From an uncultured Candidatus Nitrosopumilus sp. (GTDB lineage Archaea; Thermoproteota; Nitrososphaeria; Nitrososphaerales; Nitrosopumilaceae), in NCBI GenBank assembly GCA_951812655.1, contig OX638319.1, positions 558,001-622,000 on the forward strand: a DNA stretch of 64,000 bases. Reading direction: 5' to 3'. The position numbers were made by a program, and so were the translations under genes. Below, piece by piece: positions 1 through 64,000 of this stretch. Positions within the stretch are counted from its first letter, which is position 1; each line of letters begins with the position of its first letter. The notes under the pieces are model-generated. The model worked only from the letters and a program-made list of their open reading frames with translations. It was not told where the DNA came from and did not search any database.

Positions 1-194
1 GAAAAACTGATTTTGGAGAAATCGAATATGGCGGACCTGCGCCTCCTGATAAAGAACACACTTACATCTTCAAACTCTATGCATTAGATATCAAACTTGA
101 TTCTGTAGAAGGTTCAACTAAAAATCAAATAGAAAAAGACATGCAAAATCATATAATTGCTGAAACCAGTCTTAAAGGAAGGTATTCTCCTTGA
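1..194 (+). CDS. PEBP (YbhB/YbcL) family protein, C-terminal end
   Basis: Partial gene entering from the left edge; the reading frame starts at base 3 and ends with TGA at 192-194. The 63 visible residues contain a YGGPAPPD segment followed by HTYIFKLYALD, the hallmark C-terminal part of phosphatidylethanolamine-binding/Raf-kinase-inhibitor-like proteins of the bacterial and archaeal YbhB/YbcL type. The natural ligand in archaea is unknown. It ends 2 bp before the convergent nop10 stop. Only the last third or so of a typical protein of about 150-180 residues is present, so nothing can be said about the N-terminus or a signal peptide. Confidence 0.85.
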   Translation, partial: KTDFGEIEYGGPAPPDKEHTYIFKLYALDIKLDSVEGSTKNQIEKDMQNHIIAETSLKGRYSP

Positions 195-196
195 TT

Positions 197-358
197 CTAT
201 TCTTTGGAATATCTTTCAGCTAGCCTATATCTCATGTATTTATCATCAGGCGAAAATTTAGCAGGATGAGCTGAAATGGTTTCCTCGTTGCATTTGGTAC
301 ATTTTGTTTTCAATGTATAGCGGTTGCATTTGGTACATCTTCTTAAAAGAAATCTCAT
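197..358 (-). CDS. nop10: Ribosome biogenesis protein Nop10 (H/ACA RNP)
   Basis: A 53-residue protein. It starts MRFLLRRCTKC and has a second CTKC pair near residue 20, giving the small zinc ribbon of archaeal Nop10, followed by the conserved HPAKFSPDDKY segment and a basic C-terminus. Nop10 is a core subunit of the archaeal H/ACA ribonucleoprotein with Cbf5, Gar1 and L7Ae; it clamps Cbf5 for RNA-guided pseudouridylation of rRNA. It lies 1 bp downstream of the aIF2alpha stop on the same strand, the usual archaeal aIF2alpha-nop10 arrangement, so the two are almost certainly co-transcribed. Size and spacing match the family. Confidence 0.93.
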   Translation of the reverse strand: MRFLLRRCTKCNRYTLKTKCTKCNEETISAHPAKFSPDDKYMRYRLAERYSKE

Positions 359-359
359 T

Positions 360-1157
360 TTAATTCTCTCTTGTTTTCTTAGAGTCTTCTCTTGTGAATT
401 TGAATGAGCCTTTTTTCTTTACTATACTTGTCTCAATCTCATCAATAATTGGCTTCAATAATTTTTCAGCAGATTTAAAATCTTCTGAAGTGATTGATAG
501 TCTATATTTTGGGGCTCCAAGATAAGTGATATCTACAGTTGAATCTTTTTTTATAGAGTCTAGCAGTGTCTTTTTAATTATTTCAACGCCATCCGATCTA
601 CTGTTTGTGATTTCCATAATTCCTCTTATCTCAACTGACGGAAGTTTGATTTTTGAACAAATCTCTTCAATGACAGTTGCAGTCTTTTTGGCAAGTTTTA
701 ATTCCTTAACAGAGCCAATTCCATTTCTTCCAATTGATATGAATGCATCATAAACTGAATCGAATTTTGAATAGATGCTGTCCTCGAGCTTTTCAATTTC
801 TTCGTCTGTTAGCTTTGCTTTATCTTGAACATTTTGTAATATTGTTTTACCTTTTTCAAATTTTTTAACCTCTTTCAATTTTTGTTTTTTCTGATCTTTT
901 GAAACTTGTTTCAACGAGAGATCTATGTCCCCTCGTTGAGGATTTACTTTTTTTACAAGAAGAACCTTTTTCTCCCCATCTCTGACAAATCTATTAACTG
1001 ATCTAATCCAACCTGGAGCTATTTCAGAAACGTGCAAAAATCCCTGAATATCATCATATTCGTCTAATGCCACATATGCCCCGTGATCCATTACTTTGGT
1101 AACCGTTGCAAGAACAATTTCGCCTTGTTCTGGCATCTCTTGAATCTCTGTAGACAT
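360..1157 (-). CDS. Translation initiation factor aIF2 subunit alpha
   Basis: A 265-residue protein with an N-terminal S1/OB domain (about residues 10-85; GEIVLATVTKVMDHGAYVAL, then GFLHVSEIAPGWI), a helical middle domain and the alpha/beta C-terminal domain, as in archaeal and eukaryotic aIF2/eIF2 alpha. It forms a heterotrimer with the beta and gamma subunits that carries initiator Met-tRNA to the ribosome. Length matches archaeal orthologs (about 260-275). The gene starts 40 bp after the cobO stop and is followed directly by nop10. The beta and gamma subunits are not in this window. Confidence 0.95.
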   Translation of the reverse strand: MSTEIQEMPEQGEIVLATVTKVMDHGAYVALDEYDDIQGFLHVSEIAPGWIRSVNRFVRDGEKKVLLVKKVNPQRGDIDLSLKQVSKDQKKQKLKEVKKFEKGKTILQNVQDKAKLTDEEIEKLEDSIYSKFDSVYDAFISIGRNGIGSVKELKLAKKTATVIEEICSKIKLPSVEIRGIMEITNSRSDGVEIIKKTLLDSIKKDSTVDITYLGAPKYRLSITSEDFKSAEKLLKPIIDEIETSIVKKKGSFKFTREDSKKTREN

Positions 1158-1197
1158 TTCTTCTAAAACTCAATTGTGCGTAAATTAATGTTGCTGG

Positions 1198-1731
1198 CTA
1201 GAAGTCGATCCCTTCTTTTGCTTTGATTCCTTTTTGAAATGGATGCTTAATCTCCCTCATTTCAGTGACTAGATCTGATGCATCGATAATTTCCTTTTTG
1301 GCATAATTGCCTGTTAAAATCAGATCTACTCCTTTGGGTTTTGATTTGATAATATTCAATACATCATTCATTGAAATCAAATTGAGATTTACAGCATAGT
1401 TTATCTCATCTAAAATCACAATATCATAGTTCCCTGATTGAATTTTTTCATTGCTAATTCTAATTGCCTCTTTAGCAATTTTTTCATGATCTTCTTTTGG
1501 ACTTTTGTCATCCATTATTCCTACAAATCCTTTTCCCACTGCGACCATTTCAAATTCTGGTTCCAGTCTTTTTGATGAATCCATTTCGCCGTAATGCCAT
1601 GAACCTTTGATGAATTGAATCATGCACGTTTTCTTTTCATAACCTGTTGCGCGTAACGCAATTCCTAAAGCAGCTGTTGTCTTGCCTTTGCCTTTGCCTG
1701 TGTAAACAATTGTCAGACCATTATTTTCCAC
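1198..1731 (-). CDS. cobO: Cob(I)yrinic acid a,c-diamide adenosyltransferase (CobO/CobA type)
   Basis: A 177-residue protein of the BtuR/CobO/CobA family. The N-terminal GKGKGKTTAA P-loop (residues 12-21) is diagnostic, with MIQFIKGSW following and a VILDEINYA strand further on. The enzyme transfers the 5'-deoxyadenosyl group of ATP to the reduced cobalt of corrinoids. It faces the divergent cbiA gene across an 87-bp promoter region and sits beside the cbiDGXC operon, which supports the corrin role over a generic ATPase. Co-transcription with downstream aIF2alpha (40 bp) is possible. Confidence 0.93.
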   Translation of the reverse strand: MENNGLTIVYTGKGKGKTTAALGIALRATGYEKKTCMIQFIKGSWHYGEMDSSKRLEPEFEMVAVGKGFVGIMDDKSPKEDHEKIAKEAIRISNEKIQSGNYDIVILDEINYAVNLNLISMNDVLNIIKSKPKGVDLILTGNYAKKEIIDASDLVTEMREIKHPFQKGIKAKEGIDF

Positions 1732-1818
1732 ATCTTATGTCCTGAGAATCTAAGTAAAAACATTGAGTTTTGTTCAAAATGTATGAGTTTAAATAAAAAA
1801 TACATCTAGTGATGCAAA

Positions 1819-3174
1819 TTGAAAATTCCCAGGATAGTTATTGCAGGTTCTACTAGTGGAGTGGGAAAAACCTCAATCACATGCTCTATCATTTATGCCT
1901 TACAAAAGCACGGTTTTTCTGTTCAACCATTTAAGGTTGGGCCAGATTACATCGATCCAGGATACCTTTCAAGTATTTCAAAACATGAAACATATAATTT
2001 GGATGCTTGGTTAATGGGCAAGAATAAACTCTTGACCAGCTTTATTTCGAATTCAAATTCTGACATCTCTATAATTGAAGGAGTTATGGGGTATTATGAT
2101 GGATTTGGTGGAAATTCAAATTATGCTAGCACTCATCATGTAGCATCACTAACCAAATCATCTGTGGTGTTAGTTTTAGATGCTAGTAAAACTTCTCGTT
2201 CCATTGCCGCAACAGCACTTGGCTTCATAAAATTCCACAGAAATTCCCACATAGTTGGAATAATACTAAACAAAATTGGAAGTAAAAAACACGAATTGTT
2301 ATGTAGAACAGCATTAGAACAAACCAAAATTCCAATTGTTGGAGTTATTCCAAAAAATCACTTGTTAGGCATGTCCTCTAGACATCTTGGACTTATTTCC
2401 ACACTTGAAGAAAAAACCCTCAAAGCAAAAATTATCAAAATTTCAAAAATTATTTCCAAATTCATTGATATTGACAAAATTATCAAAATTTCAAAAAATT
2501 CGGTTGATCTCGGTAGAGAACACAGACCTGTGTATAAGAAAACAAAAGCTACTATAGCTGTGGCACTTGACACATCATTTAATTTCTATTATCAAGACAA
2601 CTTGCAAGCATTACGTCGTGAAGGTGCAATTTTAAAATTTTTTAGTCCAGTTAATGATAAAAAAATTCCTAAATGTGATGGACTTTATATCGGCGGTGGA
2701 TTTCCTGAAATTTTAGCCAAGTCTCTGGCAAAAAATCAACACATGAAAGAATCAATCAAGAAGATGTCCGAAGATGACCTTCCAATTTATGCTGAATGTG
2801 GAGGTTTGATGTATTTAACAAAATCTATTTCATCTAAGGATAAAAAATACAAAATGATTGGTCTGTTTGATGCTGAAACCAAAATGACCAATAAAATGAA
2901 ATTAAATTATACCAAAGGCCGAATTGTTTCAAAAAATTCAATTTCTGACAAATTACACGATTTTCGTGGACATGAATTTCATTACTCACATTTAGAATAT
3001 GTCTCATCTGATTCAAAATTTGCTTACAATTTGGAAATAGGTGAGGGGATTGAAAAGTGTCATGATGGATTAATCCAAAATAACACGTTAGCATCATATG
3101 GTCATCTCTATTTTGATAGCTCAAACTATGCAGAAGCTTTTGTTAAAAACTGTACAAGTTATTCAAGACGATGA
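1819..3174 (+). CDS. cbiA: Cobyrinic acid a,c-diamide synthase (CbiA/CobB)
   Basis: A 451-residue protein with an N-terminal dethiobiotin-synthetase-like P-loop domain (AGSTSGVGKTSIT, residues 9-21; then KVGPDYIDPGYL) and a C-terminal glutamine amidotransferase domain with the nucleophile in AECGG and a late GHEFHYS histidine. It amidates the a and c carboxyls of (cobalt-)cobyrinate using glutamine and ATP. The in-frame start is TTG at 1819; the nearby ATG at 1812 and GTG at 1809 are out of frame. The gene is divergent from cobO, and its last 12 bp overlap the convergent cbiC gene. Confidence 0.93.
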   Translation: MKIPRIVIAGSTSGVGKTSITCSIIYALQKHGFSVQPFKVGPDYIDPGYLSSISKHETYNLDAWLMGKNKLLTSFISNSNSDISIIEGVMGYYDGFGGNSNYASTHHVASLTKSSVVLVLDASKTSRSIAATALGFIKFHRNSHIVGIILNKIGSKKHELLCRTALEQTKIPIVGVIPKNHLLGMSSRHLGLISTLEEKTLKAKIIKISKIISKFIDIDKIIKISKNSVDLGREHRPVYKKTKATIAVALDTSFNFYYQDNLQALRREGAILKFFSPVNDKKIPKCDGLYIGGGFPEILAKSLAKNQHMKESIKKMSEDDLPIYAECGGLMYLTKSISSKDKKYKMIGLFDAETKMTNKMKLNYTKGRIVSKNSISDKLHDFRGHEFHYSHLEYVSSDSKFAYNLEIGEGIEKCHDGLIQNNTLASYGHLYFDSSNYAEAFVKNCTSYSRR

Positions 3175-3804
3175 TTCTGCTCTAATTAATTTAAAAATTG
3201 CGTTAATTGTAGCTGATACTGAGGAACTTCCTCCCTTTCTACCAATATTTGTGATGAACGGTGCACCTTCCAACTTTGATAATTCTTCTTTTGATTCTGC
3301 AGCACAGATGAATCCTACCGGAATTCCTATGATCAGGGCTGGTTTTACAATTCCTCCTTTTACCATCTGAATTATTTCCTGCAATGCAGTAGGGGCATTT
3401 CCTATTGCCACTACTCCTCCGTCAATATCCGAGATAGCTGCTCTCATGGATACTTGGGAGCGTGTTTTACCCTCCTTCTTTGCCAATTCCATGATTTCTG
3501 GCTTAGAAATATTACAAACGATGTTATTTCCAAAATCTTTAGGATTTTGCTTGTTCATGCCTCCAATCACTCCGTTGACATCAACTACTATGCTACAACC
3601 ATTCTTCAAGGCATTCATGCCACTTTGAATTGCATCTTTGTGAAAAATCAACTTGTTTTTGTCTGCAAAATCAAAATCTGCAGTTGAATGAATAATCCTC
3701 CTAACTATTGGCCATTCTTTTTCACCAAAACCATGCGAACCTATCTCATCTTCAATCATTTGCATGCTTGCATCTTCTATGGATTGGCCCTTCTTAGTTT
3801 GCAT
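3163..3804 (-). CDS. cbiC: Precorrin-8X / cobalt-precorrin-8 methylmutase
   Basis: A 213-residue CbiC/CobH protein. The IIHSTADFDF motif near residues 37-46 carries the catalytic histidine, and GNAPTAL plus GIPVGFICAAESKE are conserved family segments. It moves the C-11 methyl group to C-12, forming (cobalt-)hydrogenobyrinate. It is the last gene of the cbiD-cbiG-cbiX-cbiC operon and overlaps the cbiX end by 11 bp, implying translational coupling. Its 3' end overlaps the convergent cbiA by 12 bp. Confidence 0.94.
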   Translation of the reverse strand: MQTKKGQSIEDASMQMIEDEIGSHGFGEKEWPIVRRIIHSTADFDFADKNKLIFHKDAIQSGMNALKNGCSIVVDVNGVIGGMNKQNPKDFGNNIVCNISKPEIMELAKKEGKTRSQVSMRAAISDIDGGVVAIGNAPTALQEIIQMVKGGIVKPALIIGIPVGFICAAESKEELSKLEGAPFITNIGRKGGSSSVSATINAIFKLIRAESSS

Positions 3805-4546
3805 TTTCTACCTCTTTTGCTCTTTCTAAGATCAAATCAACCATTTTTTGATCTGTTCCGATGTGTTTTGTGATGTATGCCTTTTCTATTGTCGATTTTT
3901 CAAGTGCTGGCATCAAGTCATTATTGATGTCAGTTTTCACATGTGCACCCTCGTGTAGAAAATAAAAAACAATTATCAGCACCTTAGGGTCGTCCTTTTC
4001 ACATTTTTTAATTCCTTCAAATATGTCGGGCTGTTCTATTTCTAGCCAGCATCTACTAACGTTTCTATACGAACTTGCCAATTCATTTACGATGTAATCT
4101 AATGATCTTTGTGCATTTGGATCTTTGCTACCATGTCCAATGATCATCACGTCTACTTCGTTATTTGGAAGTGTGACTTGATTTTCTTTTAGGGTTGTAG
4201 AAATCCTGTTTTCAACAACATCCACCAAAGTTTTGTGCATGCTCATCTGTTTTGTAATCACGAATTTGACTTTGGTATCTTTTTGAAATTTCATTACATC
4301 AGTAACAGCATTTTTCACTTTTTTACCCGGATAGAGAAAATAAGGGACTATGGTAAGGGAGTCAATATTCTGTTTTAGGCATTTGGGAATTCCATCTTCT
4401 ATGTAAGGCGGTTCCACCTCTAGAAAACAAAAATCAACAAAAACATAGTCGCCTTTTGCTTTAATTCCCTGACAAATGATGTCTAATTCTTCAGACGCTT
4501 CTCTCTCTCTGCTTCCTCTGTCAATTAGTAAAATTCCCCGCTTCAA
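3794..4546 (-). CDS. cbiX: Sirohydrochlorin cobaltochelatase CbiX, two-domain, N-terminal half degenerate
   Basis: A 250-residue protein with two CbiX-like repeats. The C-terminal repeat keeps both metal-binding histidines (GHGSKDPNAQ with His138; LHEGAHVKTD with His202). The equivalent N-terminal segments read DRGSRE (Arg10) and YPGKKVKNA (Lys76), so both histidines are missing there. CbiX inserts cobalt into sirohydrochlorin at the start of the anaerobic cobalamin route. The start overlaps the cbiG stop by 4 bp (ATGA) and its end overlaps cbiC by 11 bp. A role in other chelation (nickel or iron) cannot be excluded by sequence alone, but the operon makes cobalt most likely. Confidence 0.88.
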   Translation of the reverse strand: MKRGILLIDRGSREREASEELDIICQGIKAKGDYVFVDFCFLEVEPPYIEDGIPKCLKQNIDSLTIVPYFLYPGKKVKNAVTDVMKFQKDTKVKFVITKQMSMHKTLVDVVENRISTTLKENQVTLPNNEVDVMIIGHGSKDPNAQRSLDYIVNELASSYRNVSRCWLEIEQPDIFEGIKKCEKDDPKVLIIVFYFLHEGAHVKTDINNDLMPALEKSTIEKAYITKHIGTDQKMVDLILERAKEVENAN

Positions 4547-5601
4547 TTCAAAATCCTCGCTACAGCTATTGTCAAATTTGGCGGGAATTTTTGTTTTTCT
4601 ACTATTAATTGACCTCTAGAAACTTTAATTGCAGCAGCTTCCGAAACGCTTGCTGTCCCTTCAAAGGCTTTTACAGTTTCAGAAGGGTTTGGTGCAGAAA
4701 TTTGGGCTAAATCTTCTCTATTTACATACTCTACTGGAATTCCCATCTCTTTTCCAAGATCTATTAGACCTTGTACATCTTCGGGTTTCTTAATTGAAAC
4801 CAATTTGGCGATCGATTTAGGACTGAGTTTGAACTTTTCCAAGGAATGCTCAATTCCTTCTTTTATAGTATCTTTGGAAGTATCCCAGTGTAATCCAATT
4901 CCTACTACCAGAGTGGGAGGTCGATATATCACTGACTCTTTGGATATTTCACTTTTGATTATCTTATCAGAAATAATGAGATGTCCCTTGGAATTTGATT
5001 TTTCCAAGTCATTGATATCGTTGTATACTGAAACGTTTTTCGGTAATTTCTTACACCAATTCTTTTCTCCTGCTTCTTGAAATATGCCTATTGTTTCCTC
5101 ATTTACCATATGTGCACTGATCTTTGTTACAGTAGATTCGTCATCTATTTTCCAATTAAATTCTCTGCCTACAAGATCAACTGTAATTGTTTTATTCACA
5201 TCCGCAGCTGTAGTAATTACTGGCATGGCTTTCATCTTTTCGGCAATTTCTCTGGTTAGTTCATTAGCTCCTCCTATGTGACCTGATAGCACACTGATGA
5301 CGAAATTTGTTTTGTCATCAATTACGATTATTGCGGGATCTGTTTTTTTGTCTTTTAGATATGGGGCAATTAATCTGATTACTGCACCCAATGAAAAGAT
5401 ACAGATTAACGCGTTATTATTATTAAAAAGTTCAATTATTTTTTGTGTTGTTGGATCAGAATACCATGTTATTTGTGTAGATTCAGTCATTAGTTTTGAT
5501 GGTGCAAATATTTCCCAATCCGGAAACATCTTTTTTAGATCTTCTCCAATGCTTATTCCATTCTTTGTGATGGCAAGAACTGAAATTTTTTCCACAATCA
5601 A
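4543..5601 (-). CDS. cbiG: Cobalt-precorrin-5A hydrolase (CbiG)
   Basis: A 352-residue CbiG protein. The N-terminal and central parts carry GAVIRLIAPYLKDKKTDPA and LSGHIGGANELTREIA, and the C-terminal domain (from about residue 228) begins VGIGLHWDTSKD. CbiG opens the delta-lactone ring of cobalt-precorrin-5A, releasing acetaldehyde, a step specific to the anaerobic pathway. The gene follows cbiD by 25 bp and overlaps cbiX by 4 bp. Length matches single-function CbiG; no fused methyltransferase domain is present. Confidence 0.93.
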   Translation of the reverse strand: MIVEKISVLAITKNGISIGEDLKKMFPDWEIFAPSKLMTESTQITWYSDPTTQKIIELFNNNNALICIFSLGAVIRLIAPYLKDKKTDPAIIVIDDKTNFVISVLSGHIGGANELTREIAEKMKAMPVITTAADVNKTITVDLVGREFNWKIDDESTVTKISAHMVNEETIGIFQEAGEKNWCKKLPKNVSVYNDINDLEKSNSKGHLIISDKIIKSEISKESVIYRPPTLVVGIGLHWDTSKDTIKEGIEHSLEKFKLSPKSIAKLVSIKKPEDVQGLIDLGKEMGIPVEYVNREDLAQISAPNPSETVKAFEGTASVSEAAAIKVSRGQLIVEKQKFPPNLTIAVARILN

Positions 5602-5626
5602 AATCTTTCAGCTTGAATAAAATACC

Positions 5627-6715
5627 TTACTGTTCTGATTTTATAGATAGTATATTACCTTCAAAGTCAAACAATATCACGTCAATTGGAACTTTCTCTT
5701 CAGAATGTTTTCTCATGTGTTTATACGTCTCACTACAAATCAGGTCAAAAAAACCATCTATCTTATTCTCTTGAATGATCTCAGAAACATGCCTTGCTGT
5801 ATTAGCTTTTTTTATTCTCTGGATTATTCTATCGTCTGCATTGCTTTTTTTAGCTAATTCTGCTAGAAAATTCATATCCACTTTGGAACCCTTGACATGA
5901 GTCTGTTTAATTCCCGCAGCCATCTTTGCTAATTTTCCAATAAACCCCACAACATATGCTTTATCAATATCTTTTCTGCCACATTGTTGAATTGCATACC
6001 CTGAAAAATCACCTATCTGTATAAAACAATGTTCTGGTAATTCTATCATTTTTTTTGCAAAATCCTCGCTTCTTCCACCCGTTGCAAGTACAACAGTATG
6101 ATTATCTGCTGCTATGACCACGTCCAAATTTTGTCTGATTGATGCTGCATATGCTGCTGTTGAAAATGGAATAACTATCCCACTTGTTCCCAAAATTGAA
6201 ATTCCATTAATGATACCCAATCTTGGATTGTCCGTTTTAGGACCTAATTCTTTTCCTTTAGGAACTGAAATGACAATTCTGATTCCTTTTTCTAAAAGAA
6301 TTTTCTCTCCTGCTTCTCTAATGTTTTCAATAATCATTTTTTTTGGAACTGGATTTATTGCAGGTTTGTTGATTTCCAACCCTAATCCTGGTTTAGTTAC
6401 GATACCCACACCTTCTCCACCATCAACCTCGATCTCGTTTTTTTTATCCGTAAATGACAGTTCTACAATTATTTCTGCTCCGTGAGTAACATCTGGATCA
6501 TCTCCACCGTTTTTAATTACTGAACAGACTGCTTTGTTGGATTCAAATTTGCATGAATGGATTGGAATTTGAACATATGATCTCTTTGGCAACAATATAT
6601 CAACTACCTCAATTTTTGCTTGTTTGATAATTGATAACAGTGCAGCTTTTGATGCTGCGGTTGCAGAACTTCCTGTAGTAAAACCAGTCTTTAATTTCCT
6701 TTTTTCTTCTTCCAC
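5627..6715 (-). CDS. cbiD: Cobalt-precorrin-5B C1-methyltransferase (CbiD)
   Basis: A 362-residue protein opening with the CbiD signature KTGFTTGSSATAASKAA (residues 9-25) and containing GGDDPDVTHG, the IGFTG-like FIGKLAKMAAG region and QTHVKG. It methylates C-1 of cobalt-precorrin-5B with S-adenosylmethionine in the oxygen-independent route. It is the first gene of the cbiD-cbiG-cbiX-cbiC operon, with its promoter in the 92-bp region shared with the divergent gene at 6808. With CbiG and CbiX it shows that this organism uses the early-cobalt pathway; the remaining corrin methyltransferases must be elsewhere. Confidence 0.94.
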   Translation of the reverse strand: MEEEKRKLKTGFTTGSSATAASKAALLSIIKQAKIEVVDILLPKRSYVQIPIHSCKFESNKAVCSVIKNGGDDPDVTHGAEIIVELSFTDKKNEIEVDGGEGVGIVTKPGLGLEINKPAINPVPKKMIIENIREAGEKILLEKGIRIVISVPKGKELGPKTDNPRLGIINGISILGTSGIVIPFSTAAYAASIRQNLDVVIAADNHTVVLATGGRSEDFAKKMIELPEHCFIQIGDFSGYAIQQCGRKDIDKAYVVGFIGKLAKMAAGIKQTHVKGSKVDMNFLAELAKKSNADDRIIQRIKKANTARHVSEIIQENKIDGFFDLICSETYKHMRKHSEEKVPIDVILFDFEGNILSIKSEQ

Positions 6716-6807
6716 GTCAGTTGTATTCGTTTTGTAGTATTAACTCTTATTTCTAATTTCTAAAAAATGTAGAATAGATTTAAAATCAAAATGAATTTAG
6801 TAACATC

Positions 6808-7680
6808 GTGGATAAATCCCTGAAGATTGTTGTCACTGGAGCTAGCGGATTTATAGCAAAAAACCTTCGACAGTATTTATCAGAAAAAGATGTAGAATTG
6901 ATCTCAATATCTAGAAATGATTTTAGAATTTTTACAGGTGAGAAAAAAATCATTTCAAATAATTATGAACAAAAAAATATTCTTAAAATTATTAAAAATG
7001 CGGATGCGTTAATTCATCTTGTTGGGATCGGAAAACAATCTGTAAATGTAGATTATGATACGATAAATACCAATTTGACAAAACATATTGTAAATTTAAG
7101 TAATATTTCTAGAATTAAGAAAATAGTTTTTTTAAGCGGTTTGGGTGTTTCACGAAAAACCTCTCTAGGCTACTTTATTTCAAAATATAATGCCGAGAGA
7201 GAAATTATCCATTCGGGTTTGAATTTTACTGTTTTCCGACCATCCTATATTGTTGGAAAAAATGATTTATTTTCAAGAAATCTTAAAAATCAAATAAAAT
7301 GCGGCGAAATTCTTATTCCTGGATCTGGTTCATATTCAATTCAACCTATTCACGTGTCTGATGTCGTGAAAGTCATCTTTGAATCCATCTCCCAACCAAA
7401 ATTTGACAATAAAATCATTGATCTGGTAGGACCGGATTATGTAACATATGAAAATTACGTTAAACTTTTTTCTAAGGGAACCAAAACCAAAATTTCAAAA
7501 ATTAATCTTGAAAATGCATATCATGATGCAATAATCAACTCAAAATCGTTTTTTGGGGTGGATGATCTCAATATCCTGATTGGTGACTTCAAAGGAAATT
7601 ATGAAAGGCTGTCCAAAATTTCTCAGATCAAATTTCAATCCGTATTAGATATGCTACAATCCGGAAGACTGCTTCAATAA
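6808..7680 (+). CDS. NAD(P)-dependent epimerase/SDR family protein (NDUFA9-like)
   Basis: A 290-residue extended/atypical SDR with an N-terminal Rossmann motif ([12 protein letters not shown], about residues 10-21), an FLSGLGVS segment, a [10 protein letters not shown] stretch in place of a canonical YxxxK, and [11 protein letters not shown]. Proteins like this are usually annotated NAD-dependent epimerase or NDUFA9-like; the substrate is unknown. The start is GTG at 6808. The last 27 bp overlap the 3' end of convergent metK. A TATA-like AT-rich element (gatttaaaatc) lies about 30 bp before the start. Confidence 0.75.
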
Positions 7681-8820
7681 TTCTGCTTTGTCTGTTTTTT
7701 CCCATGTAAATTCTGGCTCATTTCTTCCAAAATGGCCATATGCTGCAGTTTTTTTGTATATTGGTTTTTTTAATTCAAGTTGTGATATTATTCCTGATGG
7801 TTTCATGTCAAAGTTTTTCCTTACCAATTCCTCAATTTGACTTTCAGGAATTTTATTTGTCTCAAATGTATTAACATAAAGCGATACTGGTTCTGCTACT
7901 CCGATCGCATATGCAAGTTGAACTTCACACTTATCGGCTAATCCTGCGGCAACCAGATTTTTGGCAATATATCTACACATGTAACATGCCGATCTGTCTA
8001 CTTTGGATGGGTCTTTTCCTGAAAAAGCACCTCCACCATGTCTGCCAAATCCACCATAGCTGTCAACAATTATCTTTCTTCCAGTCAGTCCTGCATCTCC
8101 ATGAGGACCACCAATCACAAATTTACCTGTAGGGTTAATGTGTATCTTTATTTCATCATTCCACAGATTTCCTAATACCGGCTTAATCACTTTGTCTATG
8201 ATCTCTCTTGAAATTTTCTCTTGAGAAATTTCTGGTGTATGTTGTGTTGAAACAACCACCGTCTCTATTCCAACAGGCTTGTTGTCTTTATACCTAACAG
8301 ACACTTGTGATTTTCCGTCTGGTCTAACCCACGCCAAAGTTCCATCTCTTCGAACTTGTGATAGTTTTTGAATCAGTTTGTGTGCTAACAATATTGGCAT
8401 TGGCATTAATTCTTTTGTTTCGTTTGATGCATAACCAAACATCAAACCCTGATCTCCTGCGCCCTGTTCTTTTTCTCCCATGGCAGTAACACCTTGACTT
8501 ATGTCTGGGCTCTGAGAATGTATTCGTAAATCAACTTCACAGCTATCTGAGTCAAACATCAAATCTTTATTGTTATAGCCTATCTCTCTGATCGTTTTTC
8601 TAACCAACGTCTCTTGGGCCTTCTTATCAAAAACTGCCTTTGATGTAACTTCTCCTGATACAACCACAAAATCTGTGGTAACCATTGTTTCAACGGCAAC
8701 TCTTGAATCAGGATCTTGTCTAAGGTATTCGTCCAAAAATGCATCTGAAATATTGTCACAAATTTTGTCTGGATGACCTTCTGTAACCGATTCAGAAGTA
8801 AATAGAAAATTATTGGCCAT
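7654..8820 (-). CDS. metK: S-adenosylmethionine synthetase, bacterial/eukaryotic type
   Basis: A 388-residue protein with the bacterial/eukaryotic MetK motifs: [16 protein letters not shown] at the N-terminus, [12 protein letters not shown] near residue 120, and [18 protein letters not shown] near residue 240. It makes S-adenosylmethionine from methionine and ATP. Most archaea use the divergent archaeal MAT family instead, so this copy looks like an ancient transfer from bacteria; that is inference. It lies 16 bp downstream of the LSm gene on the same strand and overlaps the convergent SDR gene by 27 bp. Length is standard for MetK. Confidence 0.96.
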
Positions 8821-8836
8821 AAAACCACTTTATTGA

Positions 8837-9082
8837 CTAGAGTTCGTTTTCTAGTTTGATGAACAATACGTTATTTCCTCTTACAATCACTCTACCATAA
8901 TTTGCAATTGTTTTGCCATCATGACGTTCTTCGGCATCAGTCATTATCAAATTCATGTAAGAGTCTACATTATCCATTTTTCCTTTGTATTCAACTTCAT
9001 TTTTCAGCCTTACAGTAACTTTCTTCTTTGTACTTTTTTGAAGAGTTGTTAGAGGTCGTTTTGCGCTTGTTGATTGAGACAC
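8837..9082 (-). CDS. LSm (Sm-like) RNA-binding protein
   Basis: An 81-residue Sm-fold protein. Sm1 is visible as VTVRLKNEVEYKGKMDNVDSY followed by MNLIMTDAEE, and Sm2 as GRVIVRGNNVLFI, which carries the IRG-type RNA-binding signature. Archaeal LSm proteins form hexa- or heptameric rings that bind U-rich RNA and take part in RNA processing and tRNA metabolism. A 20-residue basic N-terminal extension precedes the Sm fold. The gene is directly upstream of metK (16 bp) and probably co-transcribed with it. Confidence 0.93.
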   Translation of the reverse strand: MSQSTSAKRPLTTLQKSTKKKVTVRLKNEVEYKGKMDNVDSYMNLIMTDAEERHDGKTIANYGRVIVRGNNVLFIKLENEL

Positions 9083-9184
9083 TAATTGTTCACTTGTTTT
9101 GAAAACTTTTTCTCTGGAATAAAAGCCTTACCTACACTGCGAATCTTGAAATTGCTTAAATTTTTTCTCTCATAACTAATCATT

Positions 9185-9850
9185 GTGAAAATGATTTCTA
9201 GTGGCTTACAAAAACTGGACAATTTTTTCTCTGGAGGAATTCCACCTGGCATTATCATAGATATTTTTGGTGAGAATGGAACTGGAAAAACTCAACTATT
9301 ATTTCAGTTATCGATAAATTCCGTTAAAAATGGTGGCAACGTTTTGTATTTGGATACAACTGGAGGGTTTAGACCAGAACGAATCCTTGAAATTCAAAGA
9401 GAATCTGATACGTCTATTGGGTTTCTTGAAAAAATAATGGTGTCTAGAATTACGAATACTTCTGAACAAATAAGATCTTTGGAAGATCTAGAAAAAAATG
9501 ATTATTCTTTAATTGTAATTGATAATGTTACCGATTTGTTTTCTTATGAGTATCGACATAACGATTCAATTTCTAAAAAAAACTCATTATTCATGAAATA
9601 CATGAACAAATTATCAAAAATTGCTATTAAAAAAAAGATTCCCATTGTTATCACAAATATGGTTAGAAACATTGGCGGGAGCGAAATTGAAAATATGAAA
9701 AGTGCAATTGATCCTTACACACATGTCAAAATACATCTTTTTAAAAATTCGTCAAAATTCACCGCCCAAATCTATTGGGCCCTAAAGAAAGAATCTTTTT
9801 CTTATGAGATAAATAAAATTGGAATCACTGATGACGATGAAGATTACTGA
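9185..9850 (+). CDS. RadB-like RecA-family ATPase
   Basis: A 221-residue single-domain RecA/RadA paralogue. It has a P-loop GENGTGKT (residues 29-36), a Walker B-like strand SLIVIDNV, and NVLYLDTTGGFRPERI after the P-loop, the RadA-type arrangement. There is no N-terminal helix-hairpin-helix domain, which fits RadB or another RadA paralogue. Expected role: accessory factor in homologous recombination. The start is GTG at 9185 or ATG two codons later. It is divergent from LSm and is followed after 86 bp by the Lhr helicase, another DNA repair gene. Confidence 0.78.
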   Translation: MKMISSGLQKLDNFFSGGIPPGIIIDIFGENGTGKTQLLFQLSINSVKNGGNVLYLDTTGGFRPERILEIQRESDTSIGFLEKIMVSRITNTSEQIRSLEDLEKNDYSLIVIDNVTDLFSYEYRHNDSISKKNSLFMKYMNKLSKIAIKKKIPIVITNMVRNIGGSEIENMKSAIDPYTHVKIHLFKNSSKFTAQIYWALKKESFSYEINKIGITDDDEDY

Positions 9851-9936
9851 TATTGAAATTGTTACTTTTTGATAGTCGGGATCATATTAACATAAAATTT
9901 CTGTATCTTTATTTGCACTTGTACTTGTAATTAAGT

Positions 9937-12678
9937 ATGAAAGACAAAAATCACATCCTCAAACTGAATTCGATTGTTGAATCTTTGTTTGGAGAATTTG
10001 GATTTTCAAATCTAACTGAAATTCAGAAAAAAGCATCTCCCATCATTCTACAAAAAAAAGACTGTTTGATTATTGCTCCTACTGGTTCAGGAAAAACCGA
10101 ATGTTCAGTCATACCTATTTTTTCACTAGTAAAAAATTCAAAAAAAAATGGAAAAATTAAAGTCCTTTACATCACTCCTTTGAGGGCCCTAAATCGTGAT
10201 GTTTTTCGAAGAATAACAAAATATGCAGAAATTAACGAATTGCAAATTGCAATTCGTCATGGCGATACCAGTCAAAAAGATAGAAAAAAAATCACTGAAA
10301 ATCCTCCTGACATCCTGATTACTACGCCTGAAACTCTTGTCATTCTTTTAACCCAGGCCAAACTGCTTTCAGCATTAACAGATCTAGAATGGATTGTAAT
10401 TGATGAAGTTCATGAATTGTTATCTAGTGAGAGAGGATCTCAGCTATCCCTGAGTATTGAAAGATTGAATGTAAATTCTACTTACCCTCTTACAAAAATT
10501 GGATTATCTGCAACTGTTGGTAATTTTGTTGAAGCAGGAAAATTTGTTGTGGGAACGAAACGAAAGTGTCAAATTATTCGTGATACTTCTGTAAGAAAAT
10601 ATGATGTTGAAATCAAATATGTTGAAGGAACAATATCTGATGTTGTCGAGAAAATTTCTGAGCATGTGTTGGAATTAAATCTGAGTTCTCCAATTCTGCT
10701 TTTTACAAATACTAGAGGAGAAGCAGAGTTTTTAGCATCTACACTAAAACAAAAATCTTCTATTCCAATTGAATTACATCATGGTTCTTTATCAAAAGAA
10801 GTTAGGGAAGATACTGAATTAATTTTACGAGAAGGAAAGCGTGGAATTGTAGTTTGTACATCTTCATTAGAACTGGGATTGGATATAGGCTCTATTGAAC
10901 TAGTAATTCATTATGGCTCTCCACGACAAGTATCAAAATTTGTTCAGAGAATTGGACGTAGTAAGCATAACCGAGATGAATCTGCGCAGGGATTGATCGT
11001 TACTAATAATGCTGATGATGAATTTGAAGCGCAAGCAATACTTGATCGAATCCAAGAAGGATCTATTGAGGAACAAAAAATCCATGATAGCTCTCTAGAT
11101 GTTTTAGCACATCACTTAGTTGGACTGTCAATGCAAATTGGTGAAATTTCTGTTGAAGATGCTTTTGAGTTAATAATAAAATCATACTCGTTTCGAAATC
11201 TAAAAATTGAAGATCTAATAGATGTTTTAGTTCTACTTGACTCTAACTATCTGATATTTTTTGACAGGTCAAAAATGACTTTTTGGAAAAAAGGACGCTC
11301 ATTCAAATATCATTTTGAGAACCTTTCAACCATACCTGACATTCTTAAATTCAAAGTTTTTGACAGTGTTGGAAAAAAGATCATTGGTTCGTTAGATCAA
11401 AGATTTGTGGGTGATTTCGGCGATTCAGGCAATATTTTTGTTTTAAAAGGCTCGCAATGGAGAATTCTGAACGTTGATGAAAAATCATTTAGTGTAAATG
11501 TTGAACCTTTTAGGGGTAGTGGAACCACTGTTCCATATTGGGAAGGTGAAAATATTCCTATAGATTTTAAAACTGCACATAGGGTCGGCAATTTTCGTAG
11601 TAAAGTCAAGGATGGAAAATTATCCTTAGTGAATAAATTAATTGAGAAATTAGAACTTGATGTAATTCCTGATGAAAATAATGTTGTCATAGAGTCTAAT
11701 CGATCTCAAGGTTCAATTGTAATTCATTCTTGTTTTGGAACCAAAATTAATTCTACAATATCCACAATTCTTTCTTCTGTACTTTCTTCAATGTTGGGTT
11801 CAATTGTTGATACTCGTTGTGATGGTTATAGAATAGTTTTATCTTCAGGTTCTAGGATTTCAGAAAAACTTTTCATGGAAATCTTGAATGATGATTATGA
11901 CTTAAAATCTGTTGCAAGTGCATCTTTGACAGGAACTCATAATGTTAATTGGAGGATTTGGTGTGTTGCAAAAAAATTTGGAGTGGTTGGTAGAGGAGCA
12001 ATATATGAAAGAAAATTTGCTCGATTTTTGTATGAAAGATATGCTGAAACGGTTCTAGTCCGTGAAGCTCTTCGTGAATTGTTTCATGATAAATATGATC
12101 TAAAATTCTCTGAAAAAATTCTAAAAAAAATCAAGTCTGATGAAATTCATGTAACTTGGTTAGAGGTTGATCGGTTTTCAAAATTAGCTGAACCAATTCT
12201 GGATCATACTGCAAAATATTATTCTGCTCCTGCAAATCTAGACAAAGGAATAATCGATCTTGTGAAAGCTAGGTTGGAAAAAACTAAGCATCGTTTGATT
12301 TGTGTTCGATGTGGCATGTGGGAAAGAGTATTTCAGACATTCGAGGTACGAGACTTGATAGTATGTCCATATTGTAAAGCAAGGCAAATTACTGCAACAT
12401 ATTATTCTGATTATGATTTACCCAAAATTATTCAAAAGAAACATGATGGTAAGAAATTGTCTAAAGATGAAAAACACAAGTTTGATCGTGCCTGGAAAGT
12501 TGCATCTTTGATTGAAAATTTTGGAAAAACTGCTATTACAGTAATATCTGGATATGGTGTTGGAGCGGATACTGCTGCCAGAATTTTGAGAAATATGGTG
12601 GATGAAGAACATCTTTTCAAACAAATCTATGAGGCTGAAAGACAATATGTGGTGACTAGGGGCTTTTGGGATTCTTAG
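9937..12678 (+). CDS. lhr: Lhr-type superfamily 2 DNA helicase
   Basis: A 913-residue SF2 helicase of the Lhr (large helicase-related) family. Motif I is APTGSGKTE (about residue 47-55), motif II DEVHELL (about residue 155), motif III SATVG, and motif VI QRIGRSKHN. The long C-terminal part includes a zinc-binding region with CVRCGMW and CPYCKARQ about residues 790-815. Lhr proteins unwind or anneal DNA and DNA:RNA hybrids during replication-coupled repair. The gene's 3' end overlaps the convergent RPA-like gene by 4 bp. The zinc motif resembles those in some archaeal Lhr2-type proteins; the subtype is uncertain. Confidence 0.88.
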   Translation: MKDKNHILKLNSIVESLFGEFGFSNLTEIQKKASPIILQKKDCLIIAPTGSGKTECSVIPIFSLVKNSKKNGKIKVLYITPLRALNRDVFRRITKYAEINELQIAIRHGDTSQKDRKKITENPPDILITTPETLVILLTQAKLLSALTDLEWIVIDEVHELLSSERGSQLSLSIERLNVNSTYPLTKIGLSATVGNFVEAGKFVVGTKRKCQIIRDTSVRKYDVEIKYVEGTISDVVEKISEHVLELNLSSPILLFTNTRGEAEFLASTLKQKSSIPIELHHGSLSKEVREDTELILREGKRGIVVCTSSLELGLDIGSIELVIHYGSPRQVSKFVQRIGRSKHNRDESAQGLIVTNNADDEFEAQAILDRIQEGSIEEQKIHDSSLDVLAHHLVGLSMQIGEISVEDAFELIIKSYSFRNLKIEDLIDVLVLLDSNYLIFFDRSKMTFWKKGRSFKYHFENLSTIPDILKFKVFDSVGKKIIGSLDQRFVGDFGDSGNIFVLKGSQWRILNVDEKSFSVNVEPFRGSGTTVPYWEGENIPIDFKTAHRVGNFRSKVKDGKLSLVNKLIEKLELDVIPDENNVVIESNRSQGSIVIHSCFGTKINSTISTILSSVLSSMLGSIVDTRCDGYRIVLSSGSRISEKLFMEILNDDYDLKSVASASLTGTHNVNWRIWCVAKKFGVVGRGAIYERKFARFLYERYAETVLVREALRELFHDKYDLKFSEKILKKIKSDEIHVTWLEVDRFSKLAEPILDHTAKYYSAPANLDKGIIDLVKARLEKTKHRLICVRCGMWERVFQTFEVRDLIVCPYCKARQITATYYSDYDLPKIIQKKHDGKKLSKDEKHKFDRAWKVASLIENFGKTAITVISGYGVGADTAARILRNMVDEEHLFKQIYEAERQYVVTRGFWDS

Positions 12679-14072
12679 TTCTTTTTTGTAATTTTAGAAA
12701 ATGGTGTAACGAATAACTCTATTCTGCCTTCCAATCCTGATTTTCCATTTAGCCCTGTAATCGAAATAATCTCGCCCAATTCACACTTGTCAATTATTCT
12801 TGCTTGATTTCTCCAACCTTTTACCCATATTTGTCCTGTATCGTCTTCTACAAACATTTCTGAGAGTGCGATAGATTCTCCTGATTTTGTTTGAACCTCT
12901 CTTCTTTCAGGAACTTTCAGTACAATTGCCTCGATACAATAACTCTGATCCGCTTTCACTTCATCAATTTTTGTTCGAAGCTGAGATAGTGATGGAATTG
13001 TTCCATCATCATCTAATTTTCTTACGAAAGAATTTTCATCAAGGGTGACTGAATTTCCATACACTTTTGATGGCATACATTCTATCACATCTCCTTCGGT
13101 ACAGATGCTAGTAGAATTTGAAAAATCACTGATGTTGAATAAGTTTTTTTTATTGTCAGTTGCTAAAATAAAATTTTTATTGTTCTCTGTTGGTGATATT
13201 GAAAGAATTCTAGTTATTATGGGCTCTGTTTCTTTCCCCCCTTCTATCTCAATTATTGTTGCATCATTTCCATGAATTTCTAGTCCTTGATTTCCTGATT
13301 TTATTCTGACTCCTAGTAATCTTACTTTAGCTGACTGTGAAATCATATTTGGAATTGTGGACTCATCTTTGCCCCATAGTACGACCCTCATGGCACTGTC
13401 ATCCTTTCCTTTTAGCCTCATTCTTAGTGCTTTTCCAGGCATACCTCGAGAATTTGTAAACTCCATTCCGCTAATTACTCCGTCAATTTCTCCAGACACT
13501 ACAAGATCTTTTTGCCCTTCTTGCATTTCACTCACATCCTTTGTAATGGTATCAATTGTTGGAATTTCGCTTTCTGTATCCGTACTTTCTATGTTTGATC
13601 CGGAACCTATGTTGATGGTAGGTGAGCCATCTAGATCTGATTTTACGTATGCTTTTATGATTTTAATTAGATCGCCTGGTTTTAGGTTTTCAACTCCTGG
13701 AAGATTTGCTTTTTCATCCCATAATTTTACGCTAGCTGTAGAACTGGCATCGTATACAGTCATCGTTCTGAGATAAAATGGCGAACCATCTTTTCTTGAA
13801 AATTGTTTTGCAGGTGATAAATTCAAAACTCTTGTTTCTAACGAAATTTCTTTTGCGCCAGCATATAGATCCTTTATGCCGATCTCCGTCTTAGATGATT
13901 CTGTTAGTGTAATACCATAATCTGATGCAATTAAAAATAAAGCACCTTGATCGGTCAAATACCCTGCACCGATTTTTTCTTTCTTTTGTTTAATTTGCTC
14001 TTCAAGATCATCCTTGGTAATGTCTAATTTTTGTTCAAGTAGTTTATTGATAAGAGTATTAAATTCTGACAC
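12675..14072 (-). CDS. RPA-like single-stranded DNA-binding protein
   Basis: A 465-residue protein made of several OB folds (roughly residues 65-165, 185-275 and 360-460), with repeats such as GDLIKIIKAYVKSDLDGSPT and VWVKGW-like strands typical of archaeal replication protein A. A helical N-terminal segment of about 60 residues precedes the first OB fold. It should coat single-stranded DNA in replication and repair. No clear zinc finger is visible, unlike many euryarchaeal RPA41 proteins. It converges on lhr with a 4-bp overlap and is divergent from the ABC transporter genes. Confidence 0.85.
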   Translation of the reverse strand: MSEFNTLINKLLEQKLDITKDDLEEQIKQKKEKIGAGYLTDQGALFLIASDYGITLTESSKTEIGIKDLYAGAKEISLETRVLNLSPAKQFSRKDGSPFYLRTMTVYDASSTASVKLWDEKANLPGVENLKPGDLIKIIKAYVKSDLDGSPTINIGSGSNIESTDTESEIPTIDTITKDVSEMQEGQKDLVVSGEIDGVISGMEFTNSRGMPGKALRMRLKGKDDSAMRVVLWGKDESTIPNMISQSAKVRLLGVRIKSGNQGLEIHGNDATIIEIEGGKETEPIITRILSISPTENNKNFILATDNKKNLFNISDFSNSTSICTEGDVIECMPSKVYGNSVTLDENSFVRKLDDDGTIPSLSQLRTKIDEVKADQSYCIEAIVLKVPERREVQTKSGESIALSEMFVEDDTGQIWVKGWRNQARIIDKCELGEIISITGLNGKSGLEGRIELFVTPFSKITKKN

Positions 14073-14267
14073 TTCATTTCTTGTTAATTTGCTCTATTAA
14101 TAAAAATTTCATTTTTTCTTATCATCTACAAAAGATCGCCATATCCGTAAACTCTAAATTTCAAAATTGTGTTCTCTCAATTCTTTCTTTCTTTCTTTTG
14201 TTTTCATGATTCAAAATCAATTCTGGATACTCACTAACTAAATTAATAGGAAGATCGCAGTTTTGTC

Positions 14268-15206
14268 ATGTCTTGTATTGATGTATTACATTTATCCAAA
14301 TCATATGGTTCTGTTCAAGCCGTAAATGATATTGTGTTATCCGTAAAATCGGGCAGTGTTTTTGGATTTTTGGGTCCAAATGGCGCTGGAAAATCCACAA
14401 CGATCAAACTTTTGACCACTTTGATTAGGCCTTCTAGTGGTTCACTTTCTATACTTGGAATAGATGCTGTAATGAATCCGCTTCAAATACGTGATAAAAT
14501 TGGTGTTGTTCTTCAACAACCTAGTTACGAACCTACTCTATCTGTAGAAAAATCTCTTGACAAGTATGGTATGATGTGGAATGTTCCAAAGTCTGAACGT
14601 AAAAAAAGAATGGAACAACTTTTGAAAGATTTCGATTTAGTTGAAATTCGTAAAAAACGAAATGAGGATCTTTCAATTGGCCAACGAAGAAGAGTTCAGG
14701 TTGCACGTGAATTTATGCATGATATGAAGTTATTATTTCTAGATGAGCCCACTGTTGGATTAGACCCAAGTGCCAGAAGAAAATTGCTAGATTATTTAAA
14801 AAACAAAGTAAAAACTGGACTAACAATTTTTTACACAACTCATATTCTGTCAGAAGCTGAATACCTTTGTGATGAAATTGCTATTATTGATAAGGGAAAA
14901 ATTATCACAATTGATTCACCCGATTCATTAAAGAGTAGATTTGGAAAAGAAAAAACAATAAAAATACATTTGACAGAAAAACACCCGGAAATCTCTTCAC
15001 TTCTTTTTGGAATTATTGGTTGTAAAATTAGTTTTGATGCTGGAACCAATATTGTAATTCATTCAGAGCATTCTGAACTAGTGTTGCTAAAAGTTTTGAA
15101 AATACTTAGTGAGAACCATGTCGAAATTGAAGATCTATCAGCTGTTCCGACAAATTTAGAAGAGATCTTTCTTAATATGATGAGAGAAAATGCATCCAGT
15201 ACTTAG
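14268..15206 (+). CDS. ABC-2 type transporter ATP-binding protein (DrrA-like)
   Basis: A 312-residue ABC ATPase: Walker A GPNGAGKST (about residues 37-45), Q-loop VLQQPSYEP, signature LSIGQRRRVQVAREF, Walker B LLFLDEPTVGLD and H-loop TTHILSEAE. The extended C-terminal domain is typical of the DrrA/NodI group that powers ABC-2 exporters. The ATG at 14268 follows a TATA-like aaattaatagg about 27 bp upstream. It overlaps the permease gene by 17 bp, so the pair is an operon. The exported substrate is unknown; lipids, polysaccharide precursors or drugs are possible. Confidence 0.92.
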   Translation: MSCIDVLHLSKSYGSVQAVNDIVLSVKSGSVFGFLGPNGAGKSTTIKLLTTLIRPSSGSLSILGIDAVMNPLQIRDKIGVVLQQPSYEPTLSVEKSLDKYGMMWNVPKSERKKRMEQLLKDFDLVEIRKKRNEDLSIGQRRRVQVAREFMHDMKLLFLDEPTVGLDPSARRKLLDYLKNKVKTGLTIFYTTHILSEAEYLCDEIAIIDKGKIITIDSPDSLKSRFGKEKTIKIHLTEKHPEISSLLFGIIGCKISFDAGTNIVIHSEHSELVLLKVLKILSENHVEIEDLSAVPTNLEEIFLNMMRENASST

Positions 15207-15951
15207 GCTTGTAAATAGAAATCTGACGATTTCTCTTAACCCTGGTTTTTTAATTTGGCAAGTCATTTTTCCTTTGATCTATATTTTTGTCGCTGGCTTT
15301 GCATATGCACCATTAATTCAAGATGTTCCATTTGGTAGCAAAGATCTGGATTATCCTGCATTTTTGGCATCTGGCATGATTGGATTCAATATAATGAACA
15401 GTACATTGATTTCTGGAATATTAATTTGGAATGATCGACGTCATGGCATGTTCGAACAAATCATGTCTGGACCATTTACAAGAAGTCATTACATCCTAAG
15501 TAACATTTGCACAATTGGTGTTATAGGATTAGTAAGCGCATCCCTGATAGCCGTAGTTGGCTATCCTGTATTTTTTGAATCTGTAGAATTTTCATTTGTC
15601 ACAATTCCGATAATAATTTTTGGTGCAATTACTGGATCTGTGTTATTTGGTTCATTAGCATCAATAATTTCTACTAGAATACGTTCCAGTGAAGGATTTA
15701 ACGTGATCATCAATACCGTTTTTCTCTTCTTTGCATTCGTCAGTACTGCATTTTATCCTGCTGATGGTGCGCCAGAACCTCTTCGTTCAGCATTTTACTT
15801 AAACCCATTAACGTATTTAGTGGATGTAATTAGGGCGGGAATTTTTGGAACAATCACCGAATTTGTAATTATTGAAATGTTGATTCTAGCTGCAATTGCT
15901 TCAGTTTTATTCATTATTGCTTCTAGACTATTAACTAAATTAGATTTTTAG
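15190..15951 (+). CDS. ABC-2 type transporter permease
   Basis: A 253-residue membrane protein with about six predicted transmembrane segments, including WQVIFPLIYIFVAGFA near the N-terminus and a terminal hydrophobic helix ending SRLLTKLDF. The YPADGAPEPLR segment before the last helices is typical of ABC-2 (DrrB/NodJ) permeases. It is the membrane partner of the overlapping ATPase. Its 3' end overlaps the convergent dehydrogenase-like gene by 17 bp. Confidence 0.88.
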   Translation: MHPVLRLVNRNLTISLNPGFLIWQVIFPLIYIFVAGFAYAPLIQDVPFGSKDLDYPAFLASGMIGFNIMNSTLISGILIWNDRRHGMFEQIMSGPFTRSHYILSNICTIGVIGLVSASLIAVVGYPVFFESVEFSFVTIPIIIFGAITGSVLFGSLASIISTRIRSSEGFNVIINTVFLFFAFVSTAFYPADGAPEPLRSAFYLNPLTYLVDVIRAGIFGTITEFVIIEMLILAAIASVLFIIASRLLTKLDF

Positions 15952-16696
15952 TTTGAAATTCCTTTTCAAATTTTTTGTATAATTCATTAATTTCTTTGAC
16001 TGTGTTCAGATTGTCATTATTTACTAAATTTAGATTTGGTATCACACAATGACCTCCGATTATACCTGGAAACATTTTTGGTCTGTTGCCTAAATTCTCA
16101 TGTATTTCATCTGAAAACTTCCATACCTCATCAAATTCTATGTTTTCTTTCTCACATATCATTTTTGTAATTTGAGCATAATTGATTAGCCATCCATAGT
16201 ATGTGGTATCCACCAATATTTTTGCAAATTCCGCAGTTTTTGTAGTTGACATCCAATCTATTTTTACAAATCTTTTTGTTAACTCGTTTTTAATTTTGGA
16301 ATCCAACTGTTTATGATCTGATGAAATAAATTTTGTATATTTTTTTATGTCCTCTAAAAATCTCCTATGCACCCCTCTGATTGGCGAATATAGAATTGGC
16401 ACCTCAAACTTATCTTGAATTATTTTTGTTGTTCCAGGTCTTACTGTAGAATGAATCAAAACTCCTTTTATTTCATCTATTTTATTTATCCAATCAAACA
16501 CTATTTCAGGAAACTCCTCTAATTCTCCAGGTATGCAAACATGGAGGTATTCTGGTTCTTTGATTGTAGTCCCCTCAGAATAGTTTCTACACTTTGATTC
16601 GCTTTCGTCTATGCCTATACAATCAAAATTTCTTTCTACTAATAATTTGAAAATTGTTTCTCCTACTTCTCCCATTCCTAATATGATGTCAGTCAT
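15935..16696 (-). CDS. UDP-glucose/GDP-mannose dehydrogenase-like protein, short form
   Basis: A 253-residue protein with an N-terminal GMGEVGETI dinucleotide-binding turn, then STVRPGTT, a helical TAEFAKILVDTTYYGWLINYA dimerisation segment and a GGHCVIPNL motif, which corresponds to the GGHCIPVDP segment of nucleotide-sugar dehydrogenases. Classical enzymes are about 430 residues; this one has a reduced Rossmann domain and lacks the whole C-terminal UDP-binding domain. It may be a catalytic core with another substrate or partner. It sits in a small sugar-related neighbourhood with the DUF354 gene and the Rossmann-like gene at 17997. Confidence 0.7.
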   Translation of the reverse strand: MTDIILGMGEVGETIFKLLVERNFDCIGIDESESKCRNYSEGTTIKEPEYLHVCIPGELEEFPEIVFDWINKIDEIKGVLIHSTVRPGTTKIIQDKFEVPILYSPIRGVHRRFLEDIKKYTKFISSDHKQLDSKIKNELTKRFVKIDWMSTTKTAEFAKILVDTTYYGWLINYAQITKMICEKENIEFDEVWKFSDEIHENLGNRPKMFPGIIGGHCVIPNLNLVNNDNLNTVKEINELYKKFEKEFQTKNLI

Positions 16697-16763
16697 ATGT
16701 CTGATTTCAAAAATAATCTATACTATATGCGTGTAGCAAAATTCATTTGTTTTTAAACAAAGT

Positions 16764-16835
16764 AGCCCGGCCCAGACTCGAACTGGGGTCAAAGGCTTCA
16801 AAGGCCTCTATGCTTGACCGCTACACTACCGGGCT
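16764..16835 (-). tRNA. tRNA-Gln (anticodon TTG)
   Basis: A 72-nt cloverleaf on the minus strand. The acceptor stem AGCCCGG pairs perfectly with CCGGGCT. The anticodon stem is GAGGC/GCCTT with the seven-base loop CTTTGAA, giving anticodon TTG (codons CAA/CAG). The T arm reads CCAGTTCGAGTCTGG. There is no intron and no encoded CCA. In this organism it is expected to be charged by GluRS and amidated by GatDE, encoded 7 kb away. An A/T palindrome (16747-16762) lies just downstream and may aid termination. Confidence 0.95.
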
Positions 16836-16904
16836 GCTAAATCGAGCACTTTCGTTCCCTTAATGAACTTTTTATTTTAATTTGGCTCATTAAATTAACT
16901 AAAA

Positions 16905-17933
16905 TTATTCTTTAATTATTTTCATTAATTTTTGAATAGGATCTTCCATTTCCCTAATGGTTTTCTTAGCTCTTTTTTTGAACTCTTTATTTGATAATTC
17001 AATAATTTTGTTGATTTGTGTGGATATTTTATCGGGATCGATTTCTCTTTTTATTAGCTTTTTACTTACCAAAAAATCTTCAATCCTATTTGGAACTGCA
17101 TTATATGAAATTGTTGGAATTCCCATTAAAGCAGATTCTGCTGTCATGGTACCTCCAGATCCTATAAAAATATCGGTATTGTTCAACAAATGTTTTCCAT
17201 CAAATGCCATCTTTGTGATTTTGATTTTTTTGCCATTTGCCTTTTTTATTTTCTTAATTTGATTTGTGTATCTTCCTAAAATAACCACATTCTGATCTCC
17301 ATGTGCTTTGATAATCTTCTTGATAATTGGAATAATTACATTTGATTTTGATGCATATGCCGCTTCTTCTTCTTCTAATCTAATCAAAATATTTTTTTTA
17401 TTTTTATTTTTAAATGGCACACTTTTGGTGTCATTTATTTTTCTTTGCATTGTTACAAATGCGTCAATTGCTTTATACTGAATAATATTTTTCACATCTA
17501 TTCCATATTTTGAAAATTCTTTTTTTGGAATATATTGAGGTATCAGCAATTTTTGAATTAGTGGTAGTGTTAATCGCATTACTGAATTTGCATGTGGAGA
17601 ATCACAGTATGCAATGTGTTTTATTCCTAATCCAAATGAAATTCTTGCCGCCTCAGGAGAACAAAAGCTAATGACCATCTCTGGAGAAAATACTTCGATT
17701 TTTTTTAACAATTTCTTAATTCTATCAGTACTAGCTTTTAGCTTGTCTTCTTTATGACTTCCGCCATGTTTTCCAACGTAAATTAGGTTGAAATTGCGTA
17801 TTTTTGCCAATTTTGTTATCTCATCATAATCTCTTGAGGTACACAAAATCTTGTGTTTTCTCCCTATCTTTGCAATTATTGATTCAGAAAATAACAATTG
17901 CTTTGGAGTGAGAATATCCATCCATATTTTCAA
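16905..17933 (-). CDS. DUF354 family protein, glycosyltransferase-like (GT-B fold)
   Basis: A 342-residue protein of the DUF354 type. It opens MKIWMDILTPKQLLF, carries an HIAYCDSPHANS segment, and ends with a GSGGTMTAESALMGIPTISYN motif, which resembles the sugar-nucleotide-binding site of GT-B glycosyltransferases such as the UDP-GlcNAc 2-epimerase/MurG group. Function is not established for the family; surface glycan synthesis is a reasonable guess. It is divergent from the gene at 17997 across 63 bp. Confidence 0.72.
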   Translation of the reverse strand: MKIWMDILTPKQLLFSESIIAKIGRKHKILCTSRDYDEITKLAKIRNFNLIYVGKHGGSHKEDKLKASTDRIKKLLKKIEVFSPEMVISFCSPEAARISFGLGIKHIAYCDSPHANSVMRLTLPLIQKLLIPQYIPKKEFSKYGIDVKNIIQYKAIDAFVTMQRKINDTKSVPFKNKNKKNILIRLEEEEAAYASKSNVIIPIIKKIIKAHGDQNVVILGRYTNQIKKIKKANGKKIKITKMAFDGKHLLNNTDIFIGSGGTMTAESALMGIPTISYNAVPNRIEDFLVSKKLIKREIDPDKISTQINKIIELSNKEFKKRAKKTIREMEDPIQKLMKIIKE

Positions 17934-17996
17934 GTAATTGAATGCTTATGACAAGTTCAATAAGTTTTTCTTAGTCTATTACCAACTGTCAATATT

Positions 17997-19148
17997 ATGG
18001 GAGGGACGAAAGTTGTTGTTTATGGTCTAAGTACAGAAGGATATGCCATTGCATCTCAAATGGCGATTAAAGGTGCAGAAGTGTATATTATTGATGAATC
18101 TACTCCCTCGGCAATTCTACTAAAGGCTGAAATAGCTAAAACATATCCAAATGTCTCTTCACTAAAAGAAGACGAACCTCTATTATCAATGGAACCTATC
18201 AACGTGGCAATTTCTAAAGCTCAATATCTATTCTTTACACCTAGAATTAGAAAAACAGGTCAAGATATTAAAACTGAAGTTCATTCTAAATTTAAGGATG
18301 CAGTTACATCTTTAAAAAAAAACAGTTCAGTAATTTTTACACTTCCAACTGGATTTGGTGGAAATAATGAAAATGTTTCCTTGCTAGAACATGTCACTGG
18401 TTTTCAAACAGGAAAACAAATTTCATATTATTATTATCCTCTAGAAGATCTCAAAGACGAACCTAAAATCATCGGTTCTTTTAATGGGAAGGAAGATTCT
18501 ACACTTTCTGAACTACTCACAATTGGTAAAAAAGTAAAAAAATTTGTTGCTATATCTTCATCTGAACATTTTCATGCAATTGACGTTCTTTCTAGATTTT
18601 CTAGTTTATGTAGCGTACTAGAAGTTTGTAAATATGCCCAAGATGAGGTGACAAAAAAAGATCTTTCCTCTGATGATTTTCAGAAAATGTTTCTTGATTA
18701 TATGGTAAGTGGATTATTTGATCTTAAATCTTTAGGTTCATCTTTTGAAGGTGCAAACTCTCTGATGTATTTAATTAATGGTAGTGTGAAAGGTATTGAC
18801 GGATACATCAAACGACTGATTGATGAAATTCGTTCAACCTTAAAGAAAAATGATCTAAAAGCAAGCAGAACAAAAATTGCATTATCTTGGACGCTAGATC
18901 AATATGCGATGCGTGGAGATAAAATTGAGATGCTTCAAAATCTAACCTCTAGATTACGTGATTACATAGGTGATGTTGAAGCTTACGAAGATCTGAATTT
19001 TGATCTATTTCATAGTAATAAAACAACTATCGTTGTTGCATGTTCAAAATCTGATTTTGATAACATTGAAAAAAACAAACAAGATTCTGATCTGATTGTG
19101 GTGAAAGCAAATCCTCTTTGTGAAATCTCTCAAAATAGTATAAATTAG
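17997..19148 (+). CDS. Rossmann-fold protein of unknown function, nucleotide-sugar dehydrogenase-like
   Basis: A 383-residue protein. The N-terminus (KVVVYGLSTEGYAIASQM, then EVYIIDES about 20 residues on) is a Rossmann dinucleotide-binding unit, and the overall order resembles nucleotide-sugar dehydrogenases. The catalytic GGHC motif is absent, so enzymatic activity is doubtful. The middle helix SGLFDLKSLGSSFEGANSLMY and the C-terminal half match nothing I recognise. It lies 22 bp upstream of grpE on the same strand and could be part of the chaperone operon. Start ATG at 17997. Confidence 0.6.
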   Translation: MGGTKVVVYGLSTEGYAIASQMAIKGAEVYIIDESTPSAILLKAEIAKTYPNVSSLKEDEPLLSMEPINVAISKAQYLFFTPRIRKTGQDIKTEVHSKFKDAVTSLKKNSSVIFTLPTGFGGNNENVSLLEHVTGFQTGKQISYYYYPLEDLKDEPKIIGSFNGKEDSTLSELLTIGKKVKKFVAISSSEHFHAIDVLSRFSSLCSVLEVCKYAQDEVTKKDLSSDDFQKMFLDYMVSGLFDLKSLGSSFEGANSLMYLINGSVKGIDGYIKRLIDEIRSTLKKNDLKASRTKIALSWTLDQYAMRGDKIEMLQNLTSRLRDYIGDVEAYEDLNFDLFHSNKTTIVVACSKSDFDNIEKNKQDSDLIVVKANPLCEISQNSIN

Positions 19149-19170
19149 CTAATCTATTATTTTTGTTGAA

Positions 19171-19734
19171 ATGTCTAATGAAACAAATTCAGATGAAGTT
19201 ACAGTAGATGTGAAATCTAATAATGAGACTGAAACAAACTCTTCAGAAGAAGAATCAGAATTATTGAAAACAGACATTGAGAGTCTATCAAAATTATTAG
19301 ATTTGGAAAAACAAAAAACTTCTGAATATGAAGAAAAATTAAAACTCGTATTGGCCGATTTTCAAAATCTTGATCGAAAAACTCAAACTGATATAAAAAA
19401 TGGCGTTAATTCAAAGATTAATGAATTCATGTTGGATTTTTTAAAAATCTATGATGATTTTGTTTTAGCCAAAGAAGTTTTTTCTGAAAGCAAAATCAAC
19501 TCGGAAGGATTGGACTCAATTTTAAAAAACATGAATTCTTTATTGAAAAAATATCAAGTAATTTCGATTGATTCTTTGGGAGAGATTTTTGATCCCAATT
19601 TTCATGAGGCTATATCCATTGTCAATGATCCTGATCTGGACGATAACACAATCACAAAAGAAATTCGTAAAGGATATATTTCTCATGAGAGGGTTATAAG
19701 ACCGACGCTAGTAGAAATTTCAAAGAAGGAATGA
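19171..19734 (+). CDS. grpE: Nucleotide exchange factor GrpE
   Basis: A 187-residue protein with an acidic, disordered N-terminus (residues 1-35), a long coiled coil (about 35-100) and the C-terminal GrpE beta domain ending with YISHERVIRPTLVEISK. The VISIDSLGEIFDPNFHEAI stretch is the family's conserved signature. GrpE releases ADP from DnaK. It is 9 bp upstream of dnaK, forming the grpE-dnaK-dnaJ order. Such sets are viewed as bacterial acquisitions in mesophilic archaea (established for the group in general). Confidence 0.95.
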   Translation: MSNETNSDEVTVDVKSNNETETNSSEEESELLKTDIESLSKLLDLEKQKTSEYEEKLKLVLADFQNLDRKTQTDIKNGVNSKINEFMLDFLKIYDDFVLAKEVFSESKINSEGLDSILKNMNSLLKKYQVISIDSLGEIFDPNFHEAISIVNDPDLDDNTITKEIRKGYISHERVIRPTLVEISKKE

Positions 19735-19743
19735 TGATAAAAA

Positions 19744-21651
19744 ATGGTTAAAATTATTGGAATCGATTTGGGAACAAGTAATTCTGCAGCTGCAGTTGTT
19801 ATGGGTGGAAAACCAACTATAATTCCAGCTGCTGAGGGTGCTACTGTGGGCGGTAAAGCATTTCCTTCTGTTGTTGCATTTTCCAAGGATGATGATCTTT
19901 TAGTTGGTGAGCCTGCACGGAGGCAGTCTGTCACGAATCCTGATAGAACTATTTTTGCTGCAAAAAGAAAGATGGGTTCTGATCATGTTTTTAAAATTTT
20001 GGATAAAGAGTACAAACCTCAACAAATTTCATCATTTATTCTTCAAAAAATCAAAAAAGATGCTGAGGCTTTTATTGGCGAACCTGTTCAAAAAGCAGTA
20101 ATTACGGTTCCGGCTTATTTTGATGACAATCAGCGTCAAGCTACTAAAGACGCTGGAACAATTGCTGGGTTAGATGTTGTTAGAATAATAAATGAACCTA
20201 CTGCTGCATCGCTTGCATTTGGGTTAGACAAAGCCAAAGAAGACATGAAAATCCTTGTCTTTGATTTTGGTGGCGGAACATTGGATGTCACAATTATGGA
20301 AATGGGTGGTGGTGTTTTTGAAGTCCTTAGTACATCAGGTGATACTCAGTTAGGTGGTACAGATATGGATAAAGTCCTAATTGATTACATTGTGGATGAG
20401 TTTAAGAAAAAAGAAGGTGTTGATCTTTCTCATGATTCAACTGCGATGACAAGAATTAGAGAAGCATCTGAGAAAGCAAAAATCGAATTATCTACAGTAA
20501 TGGAAACTGATGTAAATTTGCCTTTTATTGCGCATGACCCTTCTTCAGGCGCTAAAAATCTTGAATTAAGAATAACTCGTTCTAAATTAGATGATTTGAT
20601 TACATCCATTGTTGATCGTTGTAAGCCTTCTATTCTCAAAGCACTAGAAGATGCAAAACTTTCAAATTCTGATATTAATAAAATCGTGATGGTTGGTGGG
20701 CCAACAAGAATTCCTTTAGTCAAAAAATTTGTGAGTGAAATAATTGGCCAGGAATCTGAATCAGGAGTTGATCCTATGGAGGCAGTTGCAATGGGGGCTG
20801 CAATTCAAGCTGGAATCATAGCTGGAGATGTAAGTAGTGATATAGTATTGCTGGATGTAACTCCTTTAACATTAGGCATCGAGACTTTGGGTGGGGTGAG
20901 AGAACCATTAATTGAAAGAAATACAACTATTCCAACTTCTAAAAGCAAAGTTTTCACAACGGCTGCTGATAATCAAACAGCTGTAACTATTCATATTGTT
21001 CAAGGTGAGCGTCCAATGGCAACTGACAATGTGTCATTGGGAAGTTTCAATCTTACCGATTTGCCACCGGCACCAAGAGGAATACCTCAAATAGAAGTTA
21101 AATTCGATATTGATGCAAATGGAATAATCAACGTAACAGCAAAGGATCTTGGAACTCAGAAAGAAGCAAAAATCACTATTGAATCATCATCAAAATTATC
21201 AAAAGATGAAATTGAAAAACTAAAAGAAGATGCGGAAAAGTTTTCTGACGAAGACAAGAAGAAGATAGAAAAAATTGATTTGAAGAATGAAGCAGAGAGT
21301 TATATCTATACGACTGAAAAACTTGTGAATCATGATCTTAAGGATAAAATTTCTCAAGAACAGGGAATCAAAATTACTGATGCTGTAAAAGAAGTTAGAG
21401 AAGTTCTAGATAAAGAACCAGAGGAGTTGAAACCTAAACTTGAAGTATTGCAAACATTGGTTAATGAAGTAACTACAGAACTTTACAAAAATGCTTCACC
21501 TCCACCAGGTGCAGAAGGACAGCCAGGTGCAGAAGGACAGCCAGGTGCAGAAGGACAGCCAGGTGCAGAAGGACAGCCAGGTGCAGAAGGACAGCCAGGT
21601 GCAGAAGGACAGCCACAAGAGTCCTCTTCAGATCAAACAAAAGCTAATTGA
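19744..21651 (+). CDS. dnaK: Chaperone protein DnaK (Hsp70)
   Basis: A 635-residue Hsp70. The ATPase domain starts [16 protein letters not shown] and includes [11 protein letters not shown] and [11 protein letters not shown]; the substrate-binding domain and lid follow. Only a short link separates KRKMG from PQQISSF, so the long insertion typical of proteobacterial DnaK is absent, as in Gram-positive-type DnaK. The C-terminal tail contains six exact PGAEGQ hexapeptides, then a [11 protein letters not shown] end with no EEVD-like motif. It refolds proteins with DnaJ and GrpE. It lies between grpE (9 bp) and dnaJ (49 bp). Confidence 0.97.
21505..21612 (+). repeat. Six tandem 18-bp repeats in the dnaK 3' end
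   Basis: Six identical, uninterrupted copies of ccaggtgcagaaggacag encode (PGAEGQ)6 in the disordered DnaK tail. Perfect identity at the DNA level, including synonymous positions, indicates recent expansion by slippage or unequal recombination, and copy number is likely to vary between strains. The repeat length is a multiple of three, so changes in copy number keep the frame. Confidence 0.98.
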
Positions 21652-21700
21652 TTTTCAATTCAATCATGAGTATGCGGTAATTATGATATGGGAATAATTT

Positions 21701-22765
21701 ATGGCTGCAAAACGTGATTATTATGAGGTTTTAGGAGTTTCCAAAACATCTTCACCTGATGAAATTAAACAACAGTATAGGAAATTAGCATTAAAATTTC
21801 ATCCTGATCGTAACAAATCTTCTGAAGCAGGAGAACATTTTAAAGAAATTTCTGAAGCCTATGCAATTCTTTCAGATTCTGAAAAGAAACAAGTCTATGA
21901 TCAACATGGTCATGCTGGTGTTGATGGAAGGTATTCCAGTGAAGATATTTTCCAAGGTGCTCAGGGAGGAGGATTTGATTCAATATTCGATTCAATTTTT
22001 GGCCGTGGAGGAGGAGGTTTCAATTTTAATCAGCAACAGCAACAACGTGGCTCTGATCTCCTTTATCAAACATCGGTAACTCTGGAAGACGTCCTTCATG
22101 GGAAAAAAATGGAAATTAACTTACAAAAGCAAATTCAATGCGATGTGTGTAATGGCTCTGGTGCTAAACCTGGCACAAACAAGAAAACATGTGGAACATG
22201 TAGTGGTCAAGGACAGGTAAGACAAACTCGTAATATGGGATTTGCATCCTTTGTTACATCTGCACCATGTTCTGCCTGCAGAGGTCAAGGATCCATTATT
22301 GAAACTCCGTGTAAAGAATGCAAAGGACATGGCAGGAAAAAAGGTTCAAAGACAGTCACATTTGATATACCACCAGGTATAGATTCTGGCGATTATACTG
22401 TTCCCGAGGAAGGCAATGAGATTCCTGATGGAATTAATGGTGATCTGATAGTTAGAGTACGAGTTCAACCTCATTCCAAATTTAATAGAGATGGCAAAGA
22501 TATTTTCTATGATCACGATGTTTCCATGATTGATGCTGCATTGGGATGTGAAATAATTGTTCCAACTTTGGAGGGAACAGAAAAAATTAAAGTTGATTCT
22601 GGTAGTCAGCCAAACACTATAATCAAACTAAAAGGAAAGGGGGTTTCTCATATCAATTATAGAGGAAAGGGGGATCAATTTGTTCGAATTGTTGTCAATG
22701 TACCTAAAAAACTCAATAAACATCAAAAAAATCTTTTAGATGAATTTAGAAAAATAAGTGAATAG
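21701..22765 (+). CDS. dnaJ: Chaperone protein DnaJ (Hsp40)
   Basis: A 354-residue type I DnaJ: J domain with HPD at about residues 32-34, a G/F-rich linker with a QQQQQR run, four zinc motifs ([32 protein letters not shown]) and the C-terminal peptide-binding domain. It delivers substrates to DnaK and stimulates its ATPase. It is the last chaperone gene in the cluster; the next gene, a nucleotidase-like protein, starts 1 bp after its stop. Confidence 0.97.
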
Positions 22766-22766
22766 G

Positions 22767-23306
22767 ATGAAAATTGCATTGGATGTTGATGGCGTACTTG
22801 CTGATGTCATCACAGCCTGGTTAGATTATAGTAACTCTATACGCCCCAAAATTGTAAAACACCAAATTACCAATTGGGAATTTTGGAAAGATTTTGAAAT
22901 AGATCCTTTTGATTTTTATGCAGAACTTAGTTTATGTTGGAAAAATTGGATGTTCATTCCTAAAACTGAACCAGAATTATCGTCAGTTACAAAATCCCTA
23001 TCAGATGTTGGTCAAATCGATATTGTTACAGCTAGAGAACGCTCTACTGATAATTTTGTAAAATCTTGGCTAGAACATCATAATATTTTCTATGATAACT
23101 ATGTTTCAGTGATAGACGGTCCAATGAAAGCTGATTTAGACTATGACATATTCATAGATGATTCTCCTCTTAATGCGGAGAAATTTCTCAAAAATAACAA
23201 AAAAATGATCTTGTATTCACAACCTTGGAATGAACATATTCAAGACAACAAAATACATAGAATTTTAAATCTTTCTGAAGCAATTGAAAAAATCAAATCT
23301 ATTTAG
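22767..23306 (+). CDS. HAD-superfamily 5'-nucleotidase (NT5C-like)
   Basis: About 179 residues. The N-terminal LDVDGVLAD supplies the HAD nucleophile, TARERS the second motif, and a late FIDDSPLNAEKF the acidic pair, which places it in the 5'(3')-deoxyribonucleotidase (NT5C)-like HAD group. Substrate unknown. I chose ATG at 22767, 1 bp after the dnaJ stop; a GTG three codons upstream would overlap dnaJ by 8 bp. Its 3' end overlaps the small convergent gene by 8 bp. It is likely co-transcribed with dnaJ. Confidence 0.75.
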   Translation: MKIALDVDGVLADVITAWLDYSNSIRPKIVKHQITNWEFWKDFEIDPFDFYAELSLCWKNWMFIPKTEPELSSVTKSLSDVGQIDIVTARERSTDNFVKSWLEHHNIFYDNYVSVIDGPMKADLDYDIFIDDSPLNAEKFLKNNKKMILYSQPWNEHIQDNKIHRILNLSEAIEKIKSI

Positions 23307-23466
23307 TTTTTTCATATTTTCTAATGTTTACTTGATGGCCACTTCTAACATGTGTAGAATGTGCTGAATTTATCAATTCTTTGATTTTGTCATCATCATA
23401 GAACTTGATATTGTATCTTCCAAGTATTTTTTTACAGTTTGAGCAGTAAATTTCTCTGAATTCCAT
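23299..23466 (-). CDS. Small zinc-finger-like protein (55 aa)
   Basis: A 55-residue frame starting MEFREIYCSNCKKILGRYNIKF after a conventional ATG. The CSNC pair resembles half of a zinc ribbon, and His residues at positions 38 and 45 could supply further ligands, although this is inference. The rest is charged with a DDDKIKELI helix. It overlaps the 3' end of the convergent nucleotidase by 8 bp. Codon use and amino-acid composition look coding. No function can be assigned. Confidence 0.7.
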   Translation of the reverse strand: MEFREIYCSNCKKILGRYNIKFYDDDKIKELINSAHSTHVRSGHQVNIRKYEKTK

Positions 23467-23544
23467 TTGATTTCCTGATTAGTTTTGTTTAGTTGTTTGA
23501 TAGTATAATAAAGAAACTTATTCAGGATTTTGTTTTTTTTAAGT

Positions 23545-23629
23545 GCGGGAGTCACCCAGCCTGGCCAACGGTGTAAGGTTCAGATCCTTATCTTTTAGGA
23601 GTTCGTGGGTTCAAATCCCACTTCCCGCA
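23545..23629 (+). tRNA. tRNA-Leu (anticodon CAG)
   Basis: An 85-nt class II tRNA with a long variable arm. The acceptor GCGGGAG pairs with TTCCCGC, with a terminal G-T wobble. The anticodon stem AAGG.../...CCTT holds loop TTCAGAT, giving CAG (codon CTG). The variable arm is followed by the T arm GTGGGTTCAAATCCCAC. No intron and no encoded CCA. It ends 5 bp before the convergent gatE stop. Confidence 0.95.
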
Positions 23630-23634
23630 CTAGT

Positions 23635-25545
23635 CTAACTTGTGTTTTCTATTTTTTTTCTGATGCCTTGGATTAGAAGACTGTTGATTGTTTCTCCAGA
23701 CACTTTCCCTCTCAGCTCTTTCATTGCAATTCCCATTAATGGCCCGATTGCCCTTTCTTTCTGATTTTTAATAATTTCTATGTTTTTTTCTATCATTTCA
23801 TCAATAATTTTCTCTAGATCATTGTTATTAACAGATTGAATTGAAGTATTTTTCATTGCTTCCTCAATAGTTTCTGATTTTCCAGACATAATGTCTTCAA
23901 ACACAATTTCGATGGATTCTTTTGCAATTTTTCCATTTTCCAGAAATTGAAATGATTTGATAATTTCTTCATTTTCTAATAAATCAGAATCTAATCCATT
24001 TCTTTCCAAATTTGTAATTGTGGAACAAAGTATTGATGCTACAAATGTTGGATTTGTATCAATACTCTCCACTATTTTTTCAAACAATCCATTGTATCGT
24101 GAATCAAAAATTTGTTCTGCTAACTGTGGGTTGATTTTATATTTTGTTTTTAGTTCTTTAATTGCGTCATCCCATGATTTTGGTATATTCTTTTTTGCCT
24201 CTGACAATTCTTCTTTAGATACAATGATTGGAGGTATGTCTGTCTCTGGATACATTCTAGCAGCTCCTGGTCTTGGTCTTAGAAATTTCGTTTCGCCTGT
24301 CTGGGTAGCTAGCCTTGTATCTATTGGAATTCCGTTGTCTCTGATATGTTCAACTCTTAAAACAATTTGATTAATAATAGTCTGAATTTTTTCTTGAGGC
24401 GATGCTAATATTAGAAATCCGTCCTCCTCCTCGATATCCGTCCTCCTCCGCAATTCTTCCAAATCTAACTCTTCAACTCCGTAGTTGGGAAGCTCATCTG
24501 AATGAAACACTCCTCCAATTCCAAAAAATCTAACCAATTCGGCTACTTCTTTTCCTAATCTGATTCCTTCATATGGTGAAAATCCAAAGGTTCTCGCCAT
24601 ATTTTTAAAAATTATTGTAATAATTTTGTGATCTTTCTTTATTGCATTTTGAATAATTTTTGATTTACATTTTGAAAATAATTCTGTAACATCTCTTACG
24701 TCATCATCAGAAAATATCCACTTTCTCGTCTTTAATTCTTTTGAGATTTTTAGCAAACCGTACTGTCTTTTGGCTTCGTACTCTACAACTTTCTCTAGTT
24801 GGTCTAATTGCTGTACTCCTTTTACTTCAATAACTATACCGTTACCATCTCTTATTGAAACATTGACATCTTGCCTGATTGATCCTAGACCTCTCCTTAC
24901 TTTTTTTGTACTCCTCAAAATTCTACCTAGATGTAATGCAATTTTTTTGATCTCTCCTAGTTCTACTTCAAAAGGTTCTGTTGCAATTTCAACTAATGGA
25001 ATGCCTAAACGTTCCAAACCAAATTTTCTTACCGAATTTTCTTCTCCCAAAATTTTTGCCGCATCTTCTTCTAAACATATTGATTGAATGCCTATCTTTG
25101 TTTCATCTACATTATAATGTCCACCTTGTGAAATTAGCATGGTTCGTTGAAATCCTGTTGTGTTGGAACCATCAATTACTGTCTTTCTCATGGGATAAAT
25201 TTCACTGAAAATGTTTGATTTCAAAGCGGAAGATATGATCATGGTGATTCTTCGTGCATCTTCATCTAATCCATGTGGCGGCTCTTCATCTTGTTCCACT
25301 AGACAACTACTTTGAGGATTTGCATAATACATTATGGTTTTTGATTTTGTACTCTCAAATAATGCCGCAGGATCAAATTCTCCTAATTCACTTTTAGATA
25401 TGCGTAATTTTCTTTGGAATTTAATAGGATATTCATCTGATTCTATAGGGATACAATTACAAAATAGTTTTTTATTTGTTGCAAGCTGCTGATGAATTTC
25501 TAACCCTACTTTGACCCCTACATCTTTAATCAAAAATTTTTCCAT
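23635..25545 (-). CDS. gatE: Glutamyl-tRNA(Gln) amidotransferase subunit E
   Basis: A 636-residue archaeal GatE. The N-terminal cradle domain begins VGVKVGLEIHQQLATNKKLFCNC, followed by the conserved EEPPHGLDEDARRI and SIRQDVNVSI segments, an AspRS-like insertion (about residues 290-400) and a C-terminal YqeY-like tail domain with AIGPLMGIAMKELRG. With GatD it converts Glu-tRNA(Gln) to Gln-tRNA(Gln) using ammonia made by GatD. It starts 11 bp after gatD, so the two form an operon. GatDE is specific to archaea and implies that no GlnRS is needed. Confidence 0.96.
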   Translation of the reverse strand: MEKFLIKDVGVKVGLEIHQQLATNKKLFCNCIPIESDEYPIKFQRKLRISKSELGEFDPAALFESTKSKTIMYYANPQSSCLVEQDEEPPHGLDEDARRITMIISSALKSNIFSEIYPMRKTVIDGSNTTGFQRTMLISQGGHYNVDETKIGIQSICLEEDAAKILGEENSVRKFGLERLGIPLVEIATEPFEVELGEIKKIALHLGRILRSTKKVRRGLGSIRQDVNVSIRDGNGIVIEVKGVQQLDQLEKVVEYEAKRQYGLLKISKELKTRKWIFSDDDVRDVTELFSKCKSKIIQNAIKKDHKIITIIFKNMARTFGFSPYEGIRLGKEVAELVRFFGIGGVFHSDELPNYGVEELDLEELRRRTDIEEEDGFLILASPQEKIQTIINQIVLRVEHIRDNGIPIDTRLATQTGETKFLRPRPGAARMYPETDIPPIIVSKEELSEAKKNIPKSWDDAIKELKTKYKINPQLAEQIFDSRYNGLFEKIVESIDTNPTFVASILCSTITNLERNGLDSDLLENEEIIKSFQFLENGKIAKESIEIVFEDIMSGKSETIEEAMKNTSIQSVNNNDLEKIIDEMIEKNIEIIKNQKERAIGPLMGIAMKELRGKVSGETINSLLIQGIRKKIENTS

Positions 25546-25556
25546 TTTACCATCAA

Positions 25557-26846
25557 CTATACGGAAAATTCTGATGCAATTTTATCGAGCATGATTTCTT
25601 TGATCGCTCCAGAATTTTCCGTATTTCCCGTGGCCCACATTGACTTAACCAATGCAACTTCTGGAATCATATTCTCTAGTGGGATTATTCCTAAATCTAG
25701 TAAATCTCTGCCACTTTCATAAACCGTCATTCTTACTCTTCCGTCTATACATTGTGATGTCATTCCCATAAAGATACCTTTTTCATGTGCCATTTTCACG
25801 ACTGAATACATATTTTCACCAATATGGCCAAGTCCAGTACCTTCAAAAATTACTGCTTTGTATCCTGAATCAATCATATTTTTTAACATGCTTGGTTCGT
25901 ATCCTGGATAATATTTAACCAATGCAACTTTTTCGTTTAATTTGATTTTAGGATCAAATTTCTTTGTTGTAAAAAAACTTGTTTTAGAATTAGTGAAAAT
26001 TTTGTCATTCTGAACTAAAAATGCTGGTTTATCTCCAACTGTCTGAAATGCCCCTCTTTTGCTTGTATGGTTTTTTCTTACTCTGGTGCCTATGTGACAT
26101 GCAATATTCTTGTCATTTTCATCCTGATGCATCACTACATAGATTCCATTTGTTTTACATTCTGTCAAGAATTTTGCAGCACCAATCAAATTCAATGCCG
26201 CATCAGATGATGCACGATCTGATGATCTTTGTGAACCTACTAAAGCGATGGGTATTGGAAAACCTGCAAGTGAAAAGGAGAGATATGCTGATGTATAGTG
26301 CATAGTATCCGTACCATGAGCAATAATTATTCCAGAATATTCTGATTTGGAATATTTTTCTATTGTTTCAGCAATTTCTAACCAATGTTTAGGCATTATG
26401 TTTTCTGAATATTCTGAAAATAGAACTTTTGCATCTATGTTTGCAATTTTACTAAGTTCTGGAACAGAAGAATTCAATTCTTCAGCGGTTAAAATCGGTG
26501 TTACAGCACCCGTTCTGTAATCAATCTTACTTGCAATTGTACCCCCTGTAGATAATAGCAAAATATTTGGCAGTTCCTTGTTTTGATTAACACTTTCATT
26601 TCTTTTGATGATTTTATCTGGCACTATGCTTTTCTCGATCCTTTCAACTTTCTCAATTTCTAACCCAATATTGTAACCGTTCTTTAGTTTGATTACGATG
26701 TGTTTGTCATCATTGTGTTCAAATCTTGGCATTATTATTCCTGAATAAACTTTATCCGACAATATATCTACGAAATCACCAACTGCGATTTGGTTTTTTT
26801 CTAGAAATTCTAGTGAATCTCCATGATATCCTGAATATTGTGACAT
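25557..26846 (-). CDS. gatD: Glutamyl-tRNA(Gln) amidotransferase subunit D
   Basis: A 429-residue protein with an N-terminal SH3-like domain (about residues 1-80) and a C-terminal asparaginase-like domain. The two catalytic threonine motifs are visible as LLLSTGGTIASKID and IIAHGTDTMHYT. GatD releases ammonia from glutamine or asparagine and channels it to GatE. Its start is preceded by a short AT-rich stretch after the cdc48 3' end, 32 bp away, so read-through from cdc48 is possible. Confidence 0.96.
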   Translation of the reverse strand: MSQYSGYHGDSLEFLEKNQIAVGDFVDILSDKVYSGIIMPRFEHNDDKHIVIKLKNGYNIGLEIEKVERIEKSIVPDKIIKRNESVNQNKELPNILLLSTGGTIASKIDYRTGAVTPILTAEELNSSVPELSKIANIDAKVLFSEYSENIMPKHWLEIAETIEKYSKSEYSGIIIAHGTDTMHYTSAYLSFSLAGFPIPIALVGSQRSSDRASSDAALNLIGAAKFLTECKTNGIYVVMHQDENDKNIACHIGTRVRKNHTSKRGAFQTVGDKPAFLVQNDKIFTNSKTSFFTTKKFDPKIKLNEKVALVKYYPGYEPSMLKNMIDSGYKAVIFEGTGLGHIGENMYSVVKMAHEKGIFMGMTSQCIDGRVRMTVYESGRDLLDLGIIPLENMIPEVALVKSMWATGNTENSGAIKEIMLDKIASEFSV

Positions 26847-26878
26847 TTATGAGAATTTGATTAGATATTTAATTAAAA

Positions 26879-29065
26879 CTACCTGTAATAGGAAGCAACG
26901 AGTTTTTCACCCATTTTGAGATCTTTTTGCTCTCTGACCTTTTTCACTGCTTCCTCAAAGTGCTTCATGGTTACTTTGGCATCAATAGTTGTTTTCTCAA
27001 TATCTTTCACATCTGGATGTGAGTCTAAGAATTCATGAATTACTAGGGATACTGCAGTGTTTGCAATGGATGCTGTATCTGCACCACTGAGTCCATCAGT
27101 AATCTCAGCAATTTTCTCAACATCTACGTGAAGAGGATCACTTTCTTCAGTGATTGTTGGTATTTTGTCTGCATTTATTTTCAGTATGCTCTTTCTACTG
27201 TCTTTATCTGGAAGTGGAATTTGAATAATTTTATCAAATCTTCCAGGTCTTAACAACGCTGGATCAATCATGTCTGCTCTGTTAGTTGCTGCCAAAACTA
27301 TGACACCATGCATATTTTCCATTCCATCTAGCTCCGTCAGTAGCTGGCTGACTACTCTTTCAGTTACTGCAGTTTCTCCACCGGCACCTCTGATTGGAGC
27401 AATTGAATCTATTTCATCAAAGAAAACTACGCATGGGGATGATTGACGAGCCCTTTTGAAAATCTCTCTAATTCCACGTTCTGATTCTCCGACCCATTTT
27501 GATAATAATTCTGGACCTCTCACTGACACAAAGTTTGCTTCACTCTGTGTAGCTACTGCCTTTGCAAGTAATGTTTTTCCTGTACCGCTGGGACCGTGAA
27601 GCAATATTCCTCTTGGCATACTGTGTCCTAATTTATCATAAAGCCCTGGATATTTCATTGGCCACTCAACAGCTTCTTGAAGCTCTTTTTTGACTTCTTC
27701 CAAACCTCCAACATCTTCCCATTTCACATCTGGATTTTCTATGAACACTTCTCTCATTCCTGATGGTGTCACCTCGATCAATGCCTTTTGGAAATCCTCG
27801 TGATTGACAATCAACTTATCTAATGTTTCAGGAGGTAGTTTTTCTTCCTCCAAATTTAAAACTGGTAGTAATCTTCGCAAACATTTCATCGCGGCTTCTT
27901 TACATAGATACTCCAAATCTGCACCTACGTATCCGTGACTCACTGATGATATTTTGTCTAATTTCACATCTTCAGATAATGGCATATTCCTGCTGTGGAT
28001 CGCAAGAATGTCTTTTCTTCCTTTTTTATCCGGAACTTTAATTTCAATTTCTCTATCAAATCTTCCAGGCCTTCTAAGCGCAGGATCGATTGCATTTGGT
28101 CTATTCGTTGCTGCAATCACAATAACCTTGCCTCTAGCTTCTAATCCGTCCATTAAAGATAGCATTTGAGAAACTACTCTTCGTTCAACTTCACCTGTGA
28201 CTTCTTCTCTCTTTGGAGCAATTGAATCTATTTCATCTACAAAAATTATCGATGGCGCTTTTTCTCTGGCCTCTTTAAAAATTTCTCTTAACCTAGCTTC
28301 ACTTTCACCATAAAACTTGCTCATTATTTCTGGACCTGAAATACTGATGAAATGAGCCTGACTTTCATTTGCTACCGCCTTTGCAAGTAATGTTTTTCCT
28401 GTTCCTGGTGGACCATACAGTAATACACCTTTTGGTGCCTCAATTCCTAGTTTTTCAAAAATTTCTGGGTGTCTTAATGGAAGCTCAATCATCTCTCTAA
28501 CTTTCTTAATCTCATTTGAGATGCCACCTATGTCCTCGTAAGTGACTTGTGGAACTCCACGCAGAGTTTCTCCTTTTTCGGCAATATGGAAAACAGTTTT
28601 TTGAGTTACCAAAACAGCATCAGCTGCTGGTGTTACTCCAATAACTTGAAAAGTCAAACGCCCACCAAAATATGGAACCATCACATTATCTCCTTTTATC
28701 AAAGGAACACTCTCTAAGGCATCTGCAAGGTATCTTTCATCTATGGGAGGAATTGCTTCTAGTGGCGCAACCACTACTTTTTCTGCAGCTACCGCCTTTA
28801 TTTTTCTAACCGAAATGGTGTCACCAATTGCAATTCCTGAATTATTTCTTCCAAGTCCGTCAATTCTGATAATTCCTTTTCCTTCATCTGATGGATATAG
28901 AGGAAGACATTTTGCAACTGTTCTTCTTTTACCTTTAATTTCTATGACATCCCCTGTAGATGCGGTTAACGTATCCATGGAATCATAATCTATTCTAGCT
29001 ACTCCTCTTCCAACATCACGCGTATATGCTTCGAGAACTTTGAGAGAAAGAGCATTTTGACTCAT
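26879..29065 (-). CDS. cdc48: Cdc48/VAT AAA+ ATPase
   Basis: A Cdc48 protein of about 728 residues: N-terminal double-psi barrel domain, then two AAA+ modules with Walker A GPPGTGKT (about residue 215) and GPSGTGKT (about residue 490), Walker [11 protein letters not shown] and [10 protein letters not shown], and paired arginine-finger segments. It unfolds proteins for proteasomal degradation in archaea. I chose ATG at 29065 (MSQNALSL); a TTG five codons upstream is less likely because a TATA-like box (ggtataaaaatt, minus strand, about 29085-29096) fits an ATG start. The 32-bp repeat array abuts this box. Confidence 0.95.
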
Positions 29066-29084
29066 ACTATGCAGCCTCAATTCT

Positions 29085-29096
29085 AATTTTTATACC
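29085..29096 (-). promoter_or_regulatory. TATA-like box of cdc48
   Basis: On the minus strand the sequence ggtataaaaatt lies 20-31 bp before the cdc48 ATG at 29065. The spacing fits an archaeal TATA element with a very short or absent leader. It sits directly beside the tandem repeat array, which begins at 29098. Confidence 0.6.
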
Positions 29097-29097
29097 T

Positions 29098-29278
29098 TTG
29101 CGGTAATTTTCAAAACTAACTCGTGCCTCTTGCGGTAATTTTCAAAACTAACTCGTGCCTCTTGCGGTAATTTTCAAAACTAACTCGTGCCTCTTGCGGT
29201 AATTTTCAAAACTAACTCGTGCCTCTTGCGGTAATTTTCAAAACTAACTCGTGCCTCTTGCGGTAATTTTCAAAACTA
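29098..29278. repeat. 32-bp tandem repeat array (5.7 copies) between cdc48 and rpl2
   Basis: Five complete copies and one 21-bp partial copy of a 32-bp unit (beginning ttgcggtaattttcaaaact, ending cgtgcctc), all identical. There are no spacers, so it is not a CRISPR array. It occupies the interval between the cdc48 TATA box (29085-29096) and the rpl2 TATA-like box near 29292, and no gene-like frame of convincing composition lies within it. Confidence 0.98.
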
Positions 29279-29291
29279 GCATGATACCACA

Positions 29292-29301
29292 AGCTTAAAA
29301 T
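29292..29301 (+). promoter_or_regulatory. TATA-like box of rpl2
   Basis: The sequence gcttaaaatt lies about 26-35 bp before the TTG start of rpl2 at 29327. The spacing fits a leaderless or near-leaderless archaeal transcript. It begins 13 bp after the end of the repeat array. Confidence 0.5.
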
Positions 29302-29326
29302 TCTCTTTGCGTAGGAAACGATCAAC

Positions 29327-30061
29327 TTGGGTAAAAGACCATTAGTACGAAGACGCGGCCGTGGAGGTAACCAATTCAGATCTACATCCACTGGCAAAGT
29401 AGGCTCAAGAGCCAATTATCCACGTTTTCCATTGTCTGAACAACATCAGGGTGAAATAATTGATTTGATTCATGAACGTGGTAGAGAAGCACCATTGTCT
29501 AAAATTAGATTTGAAGATGGTTCTGTTTCATTCGTGCCTGCAGTTCTTGGAACTACTGTAGGTGCAACATTACAATTTGGATTAAAATCAAAAATTGAAA
29601 AAGGAAATGTCATTAGTGTTCAAAATATTCCTGATGGTACGATTGTATGTAATATCGAAAAACATTTTGGAGATGGTGGTGCTATTGTGAAGTCTGCAGG
29701 AACTAATGCAACTATATTTTCTCATGGTGATGATGGTGTAACTGTTAAACTGCCATCTGGAAAATTTGCTACTCTTAATCCAAAAAATAGGGCCATGATC
29801 GGTACCCTTGCTGGAGGTGGTGCTAGTGAGCGACACTTTATGAGTGCTGGTAACAAGTGGCGCAGTTTTAAAGCAAAAGGAAAGAAATATCCAATTGTGA
29901 GAGGTGTTGCTCAAGCAGCTTATGTTCACCCACACGGTGGTGGTCGTCACCAACATGTTGGTCAGAGTTCAACCGTTTCGAGAGATGCTCCTCCTGGTGC
30001 GAAGGTAGGTAGTATTGCTGCTAGAAAAACAGGTAGAGCTAGAATTAAAGAAAGAAAGTAG
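29327..30061 (+). CDS. rpl2: Large ribosomal subunit protein uL2
   Basis: A 244-residue L2 protein. It has the N-terminal GKRPLVRRRGRGGNQFRS segment, an OB-like core, and the C-terminal VAQAAYVHPHGGGRHQHVG motif that lies near the peptidyl transferase centre. The start is TTG at 29327. The gene stands alone here; it is not flanked by the L23/S19 genes of the S10 cluster, so it has its own promoter. The upstream region is filled by the 32-bp repeat array. Confidence 0.97.
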   Translation: MGKRPLVRRRGRGGNQFRSTSTGKVGSRANYPRFPLSEQHQGEIIDLIHERGREAPLSKIRFEDGSVSFVPAVLGTTVGATLQFGLKSKIEKGNVISVQNIPDGTIVCNIEKHFGDGGAIVKSAGTNATIFSHGDDGVTVKLPSGKFATLNPKNRAMIGTLAGGGASERHFMSAGNKWRSFKAKGKKYPIVRGVAQAAYVHPHGGGRHQHVGQSSTVSRDAPPGAKVGSIAARKTGRARIKERK

Positions 30062-30111
30062 TTTTTACTTTAGCCTAAAATTGATTAATAGTATGCTGGA
30101 TTAATTTTTTC

Positions 30112-30390
30112 ATGCACAATCAACGTGTTAGGATTTTTGTAACTGGAAAAGTACAAGGTGTTTTTTTCCGTCAGTCACTGAAAGTAATGGCAAAGAAAAA
30201 CAATGTTTTTGGTTGGGTTAGAAATCTCAAGGATGGTCGTGTTGAAGCTATTTTAGAAGGAGACGAAGAAAAAGTCAGCATGTTAATTGAATGGACTCAT
30301 GGAGGGCCAGCTAATTCCCGGGTTGAGGATGTGCATATACGGAATGAAAAATTTAATGCAGAATTTTCAAAATTCGATGTTTTGTATTAA
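30112..30390 (+). CDS. acyP: Acylphosphatase
   Basis: A 92-residue protein with the complete acylphosphatase signature. VQGVFFRQ carries the catalytic arginine (about residue 20), and GWVRNLKDGRVEAILEG carries the catalytic asparagine about 18 residues later. It hydrolyses acyl phosphates such as 1,3-bisphosphoglycerate and carbamoyl phosphate. Length is typical. It is 50 bp downstream of rpl2, and its last 4 bp overlap the convergent gene. Confidence 0.94.
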   Translation: MHNQRVRIFVTGKVQGVFFRQSLKVMAKKNNVFGWVRNLKDGRVEAILEGDEEKVSMLIEWTHGGPANSRVEDVHIRNEKFNAEFSKFDVLY

Positions 30391-30719
30391 TGAATATTTT
30401 CAAATGCATCTTTGATACTTTGACTAAATTCTGAAATTTTTTGTTCCTTTTTAATTTTAATAATTGTTATTGGGTCTTTTCGACTTTTTTGAATTTTAAT
30501 TATGACTCCTTCATTCTCAGGTTCTACATCTACAAACCATCTGAATGTAATTGATTTACAAAAAACAACTCTGTGCATTCTGATGTCTTCTATCACTTTG
30601 TCTCCTAATGAGAAGCAAAATTCTCTAATTGAATCAAATAAAGGCAATACTGGACTTGGAATTTGTCTTTTAAAGTCCTCATAACTTCTCTTTTTTCCAA
30701 ATGAGATTATTCCTTCCAT
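30387..30719 (-). CDS. Hypothetical protein, DUF5655-like
   Basis: A 110-residue soluble protein. Its order of a helical LPLFDSIREFCFSLGDKV segment followed by FRWFVDVEPENEGVIIKIQ strands resembles the DUF5655 domain found at the C-terminus of some predicted nucleic-acid-associated or transport-like proteins. No catalytic residues are recognisable. It overlaps acyP by 4 bp at its 3' end and lies just beyond the 3' end of the SRP RNA gene. Confidence 0.55.
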   Translation of the reverse strand: MEGIISFGKKRSYEDFKRQIPSPVLPLFDSIREFCFSLGDKVIEDIRMHRVVFCKSITFRWFVDVEPENEGVIIKIQKSRKDPITIIKIKKEQKISEFSQSIKDAFENIH

Positions 30720-30748
30720 ATGATTACAAATTTGATTTTAATTATAAA

Positions 30749-31064
30749 GGTAGTAGATCTGTCGGTTCCAGTCTAGACGAATAGCCCCTTTTCAAGGCAT
30801 ACAAGATCCGCCACGTTGACGAGGAAGCGTGGATGCCCCACCTTAGGATTGCTCCCTCCCGGACCTCATCCCTTTCAATGGTTCGGTCTTAGAAGTTATC
30901 CCTTCGGATATTTCTAGTCCTGCAACCACCCGCCTCGGCGTGATTTCATTTCCGCACACCAAGCGGGAATTATCCTTCTAGAGATTTACCCAACAGTTGC
31001 TGATCTCTGCATATAGCCGGTTTCAGAATAGGGTACGGCTGGCACCCTGATCCTATCTACTACC
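30749..31064 (-). ncRNA. Signal recognition particle 7S RNA
   Basis: A 316-nt region on the minus strand. The 5' ggtagtagat pairs exactly with the 3' atctactacc, forming the archaeal helix 1. The 5' Alu part has ctgaaaccggctatatgc, close to the archaeal helix 3-4 region. The S domain carries gaggtccgggagggagcaat, the conserved SRP54-binding helix 8 loop. Length matches archaeal SRP RNAs of about 300-320 nt. A TATA-like element (minus strand aaatataa, 31085-31092) lies about 24 bp before the 5' end. Confidence 0.95.
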
Positions 31065-31084
31065 GTTTTTCCTTAGAATTTATG

Positions 31085-31092
31085 TTATATTT
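31085..31092 (-). promoter_or_regulatory. TATA-like box of the SRP RNA gene
   Basis: The minus-strand sequence aaatataa is centred about 24 bp upstream of the SRP RNA 5' end deduced from helix 1 (31064). It lies between the tRNA thiolase stop codon and the RNA gene, so the RNA can be transcribed independently. Confidence 0.6.
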
Positions 31093-31095
31093 GCA

Positions 31096-32010
31096 TTAGG
31101 TTTGATTTTCTTTTAGTTTTAATACCGTGCTACAAACTGAGCATATGCCACTTGTACATTCATTTCCGCATTGTTCACATCTTCTTCTTTTTTTAGAATT
31201 TGAGTTTTTTACAATTTGTGATACTTTGAGAATTGACTGATACATGTTATTTTTAATGCCACTGTGCTGGGTTTCTAATGAATTTAGAAACTCACGAATT
31301 TCTGTTCTTATTCCTTCATTCATGTGGGGGCAGGGTTCTGATTGAAATGGCATGTCATTTGTAAATGCGTAAAAAACTATTTCGGATTCGTATATCTCAC
31401 AAAACGGCTTTATTTTTCTTAAAGAATTTGTAGATGTGTCTGGATCCATCCATCCGATTTTTTTTGTGTCGCCTGAAAGCATATTTATCACAAACGTTTG
31501 TAATGTATCATCTAGATTGTGACCTGTTGCAATCACATCTGCACCTATGTCTTTTGCCGCATGTTCCATTGCACGTCTTCTAAGTGTACCGCAAATCGAG
31601 CATGACGATGTTTTTTCACCCTCTCTTAGTTCCAATGCCTCATCAAGTGTTAATTCAAACAGATCTTTGTAAGAATATACTTTATGTTCTACGTTTAATT
31701 CCTTGCAAATTTTTTCAACAATTTCCAATGCCTCATTTCTATATCCTGGAATTCCTTCGTCAATTGTAATTGCCTTTATTTTAAAACTGTGAGTTGATGC
31801 CATTTCATTAATGATTTTTAATAATGCTAACGAATCTTTTCCACCTGATACTGCAACGGCCACCAATTCGTTATGTTGAATCATATTGTATTTTGAAATG
31901 GTTTTAGCGGTTTTTTTTACAATTGATTTTGAAAAACATTCAGAGCACAGTTTTTCTCCAGAATATTTTCTGGTATATGCAGCTTGATTTTCACATCTAT
32001 CACAAATCAC
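31096..32010 (-). CDS. tRNA 2-thiolation protein (TtuA/NcsA/Ctu1 family)
   Basis: A 304-residue PP-loop ATPase. SGGKDS lies about residues 55-60. Zinc cysteines are visible at the N-terminus (CDRC, CSEC) and at the C-terminus (CEQC, CSVC). The internal SCSIC pair and EPCPH cysteine match the three ligands of the [4Fe-4S] cluster in TtuA. The protein adds sulfur to a tRNA uridine: the wobble position in NcsA/Ctu1 or U54 in TtuA; the sequence does not separate these. Its TATA-like box lies just upstream (about 32028-32035, minus strand). Confidence 0.87.
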   Translation of the reverse strand: MICDRCENQAAYTRKYSGEKLCSECFSKSIVKKTAKTISKYNMIQHNELVAVAVSGGKDSLALLKIINEMASTHSFKIKAITIDEGIPGYRNEALEIVEKICKELNVEHKVYSYKDLFELTLDEALELREGEKTSSCSICGTLRRRAMEHAAKDIGADVIATGHNLDDTLQTFVINMLSGDTKKIGWMDPDTSTNSLRKIKPFCEIYESEIVFYAFTNDMPFQSEPCPHMNEGIRTEIREFLNSLETQHSGIKNNMYQSILKVSQIVKNSNSKKRRRCEQCGNECTSGICSVCSTVLKLKENQT

Positions 32011-32181
32011 ATACTTGTGTACTCTTTTCTATTAATGATTCTTTAGGTAGTTTCCAGAATTCAACCTCTATTCATATTTATTTCAATTTCATAAATGGGT
32101 AATTTTGAAACATTAGTACATCTTTCATTATCTTGATTTTGATAAATTGAGTAAAAGGATATATGCTATTTTTTTCGGCGA

Positions 32182-33390
32182 TCAATCTAATATGCATTCA
32201 TGACAAACTGCTCTACCTAATGACGCATAACTGCATTTACTAGCATTTTCAATTGGAACTCCCCATCTTTCCTTTGGTTCTGAAAAGCAAGTATTGATAT
32301 CTCCAACCCCAAATGCTGTATAGAAAAGGATTAGATCCTTATTGTCTTTAACAACCGTTGGTGCCATGATGCCCCAATTATCAAAAGCATCTGTCGTTCC
32401 TTTTGTCAATATAATCTTCTCGTCAGACCATGTATTTCCTTGATCTTCTGAAACTCTAATTCCTATTTTCTGATCTTTATGAGCTTCTCCGTTCCCACCT
32501 CCTGTGGTAGTGAACAAATAATTCTTCCCGTTGAATTCTGTAATTTCCATTATGTTGGTTCTTTTCAGTATTGGTTCAGACGATCTATCAATTAGGTTCA
32601 AATCAGAATCTAGTGTTGCTTTTCCCATACCTACTCCCTTGATAATGCCCGGATCTGTTGACTTGTCCAGAGGTATGTCTTCCTTTAATTCCAAACCGAC
32701 ATAATACACCTCAAAATTACCATTTCGGTAAATCACACTCGGTTCTTGCGTGTTCATATCAAAATGACCTATTGGGTTTCCAGGTATTACGGGTGCATCT
32801 CGACCATTGCGGTCAAATAATGCATTTTCAACCATCAGTTTTTGATATACTGTTTCTTCATTCAAGGTTAACGTTGCTGCCCCAATTTGGTATCGAACTC
32901 TGTTTTCGGGTGCATAAGCGCTGTAAAACATGACCAGTTCATCATCAACTTTGATGACATTTGCTGTTTCAATTTGTTGATCCCAATAATTTTTATCGTT
33001 TTGAATTACCGGAGTTGGTCTGAATTCCCATGTGAGTCCTTTGTCTGCGGAGAAAGCGTATCCAATTGTATACAATCCCTCATCGTAAAGATCACAATTA
33101 GAAAGATCAGCAGGATTATGTGAATATTGTAAGGATAACCCATCATTACAAAATGCATTTGAATAGAACAAGTGGTATCCTGATTCATCTTTTAGGACAA
33201 ATGGATCTGATGTTGTTGTCGGAAGACCAAGCATGCCAGTACTGATAACAGAGACATCTGATGGCTCTTTAACAAAATTTAAACTTGAGTTATTTGCTTC
33301 ACTTTCATTTTTTGCAGAGTTTCCAACAACAATCAAAAATAATATAACTAAAATTGCTGCAAACCCGACTGCGACAATTACTTTCTTCAT
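32182..33390 (-). CDS. Secreted/anchored beta-propeller protein, glycosidase-like
   Basis: A 402-residue protein with an N-terminal signal or anchor helix (VIVAVGFAAILVILFLIVV). The rest repeats propeller-type blades with motifs such as SDPFVLKDESGYHLFYS, DDELVMFYSAY, QEPSVIYRNGNFEVYYVG and NKDLILFYTAFG, which is the pattern of five-bladed GH43/GH32-like folds. Several Asp and Glu residues fall in typical positions, but I cannot assign catalytic residues. Four late cysteines (CFSE, CSYA, CHEC) may form disulfides. Possible role: exopolysaccharide processing or glycan binding outside the cell. Confidence 0.65.
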   Translation of the reverse strand: MKKVIVAVGFAAILVILFLIVVGNSAKNESEANNSSLNFVKEPSDVSVISTGMLGLPTTTSDPFVLKDESGYHLFYSNAFCNDGLSLQYSHNPADLSNCDLYDEGLYTIGYAFSADKGLTWEFRPTPVIQNDKNYWDQQIETANVIKVDDELVMFYSAYAPENRVRYQIGAATLTLNEETVYQKLMVENALFDRNGRDAPVIPGNPIGHFDMNTQEPSVIYRNGNFEVYYVGLELKEDIPLDKSTDPGIIKGVGMGKATLDSDLNLIDRSSEPILKRTNIMEITEFNGKNYLFTTTGGGNGEAHKDQKIGIRVSEDQGNTWSDEKIILTKGTTDAFDNWGIMAPTVVKDNKDLILFYTAFGVGDINTCFSEPKERWGVPIENASKCSYASLGRAVCHECILD

Positions 33391-33694
33391 GTCCAGAACT
33401 TAGGAAAATCCAGTATTATAATTTGCTATCTTTTTTAACGTATAAGATATGTCAGTCATTAATTGAGATGCATTTTTTATTTACATTTTTTCATCATTTT
33501 TATCTAAGCATTTTCTGATATTGGATATGATCAATTATGGTTTCAGTTTTAGAAATTTAATGTTTAAAAATTGTTTTCCAAGTCAAAGCCAATTCATATG
33601 GATATGAATTAAATTCACATTCTGTTGTAAAAACCAGTTCTAGATACACAATACGTTGTAGCCTGATAACAATCCGTGATATTTTAGGAATTAT
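33391..33694. other. Gene-free 304-bp interval
   Basis: AT-rich spacer between the propeller gene and the upstream protease, both on the minus strand. I see no convincing coding frame or RNA fold. A plus-strand direct/inverted motif ttcatatggatatgaat (about 33592-33608) forms a short palindrome. The right part should hold the 3' end signals of the protease gene and the left part the propeller promoter. Confidence 0.5.
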
Positions 33695-34891
33695 CTATAT
33701 TGTAAACCATCCGGATTTCATGTATGATAAAGCAATGTTGAGGCCAAATAGGGCAAATGTAAATGCGTAAATTCCCCACATGATGATATTGACAGACTTC
33801 TCAGAAACTCTTTTATCGATTATAATGTAGATGAATTTCCCACCATCTAATATTGGCAGAGGGAGCATATTGATTATTCCGATGAAGAATGAAATCATCC
33901 ATAACCATAACAAGAACATGGAAACATTTGGATCATTCCATTCTATGAAATTCAATACAGGAGTGTATGCAAATGAATTGTCTCTCATTATGCCTATTAG
34001 GCCTCTATCCGGATCATCGGGTGATGGCATCACTTCTAGTCCAAATTCTAATGCATTACTGTCCCTCAGTACCGAAATGGTAGCCGTTTCTCCTGGATTT
34101 AGGAGTGGAAAGTCTACTGGACTGTGAATCGGTATACCGTTAATTGAAGTGATAATGTCATTTGCAAGCAATCCCGCCTTTTCAGCTCCTGAATTCTCTA
34201 TAATTGAAAGTACAAGTACTCCTTCGGGCTCTTCAAAAAATATTCCTAAAAGAGGTTCTGGTAATACCATTGCAAAAAATGGGTTTGTTAGTAACACGGC
34301 TCCTAACACCAATGCAAAAATTACATTTGATGTTGCTCCGGCGCCAATAACTCTCAATTTTGATATCTTTTTTGCTTTTTCAAATTCCTCTTCATCAGGT
34401 TCCACGAATCCTGCAAACATGGCAACAAAAATTGCAAAACCTCCTGTCTTGATTTTGATTTTTTCCAGTGCTGCAACTATGCCATGTGCACCTTCATGTA
34501 TTACTAGGACTATTGGAATCGATAGTAAGAAATACGTGATTGCGGGTGCAGATGTTAATGTAACTCCAGGAATTAGTACCGTTAGTTCTGAGAATTCTGA
34601 TTGCGCTACAAAAAAGTTTGAAACGTTATTTAGCAAAAACCAAAATGCAAATCCCATCATTATGAAACCTGCAACTACACTAACATCAGCAAATACCCTG
34701 ATGAGTTTTCTCGTTCTACCGAGTAATCTGATTAAAACATCATTGACTCCCTTATTCTTGTAAACTAAGCTGTATGGTTTGATCTGAAAACCATATTTTT
34801 CAAATTTTAAAGCTTTTGCAACAACTACGACTATTATCCATGCCATTAAGACATAGATGATGTTATTTTGAGTAATAAAATCAAGATCCAA
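33695..34891 (-). CDS. Site-2 protease family membrane metalloprotease (M50)
   Basis: A 398-residue polytopic protein. VIHEGAHG supplies the HExxH zinc site, and LPLPILDGGKF the second zinc-ligand motif (LDG). Between them lies a PDZ-like domain (VLSIIENSGAEKAGLLANDIITSING). The topology with two N-terminal helices, an active-site helix and a C-terminal helix fits archaeal S2P relatives. It should cleave membrane-embedded substrates such as regulators. It is divergent from cutA across 44 bp. Confidence 0.88.
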   Translation of the reverse strand: MDLDFITQNNIIYVLMAWIIVVVVAKALKFEKYGFQIKPYSLVYKNKGVNDVLIRLLGRTRKLIRVFADVSVVAGFIMMGFAFWFLLNNVSNFFVAQSEFSELTVLIPGVTLTSAPAITYFLLSIPIVLVIHEGAHGIVAALEKIKIKTGGFAIFVAMFAGFVEPDEEEFEKAKKISKLRVIGAGATSNVIFALVLGAVLLTNPFFAMVLPEPLLGIFFEEPEGVLVLSIIENSGAEKAGLLANDIITSINGIPIHSPVDFPLLNPGETATISVLRDSNALEFGLEVMPSPDDPDRGLIGIMRDNSFAYTPVLNFIEWNDPNVSMFLLWLWMISFFIGIINMLPLPILDGGKFIYIIIDKRVSEKSVNIIMWGIYAFTFALFGLNIALSYMKSGWFTI

Positions 34892-34935
34892 ACTAATTGT
34901 TAATTTTTTTAAAGTACGGACATTTATCGGTTACT

Positions 34936-35247
34936 ATGAAACCTGTTCTAATCCTCTCTACATATCCTACAAAAAAATCAATTTCTAAAATTGCTGTTGA
35001 ACTCGTAAAAAATAAAACAGTTGCTTGTGTAAATATTTCCAAAATTTCTTCAGTATATTCATGGAAAAATAAAGTAGAGCAAACCTCTGAATACTTGGCA
35101 ATATTCAAAACCATTAGAAAAAATAAAACTGTTCTTAAAAAGAAAATCAAAGAAACTCATCCATATGAGGTTCCAGAAATAGTTGAAATTGATACTTTAT
35201 CTGTAAACCAGTCATATCTAAATTGGTTAGTACAATCTACGAACTAA
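34936..35247 (+). CDS. cutA: CutA1-family protein
   Basis: A 103-residue protein beginning MKPVLILSTYPTKKS. The VACVNISKISSVYSWKNKVEQTSEYLAIFKT core and THPYEVPEIVEI segment are the CutA1 signature. CutA forms very stable trimers; a role in divalent cation tolerance was proposed in bacteria and the archaeal function is unclear. I chose ATG at 34936 rather than an upstream start at 34897, because the family begins at this position and a TATA-like stretch lies about 25-30 bp before it. It converges with pelA with a 4-bp overlap. Confidence 0.9.
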   Translation: MKPVLILSTYPTKKSISKIAVELVKNKTVACVNISKISSVYSWKNKVEQTSEYLAIFKTIRKNKTVLKKKIKETHPYEVPEIVEIDTLSVNQSYLNWLVQSTN

Positions 35248-36296
35248 TATTCAATTGAATATCGTAATAAGGATACTATTCCACCTAAGCCTGTTACTCT
35301 TAAACCGATATCTGTAGAAGAATCAACACTGTAAATTTTTACACCGTTATTTTCTAATTCGTTAAGAAAATCCATAATTTCCTGTTCATCATTATCCTGA
35401 ATAATTTTGTCAGAAAAAACCACAGATTCTACTGCTCCCAATTTATTTGCGTGAAATGTCTCATTGTGGCCCATGGTGAATTTTTTGCTTTTTTGATTTG
35501 CAAGTACCATCACTTCATCAATAATTGATGAGACCTTGGCTAACTTGCTGTCTGACATTATTTCTTGCATTGTTTTTGATTTTGTAAAAATATAAATTCC
35601 GTCTTCTCCTCCTGAATCAATTCCTTCTACAACTTGGATTTTAGATTTTTGTATCTTTTGTGATTTTTCAATAAAATTGGCGAATCTTTTTTTTGTTTCA
35701 CCCGGACCAAAAATAATTACTACATCTTCTTTCTTGAAAATGGTTAGTATGGCTTGATGCACTTTTTCAAAAAATTTCTCAATATTGAAATTAGTTTTGT
35801 ATCTTTTTCCTCCTGAGCCAGAATAAATGTTTGGCATAAATTCTAAATGTGTTCCCCTGAGTCTTGCGATTCCGCTATCACTGGTATCTATTGCAACCAT
35901 TACAAAACCCATTTGCTCATTACTTGATTCTAAAAGTTTTTTTTCTGCTAAAGACCATTTTTTCTTTGATATAGTTATTCCATCATTGAATTTTAAGATA
36001 AATGAATGATGTGAACCGTGAGGTACAGATTCATTACTTGATTCAAAAATTGTTCCACCTATTCTTAATCTATCCAATACATCATCCAGTGAGATTTTTT
36101 CTATCATCAGTGAAATTCTGACTTTGATCCTTTCTCCTTTATCTGGTCTGGAATAGTCTTTGTCTTGTTTTAGAACTCTTGTAGTGTCACCAACCACTCT
36201 GTCATTTTTTTTAATTACGCGACGTAAGTTCAAAAGATCTTCGGAATCTTCAGGTATGACTGAAATTGAATTCTCATCTATTACTTTGATTATCAT
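35244..36296 (-). CDS. pelA: Ribosome rescue factor aPelota (Dom34)
   Basis: A 350-residue protein with the three Pelota domains: an Sm-like N-terminal domain (VIPEDSEDLLNLRRVI, GGTIFESSNESVPHGSHHSF), a central domain (MGFVMVAIDTSDSGIARL) and an L7Ae-like C-terminal domain. It resembles eRF1 but lacks the GGQ and NIKS motifs. With aEF1alpha or ABCE1 it splits stalled ribosomes. Length is standard for archaea. Confidence 0.93.
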   Translation of the reverse strand: MIIKVIDENSISVIPEDSEDLLNLRRVIKKNDRVVGDTTRVLKQDKDYSRPDKGERIKVRISLMIEKISLDDVLDRLRIGGTIFESSNESVPHGSHHSFILKFNDGITISKKKWSLAEKKLLESSNEQMGFVMVAIDTSDSGIARLRGTHLEFMPNIYSGSGGKRYKTNFNIEKFFEKVHQAILTIFKKEDVVIIFGPGETKKRFANFIEKSQKIQKSKIQVVEGIDSGGEDGIYIFTKSKTMQEIMSDSKLAKVSSIIDEVMVLANQKSKKFTMGHNETFHANKLGAVESVVFSDKIIQDNDEQEIMDFLNELENNGVKIYSVDSSTDIGLRVTGLGGIVSLLRYSIEY

Positions 36297-36329
36297 CGTA
36301 TTGTTTTCCTAATCTATAAAAAATAGAGT

Positions 36330-36731
36330 TTAACTTGTTGTTTCTTCAGATTTTTTCTTCAGATAACTCTCAACCCAATCCAAAGTAAGAACACCTGCTT
36401 CAGCTAAATTCGTAAGAGAGTTTGATGAAGCATCTCCGCTCACTTTCCCATTATTTCTCTTAATTTGTCTCCATTTTAGAGATGTGTTTCCACTTTTTGA
36501 ATTGTAAATAATCCCTAAAACATCCCTTCCATTGACGAATGTGATGTCTCTGATTTTCTTTAAAGTAACTTTATCAGCTGCTTCTACGTATATGGCTCCA
36601 AGATTGTCTTCTCTTTCAGCAAAAACTTCAAAATCATCCAAATAGCTTCTTGGTGCATATGATTGGCATGTACTAGAAATTACAAACCTTCTAAAACTTT
36701 CTAATGATGCTGGAGTGTCAATCGTTACCAT
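36330..36731 (-). CDS. Hypothetical protein (133 aa)
   Basis: A soluble 133-residue protein beginning MVTIDTPASLESFRRFV, with a lysine-rich central part and a C-terminal NSLTNLAEAGVLTLDWVESYLKKK helix. I recognise no family, signal peptide or metal motif. It lies 33 bp upstream of pelA on the same strand, so the two may be co-transcribed, which would hint at a translation-linked role; this is weak inference. Confidence 0.65.
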   Translation of the reverse strand: MVTIDTPASLESFRRFVISSTCQSYAPRSYLDDFEVFAEREDNLGAIYVEAADKVTLKKIRDITFVNGRDVLGIIYNSKSGNTSLKWRQIKRNNGKVSGDASSNSLTNLAEAGVLTLDWVESYLKKKSEETTS

Positions 36732-36740
36732 TTTTAATGA

Positions 36741-36875
36741 TTAAGCTATTAGCCATTTATCAAGCTTCTTGAAAGACTCAATAGGAATACGCATAAAATA
36801 TGGTTTACGGGCAGTGATGTACCTATCCCTTTGATTGATGATGAGGATCTTGAGTTCTGAGCCTGTCTTAGGATT
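36741..36875 (-). other. Protein-like open frame without a usual start codon
   Basis: On the minus strand, between TAA at 36876-36878 and TAA at 36741-36743, a frame of 44 codons reads like protein (for example LIINQRDRYITARKPYFMR then IPIESFKKLDKWLIA). The only ATG, GTG or TTG is ATG 17 codons before the end. Either the frame is a decayed gene, the start is unusual, or it is chance. It ends 9 bp before the ATG of the 133-residue gene at 36731. Confidence 0.35.
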
Positions 36876-36902
36876 TTAATTGATGAAATTGACCAAAAAT
36901 AT

Positions 36903-37322
36903 ATGAAGTTTTTAACTGAGTATCTGACATTTAAAGTAAAAACTCGAAGAGCCTTTGTCAATATTACTCCTGATGTAAAAAATTTAGTCGTAAAAAGCAA
37001 AATCAAAGAGGGATTATGTCTTGTAAATGCAATGCACATCACGGCGAGTGTTTTCATAAATGATAATGAATTAGGTTTGCATAGTGATTATGAAAAATGG
37101 CTAGAAAATTTGGCACCACACCAACCAATTTCCCAGTATGAACACAACAACACTGGTGAGGATAACGCTGATGCTCATCTTAAAAGACAAGTAATGGGAA
37201 GAGAAGTAGTAGTTGCTATCACAAATGGTAAATTGGATTTTGGACCTTGGGAAGAAATTTTCTATGGAGAATTTGATGGAAATAGATCAAAAAGAGTTTT
37301 AGTCAAAATTATTGGCGAGTAA
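36903..37322 (+). CDS. YjbQ/UPF0047 family protein
   Basis: A 139-residue protein of the YjbQ family. It has [31 protein letters not shown] and the C-terminal [20 protein letters not shown] signature, all conserved. Members have weak thiamine-phosphate synthase activity in bacteria (secondary activity); the archaeal function is not established. Start ATG at 36903. It abuts the convergent small zinc protein with no spacer. Confidence 0.9.
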
Positions 37323-37487
37323 TCATCCGAAGTCTGCGTCACGCTTTTGACTCTGTGATTCATTCTTTCGTGCTGCTTCTCTATATTCATCATCGTGATT
37401 TTGTGGTCCATGTCCACATTTAACACACGCAATTTTGAATCCGTCATCATTTTTCTCATATGTTTCACAACCACAGAAACATGCCAT
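37323..37487 (-). CDS. Small zinc-ribbon-like protein (54 aa)
   Basis: A 54-residue frame starting MACFCGCETYEKNDDGFKIA and continuing CVKCGHGPQNHDDEY, with a charged C-terminus. The CxCxC and CxxCGH elements suggest a single zinc site. Its stop abuts the yjbQ stop with no gap (tail-to-tail at 37322/37323). Function unknown; it may bind nucleic acid or a partner protein. Confidence 0.72.
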   Translation of the reverse strand: MACFCGCETYEKNDDGFKIACVKCGHGPQNHDDEYREAARKNESQSQKRDADFG

Positions 37488-37539
37488 GTTAGATAATGCG
37501 CCTCTGAGAAGATATATCTTTTGGGATGAAAATTTTCAT

Positions 37540-37989
37540 TTAAGCTGATTTACAGCATTCGCCCATTGGAATTTCATGATCATGAGGACATTTTCTTGGA
37601 TGTTTTAACATTACACAAAGTGCATCTGTAAACTGTTTGTTCATGTGATGTTCTATTCCACATACCATTTCCTCATCGATTTCTACTTTAAGTGCACTAT
37701 CCATAAGAACTTCTAACAATCTGCTGTTTCTCATCATGCTTGCCCCTATCCTTTCCCCCTCTTCTGTGAGCCTTACGCCGGCTTTGTTGTAGTTTACAAG
37801 ATTTTTATCGTTTAATTTTTTGAGCATTTGAACGACGCTTGGTTGTCTAATGTTGAGCATCTTTGCAATTGTACTGATTTTTACTTCTTCTCCTCTTTCT
37901 TTGATGTGCCATACTGCTTTGAGATACATTTCTACGTGTTCAGCTTCTGCCGTTCCTACAAACAGAACTTCATCGTTAAGGATGTCCAT
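37540..37989 (-). CDS. DtxR/MntR-type metal-dependent regulator
   Basis: A 149-residue protein. The N-terminal winged helix (AEHVEMYLKAVWHIKERGEEVKI, then MLNIRQPSVVQMLKKLNDK) is the DtxR/MntR DNA-binding domain, and GIEHHMNKQFTDALC matches the metal-binding dimerisation helix. It ends HPRKCPHDHEIPMGECCKSA, with extra cysteines and histidines that could bind metal; there is no SH3-like domain. It should regulate iron or manganese uptake. It follows the TrmB-like gene by 1 bp. Confidence 0.87.
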   Translation of the reverse strand: MDILNDEVLFVGTAEAEHVEMYLKAVWHIKERGEEVKISTIAKMLNIRQPSVVQMLKKLNDKNLVNYNKAGVRLTEEGERIGASMMRNSRLLEVLMDSALKVEIDEEMVCGIEHHMNKQFTDALCVMLKHPRKCPHDHEIPMGECCKSA

Positions 37990-37990
37990 A

Positions 37991-38758
37991 CTAAGCCTTC
38001 TTTGAATCTTTTAATAAATATTCAAAGTATTGGCGTGCAAATCCTGCTAGGCCTGAGTGGTCCGCCCAAATTGCGACAATTTCTGAAGAATGAATTCCTC
38101 CCATTTCGGGACCTAGTAAAATCACAACATATCTTTTATCAGAAATTATGCCTCCTCCAAACAGTCCTTTCTTAATTTTCACTGTCGCGACTCTTTTGAT
38201 AGACTTGATTGATTCTTTATCCATTTTATCTGAAGTCAAAATTGTAATGTTCACGCCTTTGTCATGCAGTGATCTTAGTTTTGGTAATGCTTGCTTAACT
38301 AAATCTACTCCTGCTTCAGGTAATGCGATCATTACCTCATTCCTACAGCTATCTACCATTTCTAAAATTTTAGCGGCGATGTTTACTGTTCCTGATAGAA
38401 CCCATATGTCTGGTCTTTCACTGGTTCCACTTTTCTCATACAGTGGAACCAGTTCATTTAGAATTACATTTTGATTCTGTGAAAAGTCATTCTCCATTTT
38501 TTGTTTTGTGGTTTCTAATCCTGTAGATGGTGACTTTGCAAAATATTTTGTTGGTCTTGAGTCATCCGAACCTATCCATCCTTTATCTTCTAATGTTCCC
38601 AACACTTCGTAGATCTTTGAGTATGGCACTCCTGATTTTTGACTAAGATCTGATGCTGTGATTTCTCCTGATTTGAGTAATGCTGAAAATGTCCTGATTT
38701 CATAACTTGTCAGACCTATTGTTTCCAAAGCCTTTCGTGTTTTATCAGATATACTCAT
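37991..38758 (-). CDS. TrmB-family transcriptional regulator
   Basis: A 255-residue protein: N-terminal winged helix (ALETIGLTSYEIRTFSALLKSGEITASDLSQKSGVPYSKIYEVL), a coiled-coil linker (about residues 75-100) and a C-terminal phospholipase-D-like effector domain, which is the TrmB layout. The effector is unknown. It is divergent from the tetraether synthase candidate over a 118-bp intergenic region that contains a duplicated 10-mer beside each promoter. Co-transcribed with the DtxR gene. Confidence 0.87.
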   Translation of the reverse strand: MSISDKTRKALETIGLTSYEIRTFSALLKSGEITASDLSQKSGVPYSKIYEVLGTLEDKGWIGSDDSRPTKYFAKSPSTGLETTKQKMENDFSQNQNVILNELVPLYEKSGTSERPDIWVLSGTVNIAAKILEMVDSCRNEVMIALPEAGVDLVKQALPKLRSLHDKGVNITILTSDKMDKESIKSIKRVATVKIKKGLFGGGIISDKRYVVILLGPEMGGIHSSEIVAIWADHSGLAGFARQYFEYLLKDSKKA

Positions 38759-38783
38759 ATGCGATCTAATCGATCAGTTTTGA

Positions 38784-38850
38784 TATTTAAACCAAGTATG
38801 ACTACTTCCTAAATTCCACACGGGGCCAAGTATGAAATGCATTATATACT
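38784..38850. promoter_or_regulatory. Divergent promoter with duplicated CCAAGTATGA element
   Basis: The 10-mer ccaagtatga occurs at 38792-38801 and again at 38826-38835, in the same orientation. The first copy directly adjoins a TATA-like ttaaac/ggtttaaatat stretch (38784-38791) for the minus-strand regulator. The second lies 5 bp before a TATA-like attatatact (38841-38850) that is about 30 bp upstream of the ATG at 38877. The arrangement suggests an operator controlling both genes. Confidence 0.5.
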
Positions 38851-38876
38851 AATTCAGAAAAATCATCAATGTAAAC

Positions 38877-40541
38877 ATGGCACTAATTCAGATATCAAAT
38901 CAAACAACTAAAAATCTAGGTAAAAAGTCCACAATTAGATTCACTCAAAGCATATGTCCAGATTGTAATATGATCCTGGATGCTGAAGTTTTTGAGCGAG
39001 GAAATCAGGTTTTCATGTCAAAAGTTTGTCCAACTCACGGTGAGTGTGAGGAATTGTATTTTGGTTCTTATGAAATGTACAAGAAATTCAGTACCTATTG
39101 GATGGATGGCAAAGGTGCTCATTCTCCAAATGTGATGATTGACAAGTGTTCATGTCCAAATAACTGTGGTTTGTGCTCTAACCACTTGTCACACAGTGGA
39201 TTGGCAAACATGATTGTAACCAATAGATGTGATTTGACATGTTGGTATTGTTTCTTTTACGTAAAGAAAGGTCTTGAAGGTGCTTACATGTATGAGCCTG
39301 ATCATACACAAATTAGAGGTATGATGAAGACTTTGAGAGCTGAAAGGCCAATTCCTGGTAATTCGATGCAAATTACTGGTGGTGAACCAATGCTTAGAGA
39401 AGATATTGCAGATGTTATTAAAATAATGAAAGAAGAGGGTGTTGATCATATTCAAATGAATACTAATGGTATCCGACATGCAATGGATCCTGAGGCTGCT
39501 AGAGAAGTAAGACTCGCTGGATGCAATAACCTGTATCTTTCCTTTGATGGTGTTACTGCAAGAACAAATCCTAAAAATCACTGGGAAATACCATATGCTC
39601 TTGACAGTTGCAGAAAAACAGGAACTACTGTGGTATTTGTTCCAACAGTAATCAAATCAATTAATGATCATGAATTAGGTGGAATTATTCGATATGCTCA
39701 AAAGAATATGGATGTAGTACATGCTGTTAATTTCCAACCAGTGTCACTGACAGGTAGAATGGGCAAGTCTGAACGTGAAAAATATAGAATTACTGTACCT
39801 GATTGTGTTCAAAGAATTGAAGAACAGACAAACGGTGAAGTAACTGTTGATGATTGGTTCCCAGTCCCAAGTTGTATGCCTCTAACAAATGTAATTGAAG
39901 CATTTTCAAGCAAACCCAAGTATGAATTATCAATTCACTTTGCTTGTGGTGCAGGAACGTACATCTTTGAAGATGCAGACACAAAGAAGTTTGTTCCATT
40001 GACAAAGTTCTGTGATATACAAGGAATGTTAGAATTATTTGAAGATAAAGCCGAGGAAATTCGTTCTGGTAAGAACAAGTATTTCACAATGCTTGAGGTT
40101 GTAAGAAAACTCAAGGGATTTGTTGATACCAAAAAGCAACCCGCAGGATTGGATCTAGCAAAAATGTTTGGTAATATACTTATGAAGAGATCCTTCGATT
40201 CGGTTGGTTCATGGCATGTTAAAGGATTATTCCTCGGAATGATGCACTTCCAAGACAAGTATAATGAAGATCTTGAAAGGCTACAAAGATGTGATATTCA
40301 TTATGTCACTCCTGATCTTAGGATTGTACCATTCTGTGCATTCAATGTTATTCCAGAGTGGTATAGAGATAGAATTCAAAAGAAATACTCTATTACCGTT
40401 GAGGAATGGGAAGAGAGAGAGGGTGTTAAACTCGAAGACGGTCTATACCGTGGTCTCATGAGACGTGGCGCAGGTGATGAGCTTGCCGCTGGTTGTGCAA
40501 AAAGCCAGATGTTCCATGATGCGTCACAAGCAACAATGTAG
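38877..40541 (+). CDS. tes: Radical SAM protein, candidate tetraether lipid synthase (Tes)
   Basis: A 554-residue radical SAM enzyme. The radical cluster motif is CDLTCWYC (Cys118, Cys122, Cys125). An N-terminal metal site is suggested by CPDC (27-30) and CPTHG (51-55), and a second cysteine cluster CSCPNNCGLC lies at 91-100. Later cysteines lie in HFACGAG, KFCDIQG, QRCDIHY and PFCAFN. This layout matches the archaeal Tes (GDGT synthase) family that joins archaeol chains into tetraethers; marine ammonia oxidisers make GDGT lipids. It is followed by aglB after 65 bp. Confusion with other MoaA-like SPASM enzymes is possible. Confidence 0.8.
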   Translation: MALIQISNQTTKNLGKKSTIRFTQSICPDCNMILDAEVFERGNQVFMSKVCPTHGECEELYFGSYEMYKKFSTYWMDGKGAHSPNVMIDKCSCPNNCGLCSNHLSHSGLANMIVTNRCDLTCWYCFFYVKKGLEGAYMYEPDHTQIRGMMKTLRAERPIPGNSMQITGGEPMLREDIADVIKIMKEEGVDHIQMNTNGIRHAMDPEAAREVRLAGCNNLYLSFDGVTARTNPKNHWEIPYALDSCRKTGTTVVFVPTVIKSINDHELGGIIRYAQKNMDVVHAVNFQPVSLTGRMGKSEREKYRITVPDCVQRIEEQTNGEVTVDDWFPVPSCMPLTNVIEAFSSKPKYELSIHFACGAGTYIFEDADTKKFVPLTKFCDIQGMLELFEDKAEEIRSGKNKYFTMLEVVRKLKGFVDTKKQPAGLDLAKMFGNILMKRSFDSVGSWHVKGLFLGMMHFQDKYNEDLERLQRCDIHYVTPDLRIVPFCAFNVIPEWYRDRIQKKYSITVEEWEEREGVKLEDGLYRGLMRRGAGDELAAGCAKSQMFHDASQATM

Positions 40542-40606
40542 GTCTAATTTTTTAAAACCAATATTTTGTTATAAAGAGTAATAATTGTTCTATGTTGTAG
40601 TGTGAC

Positions 40607-42742
40607 TTGTTGGCAGTGCAAACCAGTTTGTTAAAAATTGGATCTTTTAGTTTTGGTGTAAAGCATCTTCTAGTAATTGCAATCTTAATTCTGTCATTTT
40701 CAACATCTTTTATGATTCGATCTCAAAATACTGATTATGGATTTGAATTGAATGAATTTGATCCCTTCTTTAATTTCCGTGCTACTGAATACATTGTCGA
40801 TAACGGTCTTCTTGAATATTTTGATTGGCATGATGCAAAAAGTTGGTATCCAAATGGAAGAGACGTTTCTGCAACTTCTCAGGTGATGCTTCATGTCACA
40901 GCTGCTGTAGCTTATGAGGTATTTGGAGGAAATTCAAGCCTGTATGATTTTACTATAATATTTCCTGCGGTAATTGGCTCGCTAACAGTATTTGTAATAT
41001 TTGCGTTGGTTAGACTATTTGGAGGTGTCACTGCTGGACTATTCGCATCCATGCTGTTTGCAATATCACTTCCAATAATTTTGAGAGGCACTGCTGGATG
41101 GTTCAAATCTGAGCCTCTGGGAATTTTTTACGGTCTGTTGGGATTGTATCTGTTTTTGAGCGCAATAAAATCTGACAAGAAAAAAATCACTATGTCGAAA
41201 ATTATTCTTGCTGGTATAGTGATGAGTTTTGGACTAGCATCATGGGGAGGAAATCAATTTTTAATAATGCCCATCGGATTCTTTATTCTATCTCTACCTT
41301 TTGTTAGAAAAGATCACAAACTATTATTTTGGAGCATTCCCCTTTTTACACTAACATTTCTTTTAGTAACTGGTTTATTTGAAAGGCCTGGCCCAAATTT
41401 TGTATTTGGTCTGGGAGGATTCTCGTTGATTCTTCCGACTGTGTTCTTGGTAACATGCATGCTTGTTCAAAAAATGAGTAAGGAAGAAAATAAAGTCAGA
41501 AATGGTCTAATTCTGTTAGTCTCTGTAATCCTGATTGGTTCCTTTTTTGTTATGTCAAGCGCTGAATCCGACCTTTTATCTTTGCCAAGCTTCAGGTATC
41601 TGAATGCAATAAATCCTTTCCTAACAACTACCAATCCTTTGGTTGATTCAGTTTCAGAACATGCAACCACAACCATTTCGCAATCGTTTTTCTTACATTC
41701 TGTCATGATGATTTTTTCGGGTCTTGGAGTTTGGCTTATGTTAAGTAAGAAAATGCATGATGACAAAATTTCTGTAAAGAATGACATGAAAGCATTCGTG
41801 TTGATAATGGGCATGATGGGAGTGTATGTTAGCTCTGCTTTTATCCGATTGGAAGTGTTTGCATCAATCTCGTTAATAATTCTCGGTTCAATTGGTTTGT
41901 CATACTTGACAGCAGAAATTTTCAAATCAATCTCGTTGCAAAAGAATAACTTTTCACTAAAAATCTCATATGTTGTAATCATTGTGCTTTTATTTATGAT
42001 TCCACTTACGTTTCCCGCTGATGCAAACTGGATTAACGCTGTTAACATTCCTCCAACTATACAAAACGGAGGAACCGTGTATCCAGCAGGTGACGATTGG
42101 TTAGAAACCCTGGAATGGATTAAAGTGAATACTCCTCAGGATGCAGTTATTGTATCATGGTGGGATTATGGGTATTGGATCACTACGATGTCTGATAGAA
42201 CAACAGTAGCTGATAATGCCACAATTGACTCTATACAAATTAAAAACATCGCAAAAATTTTCCTCAATCATCCTGATGAGGGTTGGAAAATGCTTCAGGA
42301 AATGAATGCTGATTATGTGGTTGTATTTGTTGCCGCTCAAAATTTGGATGTGGATCATGAGGGCAAACCACTGTATTTGTTGGGAGGTGGGGGTGACGAA
42401 TCCAAAAAACAATGGTTTATGCGTATAGCTGAAGTCCCGCTATCAAAATACTTGTATTCAGATGGAATGAGCGGTACAGATTATTTTTGGAATGAAACAC
42501 TGCTTGGAAAAATGATTCCATTCACAACCTTGGCATACCATAATTTTCAAAATCAACAACAATCTGAGATTTTCATTCCTGGATTTTCTGAAATCACTGT
42601 TAAAGAAATAAAATACTATTCTGAAGATGATCCTCTCAAACTTGTATACGCTTCTTCTAGTTTCGTCAATGAAAACAGTGTGCCTGTAACTGGAGTATTT
42701 GTTTATAAAATCAATGAGAATTATCTGCCTTCAGAACCGTAG
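40607..42742 (+). CDS. aglB: Oligosaccharyltransferase AglB (STT3)
   Basis: A 711-residue membrane protein. The N-terminal part has about 11-13 transmembrane helices, with the acidic EFDPFFNFRATEY segment of the first external loop and SEPLGIFYG. The soluble domain begins near residue 490 and contains WWDYG (about residues 517-521), the acceptor-recognition motif of STT3/AglB. It transfers lipid-linked glycans to Asn-X-Ser/Thr sites. The start is uncertain (TTG at 40607 or 40610, or GTG at 40616). Regulation may be shared with the upstream tetraether gene. Confidence 0.94.
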   Translation: MLAVQTSLLKIGSFSFGVKHLLVIAILILSFSTSFMIRSQNTDYGFELNEFDPFFNFRATEYIVDNGLLEYFDWHDAKSWYPNGRDVSATSQVMLHVTAAVAYEVFGGNSSLYDFTIIFPAVIGSLTVFVIFALVRLFGGVTAGLFASMLFAISLPIILRGTAGWFKSEPLGIFYGLLGLYLFLSAIKSDKKKITMSKIILAGIVMSFGLASWGGNQFLIMPIGFFILSLPFVRKDHKLLFWSIPLFTLTFLLVTGLFERPGPNFVFGLGGFSLILPTVFLVTCMLVQKMSKEENKVRNGLILLVSVILIGSFFVMSSAESDLLSLPSFRYLNAINPFLTTTNPLVDSVSEHATTTISQSFFLHSVMMIFSGLGVWLMLSKKMHDDKISVKNDMKAFVLIMGMMGVYVSSAFIRLEVFASISLIILGSIGLSYLTAEIFKSISLQKNNFSLKISYVVIIVLLFMIPLTFPADANWINAVNIPPTIQNGGTVYPAGDDWLETLEWIKVNTPQDAVIVSWWDYGYWITTMSDRTTVADNATIDSIQIKNIAKIFLNHPDEGWKMLQEMNADYVVVFVAAQNLDVDHEGKPLYLLGGGGDESKKQWFMRIAEVPLSKYLYSDGMSGTDYFWNETLLGKMIPFTTLAYHNFQNQQQSEIFIPGFSEITVKEIKYYSEDDPLKLVYASSSFVNENSVPVTGVFVYKINENYLPSEP

Positions 42743-42994
42743 AATTTTTTATATAAAAAACCTCTTAAATTTGTCTAAGTGTTATTTTTTGAACCAATTC
42801 ATTATCATTTTTTTGTAGGTTTGAATTCTGTCTGTGAACTGAAATATTTATTGAGAATTTTTTCAATTGACTTGCAGGTTGTTTTAAAAATACATAAAAC
42901 TTGTAATTTTTTACAATAATTCAAACACGATTAATGTATATGCATTAAAACACAATTATTCTGTTGATGTATTTTGGATGAAAATAAAATAAAA

Positions 42995-43792
42995 ATGATC
43001 GTAGTTATTCCTGCCAGAAACGAGGGCAAATTTCTTGATTCTACCTTGGATGCTTTAAAAAAACAGACTTTTCCGTCATACCGAATATTAGTTGTCAACG
43101 ATGGATCTGTTGATAATACGTCCCAAATCGCAAAAAATTTTGATGTTGATGTGATAGATCTTCCAGATCGAGGATTTAGGGCCACAGGCATGCCCATCTT
43201 AGCTGATGTAATCAATAAGGGACTAGAAAGCATAATCAATGATGAATGTAAGTACATCATGATTTTGGGATCTGATCACATTCTTTCAAATGATTACGTT
43301 GCAAAAATTCTTGAAGTGATGGAACAAGACAGGTTAACTGTTGTTGCTTCAGGTATCATAAGGGGAGAATCTCAAAGAGAAACATCTCCTAGAGGTTCCG
43401 GTCGAATAGTAAGATACGACTACTGGAAAAAGTTTGGATTAAGATATCCCTCTGGATACGGGTTTGAAAGCTATATTGTTTACAAAGCATTGGTTGATCG
43501 CTATAATGTTAGAGTCATAAGAAATGCTGATAGTTGGTCACAAAGGCCTACTGGAAAAACTACAAACTATGAAAATTATGGAAAAGCTATGAGATCCTTG
43601 GGATATCATCCATTATATGCAATTGGGAGAATTGTTTTTACATTAAAACACAATCCTAAAAATTCATTTCAAATGGCATTGGGATATCTAAGTCATAATG
43701 AAGAAAAATATGATATCGCATCCAAGGTACACAAATTTCAATCTGAACTAATTAAGAAGAAAATAAAATTGATTGTCAGAAATAAATTGTAG
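42995..43792 (+). CDS. Family 2 glycosyltransferase
   Basis: About 265 residues of a GT-A fold. The N-terminus is MIVVIPARNEGKFLDSTL; RILVVNDGSVDNTS carries the nucleotide-binding acid, and LGSDH stands where the DXD-type acid is expected. There is no long transmembrane tail, so it may act at the cytosolic face. I prefer ATG at 42995; an in-frame TTG at 42974 adds seven residues. The 5' neighbour is aglB, so synthesis of the lipid-linked glycan is a plausible role. Confidence 0.85.
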   Translation: MIVVIPARNEGKFLDSTLDALKKQTFPSYRILVVNDGSVDNTSQIAKNFDVDVIDLPDRGFRATGMPILADVINKGLESIINDECKYIMILGSDHILSNDYVAKILEVMEQDRLTVVASGIIRGESQRETSPRGSGRIVRYDYWKKFGLRYPSGYGFESYIVYKALVDRYNVRVIRNADSWSQRPTGKTTNYENYGKAMRSLGYHPLYAIGRIVFTLKHNPKNSFQMALGYLSHNEEKYDIASKVHKFQSELIKKKIKLIVRNKL

Positions 43793-43814
43793 AATTTGAT
43801 GAAATGTCAAAACC

Positions 43815-44213
43815 TCACTTTTCGTTCAATCCTTTTCCATCTTCAATTTGTTTGAGCATTTTTCTAAAGTCTTCTAGCTCTTCTTTAGATGCTTTTCCCG
43901 TTTGAGCATCAAGTAACACACGAATCATTTTTGCAAACAATGGATTTTGTCTTAGTGTGACGTCTAAATCCACCTTCAATTGAGATTTTCTGTGCCATAT
44001 GCCAAGAATTATTGCGATTGGTATGTATAGTAAAATGAAAAGAATTGAAAACATTCCCAAATTTCCCATGATGTCATCCAGAATTGGTATACGTTCTATG
44101 AGCAATCTGTGTGATATCAAAATAAAATTTCCTAATGATAACAGAAAGATTAGATAATAGCTGTGACCTTGCCTAAACTCAAACCATCTTCTTCTAACCC
44201 ACAACTTATCCAT
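43815..44213 (-). CDS. Hypothetical membrane protein with C-terminal helix
   Basis: A 132-residue protein starting MDKLWVRRRWFEFRQGHSYY. Two transmembrane segments (YLIFLLSLGNFILIS and MFSILFILLYIPIAIILGIW) are followed by a charged cytosolic helix FRKMLKQIEDGKGLNEK. I chose ATG at 44213 because a TATA-like tataaattatt (minus strand, about 44234-44245) lies 25-30 bp upstream; a further upstream start would cover it. No family recognised. Confidence 0.7.
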   Translation of the reverse strand: MDKLWVRRRWFEFRQGHSYYLIFLLSLGNFILISHRLLIERIPILDDIMGNLGMFSILFILLYIPIAIILGIWHRKSQLKVDLDVTLRQNPLFAKMIRVLLDAQTGKASKEELEDFRKMLKQIEDGKGLNEK

Positions 44214-44540
44214 ATCACAATTCCGTATTATCAATAATTTATATCGTTTTTAAATTTATTATCAACAAAACTTCTTTCTTTTTTTGATTGTTATTGTGTA
44301 TTAATTGATTTATTGTGTTTCATCTTTACTTCTGAAATCCTTGATTTGATTGTGTATAAAATAATTAAATGAGTAATATGACTTCCAAAAAAACCAATAT
44401 AGATAACAAAATTTTTTAAAGAATTTTTTTTGATAATATCTTATTATTAAAATGATTTTTAGTTTTTTCATCTTTTTAAAATTATATTTCTGCAAAACTT
44501 ACGTTCATACTTCTGAATTAGCTAAATTAAGATCAACTGG
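44214..44540. other. Very AT-rich gene-free interval
   Basis: About 330 bp of strongly AT-rich DNA with long T and A runs between a membrane-protein gene and the sugar isomerase. The longest frame here is made almost entirely of Lys, Phe, Tyr, Ile and Asn, as expected from base composition, and I do not call it. The left end contains the TATA-like box of the upstream-facing membrane gene. Confidence 0.55.
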
Positions 44541-45560
44541 CTACTCTTGAATCAATCTTTTCTTGATGTATTCAATAGCGTTAACTGGAGTAGGATCAAT
44601 TTCTAATTTTACTGCGAGATAGATGCTTGCATAGTCTAAAAGATAGATCAAACAAATGATTTTTGTAAGGATGTTTCCCTCTTCACTGGCAATTTCTTTA
44701 AAATTTATATTTTTTTTATTAAAAAATTCTTTTAAAATTTCCCATCGTTCTTTCGTTTTTTCATAATCATCTTGTCCTCTGATTAGTATTGGCTGAAAGT
44801 TATTTTGTTTGTCCCATGTCACAATTCCATTATGACATGACTCAATCACATCTTCTACCACCGCCTGGATTTTGGAATTTTCTTGAAGAGAATTTTTAAA
44901 TCTTATCGCAACGGGTTCTAGTCCCCATGGGTAGTATATTACTGGAGAATTATTAATCCATTCTGATATACGAATTGCAGGATTTTCTTTTGAAATTCTT
45001 TTAGAATTGATCTTCTGAGATATACTTTCCATTTTTTTGATAGATTCTAAGATATCCTTTTCCTCAATTGGAATAATTGGTTTTAAAACATGCAGCATTG
45101 CATATAGAAACGATGTAAACGATGTTCTTGGCGAGTGATATTTTTTGATATTTCTATGAGGTATGTTTTTCTCTAGACATATCTCCTTTATTTTCCCTCC
45201 ATCTGAAAAAACAATAATCTTTGAATTTATGCTGATTGCATGTTCCAACATAGAAATGGTTTCAATGGTGTTCCCAGATATGCTTGTGATCACTACTACA
45301 GAATCACTGGTAACTGTTTTTGGAAGATGATATCCCTTGACAACCGTCACATGAGTACTTGTTTTTGATAAAATCGCCGAAAAAATATCACCAATTGCTC
45401 CAGAGCCTCCCATTCCTGCAAAAACAATATGCGAGCATTTTTCATCTTTAATTTGTGGCTGATCTGAAAAATAACTTTCTTTGGCAATCTTAGGCCACAT
45501 GTCGTATACCTTGTGCATTCCTTGAGAATCAAACTTTTCTAATGATGCAAGATCAAGCAA
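44541..45560 (-). CDS. Bifunctional phosphoglucose/phosphomannose isomerase (SIS domain)
   Basis: A 339-residue protein with two SIS subdomains. Motifs include FAGMGGSGAIGDIFSAIL, VVITSISGNTIETISML and PRTSFTSFLYAMLHVL, all typical of the archaeal bifunctional phosphoglucose/phosphomannose isomerase. The enzyme interconverts glucose-6-phosphate or mannose-6-phosphate and fructose-6-phosphate, feeding gluconeogenesis and sugar nucleotides. It is divergent from mtnA across 85 bp. Confidence 0.88.
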   Translation of the reverse strand: MLDLASLEKFDSQGMHKVYDMWPKIAKESYFSDQPQIKDEKCSHIVFAGMGGSGAIGDIFSAILSKTSTHVTVVKGYHLPKTVTSDSVVVITSISGNTIETISMLEHAISINSKIIVFSDGGKIKEICLEKNIPHRNIKKYHSPRTSFTSFLYAMLHVLKPIIPIEEKDILESIKKMESISQKINSKRISKENPAIRISEWINNSPVIYYPWGLEPVAIRFKNSLQENSKIQAVVEDVIESCHNGIVTWDKQNNFQPILIRGQDDYEKTKERWEILKEFFNKKNINFKEIASEEGNILTKIICLIYLLDYASIYLAVKLEIDPTPVNAIEYIKKRLIQE

Positions 45561-45645
45561 TAATCTGCGTTACATTTTTGGTGATATAACAGTTCAATTG
45601 AATCAAAGAAAGTCATTTTAAATATGGCTGAAATATTTTCTATTC

Positions 45646-46704
45646 ATGGCTGGTGATGCAATTATTGACTCCCCTCTTAGGACTGTAGAATGGAAGAATA
45701 ATAAAGTCATAATGATTGATCAGACGAAACTACCAAATGAACTTGTGTTTGTCGAATATGATGATTTTAATCAGGTTGCTACTGCCATCAAAACTCTGGT
45801 AGTTCGTGGAGCTCCTGCAATTGGAGTTTCTGGTGCATTTGGTTTGGCGTTAGCTGTTTTACAAAGTAAAGCAACATCAAAAGAAGAACTGTTGTCTGAG
45901 TTAGAAGATGCAAGAAAAATTCTTTTTGCAACTAGGCCTACCGCAGTAAATCTGGGTTGGGGATTAGAACAAATAATGAATGTTGCAGAGAATGGAAATT
46001 CGATCGATCAAATTCGAGAATTGGTAATTTCTAAAGCTAAACAAATGGCAAATGATGATATTGAAATTAACAAATCTATGGGTAAGAATGGTTCAGTTCT
46101 TTTTGAGAACGACGACACAATCATGACTCATTGTAATGCGGGTGCGTTGGCTACAGTGGCTTATGGAACTGCTTTGGGAGTAATTAGAGCAACTAGGGAA
46201 ACCGGAAAAAATGTCAAAGTTATTGCCACTGAAACCCGACCTATTCAACAGGGTTCTCGATTGACAGCATTTGAACTAAAGCATGATGGTTTTGATGTTA
46301 GTTTGATTCCCGATACTGCAGTTGGATACTCGATGGCAAATGGACTTGTCAACAAAGTGGTAGTCGGTGCAGATCGAATTGTAAAAACCGGTCATGTTTT
46401 TAACAAAATTGGAACCTATCAGGTAGCTACCATGGCCAAACAGCACGAAATTCCTTTTTACGTTGCTGCGCCATTATCCACGATTGATATGAAAACCAAG
46501 GCAGAAGATGTAATAATTGAGATGCGAAAAGGGAGCGAGGTTACTGGTGTTGGTGAGAAAAAAACAGCTCCTGACGACATAAACGTGATTAATCCTGCTT
46601 TTGACATGACTCCTCCTGGATTGATTTCGGGAATAATTACCGAAAAGGGTGTGGCAACTGCGCCATTTGAGGAATCACTAGAAAAATTATTTCAAGCTAA
46701 TTAA
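45646..46704 (+). CDS. mtnA: Methylthioribose-1-phosphate isomerase-like (MtnA/eIF2B family)
   Basis: A 352-residue protein. VRGAPAIGVSGAFGLAL, TRPTAVNLGWGLEQ, MTHCNAGALATVAYGTALGVI with the catalytic cysteine, and VVGADRIVKTGHVFNKIGTYQ are MtnA-family motifs. It isomerises 5-methylthioribose-1-phosphate in methionine salvage. The related archaeal ribose-1,5-bisphosphate isomerase is an alternative. Start ATG at 45646. The same strand continues with the MIP18 gene 39 bp downstream. Confidence 0.88.
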   Translation: MAGDAIIDSPLRTVEWKNNKVIMIDQTKLPNELVFVEYDDFNQVATAIKTLVVRGAPAIGVSGAFGLALAVLQSKATSKEELLSELEDARKILFATRPTAVNLGWGLEQIMNVAENGNSIDQIRELVISKAKQMANDDIEINKSMGKNGSVLFENDDTIMTHCNAGALATVAYGTALGVIRATRETGKNVKVIATETRPIQQGSRLTAFELKHDGFDVSLIPDTAVGYSMANGLVNKVVVGADRIVKTGHVFNKIGTYQVATMAKQHEIPFYVAAPLSTIDMKTKAEDVIIEMRKGSEVTGVGEKKTAPDDINVINPAFDMTPPGLISGIITEKGVATAPFEESLEKLFQAN

Positions 46705-46743
46705 TAGAAAGTTTTTATTGTTTTTGAAACTGCAATCTACAAT

Positions 46744-47382
46744 ATGAGTACTGTTTCTCCACAAGCCATTGAGGAATCACTAAAACAATGCATGGATCCT
46801 GAAGTCCCTCTTAATATTGTGGAAATGGGGCTAATCTACGGAATAGATGTAACTGAAAACAACGATGTGAATATCAAAATGACGATGACCACTCAGGGTT
46901 GTCCACTACACGAAACATTAGTTCAGGACGCAACAAGATATGCCAAAAAGGTTCCTGGTGTGAATAATGTGAAAATAGACATTGTTTGGGAACCTGCATG
47001 GTCAATGGATAAAATGACTGAAGAGGGAAAAATTAAGATCAAAAACATGGGTGCTAATATGAATACTCCTGCACCAATTAATTATGAAACGGCATTGCCT
47101 CAGGGTGTTGGCAAACTAGTCCAACAAGAAGACGGTTCAATGGTTTTAGCAAATGAACATGAGCAAGGCTTTATGGTTAATCAGGCAATTGTAGATTTTT
47201 GGAAATCATGCAATGGGGAGCGAAAGGTGACAGAACTTGTTCAAGTATTTGCGCAGCAAACAGGTTTGCAAAGAAATCAAGTAGAAAAAGAGGTGATGCA
47301 ATTGTTACAACAGTTACGTGACGGTGGTTTGATTGCAATTGCGGGTCAACCCAACACTCCGAATGTTGAATTTAAGAAATAA
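46744..47382 (+). CDS. MIP18/SufT-like (DUF59) protein fused to a PqqD-like domain
   Basis: A 212-residue protein. Residues 1-100 form the MIP18 (DUF59, PaaD-like) domain: DPEVPLNIVEMGLIYGIDV, then TMTTQGCPLHETL with the conserved cysteine, then VDIVWEPAWS-like IDIVWEPAW. These proteins help deliver Fe-S clusters. Residues about 120-205 (QEDGSMVLANEHEQGFMVNQ..., KSCNGERKVTELVQVFAQ, VMQLLQQLRDGGLI) resemble a PqqD/RRE winged-helix peptide-recognition domain. The fusion is unusual for the family. Likely function: Fe-S targeting; partner recognition by the second domain is inference. Confidence 0.75.
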   Translation: MSTVSPQAIEESLKQCMDPEVPLNIVEMGLIYGIDVTENNDVNIKMTMTTQGCPLHETLVQDATRYAKKVPGVNNVKIDIVWEPAWSMDKMTEEGKIKIKNMGANMNTPAPINYETALPQGVGKLVQQEDGSMVLANEHEQGFMVNQAIVDFWKSCNGERKVTELVQVFAQQTGLQRNQVEKEVMQLLQQLRDGGLIAIAGQPNTPNVEFKK

Positions 47383-47384
47383 TC

Positions 47385-48032
47385 TTAAAAGACGTAGTTA
47401 GAATTTCCACCATCAAAGTTTATTGTTGTTCCTGTTAGATATTTTATATCGTTTTCAATGACTGCTTTCACAAAATTCCCAATCTCTTCGGGTTTTCCCA
47501 ATCTCTTCATTGGTAGTGTTTTTTCAAATTCCTTAACATTTTCTATCAATTGTTGAGTTCTGTCTGTGTTGATTGGACCTGGCGCTATGTTGATGCAGTT
47601 GATGTTTCTTTGAGCATATTCCTTGCTCAACACTTTGAAAACTTCTGCAAATGCTGCTCTATATGCTGAAGAAATTATTAATTTTTCGTTTGGTTCTTTT
47701 ATCACGTTTGAGCTTATCAAAAATATGAATCCTCCATCGTTGACTTTTATTTTTTGTAGAATTATGCAAAATCCCAAAAATAGTTGGTTGTGATATCTGT
47801 TCCAATCGTTTTCGGTAATGGTTGAGAATGGCTTTGGATCTGGTCCTCCCGTATTTAGAACTAGGATGTCTGTTTCATCGTGTTCATCTAAAAATTTTTT
47901 TACGCTGTTCAAGTCAGAAGTGTCGATATTATCTTTAGATGCTGCAAAAACATCAACCTGCATTGTGGCAAGTGAATCGGAAATTGCTTTTCCTATTCCT
48001 CGTGAACCTCCAAGAATAATGGCTTTGGTCAT
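47385..48032 (-). CDS. SDR-family oxidoreductase
   Basis: A 215-residue short-chain dehydrogenase. AIILGGSRGIGKAIS is the nucleotide-binding TGxxxGIG-like motif, LNTGGPDP replaces NAG, SSAYRAAF carries a Tyr but the usual Lys four positions later is missing (YRAAF), and INIAPGPINTDR follows. The degenerate YxxxK weakens a catalytic role. I chose ATG at 48032 rather than TTG at 48044. Convergent with the MIP18 gene (2-bp gap). Confidence 0.78.
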   Translation of the reverse strand: MTKAIILGGSRGIGKAISDSLATMQVDVFAASKDNIDTSDLNSVKKFLDEHDETDILVLNTGGPDPKPFSTITENDWNRYHNQLFLGFCIILQKIKVNDGGFIFLISSNVIKEPNEKLIISSAYRAAFAEVFKVLSKEYAQRNINCINIAPGPINTDRTQQLIENVKEFEKTLPMKRLGKPEEIGNFVKAVIENDIKYLTGTTINFDGGNSNYVF

Positions 48033-48057
48033 CTGTTTTCTCAATAATACTAGATGA

Positions 48058-48318
48058 TTAAATTTCTTTTATCTCTGTTATTGAACCTAAAACTGAATCC
48101 ATTTGTATGATTGCTTTTTTTTCATTCCATCCTAATGCAACATACCAATCCCCTGCATCTTCATGATACTTTGTCTCAAGGGTTTTGATGTCTTCTGGTC
48201 TGATGTTGTATTTTTTTACAATACCTGAGATAGATAGTGCGATAGCATCCTTTTCTTTTTCTAGACGCCTTTTCATCAATCCGATTCCTGGACTCATACC
48301 ATACGTGTTTTGTCTCAT
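48058..48318 (-). CDS. Hypothetical protein (86 aa)
   Basis: A small soluble protein starting MRQNTYGMSPGIGLMKRRLEKEKD with an amphipathic middle and a WYVALGWNEKKAIIQMDSVLG strand region. No family recognised. It sits 25 bp upstream of the SDR gene on the same strand, so they may be co-transcribed. Confidence 0.65.
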   Translation of the reverse strand: MRQNTYGMSPGIGLMKRRLEKEKDAIALSISGIVKKYNIRPEDIKTLETKYHEDAGDWYVALGWNEKKAIIQMDSVLGSITEIKEI

Positions 48319-48414
48319 TTAATATAGTTAATTCGAATGGTTTCATTCACGTTCAAGAATTTCCATTTTTATGAATTACTATGTTTCAAATAACCCAATT
48401 TCAAAAGAAACAAA

Positions 48415-49008
48415 GTGAAATTAAACCAAATTCTCTCCAATTCTATTTTCGGAAAATCTGGCACCATGGTTTCATTGGTATCGATTCTGGCGGTTATTGG
48501 CCCTATTGTTATTGTATCTGCAGGATTTTGGGATGCGATTTCGCATCTCCAGCAAGAACCCGAATTTTTCTGGAGTCCTTCACACATTGTGGTTTATTTT
48601 GGAGTCGCTATCACTGCATGCGCTGCTATTGTTGGTTGTATCTTATTGTTTAAAAAATCAGTACGTGGTTCACTCAAAACAGGAATTAATCTTGTTATCA
48701 TTGGTTCTGTAATTCAGATCATTGCAGGTTTTGGTGATTCTTTGTCTCATGATCTCTTTGGAATCGATGGATTAATTTCGTGGTCGCATCAACCCCTTGA
48801 ATTTGGTTTAGTACTGGCCTCATTAGGTTCTGTTCTGATACTGAAAAACAGAGAATATACCAAACTCAAAACTTTTCTTCCTTTCTCAATTACAGCTTTC
48901 TTGTTTTTTACTACGTGGTTGATTTTTAATTTGGTTTTGGTTTTTGGACATACCGTACAATGTATTCAGATCTACGAAATATTTGCCTCAGGTTGTTCAA
49001 TCCTATAA
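48415..49008 (+). CDS. Hypothetical integral membrane protein (197 aa)
   Basis: Five or six hydrophobic helices, e.g. MVSLVSILAVIGPIVIVSAGF, VVYFGVAITACAAIVGCILL, and a C-terminal LFFTTWLIFNLVLVFGH. Conserved-looking His and Asp residues (SPSHIVVYFG, GDSLSHDLFG, WSHQPLEFG) fall at helix ends and could bind metal. No family assigned with confidence. Starts with GTG at 48415; a downstream ATG at 48466 is possible. The 3' end overlaps the convergent gene by 37 bp. Confidence 0.65.
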   Translation: MKLNQILSNSIFGKSGTMVSLVSILAVIGPIVIVSAGFWDAISHLQQEPEFFWSPSHIVVYFGVAITACAAIVGCILLFKKSVRGSLKTGINLVIIGSVIQIIAGFGDSLSHDLFGIDGLISWSHQPLEFGLVLASLGSVLILKNREYTKLKTFLPFSITAFLFFTTWLIFNLVLVFGHTVQCIQIYEIFASGCSIL

Positions 49009-49463
49009 TTTTTTATTTTAAAATATGATGCAATTATGATTATGATTGCACCCACAAATGTAATTATTCCTGATGGATACATTTTTTGTGAATTAGTATT
49101 GCCAAATTCCATCTGAATGTTTATAGGTTCTTTTGAAACGTTGGAAATTTTTAATGTGTACATGCCTGTTTGAGTGAAATCAAAATACCCTACTGACATT
49201 TTCGTCTGAATTTTTTGTTCTTGTATTATGCTGTTTTTTGAATCTAGTACTTGAACAAATATTTCATTTCCGGAAAATTCTGGCATATAAAATTTGTAAT
49301 ATCCTATATCTGTACCCACAAACTCTGTTTTCGTTTCAAACGAATTTAATTTTTCCAACAATATTGAATCATATTTTTTTTCGGTTTCGTTAAAAATTAA
49401 TGATGTCCAAATGACTCCTATAATCAACAATGCCAGCCCAATTTTTAACGCCGAATTCTTCAT
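48972..49463 (-). CDS. Hypothetical protein with two terminal membrane helices
   Basis: A 163-residue protein with an N-terminal signal or anchor helix (LKIGLALLIIGVIWTSLIF), an extracellular beta-rich core of about 100 residues with Ser/Thr/Asn, and a C-terminal helix GIITFVGAIIIIIASYF. The layout resembles short anchored surface proteins. No motif is recognised. It lies 39 bp from the tRNA-Arg 3' end on the same strand and overlaps the convergent membrane gene by 37 bp. Confidence 0.65.
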   Translation of the reverse strand: MKNSALKIGLALLIIGVIWTSLIFNETEKKYDSILLEKLNSFETKTEFVGTDIGYYKFYMPEFSGNEIFVQVLDSKNSIIQEQKIQTKMSVGYFDFTQTGMYTLKISNVSKEPINIQMEFGNTNSQKMYPSGIITFVGAIIIIIASYFKIKNYRIEQPEANIS

Positions 49464-49502
49464 TTTATCAATAGAAAAATCGTTTGCTTAATAAGATATC
49501 TC

Positions 49503-49577
49503 AGGACTCGGAGGGCTTCGATCCCTCGACCTAGCGGTTCGAAGCCGCTCGCACTATCCAGACTGTGCAACGAGTCC
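49503..49577 (-). tRNA. tRNA-Arg (anticodon TCG)
   Basis: A 75-nt cloverleaf on the minus strand. Acceptor GGACTCG pairs with CGAGTCC. The anticodon stem GCGG/CCGC encloses loop CTTCGAA, giving TCG (codon CGA). The T arm is GAGGGATCGAAGCCCTC. No intron and no encoded CCA. Its 5' end lies only about 45 bp before the TTG start chosen for the aminotransferase gene on the opposite strand. Confidence 0.94.
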
Positions 49578-49621
49578 AAACAAGTAAGAATTTAACGGGC
49601 CTAAATATCTGTCTAGATGCT

Positions 49622-50797
49622 TTGAAGGTATCAAAAAAAGTAGTAGGGGTAGAATACGCTATTAGAGATATTGTTTTAGCTGCTCGAGAGGTTGAACAAA
49701 AGGGCATGCAAGTTGACTATCTGAACATTGGAGATCCTGTCCAGTTTGGATTTCAACCTCCTGACAATGTCAAACAAGCTTTGATAACCGCCGTAAACAA
49801 CGGTGATAATTTTTATTCGTCGTCCGAGGGTTTGTTGGAGTTAAGACAGGAAATTGCCAAAAAAGAAAACGCTAAGGGATTGTCCATCACTGCAGATGAC
49901 ATCCTAATTACAAATGGTGTTTCCGAGGGTCTTGATATGGTGATTTCTTCAATTGTTGAAGAGGGCGATGAGGTATTGTTGCCAGGACCATATTATCCAC
50001 CATATGCTTCGTATGTCAGATTACACGGAGGAATACCCGTAGAATTCGGTGTTGACTTGAATAATTCTACTCCGGATATAGATGACATAAAGTCCAAAAT
50101 TACCTCAAAGACCGTTGCCATTTGCTTAATTAGTCCAAATAATCCCACAGGCGTTGTTTTCAATGAAAATTCTCTTAAAAAACTCGTTGATGTCGCAAAT
50201 GAACATAATCTGTACATAATTTGTGATGAAATTTATGATCAAATAATATTCGATGACAAGTTTGTCGGAATTGGTAAAGTTGCAGGAAATTCCCCTGTAA
50301 TCGTGTTAAACGGATTTTCAAAAGTCCATCTGATGTCTGGTTGGAGAATAGGATACATTGCATTCAACAACTCTCCTCAGCTTCGAGAGTTACGTGAGCA
50401 TCTACCTAAGTTAGCTAGAGTAAGGATTGCAACAAGTCTTCCAGTGCAATATGCCGCATTAGAGTCTCTTCGTGGACCTCAAGACTATGTACATGATTTT
50501 GTTTCAGAAATTAAGAAGCATAGAGATCTAGTTGTAAGGAGAATTAATGAAATGCCCGGCCTGTCATGTCCAAATCCTAAAGGTGCATTTTATGCATTTC
50601 CAAAAATTGAAGATAACAGATTTGGAAATGACAAAGAATTTGTTACAAAGCTACTTGAACAAAAGGGAGTACTTACAGTTCACGGTTCTGGATTCGGCCA
50701 ACAATATGGAAATGGTCATTTTAGGCTGGTCTATCTTCCAAATCTTGAGACTTTGGATTCTGCAATGAATAAAATCCAAGAATTCGTTAGTCAATAA
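49622..50797 (+). CDS. PLP-dependent aminotransferase (class I/II, alanine aminotransferase-like)
   Basis: A protein of about 391 residues of aminotransferase fold type I. It has YLNIGDPVQFGFQPP, NGVSEGLDMVISS, SPNNPTGVVFNE, CDEIYDQI and the PLP lysine motif NGFSKVHLMSGWRIGYI. Sequence style suggests an alanine- or aspartate-type transaminase. An upstream in-frame GTG at 49565 lies inside tRNA-Arg, so I prefer TTG at 49622; a TATA-like taaatatc lies just before. Its end overlaps the convergent FMN-binding gene by 7 bp. Confidence 0.88.
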   Translation: MKVSKKVVGVEYAIRDIVLAAREVEQKGMQVDYLNIGDPVQFGFQPPDNVKQALITAVNNGDNFYSSSEGLLELRQEIAKKENAKGLSITADDILITNGVSEGLDMVISSIVEEGDEVLLPGPYYPPYASYVRLHGGIPVEFGVDLNNSTPDIDDIKSKITSKTVAICLISPNNPTGVVFNENSLKKLVDVANEHNLYIICDEIYDQIIFDDKFVGIGKVAGNSPVIVLNGFSKVHLMSGWRIGYIAFNNSPQLRELREHLPKLARVRIATSLPVQYAALESLRGPQDYVHDFVSEIKKHRDLVVRRINEMPGLSCPNPKGAFYAFPKIEDNRFGNDKEFVTKLLEQKGVLTVHGSGFGQQYGNGHFRLVYLPNLETLDSAMNKIQEFVSQ

Positions 50798-51192
50798 TTC
50801 CAAACTGTAAACTTTTTTGGAATTATTTCTATTATGCAATCTGTATCGTTTAATAGTTCAATTGCAGATTTACCATCCAAAGACTCAAAGTATCGTAAAA
50901 GAATCTTTTTCGCAATAGTCTTAACTTTGTTTTCTTCTAAAATTAGATTTGCGTTTCCTTTGACCAAAACACCGTAAATATTTGGAGCGTTAATTCCAAC
51001 ATCTATGCAGCATGAGACCTGACTGTTTTTCTTTACATTTTTTGCTTTTGCCGTTTTTGTGTTTGTCCCAATGTAGAATTTCTTTCCGCTGTATCTGTAC
51101 CATACAGGTACGATGTGTGGAACTTTATCTCCATCAACTGTCGCTAGTCGTAAAATCTTTTGATCTTTTAGAAATTCATCCCTTTTGGTCAT
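50791..51192 (-). CDS. Pyridoxamine-phosphate-oxidase-related flavin/F420-binding protein
   Basis: A 133-residue split-barrel protein. FLKDQKILRLATVDGDKVPHIVPVWYRYSGKKFYIGT is the typical start, and the VSCCIDVG strand follows. Such short proteins bind FMN, heme or F420. The presence of an F420-reducing enzyme gene next door suggests an F420 link, but this is inference. It overlaps the small membrane gene upstream by 17 bp. Confidence 0.8.
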   Translation of the reverse strand: MTKRDEFLKDQKILRLATVDGDKVPHIVPVWYRYSGKKFYIGTNTKTAKAKNVKKNSQVSCCIDVGINAPNIYGVLVKGNANLILEENKVKTIAKKILLRYFESLDGKSAIELLNDTDCIIEIIPKKFTVWNY

Positions 51193-51409
51193 TTTTCCTA
51201 AATCCTAACAATACCATGAATATCCCAAATCCGATCATCGCAACAGAAACCTTTTCGTTTGTGAATTCACTATTGTACAAAAATTCCTCCACAAAATCTA
51301 TTCCCCATATCAACAATTGCTGAATAAGCACCGTTCCACCCATCACACAAAAAAGCACTCCGATCGCAGAAAACCAATTCCTGCCTCGTCTGTAGTGTTC
51401 GTGACTCAT
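51176..51409 (-). CDS. Small membrane protein (77 aa)
   Basis: A 77-residue protein with two transmembrane helices (FSAIGVLFCVMGGTVLIQQLLI and VSVAMIGFGIFMVLLGF) and a basic tail. No family recognised. It is 19 bp downstream of the F420-reductase gene and overlaps the following gene by 17 bp, so the three likely form one operon. Confidence 0.68.
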   Translation of the reverse strand: MSHEHYRRGRNWFSAIGVLFCVMGGTVLIQQLLIWGIDFVEEFLYNSEFTNEKVSVAMIGFGIFMVLLGFRKNDQKG

Positions 51410-51428
51410 GATAAGTGATAAAGTGGAC

Positions 51429-52100
51429 TTAGATAATTTTGATGCCCGGATTCTTTATCTTATTTCTAATCATTGCATTCAGTAGCAATGGTGTACACAT
51501 TTCTGCAAGATATGACAATTCTATTGGGCCTAAGTAAATAGATCTTAGTCCTTTGATCTCATCGATTAGACTATTCACTACTCCAACAGACTCTTTGTCA
51601 TCTCCACAAACAAAGATATCATAATCAAGAGATAGTGTTGGGTTGATCAGTTTTTTTTCAGAGATTACATGAAATGCTGAAACGAGTTTTGATTTGTCTT
51701 TCATATGTTCTGAAACTAGTTTGTATGAAAATGGCTTGTCATCTTTAATCGAAACACATTCGAATCCAACATCTGTTTTTGTCATGGGTACAATCGGAGA
51801 TACGACAACACAACTGTCCTTAACTTCAGATAGAATTCCAGAGCATACCGAATCAATATTTTCATATGGAATTGACAATATCAAAACATCACTTTCTTTT
51901 GCAACTGAAACATTGTCATTTCCAGAAATGCTTCCCTTAATTTCACCAAAAGCTTCTTTTGCAAGATTTGTATATTCTACCGCTGACTCAGATGCTCTTG
52001 CGGCATCTCTAGAGCCAACAATCACGTCATTGTTTTGAGACCATCTAAGGGCAAATCCTTTTCCCATTCCACCAGTCCCTCCGATTATTCCAACTTTCAT
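51429..52100 (-). CDS. npdG: F420-dependent NADP reductase (Fno/NpdG)
   Basis: A 223-residue protein starting MKVGIIGGTGGMGKGFALRW, a Rossmann GxGxxG-like motif that binds NADP, followed by NDVIVGSRDAARA and the F420-binding half. The enzyme moves hydride between NADPH and coenzyme F420. I chose ATG at 52100; longer frames upstream would overlap the divergent gene at 52152. Coenzyme F420 use is established for ammonia-oxidising archaea. Confidence 0.88.
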   Translation of the reverse strand: MKVGIIGGTGGMGKGFALRWSQNNDVIVGSRDAARASESAVEYTNLAKEAFGEIKGSISGNDNVSVAKESDVLILSIPYENIDSVCSGILSEVKDSCVVVSPIVPMTKTDVGFECVSIKDDKPFSYKLVSEHMKDKSKLVSAFHVISEKKLINPTLSLDYDIFVCGDDKESVGVVNSLIDEIKGLRSIYLGPIELSYLAEMCTPLLLNAMIRNKIKNPGIKII

Positions 52101-52151
52101 GACTACCTGTCTGTCAATGTTATTATTATCTCTATTTAAAATCGGTTCAAA

Positions 52152-52775
52152 TTGGGACAGATTATTTTTCTTAGACATGGTCAAGCAAAAAACAACACTG
52201 ATAGAGTGTTGGCAGGACGAACAGAAGGCATTCCATTGACCGATATAGGAGTCAAACAAGCAAAGCACACTGCTGAGCTGCTTGAACACATGAACATTTC
52301 CGCAATCTACTCAAGCCCAATTCAAAGAGCAAAGCACACTGCAGAGATCGCTGGTCAGCATAATTCCGTTGACGTTACAATTGATGATCGGTTAATTGAA
52401 CTGGATATGGGAAAATTTACTGGAATGCCATATGATGAAATTATTAACAGTCATGGTAATGTCTTCATGAAATTCTACAATGGAGAGCTAGAAATTGCTC
52501 ACAATGGCGTAGAGACCTTTTTTGATGTTAAAAAACGAGTTTTGGGCATTGTCGATCATGTTATAGATAAACATCCTGATGAAAACGTCGTACTTGTTAC
52601 TCACATGGATCCAATCAAGGCAATGCTTTCTACAATAGTGGATTTGTCTGCTACGAATCTATTTGAGTTGATTATTGCAAATGCCTCTTTGAATATATTC
52701 AGAGAAAAAGATCAAAAATTCTCTCTATCTGGACTGAATGTGATGCATCCTTCGCGATTCGATCAGAACTGGTAA
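52152..52775 (+). CDS. Histidine phosphatase family protein
   Basis: A 207-residue phosphoglycerate-mutase-like protein. FLRHGQAKNNTDRVLAGRTEG gives the catalytic RHG, SSPIQRAKHTAEIA the phosphate-binding arginine, and VTHMDPIKAML the second catalytic histidine. Substrate unknown; cobalamin or sugar phosphates are possible. The start is TTG at 52152. It lies 56 bp upstream of the oxidase operon. Confidence 0.88.
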   Translation: MGQIIFLRHGQAKNNTDRVLAGRTEGIPLTDIGVKQAKHTAELLEHMNISAIYSSPIQRAKHTAEIAGQHNSVDVTIDDRLIELDMGKFTGMPYDEIINSHGNVFMKFYNGELEIAHNGVETFFDVKKRVLGIVDHVIDKHPDENVVLVTHMDPIKAMLSTIVDLSATNLFELIIANASLNIFREKDQKFSLSGLNVMHPSRFDQNW

Positions 52776-52790
52776 TTAGTAATCTTGAAA

Positions 52791-52801
52791 ACCCTTAAAT
52801 A
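52791..52801 (+). promoter_or_regulatory. TATA-like box of the terminal oxidase operon
   Basis: The sequence acccttaaata is about 30-40 bp upstream of the ATG at 52832, implying a leader of roughly 5-12 nt. It is one of the clearest TATA-like elements in the window, as expected for a highly expressed respiratory operon. Confidence 0.55.
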
Positions 52802-52831
52802 GAAATTAAAGTCCACGTCATTCAATCGCTA

Positions 52832-53092
52832 ATGAAGAAGTTTGTTGTACCACTCTTAGTATTGGCAGCTCTGGCAATAGTGCCAGCAATAGATTTGGCA
52901 TTTGCTGCAGGGGATGAACCTGGAGAATATCTTGATCGTAGAGTGCTTATTTGGAATTTATTTTATAGATTAATGACCGTCGGATTTACCGTCGGTGCAG
53001 TTGTATCTGGAACAATGATTTGGCAAGTTTGGAGATTCAGAGAATCTCATCCAAAGGCCAAGCCAACTCCATACGAGGGAACTGACTGGTAG
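52832..53092 (+). CDS. Terminal oxidase subunit II, N-terminal membrane part (split gene)
   Basis: An 86-residue protein: signal-type helix (FVVPLLVLAALAIVPAIDLAFA), then a transmembrane helix (LMTVGFTVGAVVSGTMIWQVW) and RFRESHPKAKPTPYEG. The second helix plus RFRE and the Pro-rich tail resemble the first transmembrane segment of a normal cytochrome oxidase subunit II. The next gene, 2 bp downstream, starts with the second helix and holds the CuA domain. I interpret the pair as a split subunit II, as seen in relatives of this group; this is inference from order and motifs. Confidence 0.72.
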   Translation: MKKFVVPLLVLAALAIVPAIDLAFAAGDEPGEYLDRRVLIWNLFYRLMTVGFTVGAVVSGTMIWQVWRFRESHPKAKPTPYEGTDW

Positions 53093-53094
53093 AA

Positions 53095-53526
53095 ATGAGT
53101 GGACATTCTAATTGGCCTGAATGGGTTTATGTCGGAGTTGTAATCGCATTGATGTGTTGGGTCGGTGCAGAAGCTTGGGAGGCTGAAAGATTAGTTGAGC
53201 ACGTTCCTGCAGACGCAAAAACAATCATAGTTACAGGACAACAGTGGTTCTGGACGTTTGAACATGAGGATGGTACCAAAGAAATAGGTGAGTTGCATGT
53301 TGAAAAAGGCAAGGCTTACAAGTTTGAAATACATTCAAAAGATGTCAATCACGCTTTTAACATTCACGATTACGTAGTTTTGATGGATGCAATTCCTGGC
53401 AGAGTCAATACTGTTTGGTTTGCACCAATGGAAGTTGGCACACATGATATCCAATGTAGAGAGTATTGTGGATTAATTCATTATAACATGAGAGGTACAT
53501 TAATTGTGGAGGAACCATCATCTTGA
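53095..53526 (+). CDS. Terminal oxidase subunit II, CuA domain
   Basis: A 143-residue protein with one N-terminal helix (WVYVGVVIALMCWVGAEAW) and a cupredoxin domain. QQWFWTFEH is the aromatic region, and the CuA ligands are visible: His86, Cys121, Cys125, His129 and Met132 (CREYCGLIHYNM), with Glu123 between the cysteines. It accepts electrons from copper proteins and passes them to heme a in subunit I. It has no cytochrome c domain, fitting a plastocyanin-like donor. Confidence 0.93.
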   Translation: MSGHSNWPEWVYVGVVIALMCWVGAEAWEAERLVEHVPADAKTIIVTGQQWFWTFEHEDGTKEIGELHVEKGKAYKFEIHSKDVNHAFNIHDYVVLMDAIPGRVNTVWFAPMEVGTHDIQCREYCGLIHYNMRGTLIVEEPSS

Positions 53527-53566
53527 TAACGCTTTTATCTCAATTTATTATTGAGGGGATTATCTA

Positions 53567-55093
53567 ATGGTTCTAGAATTACAAAAGCCACGACCTATCT
53601 GGCAAATTATGTTCTCAACGCATCATACTGATGTAGGTTTATTGTACTTGATAATGTCACTTGGATTTTTGTTCCTGGGTGGTGCATTGGCTCTTGTAAT
53701 CAGAGCTGAGTTGTTCCTACCTGGTGCACAAATAATTGGTGATGCTATGACGTTTAACAGAATCTTTACGGTTCACGGCACAACTTTGATTTTCTTGTTT
53801 ATCATTCCATTTGCATCTGCAGTTGGTAACTACTACGTTCCAATAATGGTTAGATACAAGGATATGGCATATCCAAAGCTTAACGCAATTGCGTTTTGGC
53901 TGATTCCTCCTGGTGGAGCCCTTATCTGGTTAGGGTTTGCAGATTTTACATGGTATGCAACTCCGCCATATTCTATCATCAGTGCACCTGGTCCTGCTGC
54001 AGACATGTGGATCTTTGGACTAAAGATACTGGGTATTTCGTCAGTACTTGGCGCAATCAACTTTGTGGTTACAATTCTGAAGTGCAAACATCCTGACATG
54101 TCCATTGGGCAAGTTCCGTTGTTGGCATGGTCTTTCTTGTCTTCTTCTTTGATTATTCTTGTTGCCATTCCAACATTTGCAGCAGCACTTCTGATGCTGT
54201 TAACAGACAGGCTTGGTGTAAGCGGATTCTTTAATCCTGTAATGGGAGGAGATCCAATTGCATATGCACATTTGTTCTGGTTTACATTCCATCCTGAGGT
54301 CTATGTGTTGGTAATTCCTGCAATCGGTATGATGTATGAAATAATTCCAAGATTCTCTAGAAAACCAATATACAGTTTCAATTCTGGTATCTTTGCATTT
54401 GTTTTGCTATCTATAGTCGGATTTTCATCATGGGCACATCACATGTATGCAACCGGCATGTCCTTCACTGAAAAAACAGTCTTCATGGTAGGTACTTTGG
54501 CAGCAGTTCCAGCATCCGCAATGCACGTCTTCAACTTTATTGCAACCATGTGGAATGGTAGAATCAAATTCGCCACGCCAATGATGTGGGCAGTTGGAGG
54601 AATTGCATTATTCTTCTCTGCAGGTGCAGGAGGTGTGGCAAACGCAGCCATGCCTTTGGACTTTACAACCCACGATACGTACTGGGTAGTCGGTCACTTC
54701 CACCTCTTTGTGATGGGAACTATCGCGTTTGGTTCAATTGGATTCGTCTACTACATGTTCCCATATGTAACAGGTAGAATGTATAATGAGACCATGGGTA
54801 AGGTACACTTTATCTTGTCATTTATCGGAACCGTTCTAGTATTCTTTACACAACACGTACTTGGCCTGTATGGAATGCCAAGAAGAATCTTTGATTATCC
54901 GCCAATTCCAGAATGGATTGCAATGAACCAAATCGTAACAGTAGGTGCTATGGTTATTGGTGTGAGCATGGCGATCTTCTTGGTGAACATGATTTACAGT
55001 GCAGGCAAAGGAAAACTTGCAAACACAGACGACCCATTCGATCTTGGTGGCAAATACTATTATCCCTTTGAGGCAAAGAACCCATCACATTAG
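53567..55093 (+). CDS. Heme-copper oxidase subunit I
   Basis: A 508-residue protein with 12 expected helices. Heme and CuB ligands are visible: VHGTTLIFLF (helix II), HPEVYVLV (helix VI, with the Glu and Tyr of A1-type oxidases), SWAHHMYATG (helix VII) and VVGHFHLFVMG (helix X). Glu in the HPEV motif suggests an A1-like D channel. This is the catalytic oxygen-reducing and proton-pumping subunit. It lies 40 bp after subunit II and 12 bp before the cupredoxin gene. Confidence 0.96.
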   Translation: MVLELQKPRPIWQIMFSTHHTDVGLLYLIMSLGFLFLGGALALVIRAELFLPGAQIIGDAMTFNRIFTVHGTTLIFLFIIPFASAVGNYYVPIMVRYKDMAYPKLNAIAFWLIPPGGALIWLGFADFTWYATPPYSIISAPGPAADMWIFGLKILGISSVLGAINFVVTILKCKHPDMSIGQVPLLAWSFLSSSLIILVAIPTFAAALLMLLTDRLGVSGFFNPVMGGDPIAYAHLFWFTFHPEVYVLVIPAIGMMYEIIPRFSRKPIYSFNSGIFAFVLLSIVGFSSWAHHMYATGMSFTEKTVFMVGTLAAVPASAMHVFNFIATMWNGRIKFATPMMWAVGGIALFFSAGAGGVANAAMPLDFTTHDTYWVVGHFHLFVMGTIAFGSIGFVYYMFPYVTGRMYNETMGKVHFILSFIGTVLVFFTQHVLGLYGMPRRIFDYPPIPEWIAMNQIVTVGAMVIGVSMAIFLVNMIYSAGKGKLANTDDPFDLGGKYYYPFEAKNPSH

Positions 55094-55105
55094 GAGAAAT
55101 ATGAA

Positions 55106-56074
55106 ATGACTGAAATTAATCCACAAACCGTTTACAGAACAACTCCTGCAAGAACCGGAAAAATGATGGTTATCATGTTAGGAATTTGTATTGTTGGTGG
55201 AGCTATATTCTTCTCAATGTGGGACTATTGGATTTCAGAACCTGCTCCAGTCGTTGCTATGATGGCTGGAAGTAGTGATCATGCTGCTCCTGCAGCTCAA
55301 ACTGGAGTAACCATCACGTCTGATCTTTCATTTATTGAATCCTCTGACTTTAGGACTCTTGCGTTTAACTCGTTGCCCGGTGAACCGGATAATAATCCAA
55401 CTATTAACATGAACGTTGGTGACAAAGTTGTGTTTAATGTGATAAATGATGGAAAATCTTTCCACTCTTTTGGTGTCACAAAAGATGCTGAGGGATTTGG
55501 AGGAATTATTCCTGGAAGTGAAGTTGCTACTGCATCCAATCCACTCAAGGCTGGAGAAAGTGGTTCATCAGAATTTGTTGCAGGTGAGGAGGGAACATAC
55601 TATTACATTTGTACAGTTCCTGGTCATAGGGAACAAGGAATGGTAGGTGAGATAATAATTGGTCCTGCACAAGGTGGTGGTGCCTCTTCTGGTGTGGCCG
55701 CAGCCCCAACAGGAGTATCACATGACTTTACCTTGGACTTTGTAGAATCTGATGATTTCAGAACTTTGGCATTTAATGCATTGCCTGGAGAAGATGGTAA
55801 CAATCCAGAGATTAGAGTAAATTCAGGTGATGAAGTAACAGTCAATTCATCTAACTTAGGTAAATCATTCCATGCCTTTGGGGTTGTCACAAATCCTGAA
55901 GACTTTAACAGTATAATCTGGGATTCTGAGATTGCTTCAATGTCAAGTCCATTAAAATCTGGAGAGGGTGGTAGTGTTACTTTCACTGCTGGTGCACCCG
56001 GGACATACTATTACATCTGTACCGTTCCAGGACATGCATTACAAGGCATGCAAGGCAATTTCATTGTAGAATAA
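55106..56074 (+). CDS. Membrane-anchored protein with two plastocyanin-like domains
   Basis: A 322-residue protein: N-terminal transmembrane helix (MMVIMLGICIVGGAIFFSMW), then two related type-1 copper domains (about residues 70-190 and 205-322). Each keeps His (GKSFHSF, GKSFHAF) and Cys, His, Met (YICTVPGHREQGM, YICTVPGHALQGM). The two halves are clearly an internal duplication. Its position suggests an electron carrier from the quinol-oxidising complex to the oxidase, in line with copper-based respiration in this group. Confidence 0.93.
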   Translation: MTEINPQTVYRTTPARTGKMMVIMLGICIVGGAIFFSMWDYWISEPAPVVAMMAGSSDHAAPAAQTGVTITSDLSFIESSDFRTLAFNSLPGEPDNNPTINMNVGDKVVFNVINDGKSFHSFGVTKDAEGFGGIIPGSEVATASNPLKAGESGSSEFVAGEEGTYYYICTVPGHREQGMVGEIIIGPAQGGGASSGVAAAPTGVSHDFTLDFVESDDFRTLAFNALPGEDGNNPEIRVNSGDEVTVNSSNLGKSFHAFGVVTNPEDFNSIIWDSEIASMSSPLKSGEGGSVTFTAGAPGTYYYICTVPGHALQGMQGNFIVE

Positions 56075-56076
56075 TC

Positions 56077-56520
56077 TTGGCAATTCAATATCTTGCATTA
56101 GTTACAATGATGGTATTGTATTCTCTGATGTTTATCGGTGGGTATGTTTCGGCAGCCGGTCTTGGGTTGACATGTCCCGAATGGCCTCTGTGTCCCGATG
56201 GAATAATGCCGTCAGAAGAATACTTGATTGAATGGATTCATCGTCTAATTGCAGCTACGACTGGTTCCCTTGTGATTGCCACCATGGTTGCAAGTCTGAT
56301 AAACAAGAATTCTGATTTGAAGATCAAGGTAACAAGTTCCTTGGCAACCGTCTTTGTGATCACCCAAATAGCACTTGGTGCAATGGTAATTGATCTCAAG
56401 TTGCATGCGGTCTTGGTTGCGGTTCATCTCGGAATTGGAATATTGTTGTTCTCTATGGTATTGTTGACAACCGTATTTGCATTCAGAGTTTCTAAAATTC
56501 CTATGGCTCCTAAGGCTTAG
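56077..56520 (+). CDS. Heme A synthase, half-size CtaA/Cox15 type
   Basis: A 147-residue protein with four transmembrane helices. LTCPEWPLCP, EWIHRLIAATTG (the ExxxHR-type heme ligand region) and LHAVLVAVHLGIG are recognisable CtaA elements. Typical CtaA/Cox15 has eight helices in two homologous halves; only one half is present. It may work as a homodimer, as suggested for short archaeal forms. Starts with TTG at 56077, 2 bp after the cupredoxin stop. The last codons belong to a local duplication. Confidence 0.82.
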   Translation: MAIQYLALVTMMVLYSLMFIGGYVSAAGLGLTCPEWPLCPDGIMPSEEYLIEWIHRLIAATTGSLVIATMVASLINKNSDLKIKVTSSLATVFVITQIALGAMVIDLKLHAVLVAVHLGIGILLFSMVLLTTVFAFRVSKIPMAPKA

Positions 56521-56545
56521 AGTTTCTAAAATTCCTAAGGCTTAG
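56485..56545. repeat. Partial tandem duplication at two convergent gene ends
   Basis: The segment 56485-56520 (starting agagtttctaaaattcct, ending cctaaggcttag) is repeated at 56519-56545 with a 9-bp internal deletion. Copy 1 supplies the last codons and stop of the heme A synthase gene. Copy 2 supplies the last codons and stop of the opposite-strand gene. The two copies share the two bases 56519-56520. Confidence 0.9.
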
Positions 56546-57056
56546 ATTTTTTAAAAAGCCCTGGCACGTAAATGTAGATAACTACTCCCGTAAAGACCAA
56601 GGCACCTGTAATTATCGCACCAAAGAAAATGAATCCAAATGGATTCTGGGTTCCCATGTTAAACGTGTAGGTTAGGGTTCCATCATTTCCATCCATATCG
56701 TACAGGTCAATTTTCACAATATGATTTCCGACATTCTTCCACACGAAATCAAAATCCCAATGCCCATTATCGATGGTCGTTGGAGGAATCGCATTTACTT
56801 GCTGATCGTGATAGAAAATTCTAATCCCCATGGTGAATTCGTCTACCTCCTCAAAGTCCTCATCTGTGACTCTGATCAGGAATTGTGACGGCTCATCTAC
56901 TTGTGGAAATTCAGGCGTAGTGGCTACTTGAACTCTGTATCCTCCATAAAATTTCTCTGCAGAGTTAAACATGGAATGACCGTATGCAGAGTCAATTCCC
57001 ACATATCCTGATAAAATCAAACCGAGAATCAGAAAAACTGATCGCTTTGTTTTCAT
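56535..57056 (-). CDS. Secreted/anchored protein near the oxidase operon
   Basis: A 173-residue protein: signal helix (MKTKRSVFLILGLILSG), a beta-rich external domain with HSMFNSAEKFYGGYRVQV and conserved-looking Asp, Glu and His residues, and a C-terminal helix GFIFFGAIITGALVFTGVVIYIYV. A role in copper handling or oxidase assembly is possible from context but not shown by sequence. I chose ATG at 57056; a TATA-like ttataatatatt (minus strand, about 57080-57092) fits it. The last codons come from the duplicated segment. Confidence 0.68.
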   Translation of the reverse strand: MKTKRSVFLILGLILSGYVGIDSAYGHSMFNSAEKFYGGYRVQVATTPEFPQVDEPSQFLIRVTDEDFEEVDEFTMGIRIFYHDQQVNAIPPTTIDNGHWDFDFVWKNVGNHIVKIDLYDMDGNDGTLTYTFNMGTQNPFGFIFFGAIITGALVFTGVVIYIYVPGLFKKSKP

Positions 57057-57151
57057 AAAACATGTTGTGGGCTTGATGAATATATTATAAGCCAATTCCA
57101 TTGGGAAAATCTTCAAAACCTTTAAATCCTTATTGGCAAGAAACTCAATCA

Positions 57152-57754
57152 TTGACTCTCGTAACGAAATCAATCGATATCAAGACACCTGTGGATAATG
57201 TATTCACCTACTTTGCAAGACCAGAACATGTTTCTGACCAAATCAAAAATGATGCGGTGGGAATGACTGTTGTTCCAATGGATATCAAAGAAGGAATGGG
57301 TGTAGGTACAACATTTAGAATTATCGGTGACTTTAGCGGTAAACGTTTAGAGTGGGATTGTGAGACAATTGAGTTCGTTAGAAATGAAAAAATTTCTGCA
57401 AAACAAATTGAGGGTCCGTTTAAGAGATGGACAATCACCAATGAATTCAAGGCACTAGGAAATAATCTTACCAGAGTAACCATGTCAGTAGACTATGAGA
57501 TGCCATTTGGTCCTTTAGGAGCAATTATGGATAAGGCAAAGTTTGCAAAATCTGCTGAAAAAGGAATGGAAACTGCTCTATACAACGTTAGGGGTTTACT
57601 TGAAGGAAATGGCTCAATTCCAGTGTATATTACACTAGATGCATACCAGAAACTTCTGGCCGAAAAGAAAAAGATGAATGATGTCCCAGTTTCGACTGCA
57701 CTTACAGCAATTATTGAAAAGTACAACGAAATTGAAGCAACAGCACAAAACTAA
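57152..57754 (+). CDS. SRPBCC (START-like) family protein
   Basis: A 200-residue protein. The SRPBCC core is visible as SIDIKTPVDNVFTYFARPEHV, GVGTTFRI, LEWDCETIEFVRNEKISAKQ and the long C-terminal helix AKSAEKGMETALYNVRGLLE. A further C-terminal segment (ITLDAYQKLLAEKK...) is an added helix. These proteins bind hydrophobic ligands or act in assembly (CoxG-like in some bacteria). I prefer TTG at 57152, since a TATA-like tttaaat lies about 28 bp upstream; TTG at 57101 is an alternative. Confidence 0.8.
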   Translation: MTLVTKSIDIKTPVDNVFTYFARPEHVSDQIKNDAVGMTVVPMDIKEGMGVGTTFRIIGDFSGKRLEWDCETIEFVRNEKISAKQIEGPFKRWTITNEFKALGNNLTRVTMSVDYEMPFGPLGAIMDKAKFAKSAEKGMETALYNVRGLLEGNGSIPVYITLDAYQKLLAEKKKMNDVPVSTALTAIIEKYNEIEATAQN

Positions 57755-57812
57755 ATTTTCATTATTTTAAAATCTTAAGATTAATAACAACTCCAAGCTT
57801 TTCATTTTTGGT

Positions 57813-57886
57813 GGGTCTATGGCGCAGCCAGGTAGCGCACCGGACTCTTAATCCGGTTGTCAAGGGTCCGAATCCCTTTAGACCCG
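57813..57886 (+). tRNA. tRNA-Lys (anticodon CTT)
   Basis: A 74-nt cloverleaf. Acceptor GGGTCTA pairs with TAGACCC, discriminator G. Anticodon stem CCGGA/TCCGG with loop CTCTTAA gives CTT (codon AAG). T arm AAGGGTCCGAATCCCTT. No intron and no encoded CCA. On its 3' side follows a decayed gene on the opposite strand. Confidence 0.95.
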
Positions 57887-57892
57887 CTAATT

Positions 57893-58132
57893 ATTTCAAT
57901 TTTTTTTAAATCATTATCTTTAACAATAATTCCAACCTTCCTCATTTCCGATCCCTTCAAATCATTTTCACCAGGTGTGATAACTCTGAAAAAATTTGTT
58001 GTTCCTTTTACTGTTTCTTCAAATTTTTAACCCACATTTGAAATTAACATCATCGTCAAATGTACGTCTCAACTCCTCAAAATTTTTGAATCAAAGATTA
58101 CTGTGGAATTCTGTCCAAATGTGGAATCATAG
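57893..58132 (-). pseudogene. Possible decayed protein-coding gene
   Basis: On the minus strand the interval between the methyltransferase and tRNA-Lys reads as protein in pieces: YDSTFGQNSTVIFDSK (58131-58084), then after a frame change FEELRRTFDDDVNFKCGLK, then after another FEETVKGTTNFFRVITPGEND and MRKVGIIVKDNDLKKIEII. Both frame changes fall in runs of five A (about 58083-58087 and 58023-58027). There is no start codon and no stop before the tRNA. Either a pseudogene or two sequencing indels. Confidence 0.4.
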
Positions 58133-58681
58133 TTTTCTTAGTAGGGTGAATCTGGGTTTGTTGGGCTCGATATCCTCATGCATGTTCACATCGCTAACGA
58201 ATTTTACCTTGTAGTCTAACCATCTCTTTTTCATGTTGCGAAATTTCTGTTTTTCGTCAATCTGTTTTTCTGCGGCTTCGAATCTTTCACAATTCATAAT
58301 GTATTTTCCAGACACTCTGTGTATTTCAGAAATTCCTTTTTCTAGAGTCTCATTATCCAGGTAATTCAATAGTCCATGGGTGAATACGAAATCTATTGAA
58401 GAATCCTCAAATGGCAATTCTGTGATGGATCCATTCTTAAAATCTGCCCTAGGAAATTTTTCCTTTGCGATTTCTAATGCATGTTCGTTTAGGTCTATTC
58501 CGTGTATTTCAAATGTGTCTGGAAATAGCCTCAGGTCTATTCCGGTTCCGCACCCAATTTCTAAAACACTGTTGCATCGTAAAGAAACGGCCAAGTCTCT
58601 TGTAAATTTTGCAAATTCCTCGTTGTATCTTGATTCGTTTTCATCTGAATACGCGTTCCAAAAATCTTTGTCGTATGTCAT
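58127..58681 (-). CDS. Class I SAM-dependent methyltransferase
   Basis: A 184-residue protein. VLEIGCGTGIDL is the SAM-binding glycine motif, HGIDLNEHALEIA the acidic second strand and LPFEDSSIDFVFTHGLLNYL the catalytic-side strand. Layout resembles small-molecule methylases. Substrate unknown. The start ATG at 58681 is preceded by a divergent/unclear spacer. The last residues RFTLLRKL run to the edge of the decayed gene. Confidence 0.87.
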   Translation of the reverse strand: MTYDKDFWNAYSDENESRYNEEFAKFTRDLAVSLRCNSVLEIGCGTGIDLRLFPDTFEIHGIDLNEHALEIAKEKFPRADFKNGSITELPFEDSSIDFVFTHGLLNYLDNETLEKGISEIHRVSGKYIMNCERFEAAEKQIDEKQKFRNMKKRWLDYKVKFVSDVNMHEDIEPNKPRFTLLRKL

Positions 58682-58719
58682 GCATTTTTTCCGATAAAGC
58701 TGTATTTGTTATTAATTGT

Positions 58720-58881
58720 CTAATGACTGCATTTGCAAGGGGTTAGTTTTGTATCGAATGTGCAATCGTGTGGTCCGTCAGATTTACCTTGAGTGGGGAT
58801 GTCCTTCATGCAGTCATCATGTCGTCCTTTTCTGCAAAACCAGCATATTTCCTGTGTATCTCCGGTTGCGCACGAATCCAT
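58720..58881 (-). CDS. Small cysteine-rich protein (53 aa)
   Basis: A 53-residue frame beginning MDSCATGDTQEICWFCRKGRH. Seven cysteines occur (Cys4, 13, 16, 24, 40, 49, 51), with the pair CWFC and a later CKC, which suggests a metal or Fe-S/zinc site. It lies 38 bp upstream of the methyltransferase on the same strand. No family recognised. Confidence 0.68.
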   Translation of the reverse strand: MDSCATGDTQEICWFCRKGRHDDCMKDIPTQGKSDGPHDCTFDTKLTPCKCSH

Positions 58882-58924
58882 AATCACACTCTATCCATTA
58901 TCATGCGTAAAAAACTTCACTGAT

Positions 58925-59839
58925 TCAGATAAAGGTCAGCCATGGCAAAAATCTTTCATCCTTGCCCATTATTGCGTCCGTAAATGATTTCTGAATGGCT
59001 TTAGTAATTTCTCCCATCTTGCCATTTCCTATCTTGGCCTTGTCGATCTGAGTGACTGATTTCACTTCTGCTGCAGTACCTGTCATGAAAATCTCATCTG
59101 CAGCATATAGATCGTCTCGTTCCAAATCACGTTCTACTACAAACCCCCCGTTCTCTTCGATGATTTGAATTACACTGTCTCGTGTAATTCCCTCTAGTCC
59201 TCCTGCTGAAAGAGGTGGGGTTTGGATTATGTCATCCTTGACCACAAATATGTTCTCTGCACTACCTTCTGCAACTTTACCTCTTGAATTTAGCATGATT
59301 GCTTCATCATACCCATTTTCCAACGCTTCCATTCTTGCAAGTGCTGCATTGGCATAGTTTGATGCTGCCTTTGCTTGCATTGGTTGAAATCTTGAATCAA
59401 TCTTTATCCAGCTTGAAATTTTACATTTTGCTCCTGAAAATTTCCCCGCTTTTGACTCTCCCATTTTCCATTCCCAACACGCAATCGAAACATCTACTTT
59501 ATTCTGAGTCGGGGTTAGTCCCATCGTGCCATATCCATAATATGCTAAAGGTCTAATGTATGACTCTTTGAGTCCTCCAGCTTTTACAGTTTTGATGATT
59601 CCCTCAGAAATCGCTTTTTTTGAAAATTGCATCTTCATTGAATACAGCTTGGCAGATTTGAAAAATCTGTCTACATGTTCTGGCAATCTAAAGATTGCTG
59701 AGCCGTTTGGTGTGTCATAGCATCTTATTCCTTCAAAAATTGATGTTGAATAGTGTAATGCGTGAGTTAAAACATGCACTTTTGCATCCTTGAATGGCAC
59801 TAGATTCCCATTCATCCATATCTTGCCCGTTTCTTTCAT
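58925..59839 (-). CDS. ilvE: Branched-chain amino acid aminotransferase
   Basis: A 304-residue class IV aminotransferase. HALHYSTSIFEGIRCY, YIRPLAYYGYG, the PLP-lysine region MQAKAASNYANAALAR and EGSAENIFVVKDDIIQTPP are IlvE motifs. It forms leucine, isoleucine and valine from the 2-oxo acids. It starts about 100 bp from the divergent small membrane gene; the AT-rich spacer should hold the promoter. Confidence 0.94.
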   Translation of the reverse strand: MKETGKIWMNGNLVPFKDAKVHVLTHALHYSTSIFEGIRCYDTPNGSAIFRLPEHVDRFFKSAKLYSMKMQFSKKAISEGIIKTVKAGGLKESYIRPLAYYGYGTMGLTPTQNKVDVSIACWEWKMGESKAGKFSGAKCKISSWIKIDSRFQPMQAKAASNYANAALARMEALENGYDEAIMLNSRGKVAEGSAENIFVVKDDIIQTPPLSAGGLEGITRDSVIQIIEENGGFVVERDLERDDLYAADEIFMTGTAAEVKSVTQIDKAKIGNGKMGEITKAIQKSFTDAIMGKDERFLPWLTFI

Positions 59840-59937
59840 AGGAGAGGAAAAAGATACTGCTAATTTAAAGAATTATTTTTCAAAATCATGTTGGTTGTGT
59901 AGTGTAAATACATATCAGATTGGCAATAAACCCTGAC

Positions 59938-60144
59938 ATGGAATGGGTTTTGGCAATGGTTGCAATTCTCTTTTTGACGGTGGGCTTTATCGGCCATGCG
60001 TTTGAGATGAGAAAGACGCGTATGATCGAACATGGTGACAAAGAACTGGGCTCGATCAACATCTTTGCAAACAAGAAAAATTTCAAATGGTATGCGATGA
60101 TTGGAATTGGAATTGTTCTGTGGATGATGGCTGAGCGTACATAG
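59938..60144 (+). CDS. Small membrane protein (68 aa)
   Basis: A 68-residue protein: an N-terminal helix (MEWVLAMVAILFLTVGFIGHAF), a basic/charged middle (EMRKTRMIEHGDKELGS) and a second helix (WYAMIGIGIVLWMMA). I chose ATG at 59938 with a TATA-like taaatacat about 30 bp upstream; an in-frame TTG at 59920 is too near that box. Function unknown. Just after its stop lies the candidate RNA at 60175. Confidence 0.68.
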   Translation: MEWVLAMVAILFLTVGFIGHAFEMRKTRMIEHGDKELGSINIFANKKNFKWYAMIGIGIVLWMMAERT

Positions 60145-60174
60145 GAGAACTATATAGATCATCTCTAAATAGTA

Positions 60175-60283
60175 GCGATCCGTAAGTATAGTGTCGCGTG
60201 TTTTGGGTAACGCCGGACTGACTCTAGATAATGGTCCAAGAACAAACCCATGATGGCGTTTACAGGTGAAAGCCCGTAACGTC
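60175..60283 (+). ncRNA. Candidate structured non-coding RNA
   Basis: Between two convergent genes the sequence is unusually GC-rich for this genome and folds. The strongest element is a hairpin at 60255-60283: ggcgtttacaggt, loop gaaa (a GNRA tetraloop), gcccgtaacgtc, with 11 pairs, one bulge and one mismatch. Other elements: gcgat/gtcgc (60175-60179 with 60193-60197), ggac/gtcc (60215-60218 with 60234-60237), tgggt/accca (60204-60208 with 60246-60250). TATA-like stretches lie at 60149-60172. Not recognised as tRNA, RNase P, 5S or SRP RNA. Confidence 0.5.
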
Positions 60284-60291
60284 ACTTTACA

Positions 60292-61707
60292 TTATACAAA
60301 ATCTATTTGTGAAATTTCTTGATGTATTGCCCTGATTGCTTTTCTAACGTTGTCTTCCTTGTCTTCCATTACGATGATAATCCGGGATGTTTCTTCTTGT
60401 GCATCCATGTTCAAAATGTTTAATCCTGATTGGCCAATCGTTGCACTAGTTCTTGAAGCTACTTGTTGTACTCTCCACATCTCATCGCCGATGAGCGTGA
60501 TCACTCCTCTGTCATATGTGATTGTTGCAAGCGAATCAAATCCTAGTAGGTATTTTTCATTTCTGTTCACGTATTCTCCATCTAAGAACAGTATACGAGA
60601 AAACTCTATTCCGTCTTTTGTAAATGGTGACAGAATGATGAATTCACTGTAGTGTTTGTCCTTTTCTAGCGATGTTAATAATTTTTGAACCGCACTTGTC
60701 TCCATTCTGAAAATAGCACAATTCTCTTTTCCTGTAACTATCTTGATGGGGTGACCATTCTGTTCATCCACAATTCTCTTAACCGTGGTAATCTTCTCAG
60801 GGTTTTTCATGTTGGTAATTGTGATTGGCACATCGACTCCGTTCTCGACTATTTCTTTGATTGCAATGGGATCGAGAATCTTCATTCCAAACATCCCTGC
60901 AAGTCTAGCTTCATTGTATGACAACTGAATGATTTCTCTCAATTCCAGTTCCACTATTTTTGGATCTGCCGAAACAACCGAGCTGTCTTTTTCGAAGTCT
61001 ATGCTGGTTTCGTATTTTTTATGGAATAGTATTCCCAGATCTGCTGCTGTTCTGTCTGAACCTCCTCTCTCGTACGTTGTGGTAATATTGTCCACAGTTT
61101 TCCCAATGAATCCTCCCATGGTTACGACCTCATTTTCTTCTACCATATCTGCCGTTTTTCCCATCTTTTCTCTGGATTCTGCAGCAAGGAAATTTGTGAA
61201 TTCGATGTTGTTATCGGTGATGATTGGCCAATCTTCGTAGTTGATTGCTGCAGCCTTGATTTGGTTGCTTCTTAGAATGTAATTCATGACGTGTGACATC
61301 AAAATCTCTCCTGAAAATGCCAAGGCACGTGAACGTGTCTCGTTGACAAATTCCTTGGCTTCAAATGCCTCATTAAGTGCCTTTTGTGCTTTTTCTAGGT
61401 GAAAACTAATGACGTTTTGACAGTCTGTCTTATTTTCGGAATCTACCATCTGCAAAATTTTTTGATATGTTGATTTTACAATGTCTAGAGATGGGGCGAC
61501 TCCGTTTTCGGCATTTCTGCCCTGCTCTAAGATGATGTCAGTAAGTGAACGTTTTTTTCCATTATGCATGGTTAGTGGTGCTGAAAATACTGCGATGATT
61601 TTAGAATTTTTTTTCAAATTTGCAATTCGTTGAAGGATTTTCGGAATCGTCAGTCCATCTGGACCTATTGCACTGCCACCAAATTTTGCAACTACCAACT
61701 TAGTCAT
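60292..61707 (-). CDS. lysC: Aspartate kinase
   Basis: A 471-residue protein. KFGGSAIG (residues 8-15) is the N-terminal aspartokinase signature, and TYERGGSDRTAADLG carries another conserved catalytic segment. Two C-terminal ACT domains follow (about residues 320-470), indicating feedback control by an amino acid. It phosphorylates aspartate, the first step toward lysine, threonine and methionine. Length is usual. It lies 45 bp downstream of the glycosyltransferase gene. Confidence 0.94.
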   Translation of the reverse strand: MTKLVVAKFGGSAIGPDGLTIPKILQRIANLKKNSKIIAVFSAPLTMHNGKKRSLTDIILEQGRNAENGVAPSLDIVKSTYQKILQMVDSENKTDCQNVISFHLEKAQKALNEAFEAKEFVNETRSRALAFSGEILMSHVMNYILRSNQIKAAAINYEDWPIITDNNIEFTNFLAAESREKMGKTADMVEENEVVTMGGFIGKTVDNITTTYERGGSDRTAADLGILFHKKYETSIDFEKDSSVVSADPKIVELELREIIQLSYNEARLAGMFGMKILDPIAIKEIVENGVDVPITITNMKNPEKITTVKRIVDEQNGHPIKIVTGKENCAIFRMETSAVQKLLTSLEKDKHYSEFIILSPFTKDGIEFSRILFLDGEYVNRNEKYLLGFDSLATITYDRGVITLIGDEMWRVQQVASRTSATIGQSGLNILNMDAQEETSRIIIVMEDKEDNVRKAIRAIHQEISQIDFV

Positions 61708-61752
61708 GATATTTTTTCAAAATTGACTAGCCATCTATTAAGCATTTGATTA

Positions 61753-62769
61753 TTAGCTGATCAGTTTTTTAATAATGTCTGATGCAACTCTAGCGCCATT
61801 GGTATCTGTTTGTTTTCTTGTCTCTTCGAGTTTTTTCAAAATCAATTCATCTAGTCTGTTTACATCTTCAAATGTGAATCCTTGGTCTTTTGCATTGTCC
61901 TCTTGCTCGAAATGACCTTTGATTGGTATGAATATGGATGGAGTTCCGTACGCATTTGCTTCATCTATTGTTGATTTTCCTGCCAGGGAAATTACCAGAT
62001 CCGACGCAAAAATCAATTCATGCAGGTTTTCCACGAATCCTAGATCTTTCACATTCTCAAATTTTTTGTTTACCGATGGACCTGATACCAGAATGACTTC
62101 TAAATCTTGATCAATGTTTGAAATGGCCGACAATGCTTTTTCAATAAGGAATATGCCTGCATCCGTCCCTCCAATACTGATCACCACCGTTTTCTTCTGA
62201 AATGAAAACTTCTCTCTCAGTTCTTCTCTTGTAAAACTTGTCTGTCTGACTATGGGTCCTATTCTTTGAATGTTTTCATGGCTTTTTCCATTTTCAGGAA
62301 TGATCACAATGTCACATTTTTTGATAATTTCCTGCATGGATTTGTTCATCTTTTTTTCTATGAATGATGCAAATCCTTTGGTGAAGCGGGTTTCTAAAAC
62401 GTCTGTAATCAGCACCGTTGGAATTTCCAGCTCTTGTGCAACAGTCAGAGATGCAAAATCCTCATCGCTAATCACCATTCTTGGTTTATCTTTCTGAATA
62501 ATTTCCTGCGAAATGTTTTTGCATTCTTTGTAATATTTGTAATAACTCCATAGCCATCTTGCTGGATTCTTCAATGTGCCATTTTGAACAACAAACGAGG
62601 GTGGATTGTACACGTCTTGCACTTGTAGATTTATTTTTTTTAAAATACTTGCAGCTCCATTTCCTGTCACAAAATTTGTTGATATGTTCTCAAAATTATT
62701 TACAATTGCTATGTCTCTGGTTATATGACCTAGTCCTATCGGACTGACAAAAAAATTGATATTGTTCAT
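61753..62769 (-). CDS. MurG/GT28-like glycosyltransferase
   Basis: A 338-residue GT-B-like protein. It opens FFVSPIGLGHITRDIAIV, like the lipid-binding start of GT28 enzymes, and the C-terminal half has VVISIGGTDAG, VILVSGPSV and DLVISLAGKSTIDEANAYGTPSIFIP, the nucleotide-sugar binding region. Probably transfers a hexosamine-type sugar to a lipid or glycan. No transmembrane helix, so it would act at the inner membrane surface. Upstream of lysC on the same strand. Confidence 0.85.
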   Translation of the reverse strand: MNNINFFVSPIGLGHITRDIAIVNNFENISTNFVTGNGAASILKKINLQVQDVYNPPSFVVQNGTLKNPARWLWSYYKYYKECKNISQEIIQKDKPRMVISDEDFASLTVAQELEIPTVLITDVLETRFTKGFASFIEKKMNKSMQEIIKKCDIVIIPENGKSHENIQRIGPIVRQTSFTREELREKFSFQKKTVVISIGGTDAGIFLIEKALSAISNIDQDLEVILVSGPSVNKKFENVKDLGFVENLHELIFASDLVISLAGKSTIDEANAYGTPSIFIPIKGHFEQEDNAKDQGFTFEDVNRLDELILKKLEETRKQTDTNGARVASDIIKKLIS

Positions 62770-62849
62770 ATATTTTCATAGATTTTTATCAAATTTCTAC
62801 ATTCTGTCTTGTCTCAAAGTTTAAATGGATTTTAACAAGGTAGGTTTCT

Positions 62850-62924
62850 GGGCTCATAGTCCAGGTCGGTTATGACGTCGCCCTTACACGGCGAAGATCC
62901 GGGGTTCAAATCCCCGTGGGCCCA
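62850..62924 (+). tRNA. tRNA-Val (anticodon TAC)
   Basis: A 75-nt cloverleaf. Acceptor GGGCTCA pairs with TGGGCCC, discriminator A. Anticodon stem TCGCC/GGCGA with loop CTTACAC gives TAC (codon GTA). T arm CCGGGGTTCAAATCCCCG. No intron and no encoded CCA. It is followed at once by a hairpin and T-run that may end transcription. Confidence 0.95.
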
Positions 62925-62927
62925 TTT

Positions 62928-62960
62928 GGACTTGAACCTTCAATGGTTCAAATCCTTTTT
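62928..62960 (+). terminator. Hairpin plus T-run after tRNA-Val
   Basis: ggacttgaacc (62928-62938) and ggttcaaatcc (62945-62955) form a hairpin of eleven positions with one mismatch and a six-base loop, followed by ttttt. The position, three bases after the tRNA, suggests a terminator or processing signal. Confidence 0.5.
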
Positions 62961-63055
62961 AGAATTTTTTCTCAAAAATGGCTCAAACATCTATGGATTC
63001 TCACTTATGAAAATTACAAAGATCCCTTAAATTAGATACAACTTTACTGATTTCT

Positions 63056-64000
63056 GTGAAATTAGTTTTTCTTGCATTAATTCCTCTCATCTTGTCAATA
63101 GGTATAACTCCTGTTTTATCATTTGATTTTATCCCTGAAGCTGATGCCCTAAAATCAAAAGGAAATTCTCTAACTGAGACTGGTTCCAAAAAAGTTTGTG
63201 GAGATAAATTATGTTCCAAAATGGATTCTAAACATCCCATGAAACATTCTGATATGGAGATGCATTCAGGTTCTATGGATATTCATGCTATGATGGATAG
63301 AATGGACAAAATGCATGAAAAGCATCAACAACACATGATGCAATCTTGGAACTCTATGACAGTAGACGAACAATCACAGATGTATCATAAAATGCAAAAA
63401 ATGATTGAAAAGATGGAATCAATGGATATGGATGAACACATGAAAATGATGTCTAGCATGGGTGAAAAACATGGAGAGAAGAAATCACACGGAACTCATA
63501 TGTCATCAATTCACCCTGAAAAGATGAGAACCTCTGCACCTCTTCCAGAAACGTCAATGGGTCCTCAAATTGATTACTCTAAAGGATATTTGGTTGAAGA
63601 AATCAAAGATGGACTTTACTGGGTAACTGATGGTGCATATCAAGCAATGTTTCTAACAACTGGCCAAGGAGTTATTGTAGTTGATGCACCACCATCAATT
63701 GGAGAAAACTATCTCAAAGCAATTGCAGAAGTGACTGATGAACCAATAACACATGTAATTTACAGCCATACTCACAATGATCATGTTGGAGATATGAGCA
63801 TGTTCCCTGATGATGCTGTTTACATTGCACATCAAGAAGCAGCAGATACTCTTGAAAAAAGAAATGATCCTAACAGACCAATACCAACTATAACGTTTGA
63901 AGATAAATACACCCTAGAAGTTGGAAATCAAAAATTAGAATTAGCATATTATGGTCCAATGCATGAACCTGGAAACATCTTCATCTATGCACCAAATCAA
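63056..64000 (+). CDS. MBL-fold metallohydrolase with a Met/His-rich N-terminal region (partial)
   Basis: The gene runs off the right edge after 315 codons. It starts with GTG at 63056, about 25 bp after a TATA-like cttaaatta. An N-terminal signal helix (VFLALIPLILSIGITPVLSF) is followed by CGDKLC (48-53) and a region (56-157) with 24 Met and 13 His. The MBL domain begins near residue 175 (YLVEEIKDGLYWVTDG) and carries HTHNDH (238-243) and a third metal His in PMHEPGN (303). The protein should act outside the cell; the rich Met/His part suggests copper binding. Confidence 0.85.
   Translation, partial: MKLVFLALIPLILSIGITPVLSFDFIPEADALKSKGNSLTETGSKKVCGDKLCSKMDSKHPMKHSDMEMHSGSMDIHAMMDRMDKMHEKHQQHMMQSWNSMTVDEQSQMYHKMQKMIEKMESMDMDEHMKMMSSMGEKHGEKKSHGTHMSSIHPEKMRTSAPLPETSMGPQIDYSKGYLVEEIKDGLYWVTDGAYQAMFLTTGQGVIVVDAPPSIGENYLKAIAEVTDEPITHVIYSHTHNDHVGDMSMFPDDAVYIAHQEAADTLEKRNDPNRPIPTITFEDKYTLEVGNQKLELAYYGPMHEPGNIFIYAPNQ

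Follow-up and report, generated by a model that had tools for sequence, protein, structure and literature searches.

A candidate stand-alone small RNA gene with a likely pseudoknot, conserved next to lysC in the Nitrosopumilaceae

What is encoded in the interval 60146-60289, which separates a small membrane-protein gene (59920-60144, plus strand) from lysC (60292-61707, minus strand) in the genome of an uncultured "Candidatus Nitrosopumilus" species? This genome (G000) is a single contig of 1.67 Mb, and the window analyzed here is the 64,000-nt stretch that covers its positions 558001-622000. An earlier note, made from the letters alone, had proposed that the interval contains no supported gene in any frame and may specify an undescribed small RNA or a switch. 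The main features of the locus, as delimited by comparison of homologous loci, are the following.

59920-60144, plus strand: small membrane-protein gene, a conserved 74-aa open reading frame (ORF) with no Pfam match
60146-60161, plus strand: upstream palindromic element, consensus TGATCTATATAGATCA (from 114 distinct homologues), here GGAACTATATAGATCA
60166-60171, plus strand: TATA box TAAATA (part of TCTAAATA); the first RNA base follows 30 nt downstream
60196-60289, plus strand: predicted small RNA of about 90-95 nt (covariance-model match at 60195-60289, 105 bits)
60292-61707, minus strand: lysC (AA_kinase), convergent with the RNA, tail to tail

An ORF check of the interval agreed that no frame holds a supported gene. 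Homologous sequences carry one-base indels inside the conserved core and loop (e.g., L133, L159, and L061), so a reading frame is excluded, and a protein-coding reading of the core was rejected. ARAGORN detects neither a tRNA nor a tmRNA in the interval. The GC-rich pocket that had drawn attention to it does exist; however, it is mild, with 44% in a 100-base window versus 30 to 46% around it. The folding energy of the region is likewise ordinary on either strand (z = -0.14), and it is therefore comparative evidence, not energy, that establishes the RNA.

This sequence is widespread within a single family. A blastn search of 250 Nitrosopumilaceae genomes (E ≤ 1) returned a match in 216, most of them strong, with those near E = 1 attributable to chance. 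Of 400 genomes of the class, 173 gave a match to a covariance model (R1) built on helices P2, P3, and P4 only; these belong without exception to the Nitrosopumilaceae and represent 17 genera. Named records with the core motif come from Nitrosopumilus, Nitrosarchaeum, Nitrosopelagicus, Cenarchaeum, Nitrosotenuis, and Nitrosotalea. When 39 genomes, including 24 that belong to other families, were searched with permissive settings, nothing significant emerged outside the Nitrosopumilaceae; the matches in those 24, at E values of 0.2 to 5, look like chance. Weak matches in G047, G136, and G216 and a partial one in G150 (C87) were judged to be chance as well. Some assemblies contain two full-strength copies (G174, C1 and C5; G114, C15 and C65; G002, C161 and C165), which, at least in G174 with its 9% contamination, may reflect mixed strains. 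Conservation is concentrated in the RNA: the core of about 55 nt has a mean pairwise identity of 0.917, versus 0.79, 0.88, and 0.49 at codon positions 1, 2, and 3 of lysC in the same loci.

The predicted fold consists of four helices, two of which cross each other. Its elements, all on the plus strand, are as follows.

60196-60199: P1 5' strand, GCGU, pairing with ACGC at 60210-60213; invariant in 93 of 93 sequences
60200-60203: loop L1, GUUU, U-rich (alignments A1 and A4)
60204-60208: P2 5' strand, UGGGU, pairing with ACCCA at 60246-60250 and crossing P1
60210-60213: P1 3' strand, ACGC, partner of 60196-60199
60215-60219: P3 5' strand, GGACU, pairing with GGUCC at 60233-60237; paired in 100% of cells
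60223-60228: UCUAGA, a palindrome in the P3 loop that is identical in all 93 sequences; a possible kissing-dimer site
60233-60237: P3 3' strand, GGUCC, partner of 60215-60219
60238-60245: 3' part of loop L3, the nearly invariant A-rich linker AAGAACAA
60246-60250: P2 3' strand, ACCCA, partner of 60204-60208
60254-60284: P4, a 3' hairpin with 12 modelled pairs and, in this species, a GAAA loop at 60268-60271
60254-60263 and 60265-60267, with 60272-60284: the paired strands of P4

In an alignment of 93 distinct sequences (A4), changes on both sides of a pair were found at 16 of 26 pairs, in 138 cells. Sliding the partners by 1 to 3 columns gave at most 24 such cells, none of 500 shuffles reached the observed value, and a first set had shown covariation too. 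Mapped on a tree of the LysC protein, the changes recur: 9 times at one P3 pair, 4 to 16 times at P4 pairs, and 1 to 7 times at the variable P2 pairs. P2 displays G-C to A-U, G-C to C-G, and U-A to A-U replacements (in L116, it reads UCGGU:ACCGA, with G-C swapped for C-G), P3 has two pairs with both-sided changes, and all 12 modelled pairs of P4 have them. The structure is thus kept by compensatory change, as in a genuine small RNA gene. G-U pairs (172) far outnumber A-C pairs (22); therefore, the plus strand is the RNA strand, and an RNA on the minus strand was rejected on the same counts. The long hairpin with a GNRA tetraloop noted earlier at 60255-60283 is P4, slightly extended; its tetraloop sequence is not kept across genera. 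Beside this hairpin, the earlier note had mentioned three more complementary helices, and further helices do exist; covariation supports P2, P3, and P4 and is silent on the invariant P1.

The same homologues define a promoter. In nearly all of the 114 distinct upstream sequences, a TATA-like hexamer starts 28 to 31 bases before the invariant GCGUG, with a spacer whose letters vary and whose length is constant; an RNA with its own promoter at such a constant distance has the layout of a stand-alone gene. The palindrome lies 15 bases farther upstream than the hexamer, and the full -45/-30 arrangement is present in 73 of the 114. Because of the TATA spacing, the transcription start is placed at G60196, and the 3' end would fall within the T-rich stretch after P4. 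The TATA-like elements reported at 60149-60172 on the plus strand are indeed there, at 60150-60171; the promoter is better delimited as 60146-60171 and the RNA as 60196-60289. The palindrome at 60146-60161 is a probable transcription factor site. When its 14-base core was searched in 9 genomes with one mismatch allowed, it was found at the promoter of the RNA in 7 (the promoter copies in G023 and G052 are more diverged) and elsewhere in only two places, one in G083 and one in G052. Among these 9 genomes, it is nearly unique per genome.

Could the RNA be a cis-acting appendage of its neighbors, i.e., a 3' untranslated region or a bidirectional terminator of the membrane-protein gene and lysC? 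Synteny alone would fit, as a convergent lysC follows in 69 of the 70 loci examined and a recognizable small membrane gene precedes in 62, several of the exceptions being contig edges; a P4 hairpin beside a T-rich stretch would fit as well. However, the RNA has its own promoter at a constant spacing, its core is conserved far beyond the needs of a terminator, paralogues occur elsewhere next to other genes, and two genomes of the g7 group have the small membrane gene adjoining lysC with no RNA between them. These data make a cis element quite improbable. The 74-aa membrane ORF thus adjoins the RNA in most genomes and is present without it in those two. A further neighboring ORF reads as a branched-chain aminotransferase; in G055, G041, and G249, the aminotransferase adjoins lysC, with neither the RNA nor the small membrane gene. 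The RNA was either lost in some lineages or acquired within the Nitrosopumilaceae, and since some lineages do without it, it is not essential everywhere.

A riboswitch, or another two-state switch, is equally doubtful. The earlier note had pointed out that gtaacgcc (60207-60214) can pair with ggcgtttac (60255-60263) and would compete with the long hairpin. In this sequence, six contiguous pairs can form; a run of six is available in only 23 of 93 homologues, with none longer, while P4 is the structure kept by compensatory changes. Conserved, mutually exclusive structures are therefore not seen here. The RNA lies tail to tail with lysC and is thus not a leader of a controlled gene, and no gene follows on its strand. 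The proposal of two conformations is not supported. A pseudoknot with invariant loops does resemble ligand-binding aptamers, and a ligand-binding RNA that acts in trans is compatible with the data.

The crossing helix was overlooked at first, as were the palindromic loop and the paralogues; the initial description was right on an undescribed structured RNA and wrong on part of its fold. P1 crosses P2, and together they likely form an H-type pseudoknot. In the model, P3 and P4 yield -17.0 kcal/mol, adding P1 gives -20.8, and adding P2 gives -21.9, each addition being favorable. Since P1 shows no variation within the main family, covariation says nothing about it there, and support for the pseudoknot is indirect. 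Of the two crossing helices, P2 covaries, whereas P1 varies only as a wobble form in one paralogue (GUGU:ACGC in L338) and in two borderline candidates, L339 (positions 212-286) and L340 (positions 1326-1420), with GAGU:ACUC and GCGUC:GACGU, respectively. Both have TATA boxes at -28/-29, the same helix order, and a UCUAGA loop; their E values of 0.025 and 0.042 are per genome in a search of 39 genomes and could be due to chance, and for one of them a P1-like helix appears in 16% of shuffles. If real, they would widen the family and provide support for P1. A U-rich L1 and an A-rich L3 recur in pseudoknots that form triple helices.

The paralogues show how far the letters can change. G000 itself encodes a second copy at C1:1579657-1579742 (L332:1501-1586; 57.5 bits, E = 4.7e-11), with P2 reading UCGGU:ACCGA, a TATA box at -30, and a compensated P3 (AGGAC:GUCCU); the upstream palindrome is absent from it. 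This copy sits in an ORF-poor stretch between an ilvD gene and a gene for a DM13-domain protein (L332:2193-2942) with about 14 tandem six-residue MMEEKS repeats. Significant paralogues are also found in G096, G118, G150, G032, G024, and G015, and the neighbors of the paralogues are unrelated: ilvD, flagellin and AhpC, a PLP enzyme, or a methyltransferase. By sequence comparison, then, the dispersed paralogues keep the fold with other letters. Copies at unrelated sites might suggest a selfish or ribozyme-like element, one of which settled in a conserved place. That reading is the least probable of those considered: synteny is constant across genera, no copy was found in viral contigs or phage records, and no evident mobility gene occurs among the tested neighbors of the solid paralogues.

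In every copy, the P3 loop contains a 6-nt palindrome: mostly UCUAGA, with CCUAGG in L333 and AUCGAU in L336 and L337. CCUAGG requires two symmetrical changes, whereas AUCGAU may arise by losing the central UA. This suggests that the RNA could form loop-loop dimers; shuffled P3 loops contain a 6-nt palindrome in 8 to 22% of cases, and dimerization is therefore suggested rather than shown. A still more specific picture is that of a new class of archaeal regulatory RNA, in which the pseudoknotted RNA works as a loop-loop homodimer, paralogues are kept apart by their different loop palindromes, and the main copy answers to a dedicated transcription factor with one site per genome; this is an unlikely elaboration.

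Is this a known RNA in disguise? Searches with the covariance models of Rfam 15, suggested in the earlier note, gave no match in the interval at E ≤ 5; in 14 other homologous loci, nothing matched where the RNA lies. The RNA is usually present as one copy, in one conserved place, and in most of the family, which would fit a housekeeping or guide RNA (C/D, H/ACA, RNase P, SRP, 5S, or tRNA) too diverged for Rfam. Nevertheless, we regard it as very unlikely: the RNase P RNA of this genome (RF00373) is at C1:1017452-1017732, and not at this RNA (the SRP RNA of the genome was not located), there is no tRNA, many homologues have CUAA in place of the D-like CUGA, contrary to a C/D box guide, and the rRNA complements are only 13-nt matches with many G-U pairs, none of them convincing. 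There is no adjacent ToxN-like toxin that would indicate a type III toxin-antitoxin system, in which the antitoxin is a pseudoknotted RNA, the neighbors being lysC, the membrane ORF, and the aminotransferase-like ORF. In the open-access literature, we found no report of a described small regulatory RNA in Nitrosopumilaceae. Absence from Rfam, covariation, the constant-distance promoter, and family-wide conservation strongly support the proposal of an undescribed small RNA, and on this comparative evidence 60196-60289 is the founding member of a genuine and hitherto undescribed family of RNA genes, which appear to be stand-alone small RNA genes.

Such a gene most likely encodes a regulatory or scaffold RNA that acts in trans, on messengers or on proteins. 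In the former case, it would be an antisense RNA that uses the P3 loop (RANUCUAGAUAA), the linker, or its 5' end for pairing and is folded for stability only. The P3 loop and linker are highly conserved, and this is a common mode of action of promoter-driven, free-standing small RNAs, seen in bacteria as well as in some methanogens and haloarchaea. However, in 9 to 10 genomes, complements of the P3 loop, the linker, and the 5' end were few beyond the RNA gene itself or close in number to reversed-pattern controls, and the sites complementary to the loop have no orthologous target across genera. This search was coarse, with orthology checked for the loop sites, and imperfect or short seeds would escape it. 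We consider antisense action a possibility of some weight, clearly behind protein binding. The lack of a conserved antisense target in this search or of a notable rRNA complement and the placement of the most conserved residues in the pseudoknot and loops favor the latter reading: a stand-alone small RNA gene with a TATA promoter and a near-unique palindrome, covarying P2, P3, and P4, and paralogues, whose product would work by binding protein. We would give this full description about an even chance.

According to the protein-binding reading, a factor that reads the palindrome would switch the RNA on or off, and transcription from G60196 would give an RNA of about 95 nt. P1 and P2 would form the H-type pseudoknot, with the U-rich L1 and A-rich L3 in its grooves; P3 would project from L3 and expose its self-complementary 6-nt loop, through which two molecules may kiss; and P4 would protect the RNA or end it. 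Once folded, the RNA would act in trans, singly or as a loop-loop dimer, by binding a protein, as a ribonucleoprotein scaffold or a protein-titrating regulator, with protein binding as its main mode in preference to pairing with messengers.

Parts of this design are familiar. The telomerase RNA core and the SAM-II and preQ1-II riboswitches are H-type pseudoknots with a U-rich L1 and an A-rich L3. They share the strand order and loop base bias of the present RNA, which differs in having a hairpin inserted in L3, neither a polymerase partner nor a downstream gene to regulate, and no Rfam match. The retroviral dimer initiation site is a palindromic kissing loop; a self-complementary 6-nt hairpin loop is common to both, whereas here there is no packaging signal and the dimer is a prediction. 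In Methanosarcina mazei, sRNA154 is reportedly free-standing, strongly conserved, confined to one lineage, and preceded by a palindromic regulator site at its promoter. The likeness, with no homology known, is that of a lineage-restricted archaeal small RNA with a palindrome at its promoter. The Nitrosopumilaceae, which rank with the most abundant archaea, drive ammonia oxidation in the ocean. Tan1 of Thalassoarchaea, a noncoding RNA found by expression whose function is open, is likewise restricted to a marine archaeal lineage and outside Rfam; it belongs to another phylum and is 229 nt long, and no relation has been shown (PMC5069720).

Such strong conservation, together with a near-unique palindrome at the promoter, points to a function shared across the family that has so far escaped annotation. 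The RNA offers a handle on that function: a single locus with a single promoter element, a fold that is defined, and lineages in nature that do without the RNA.
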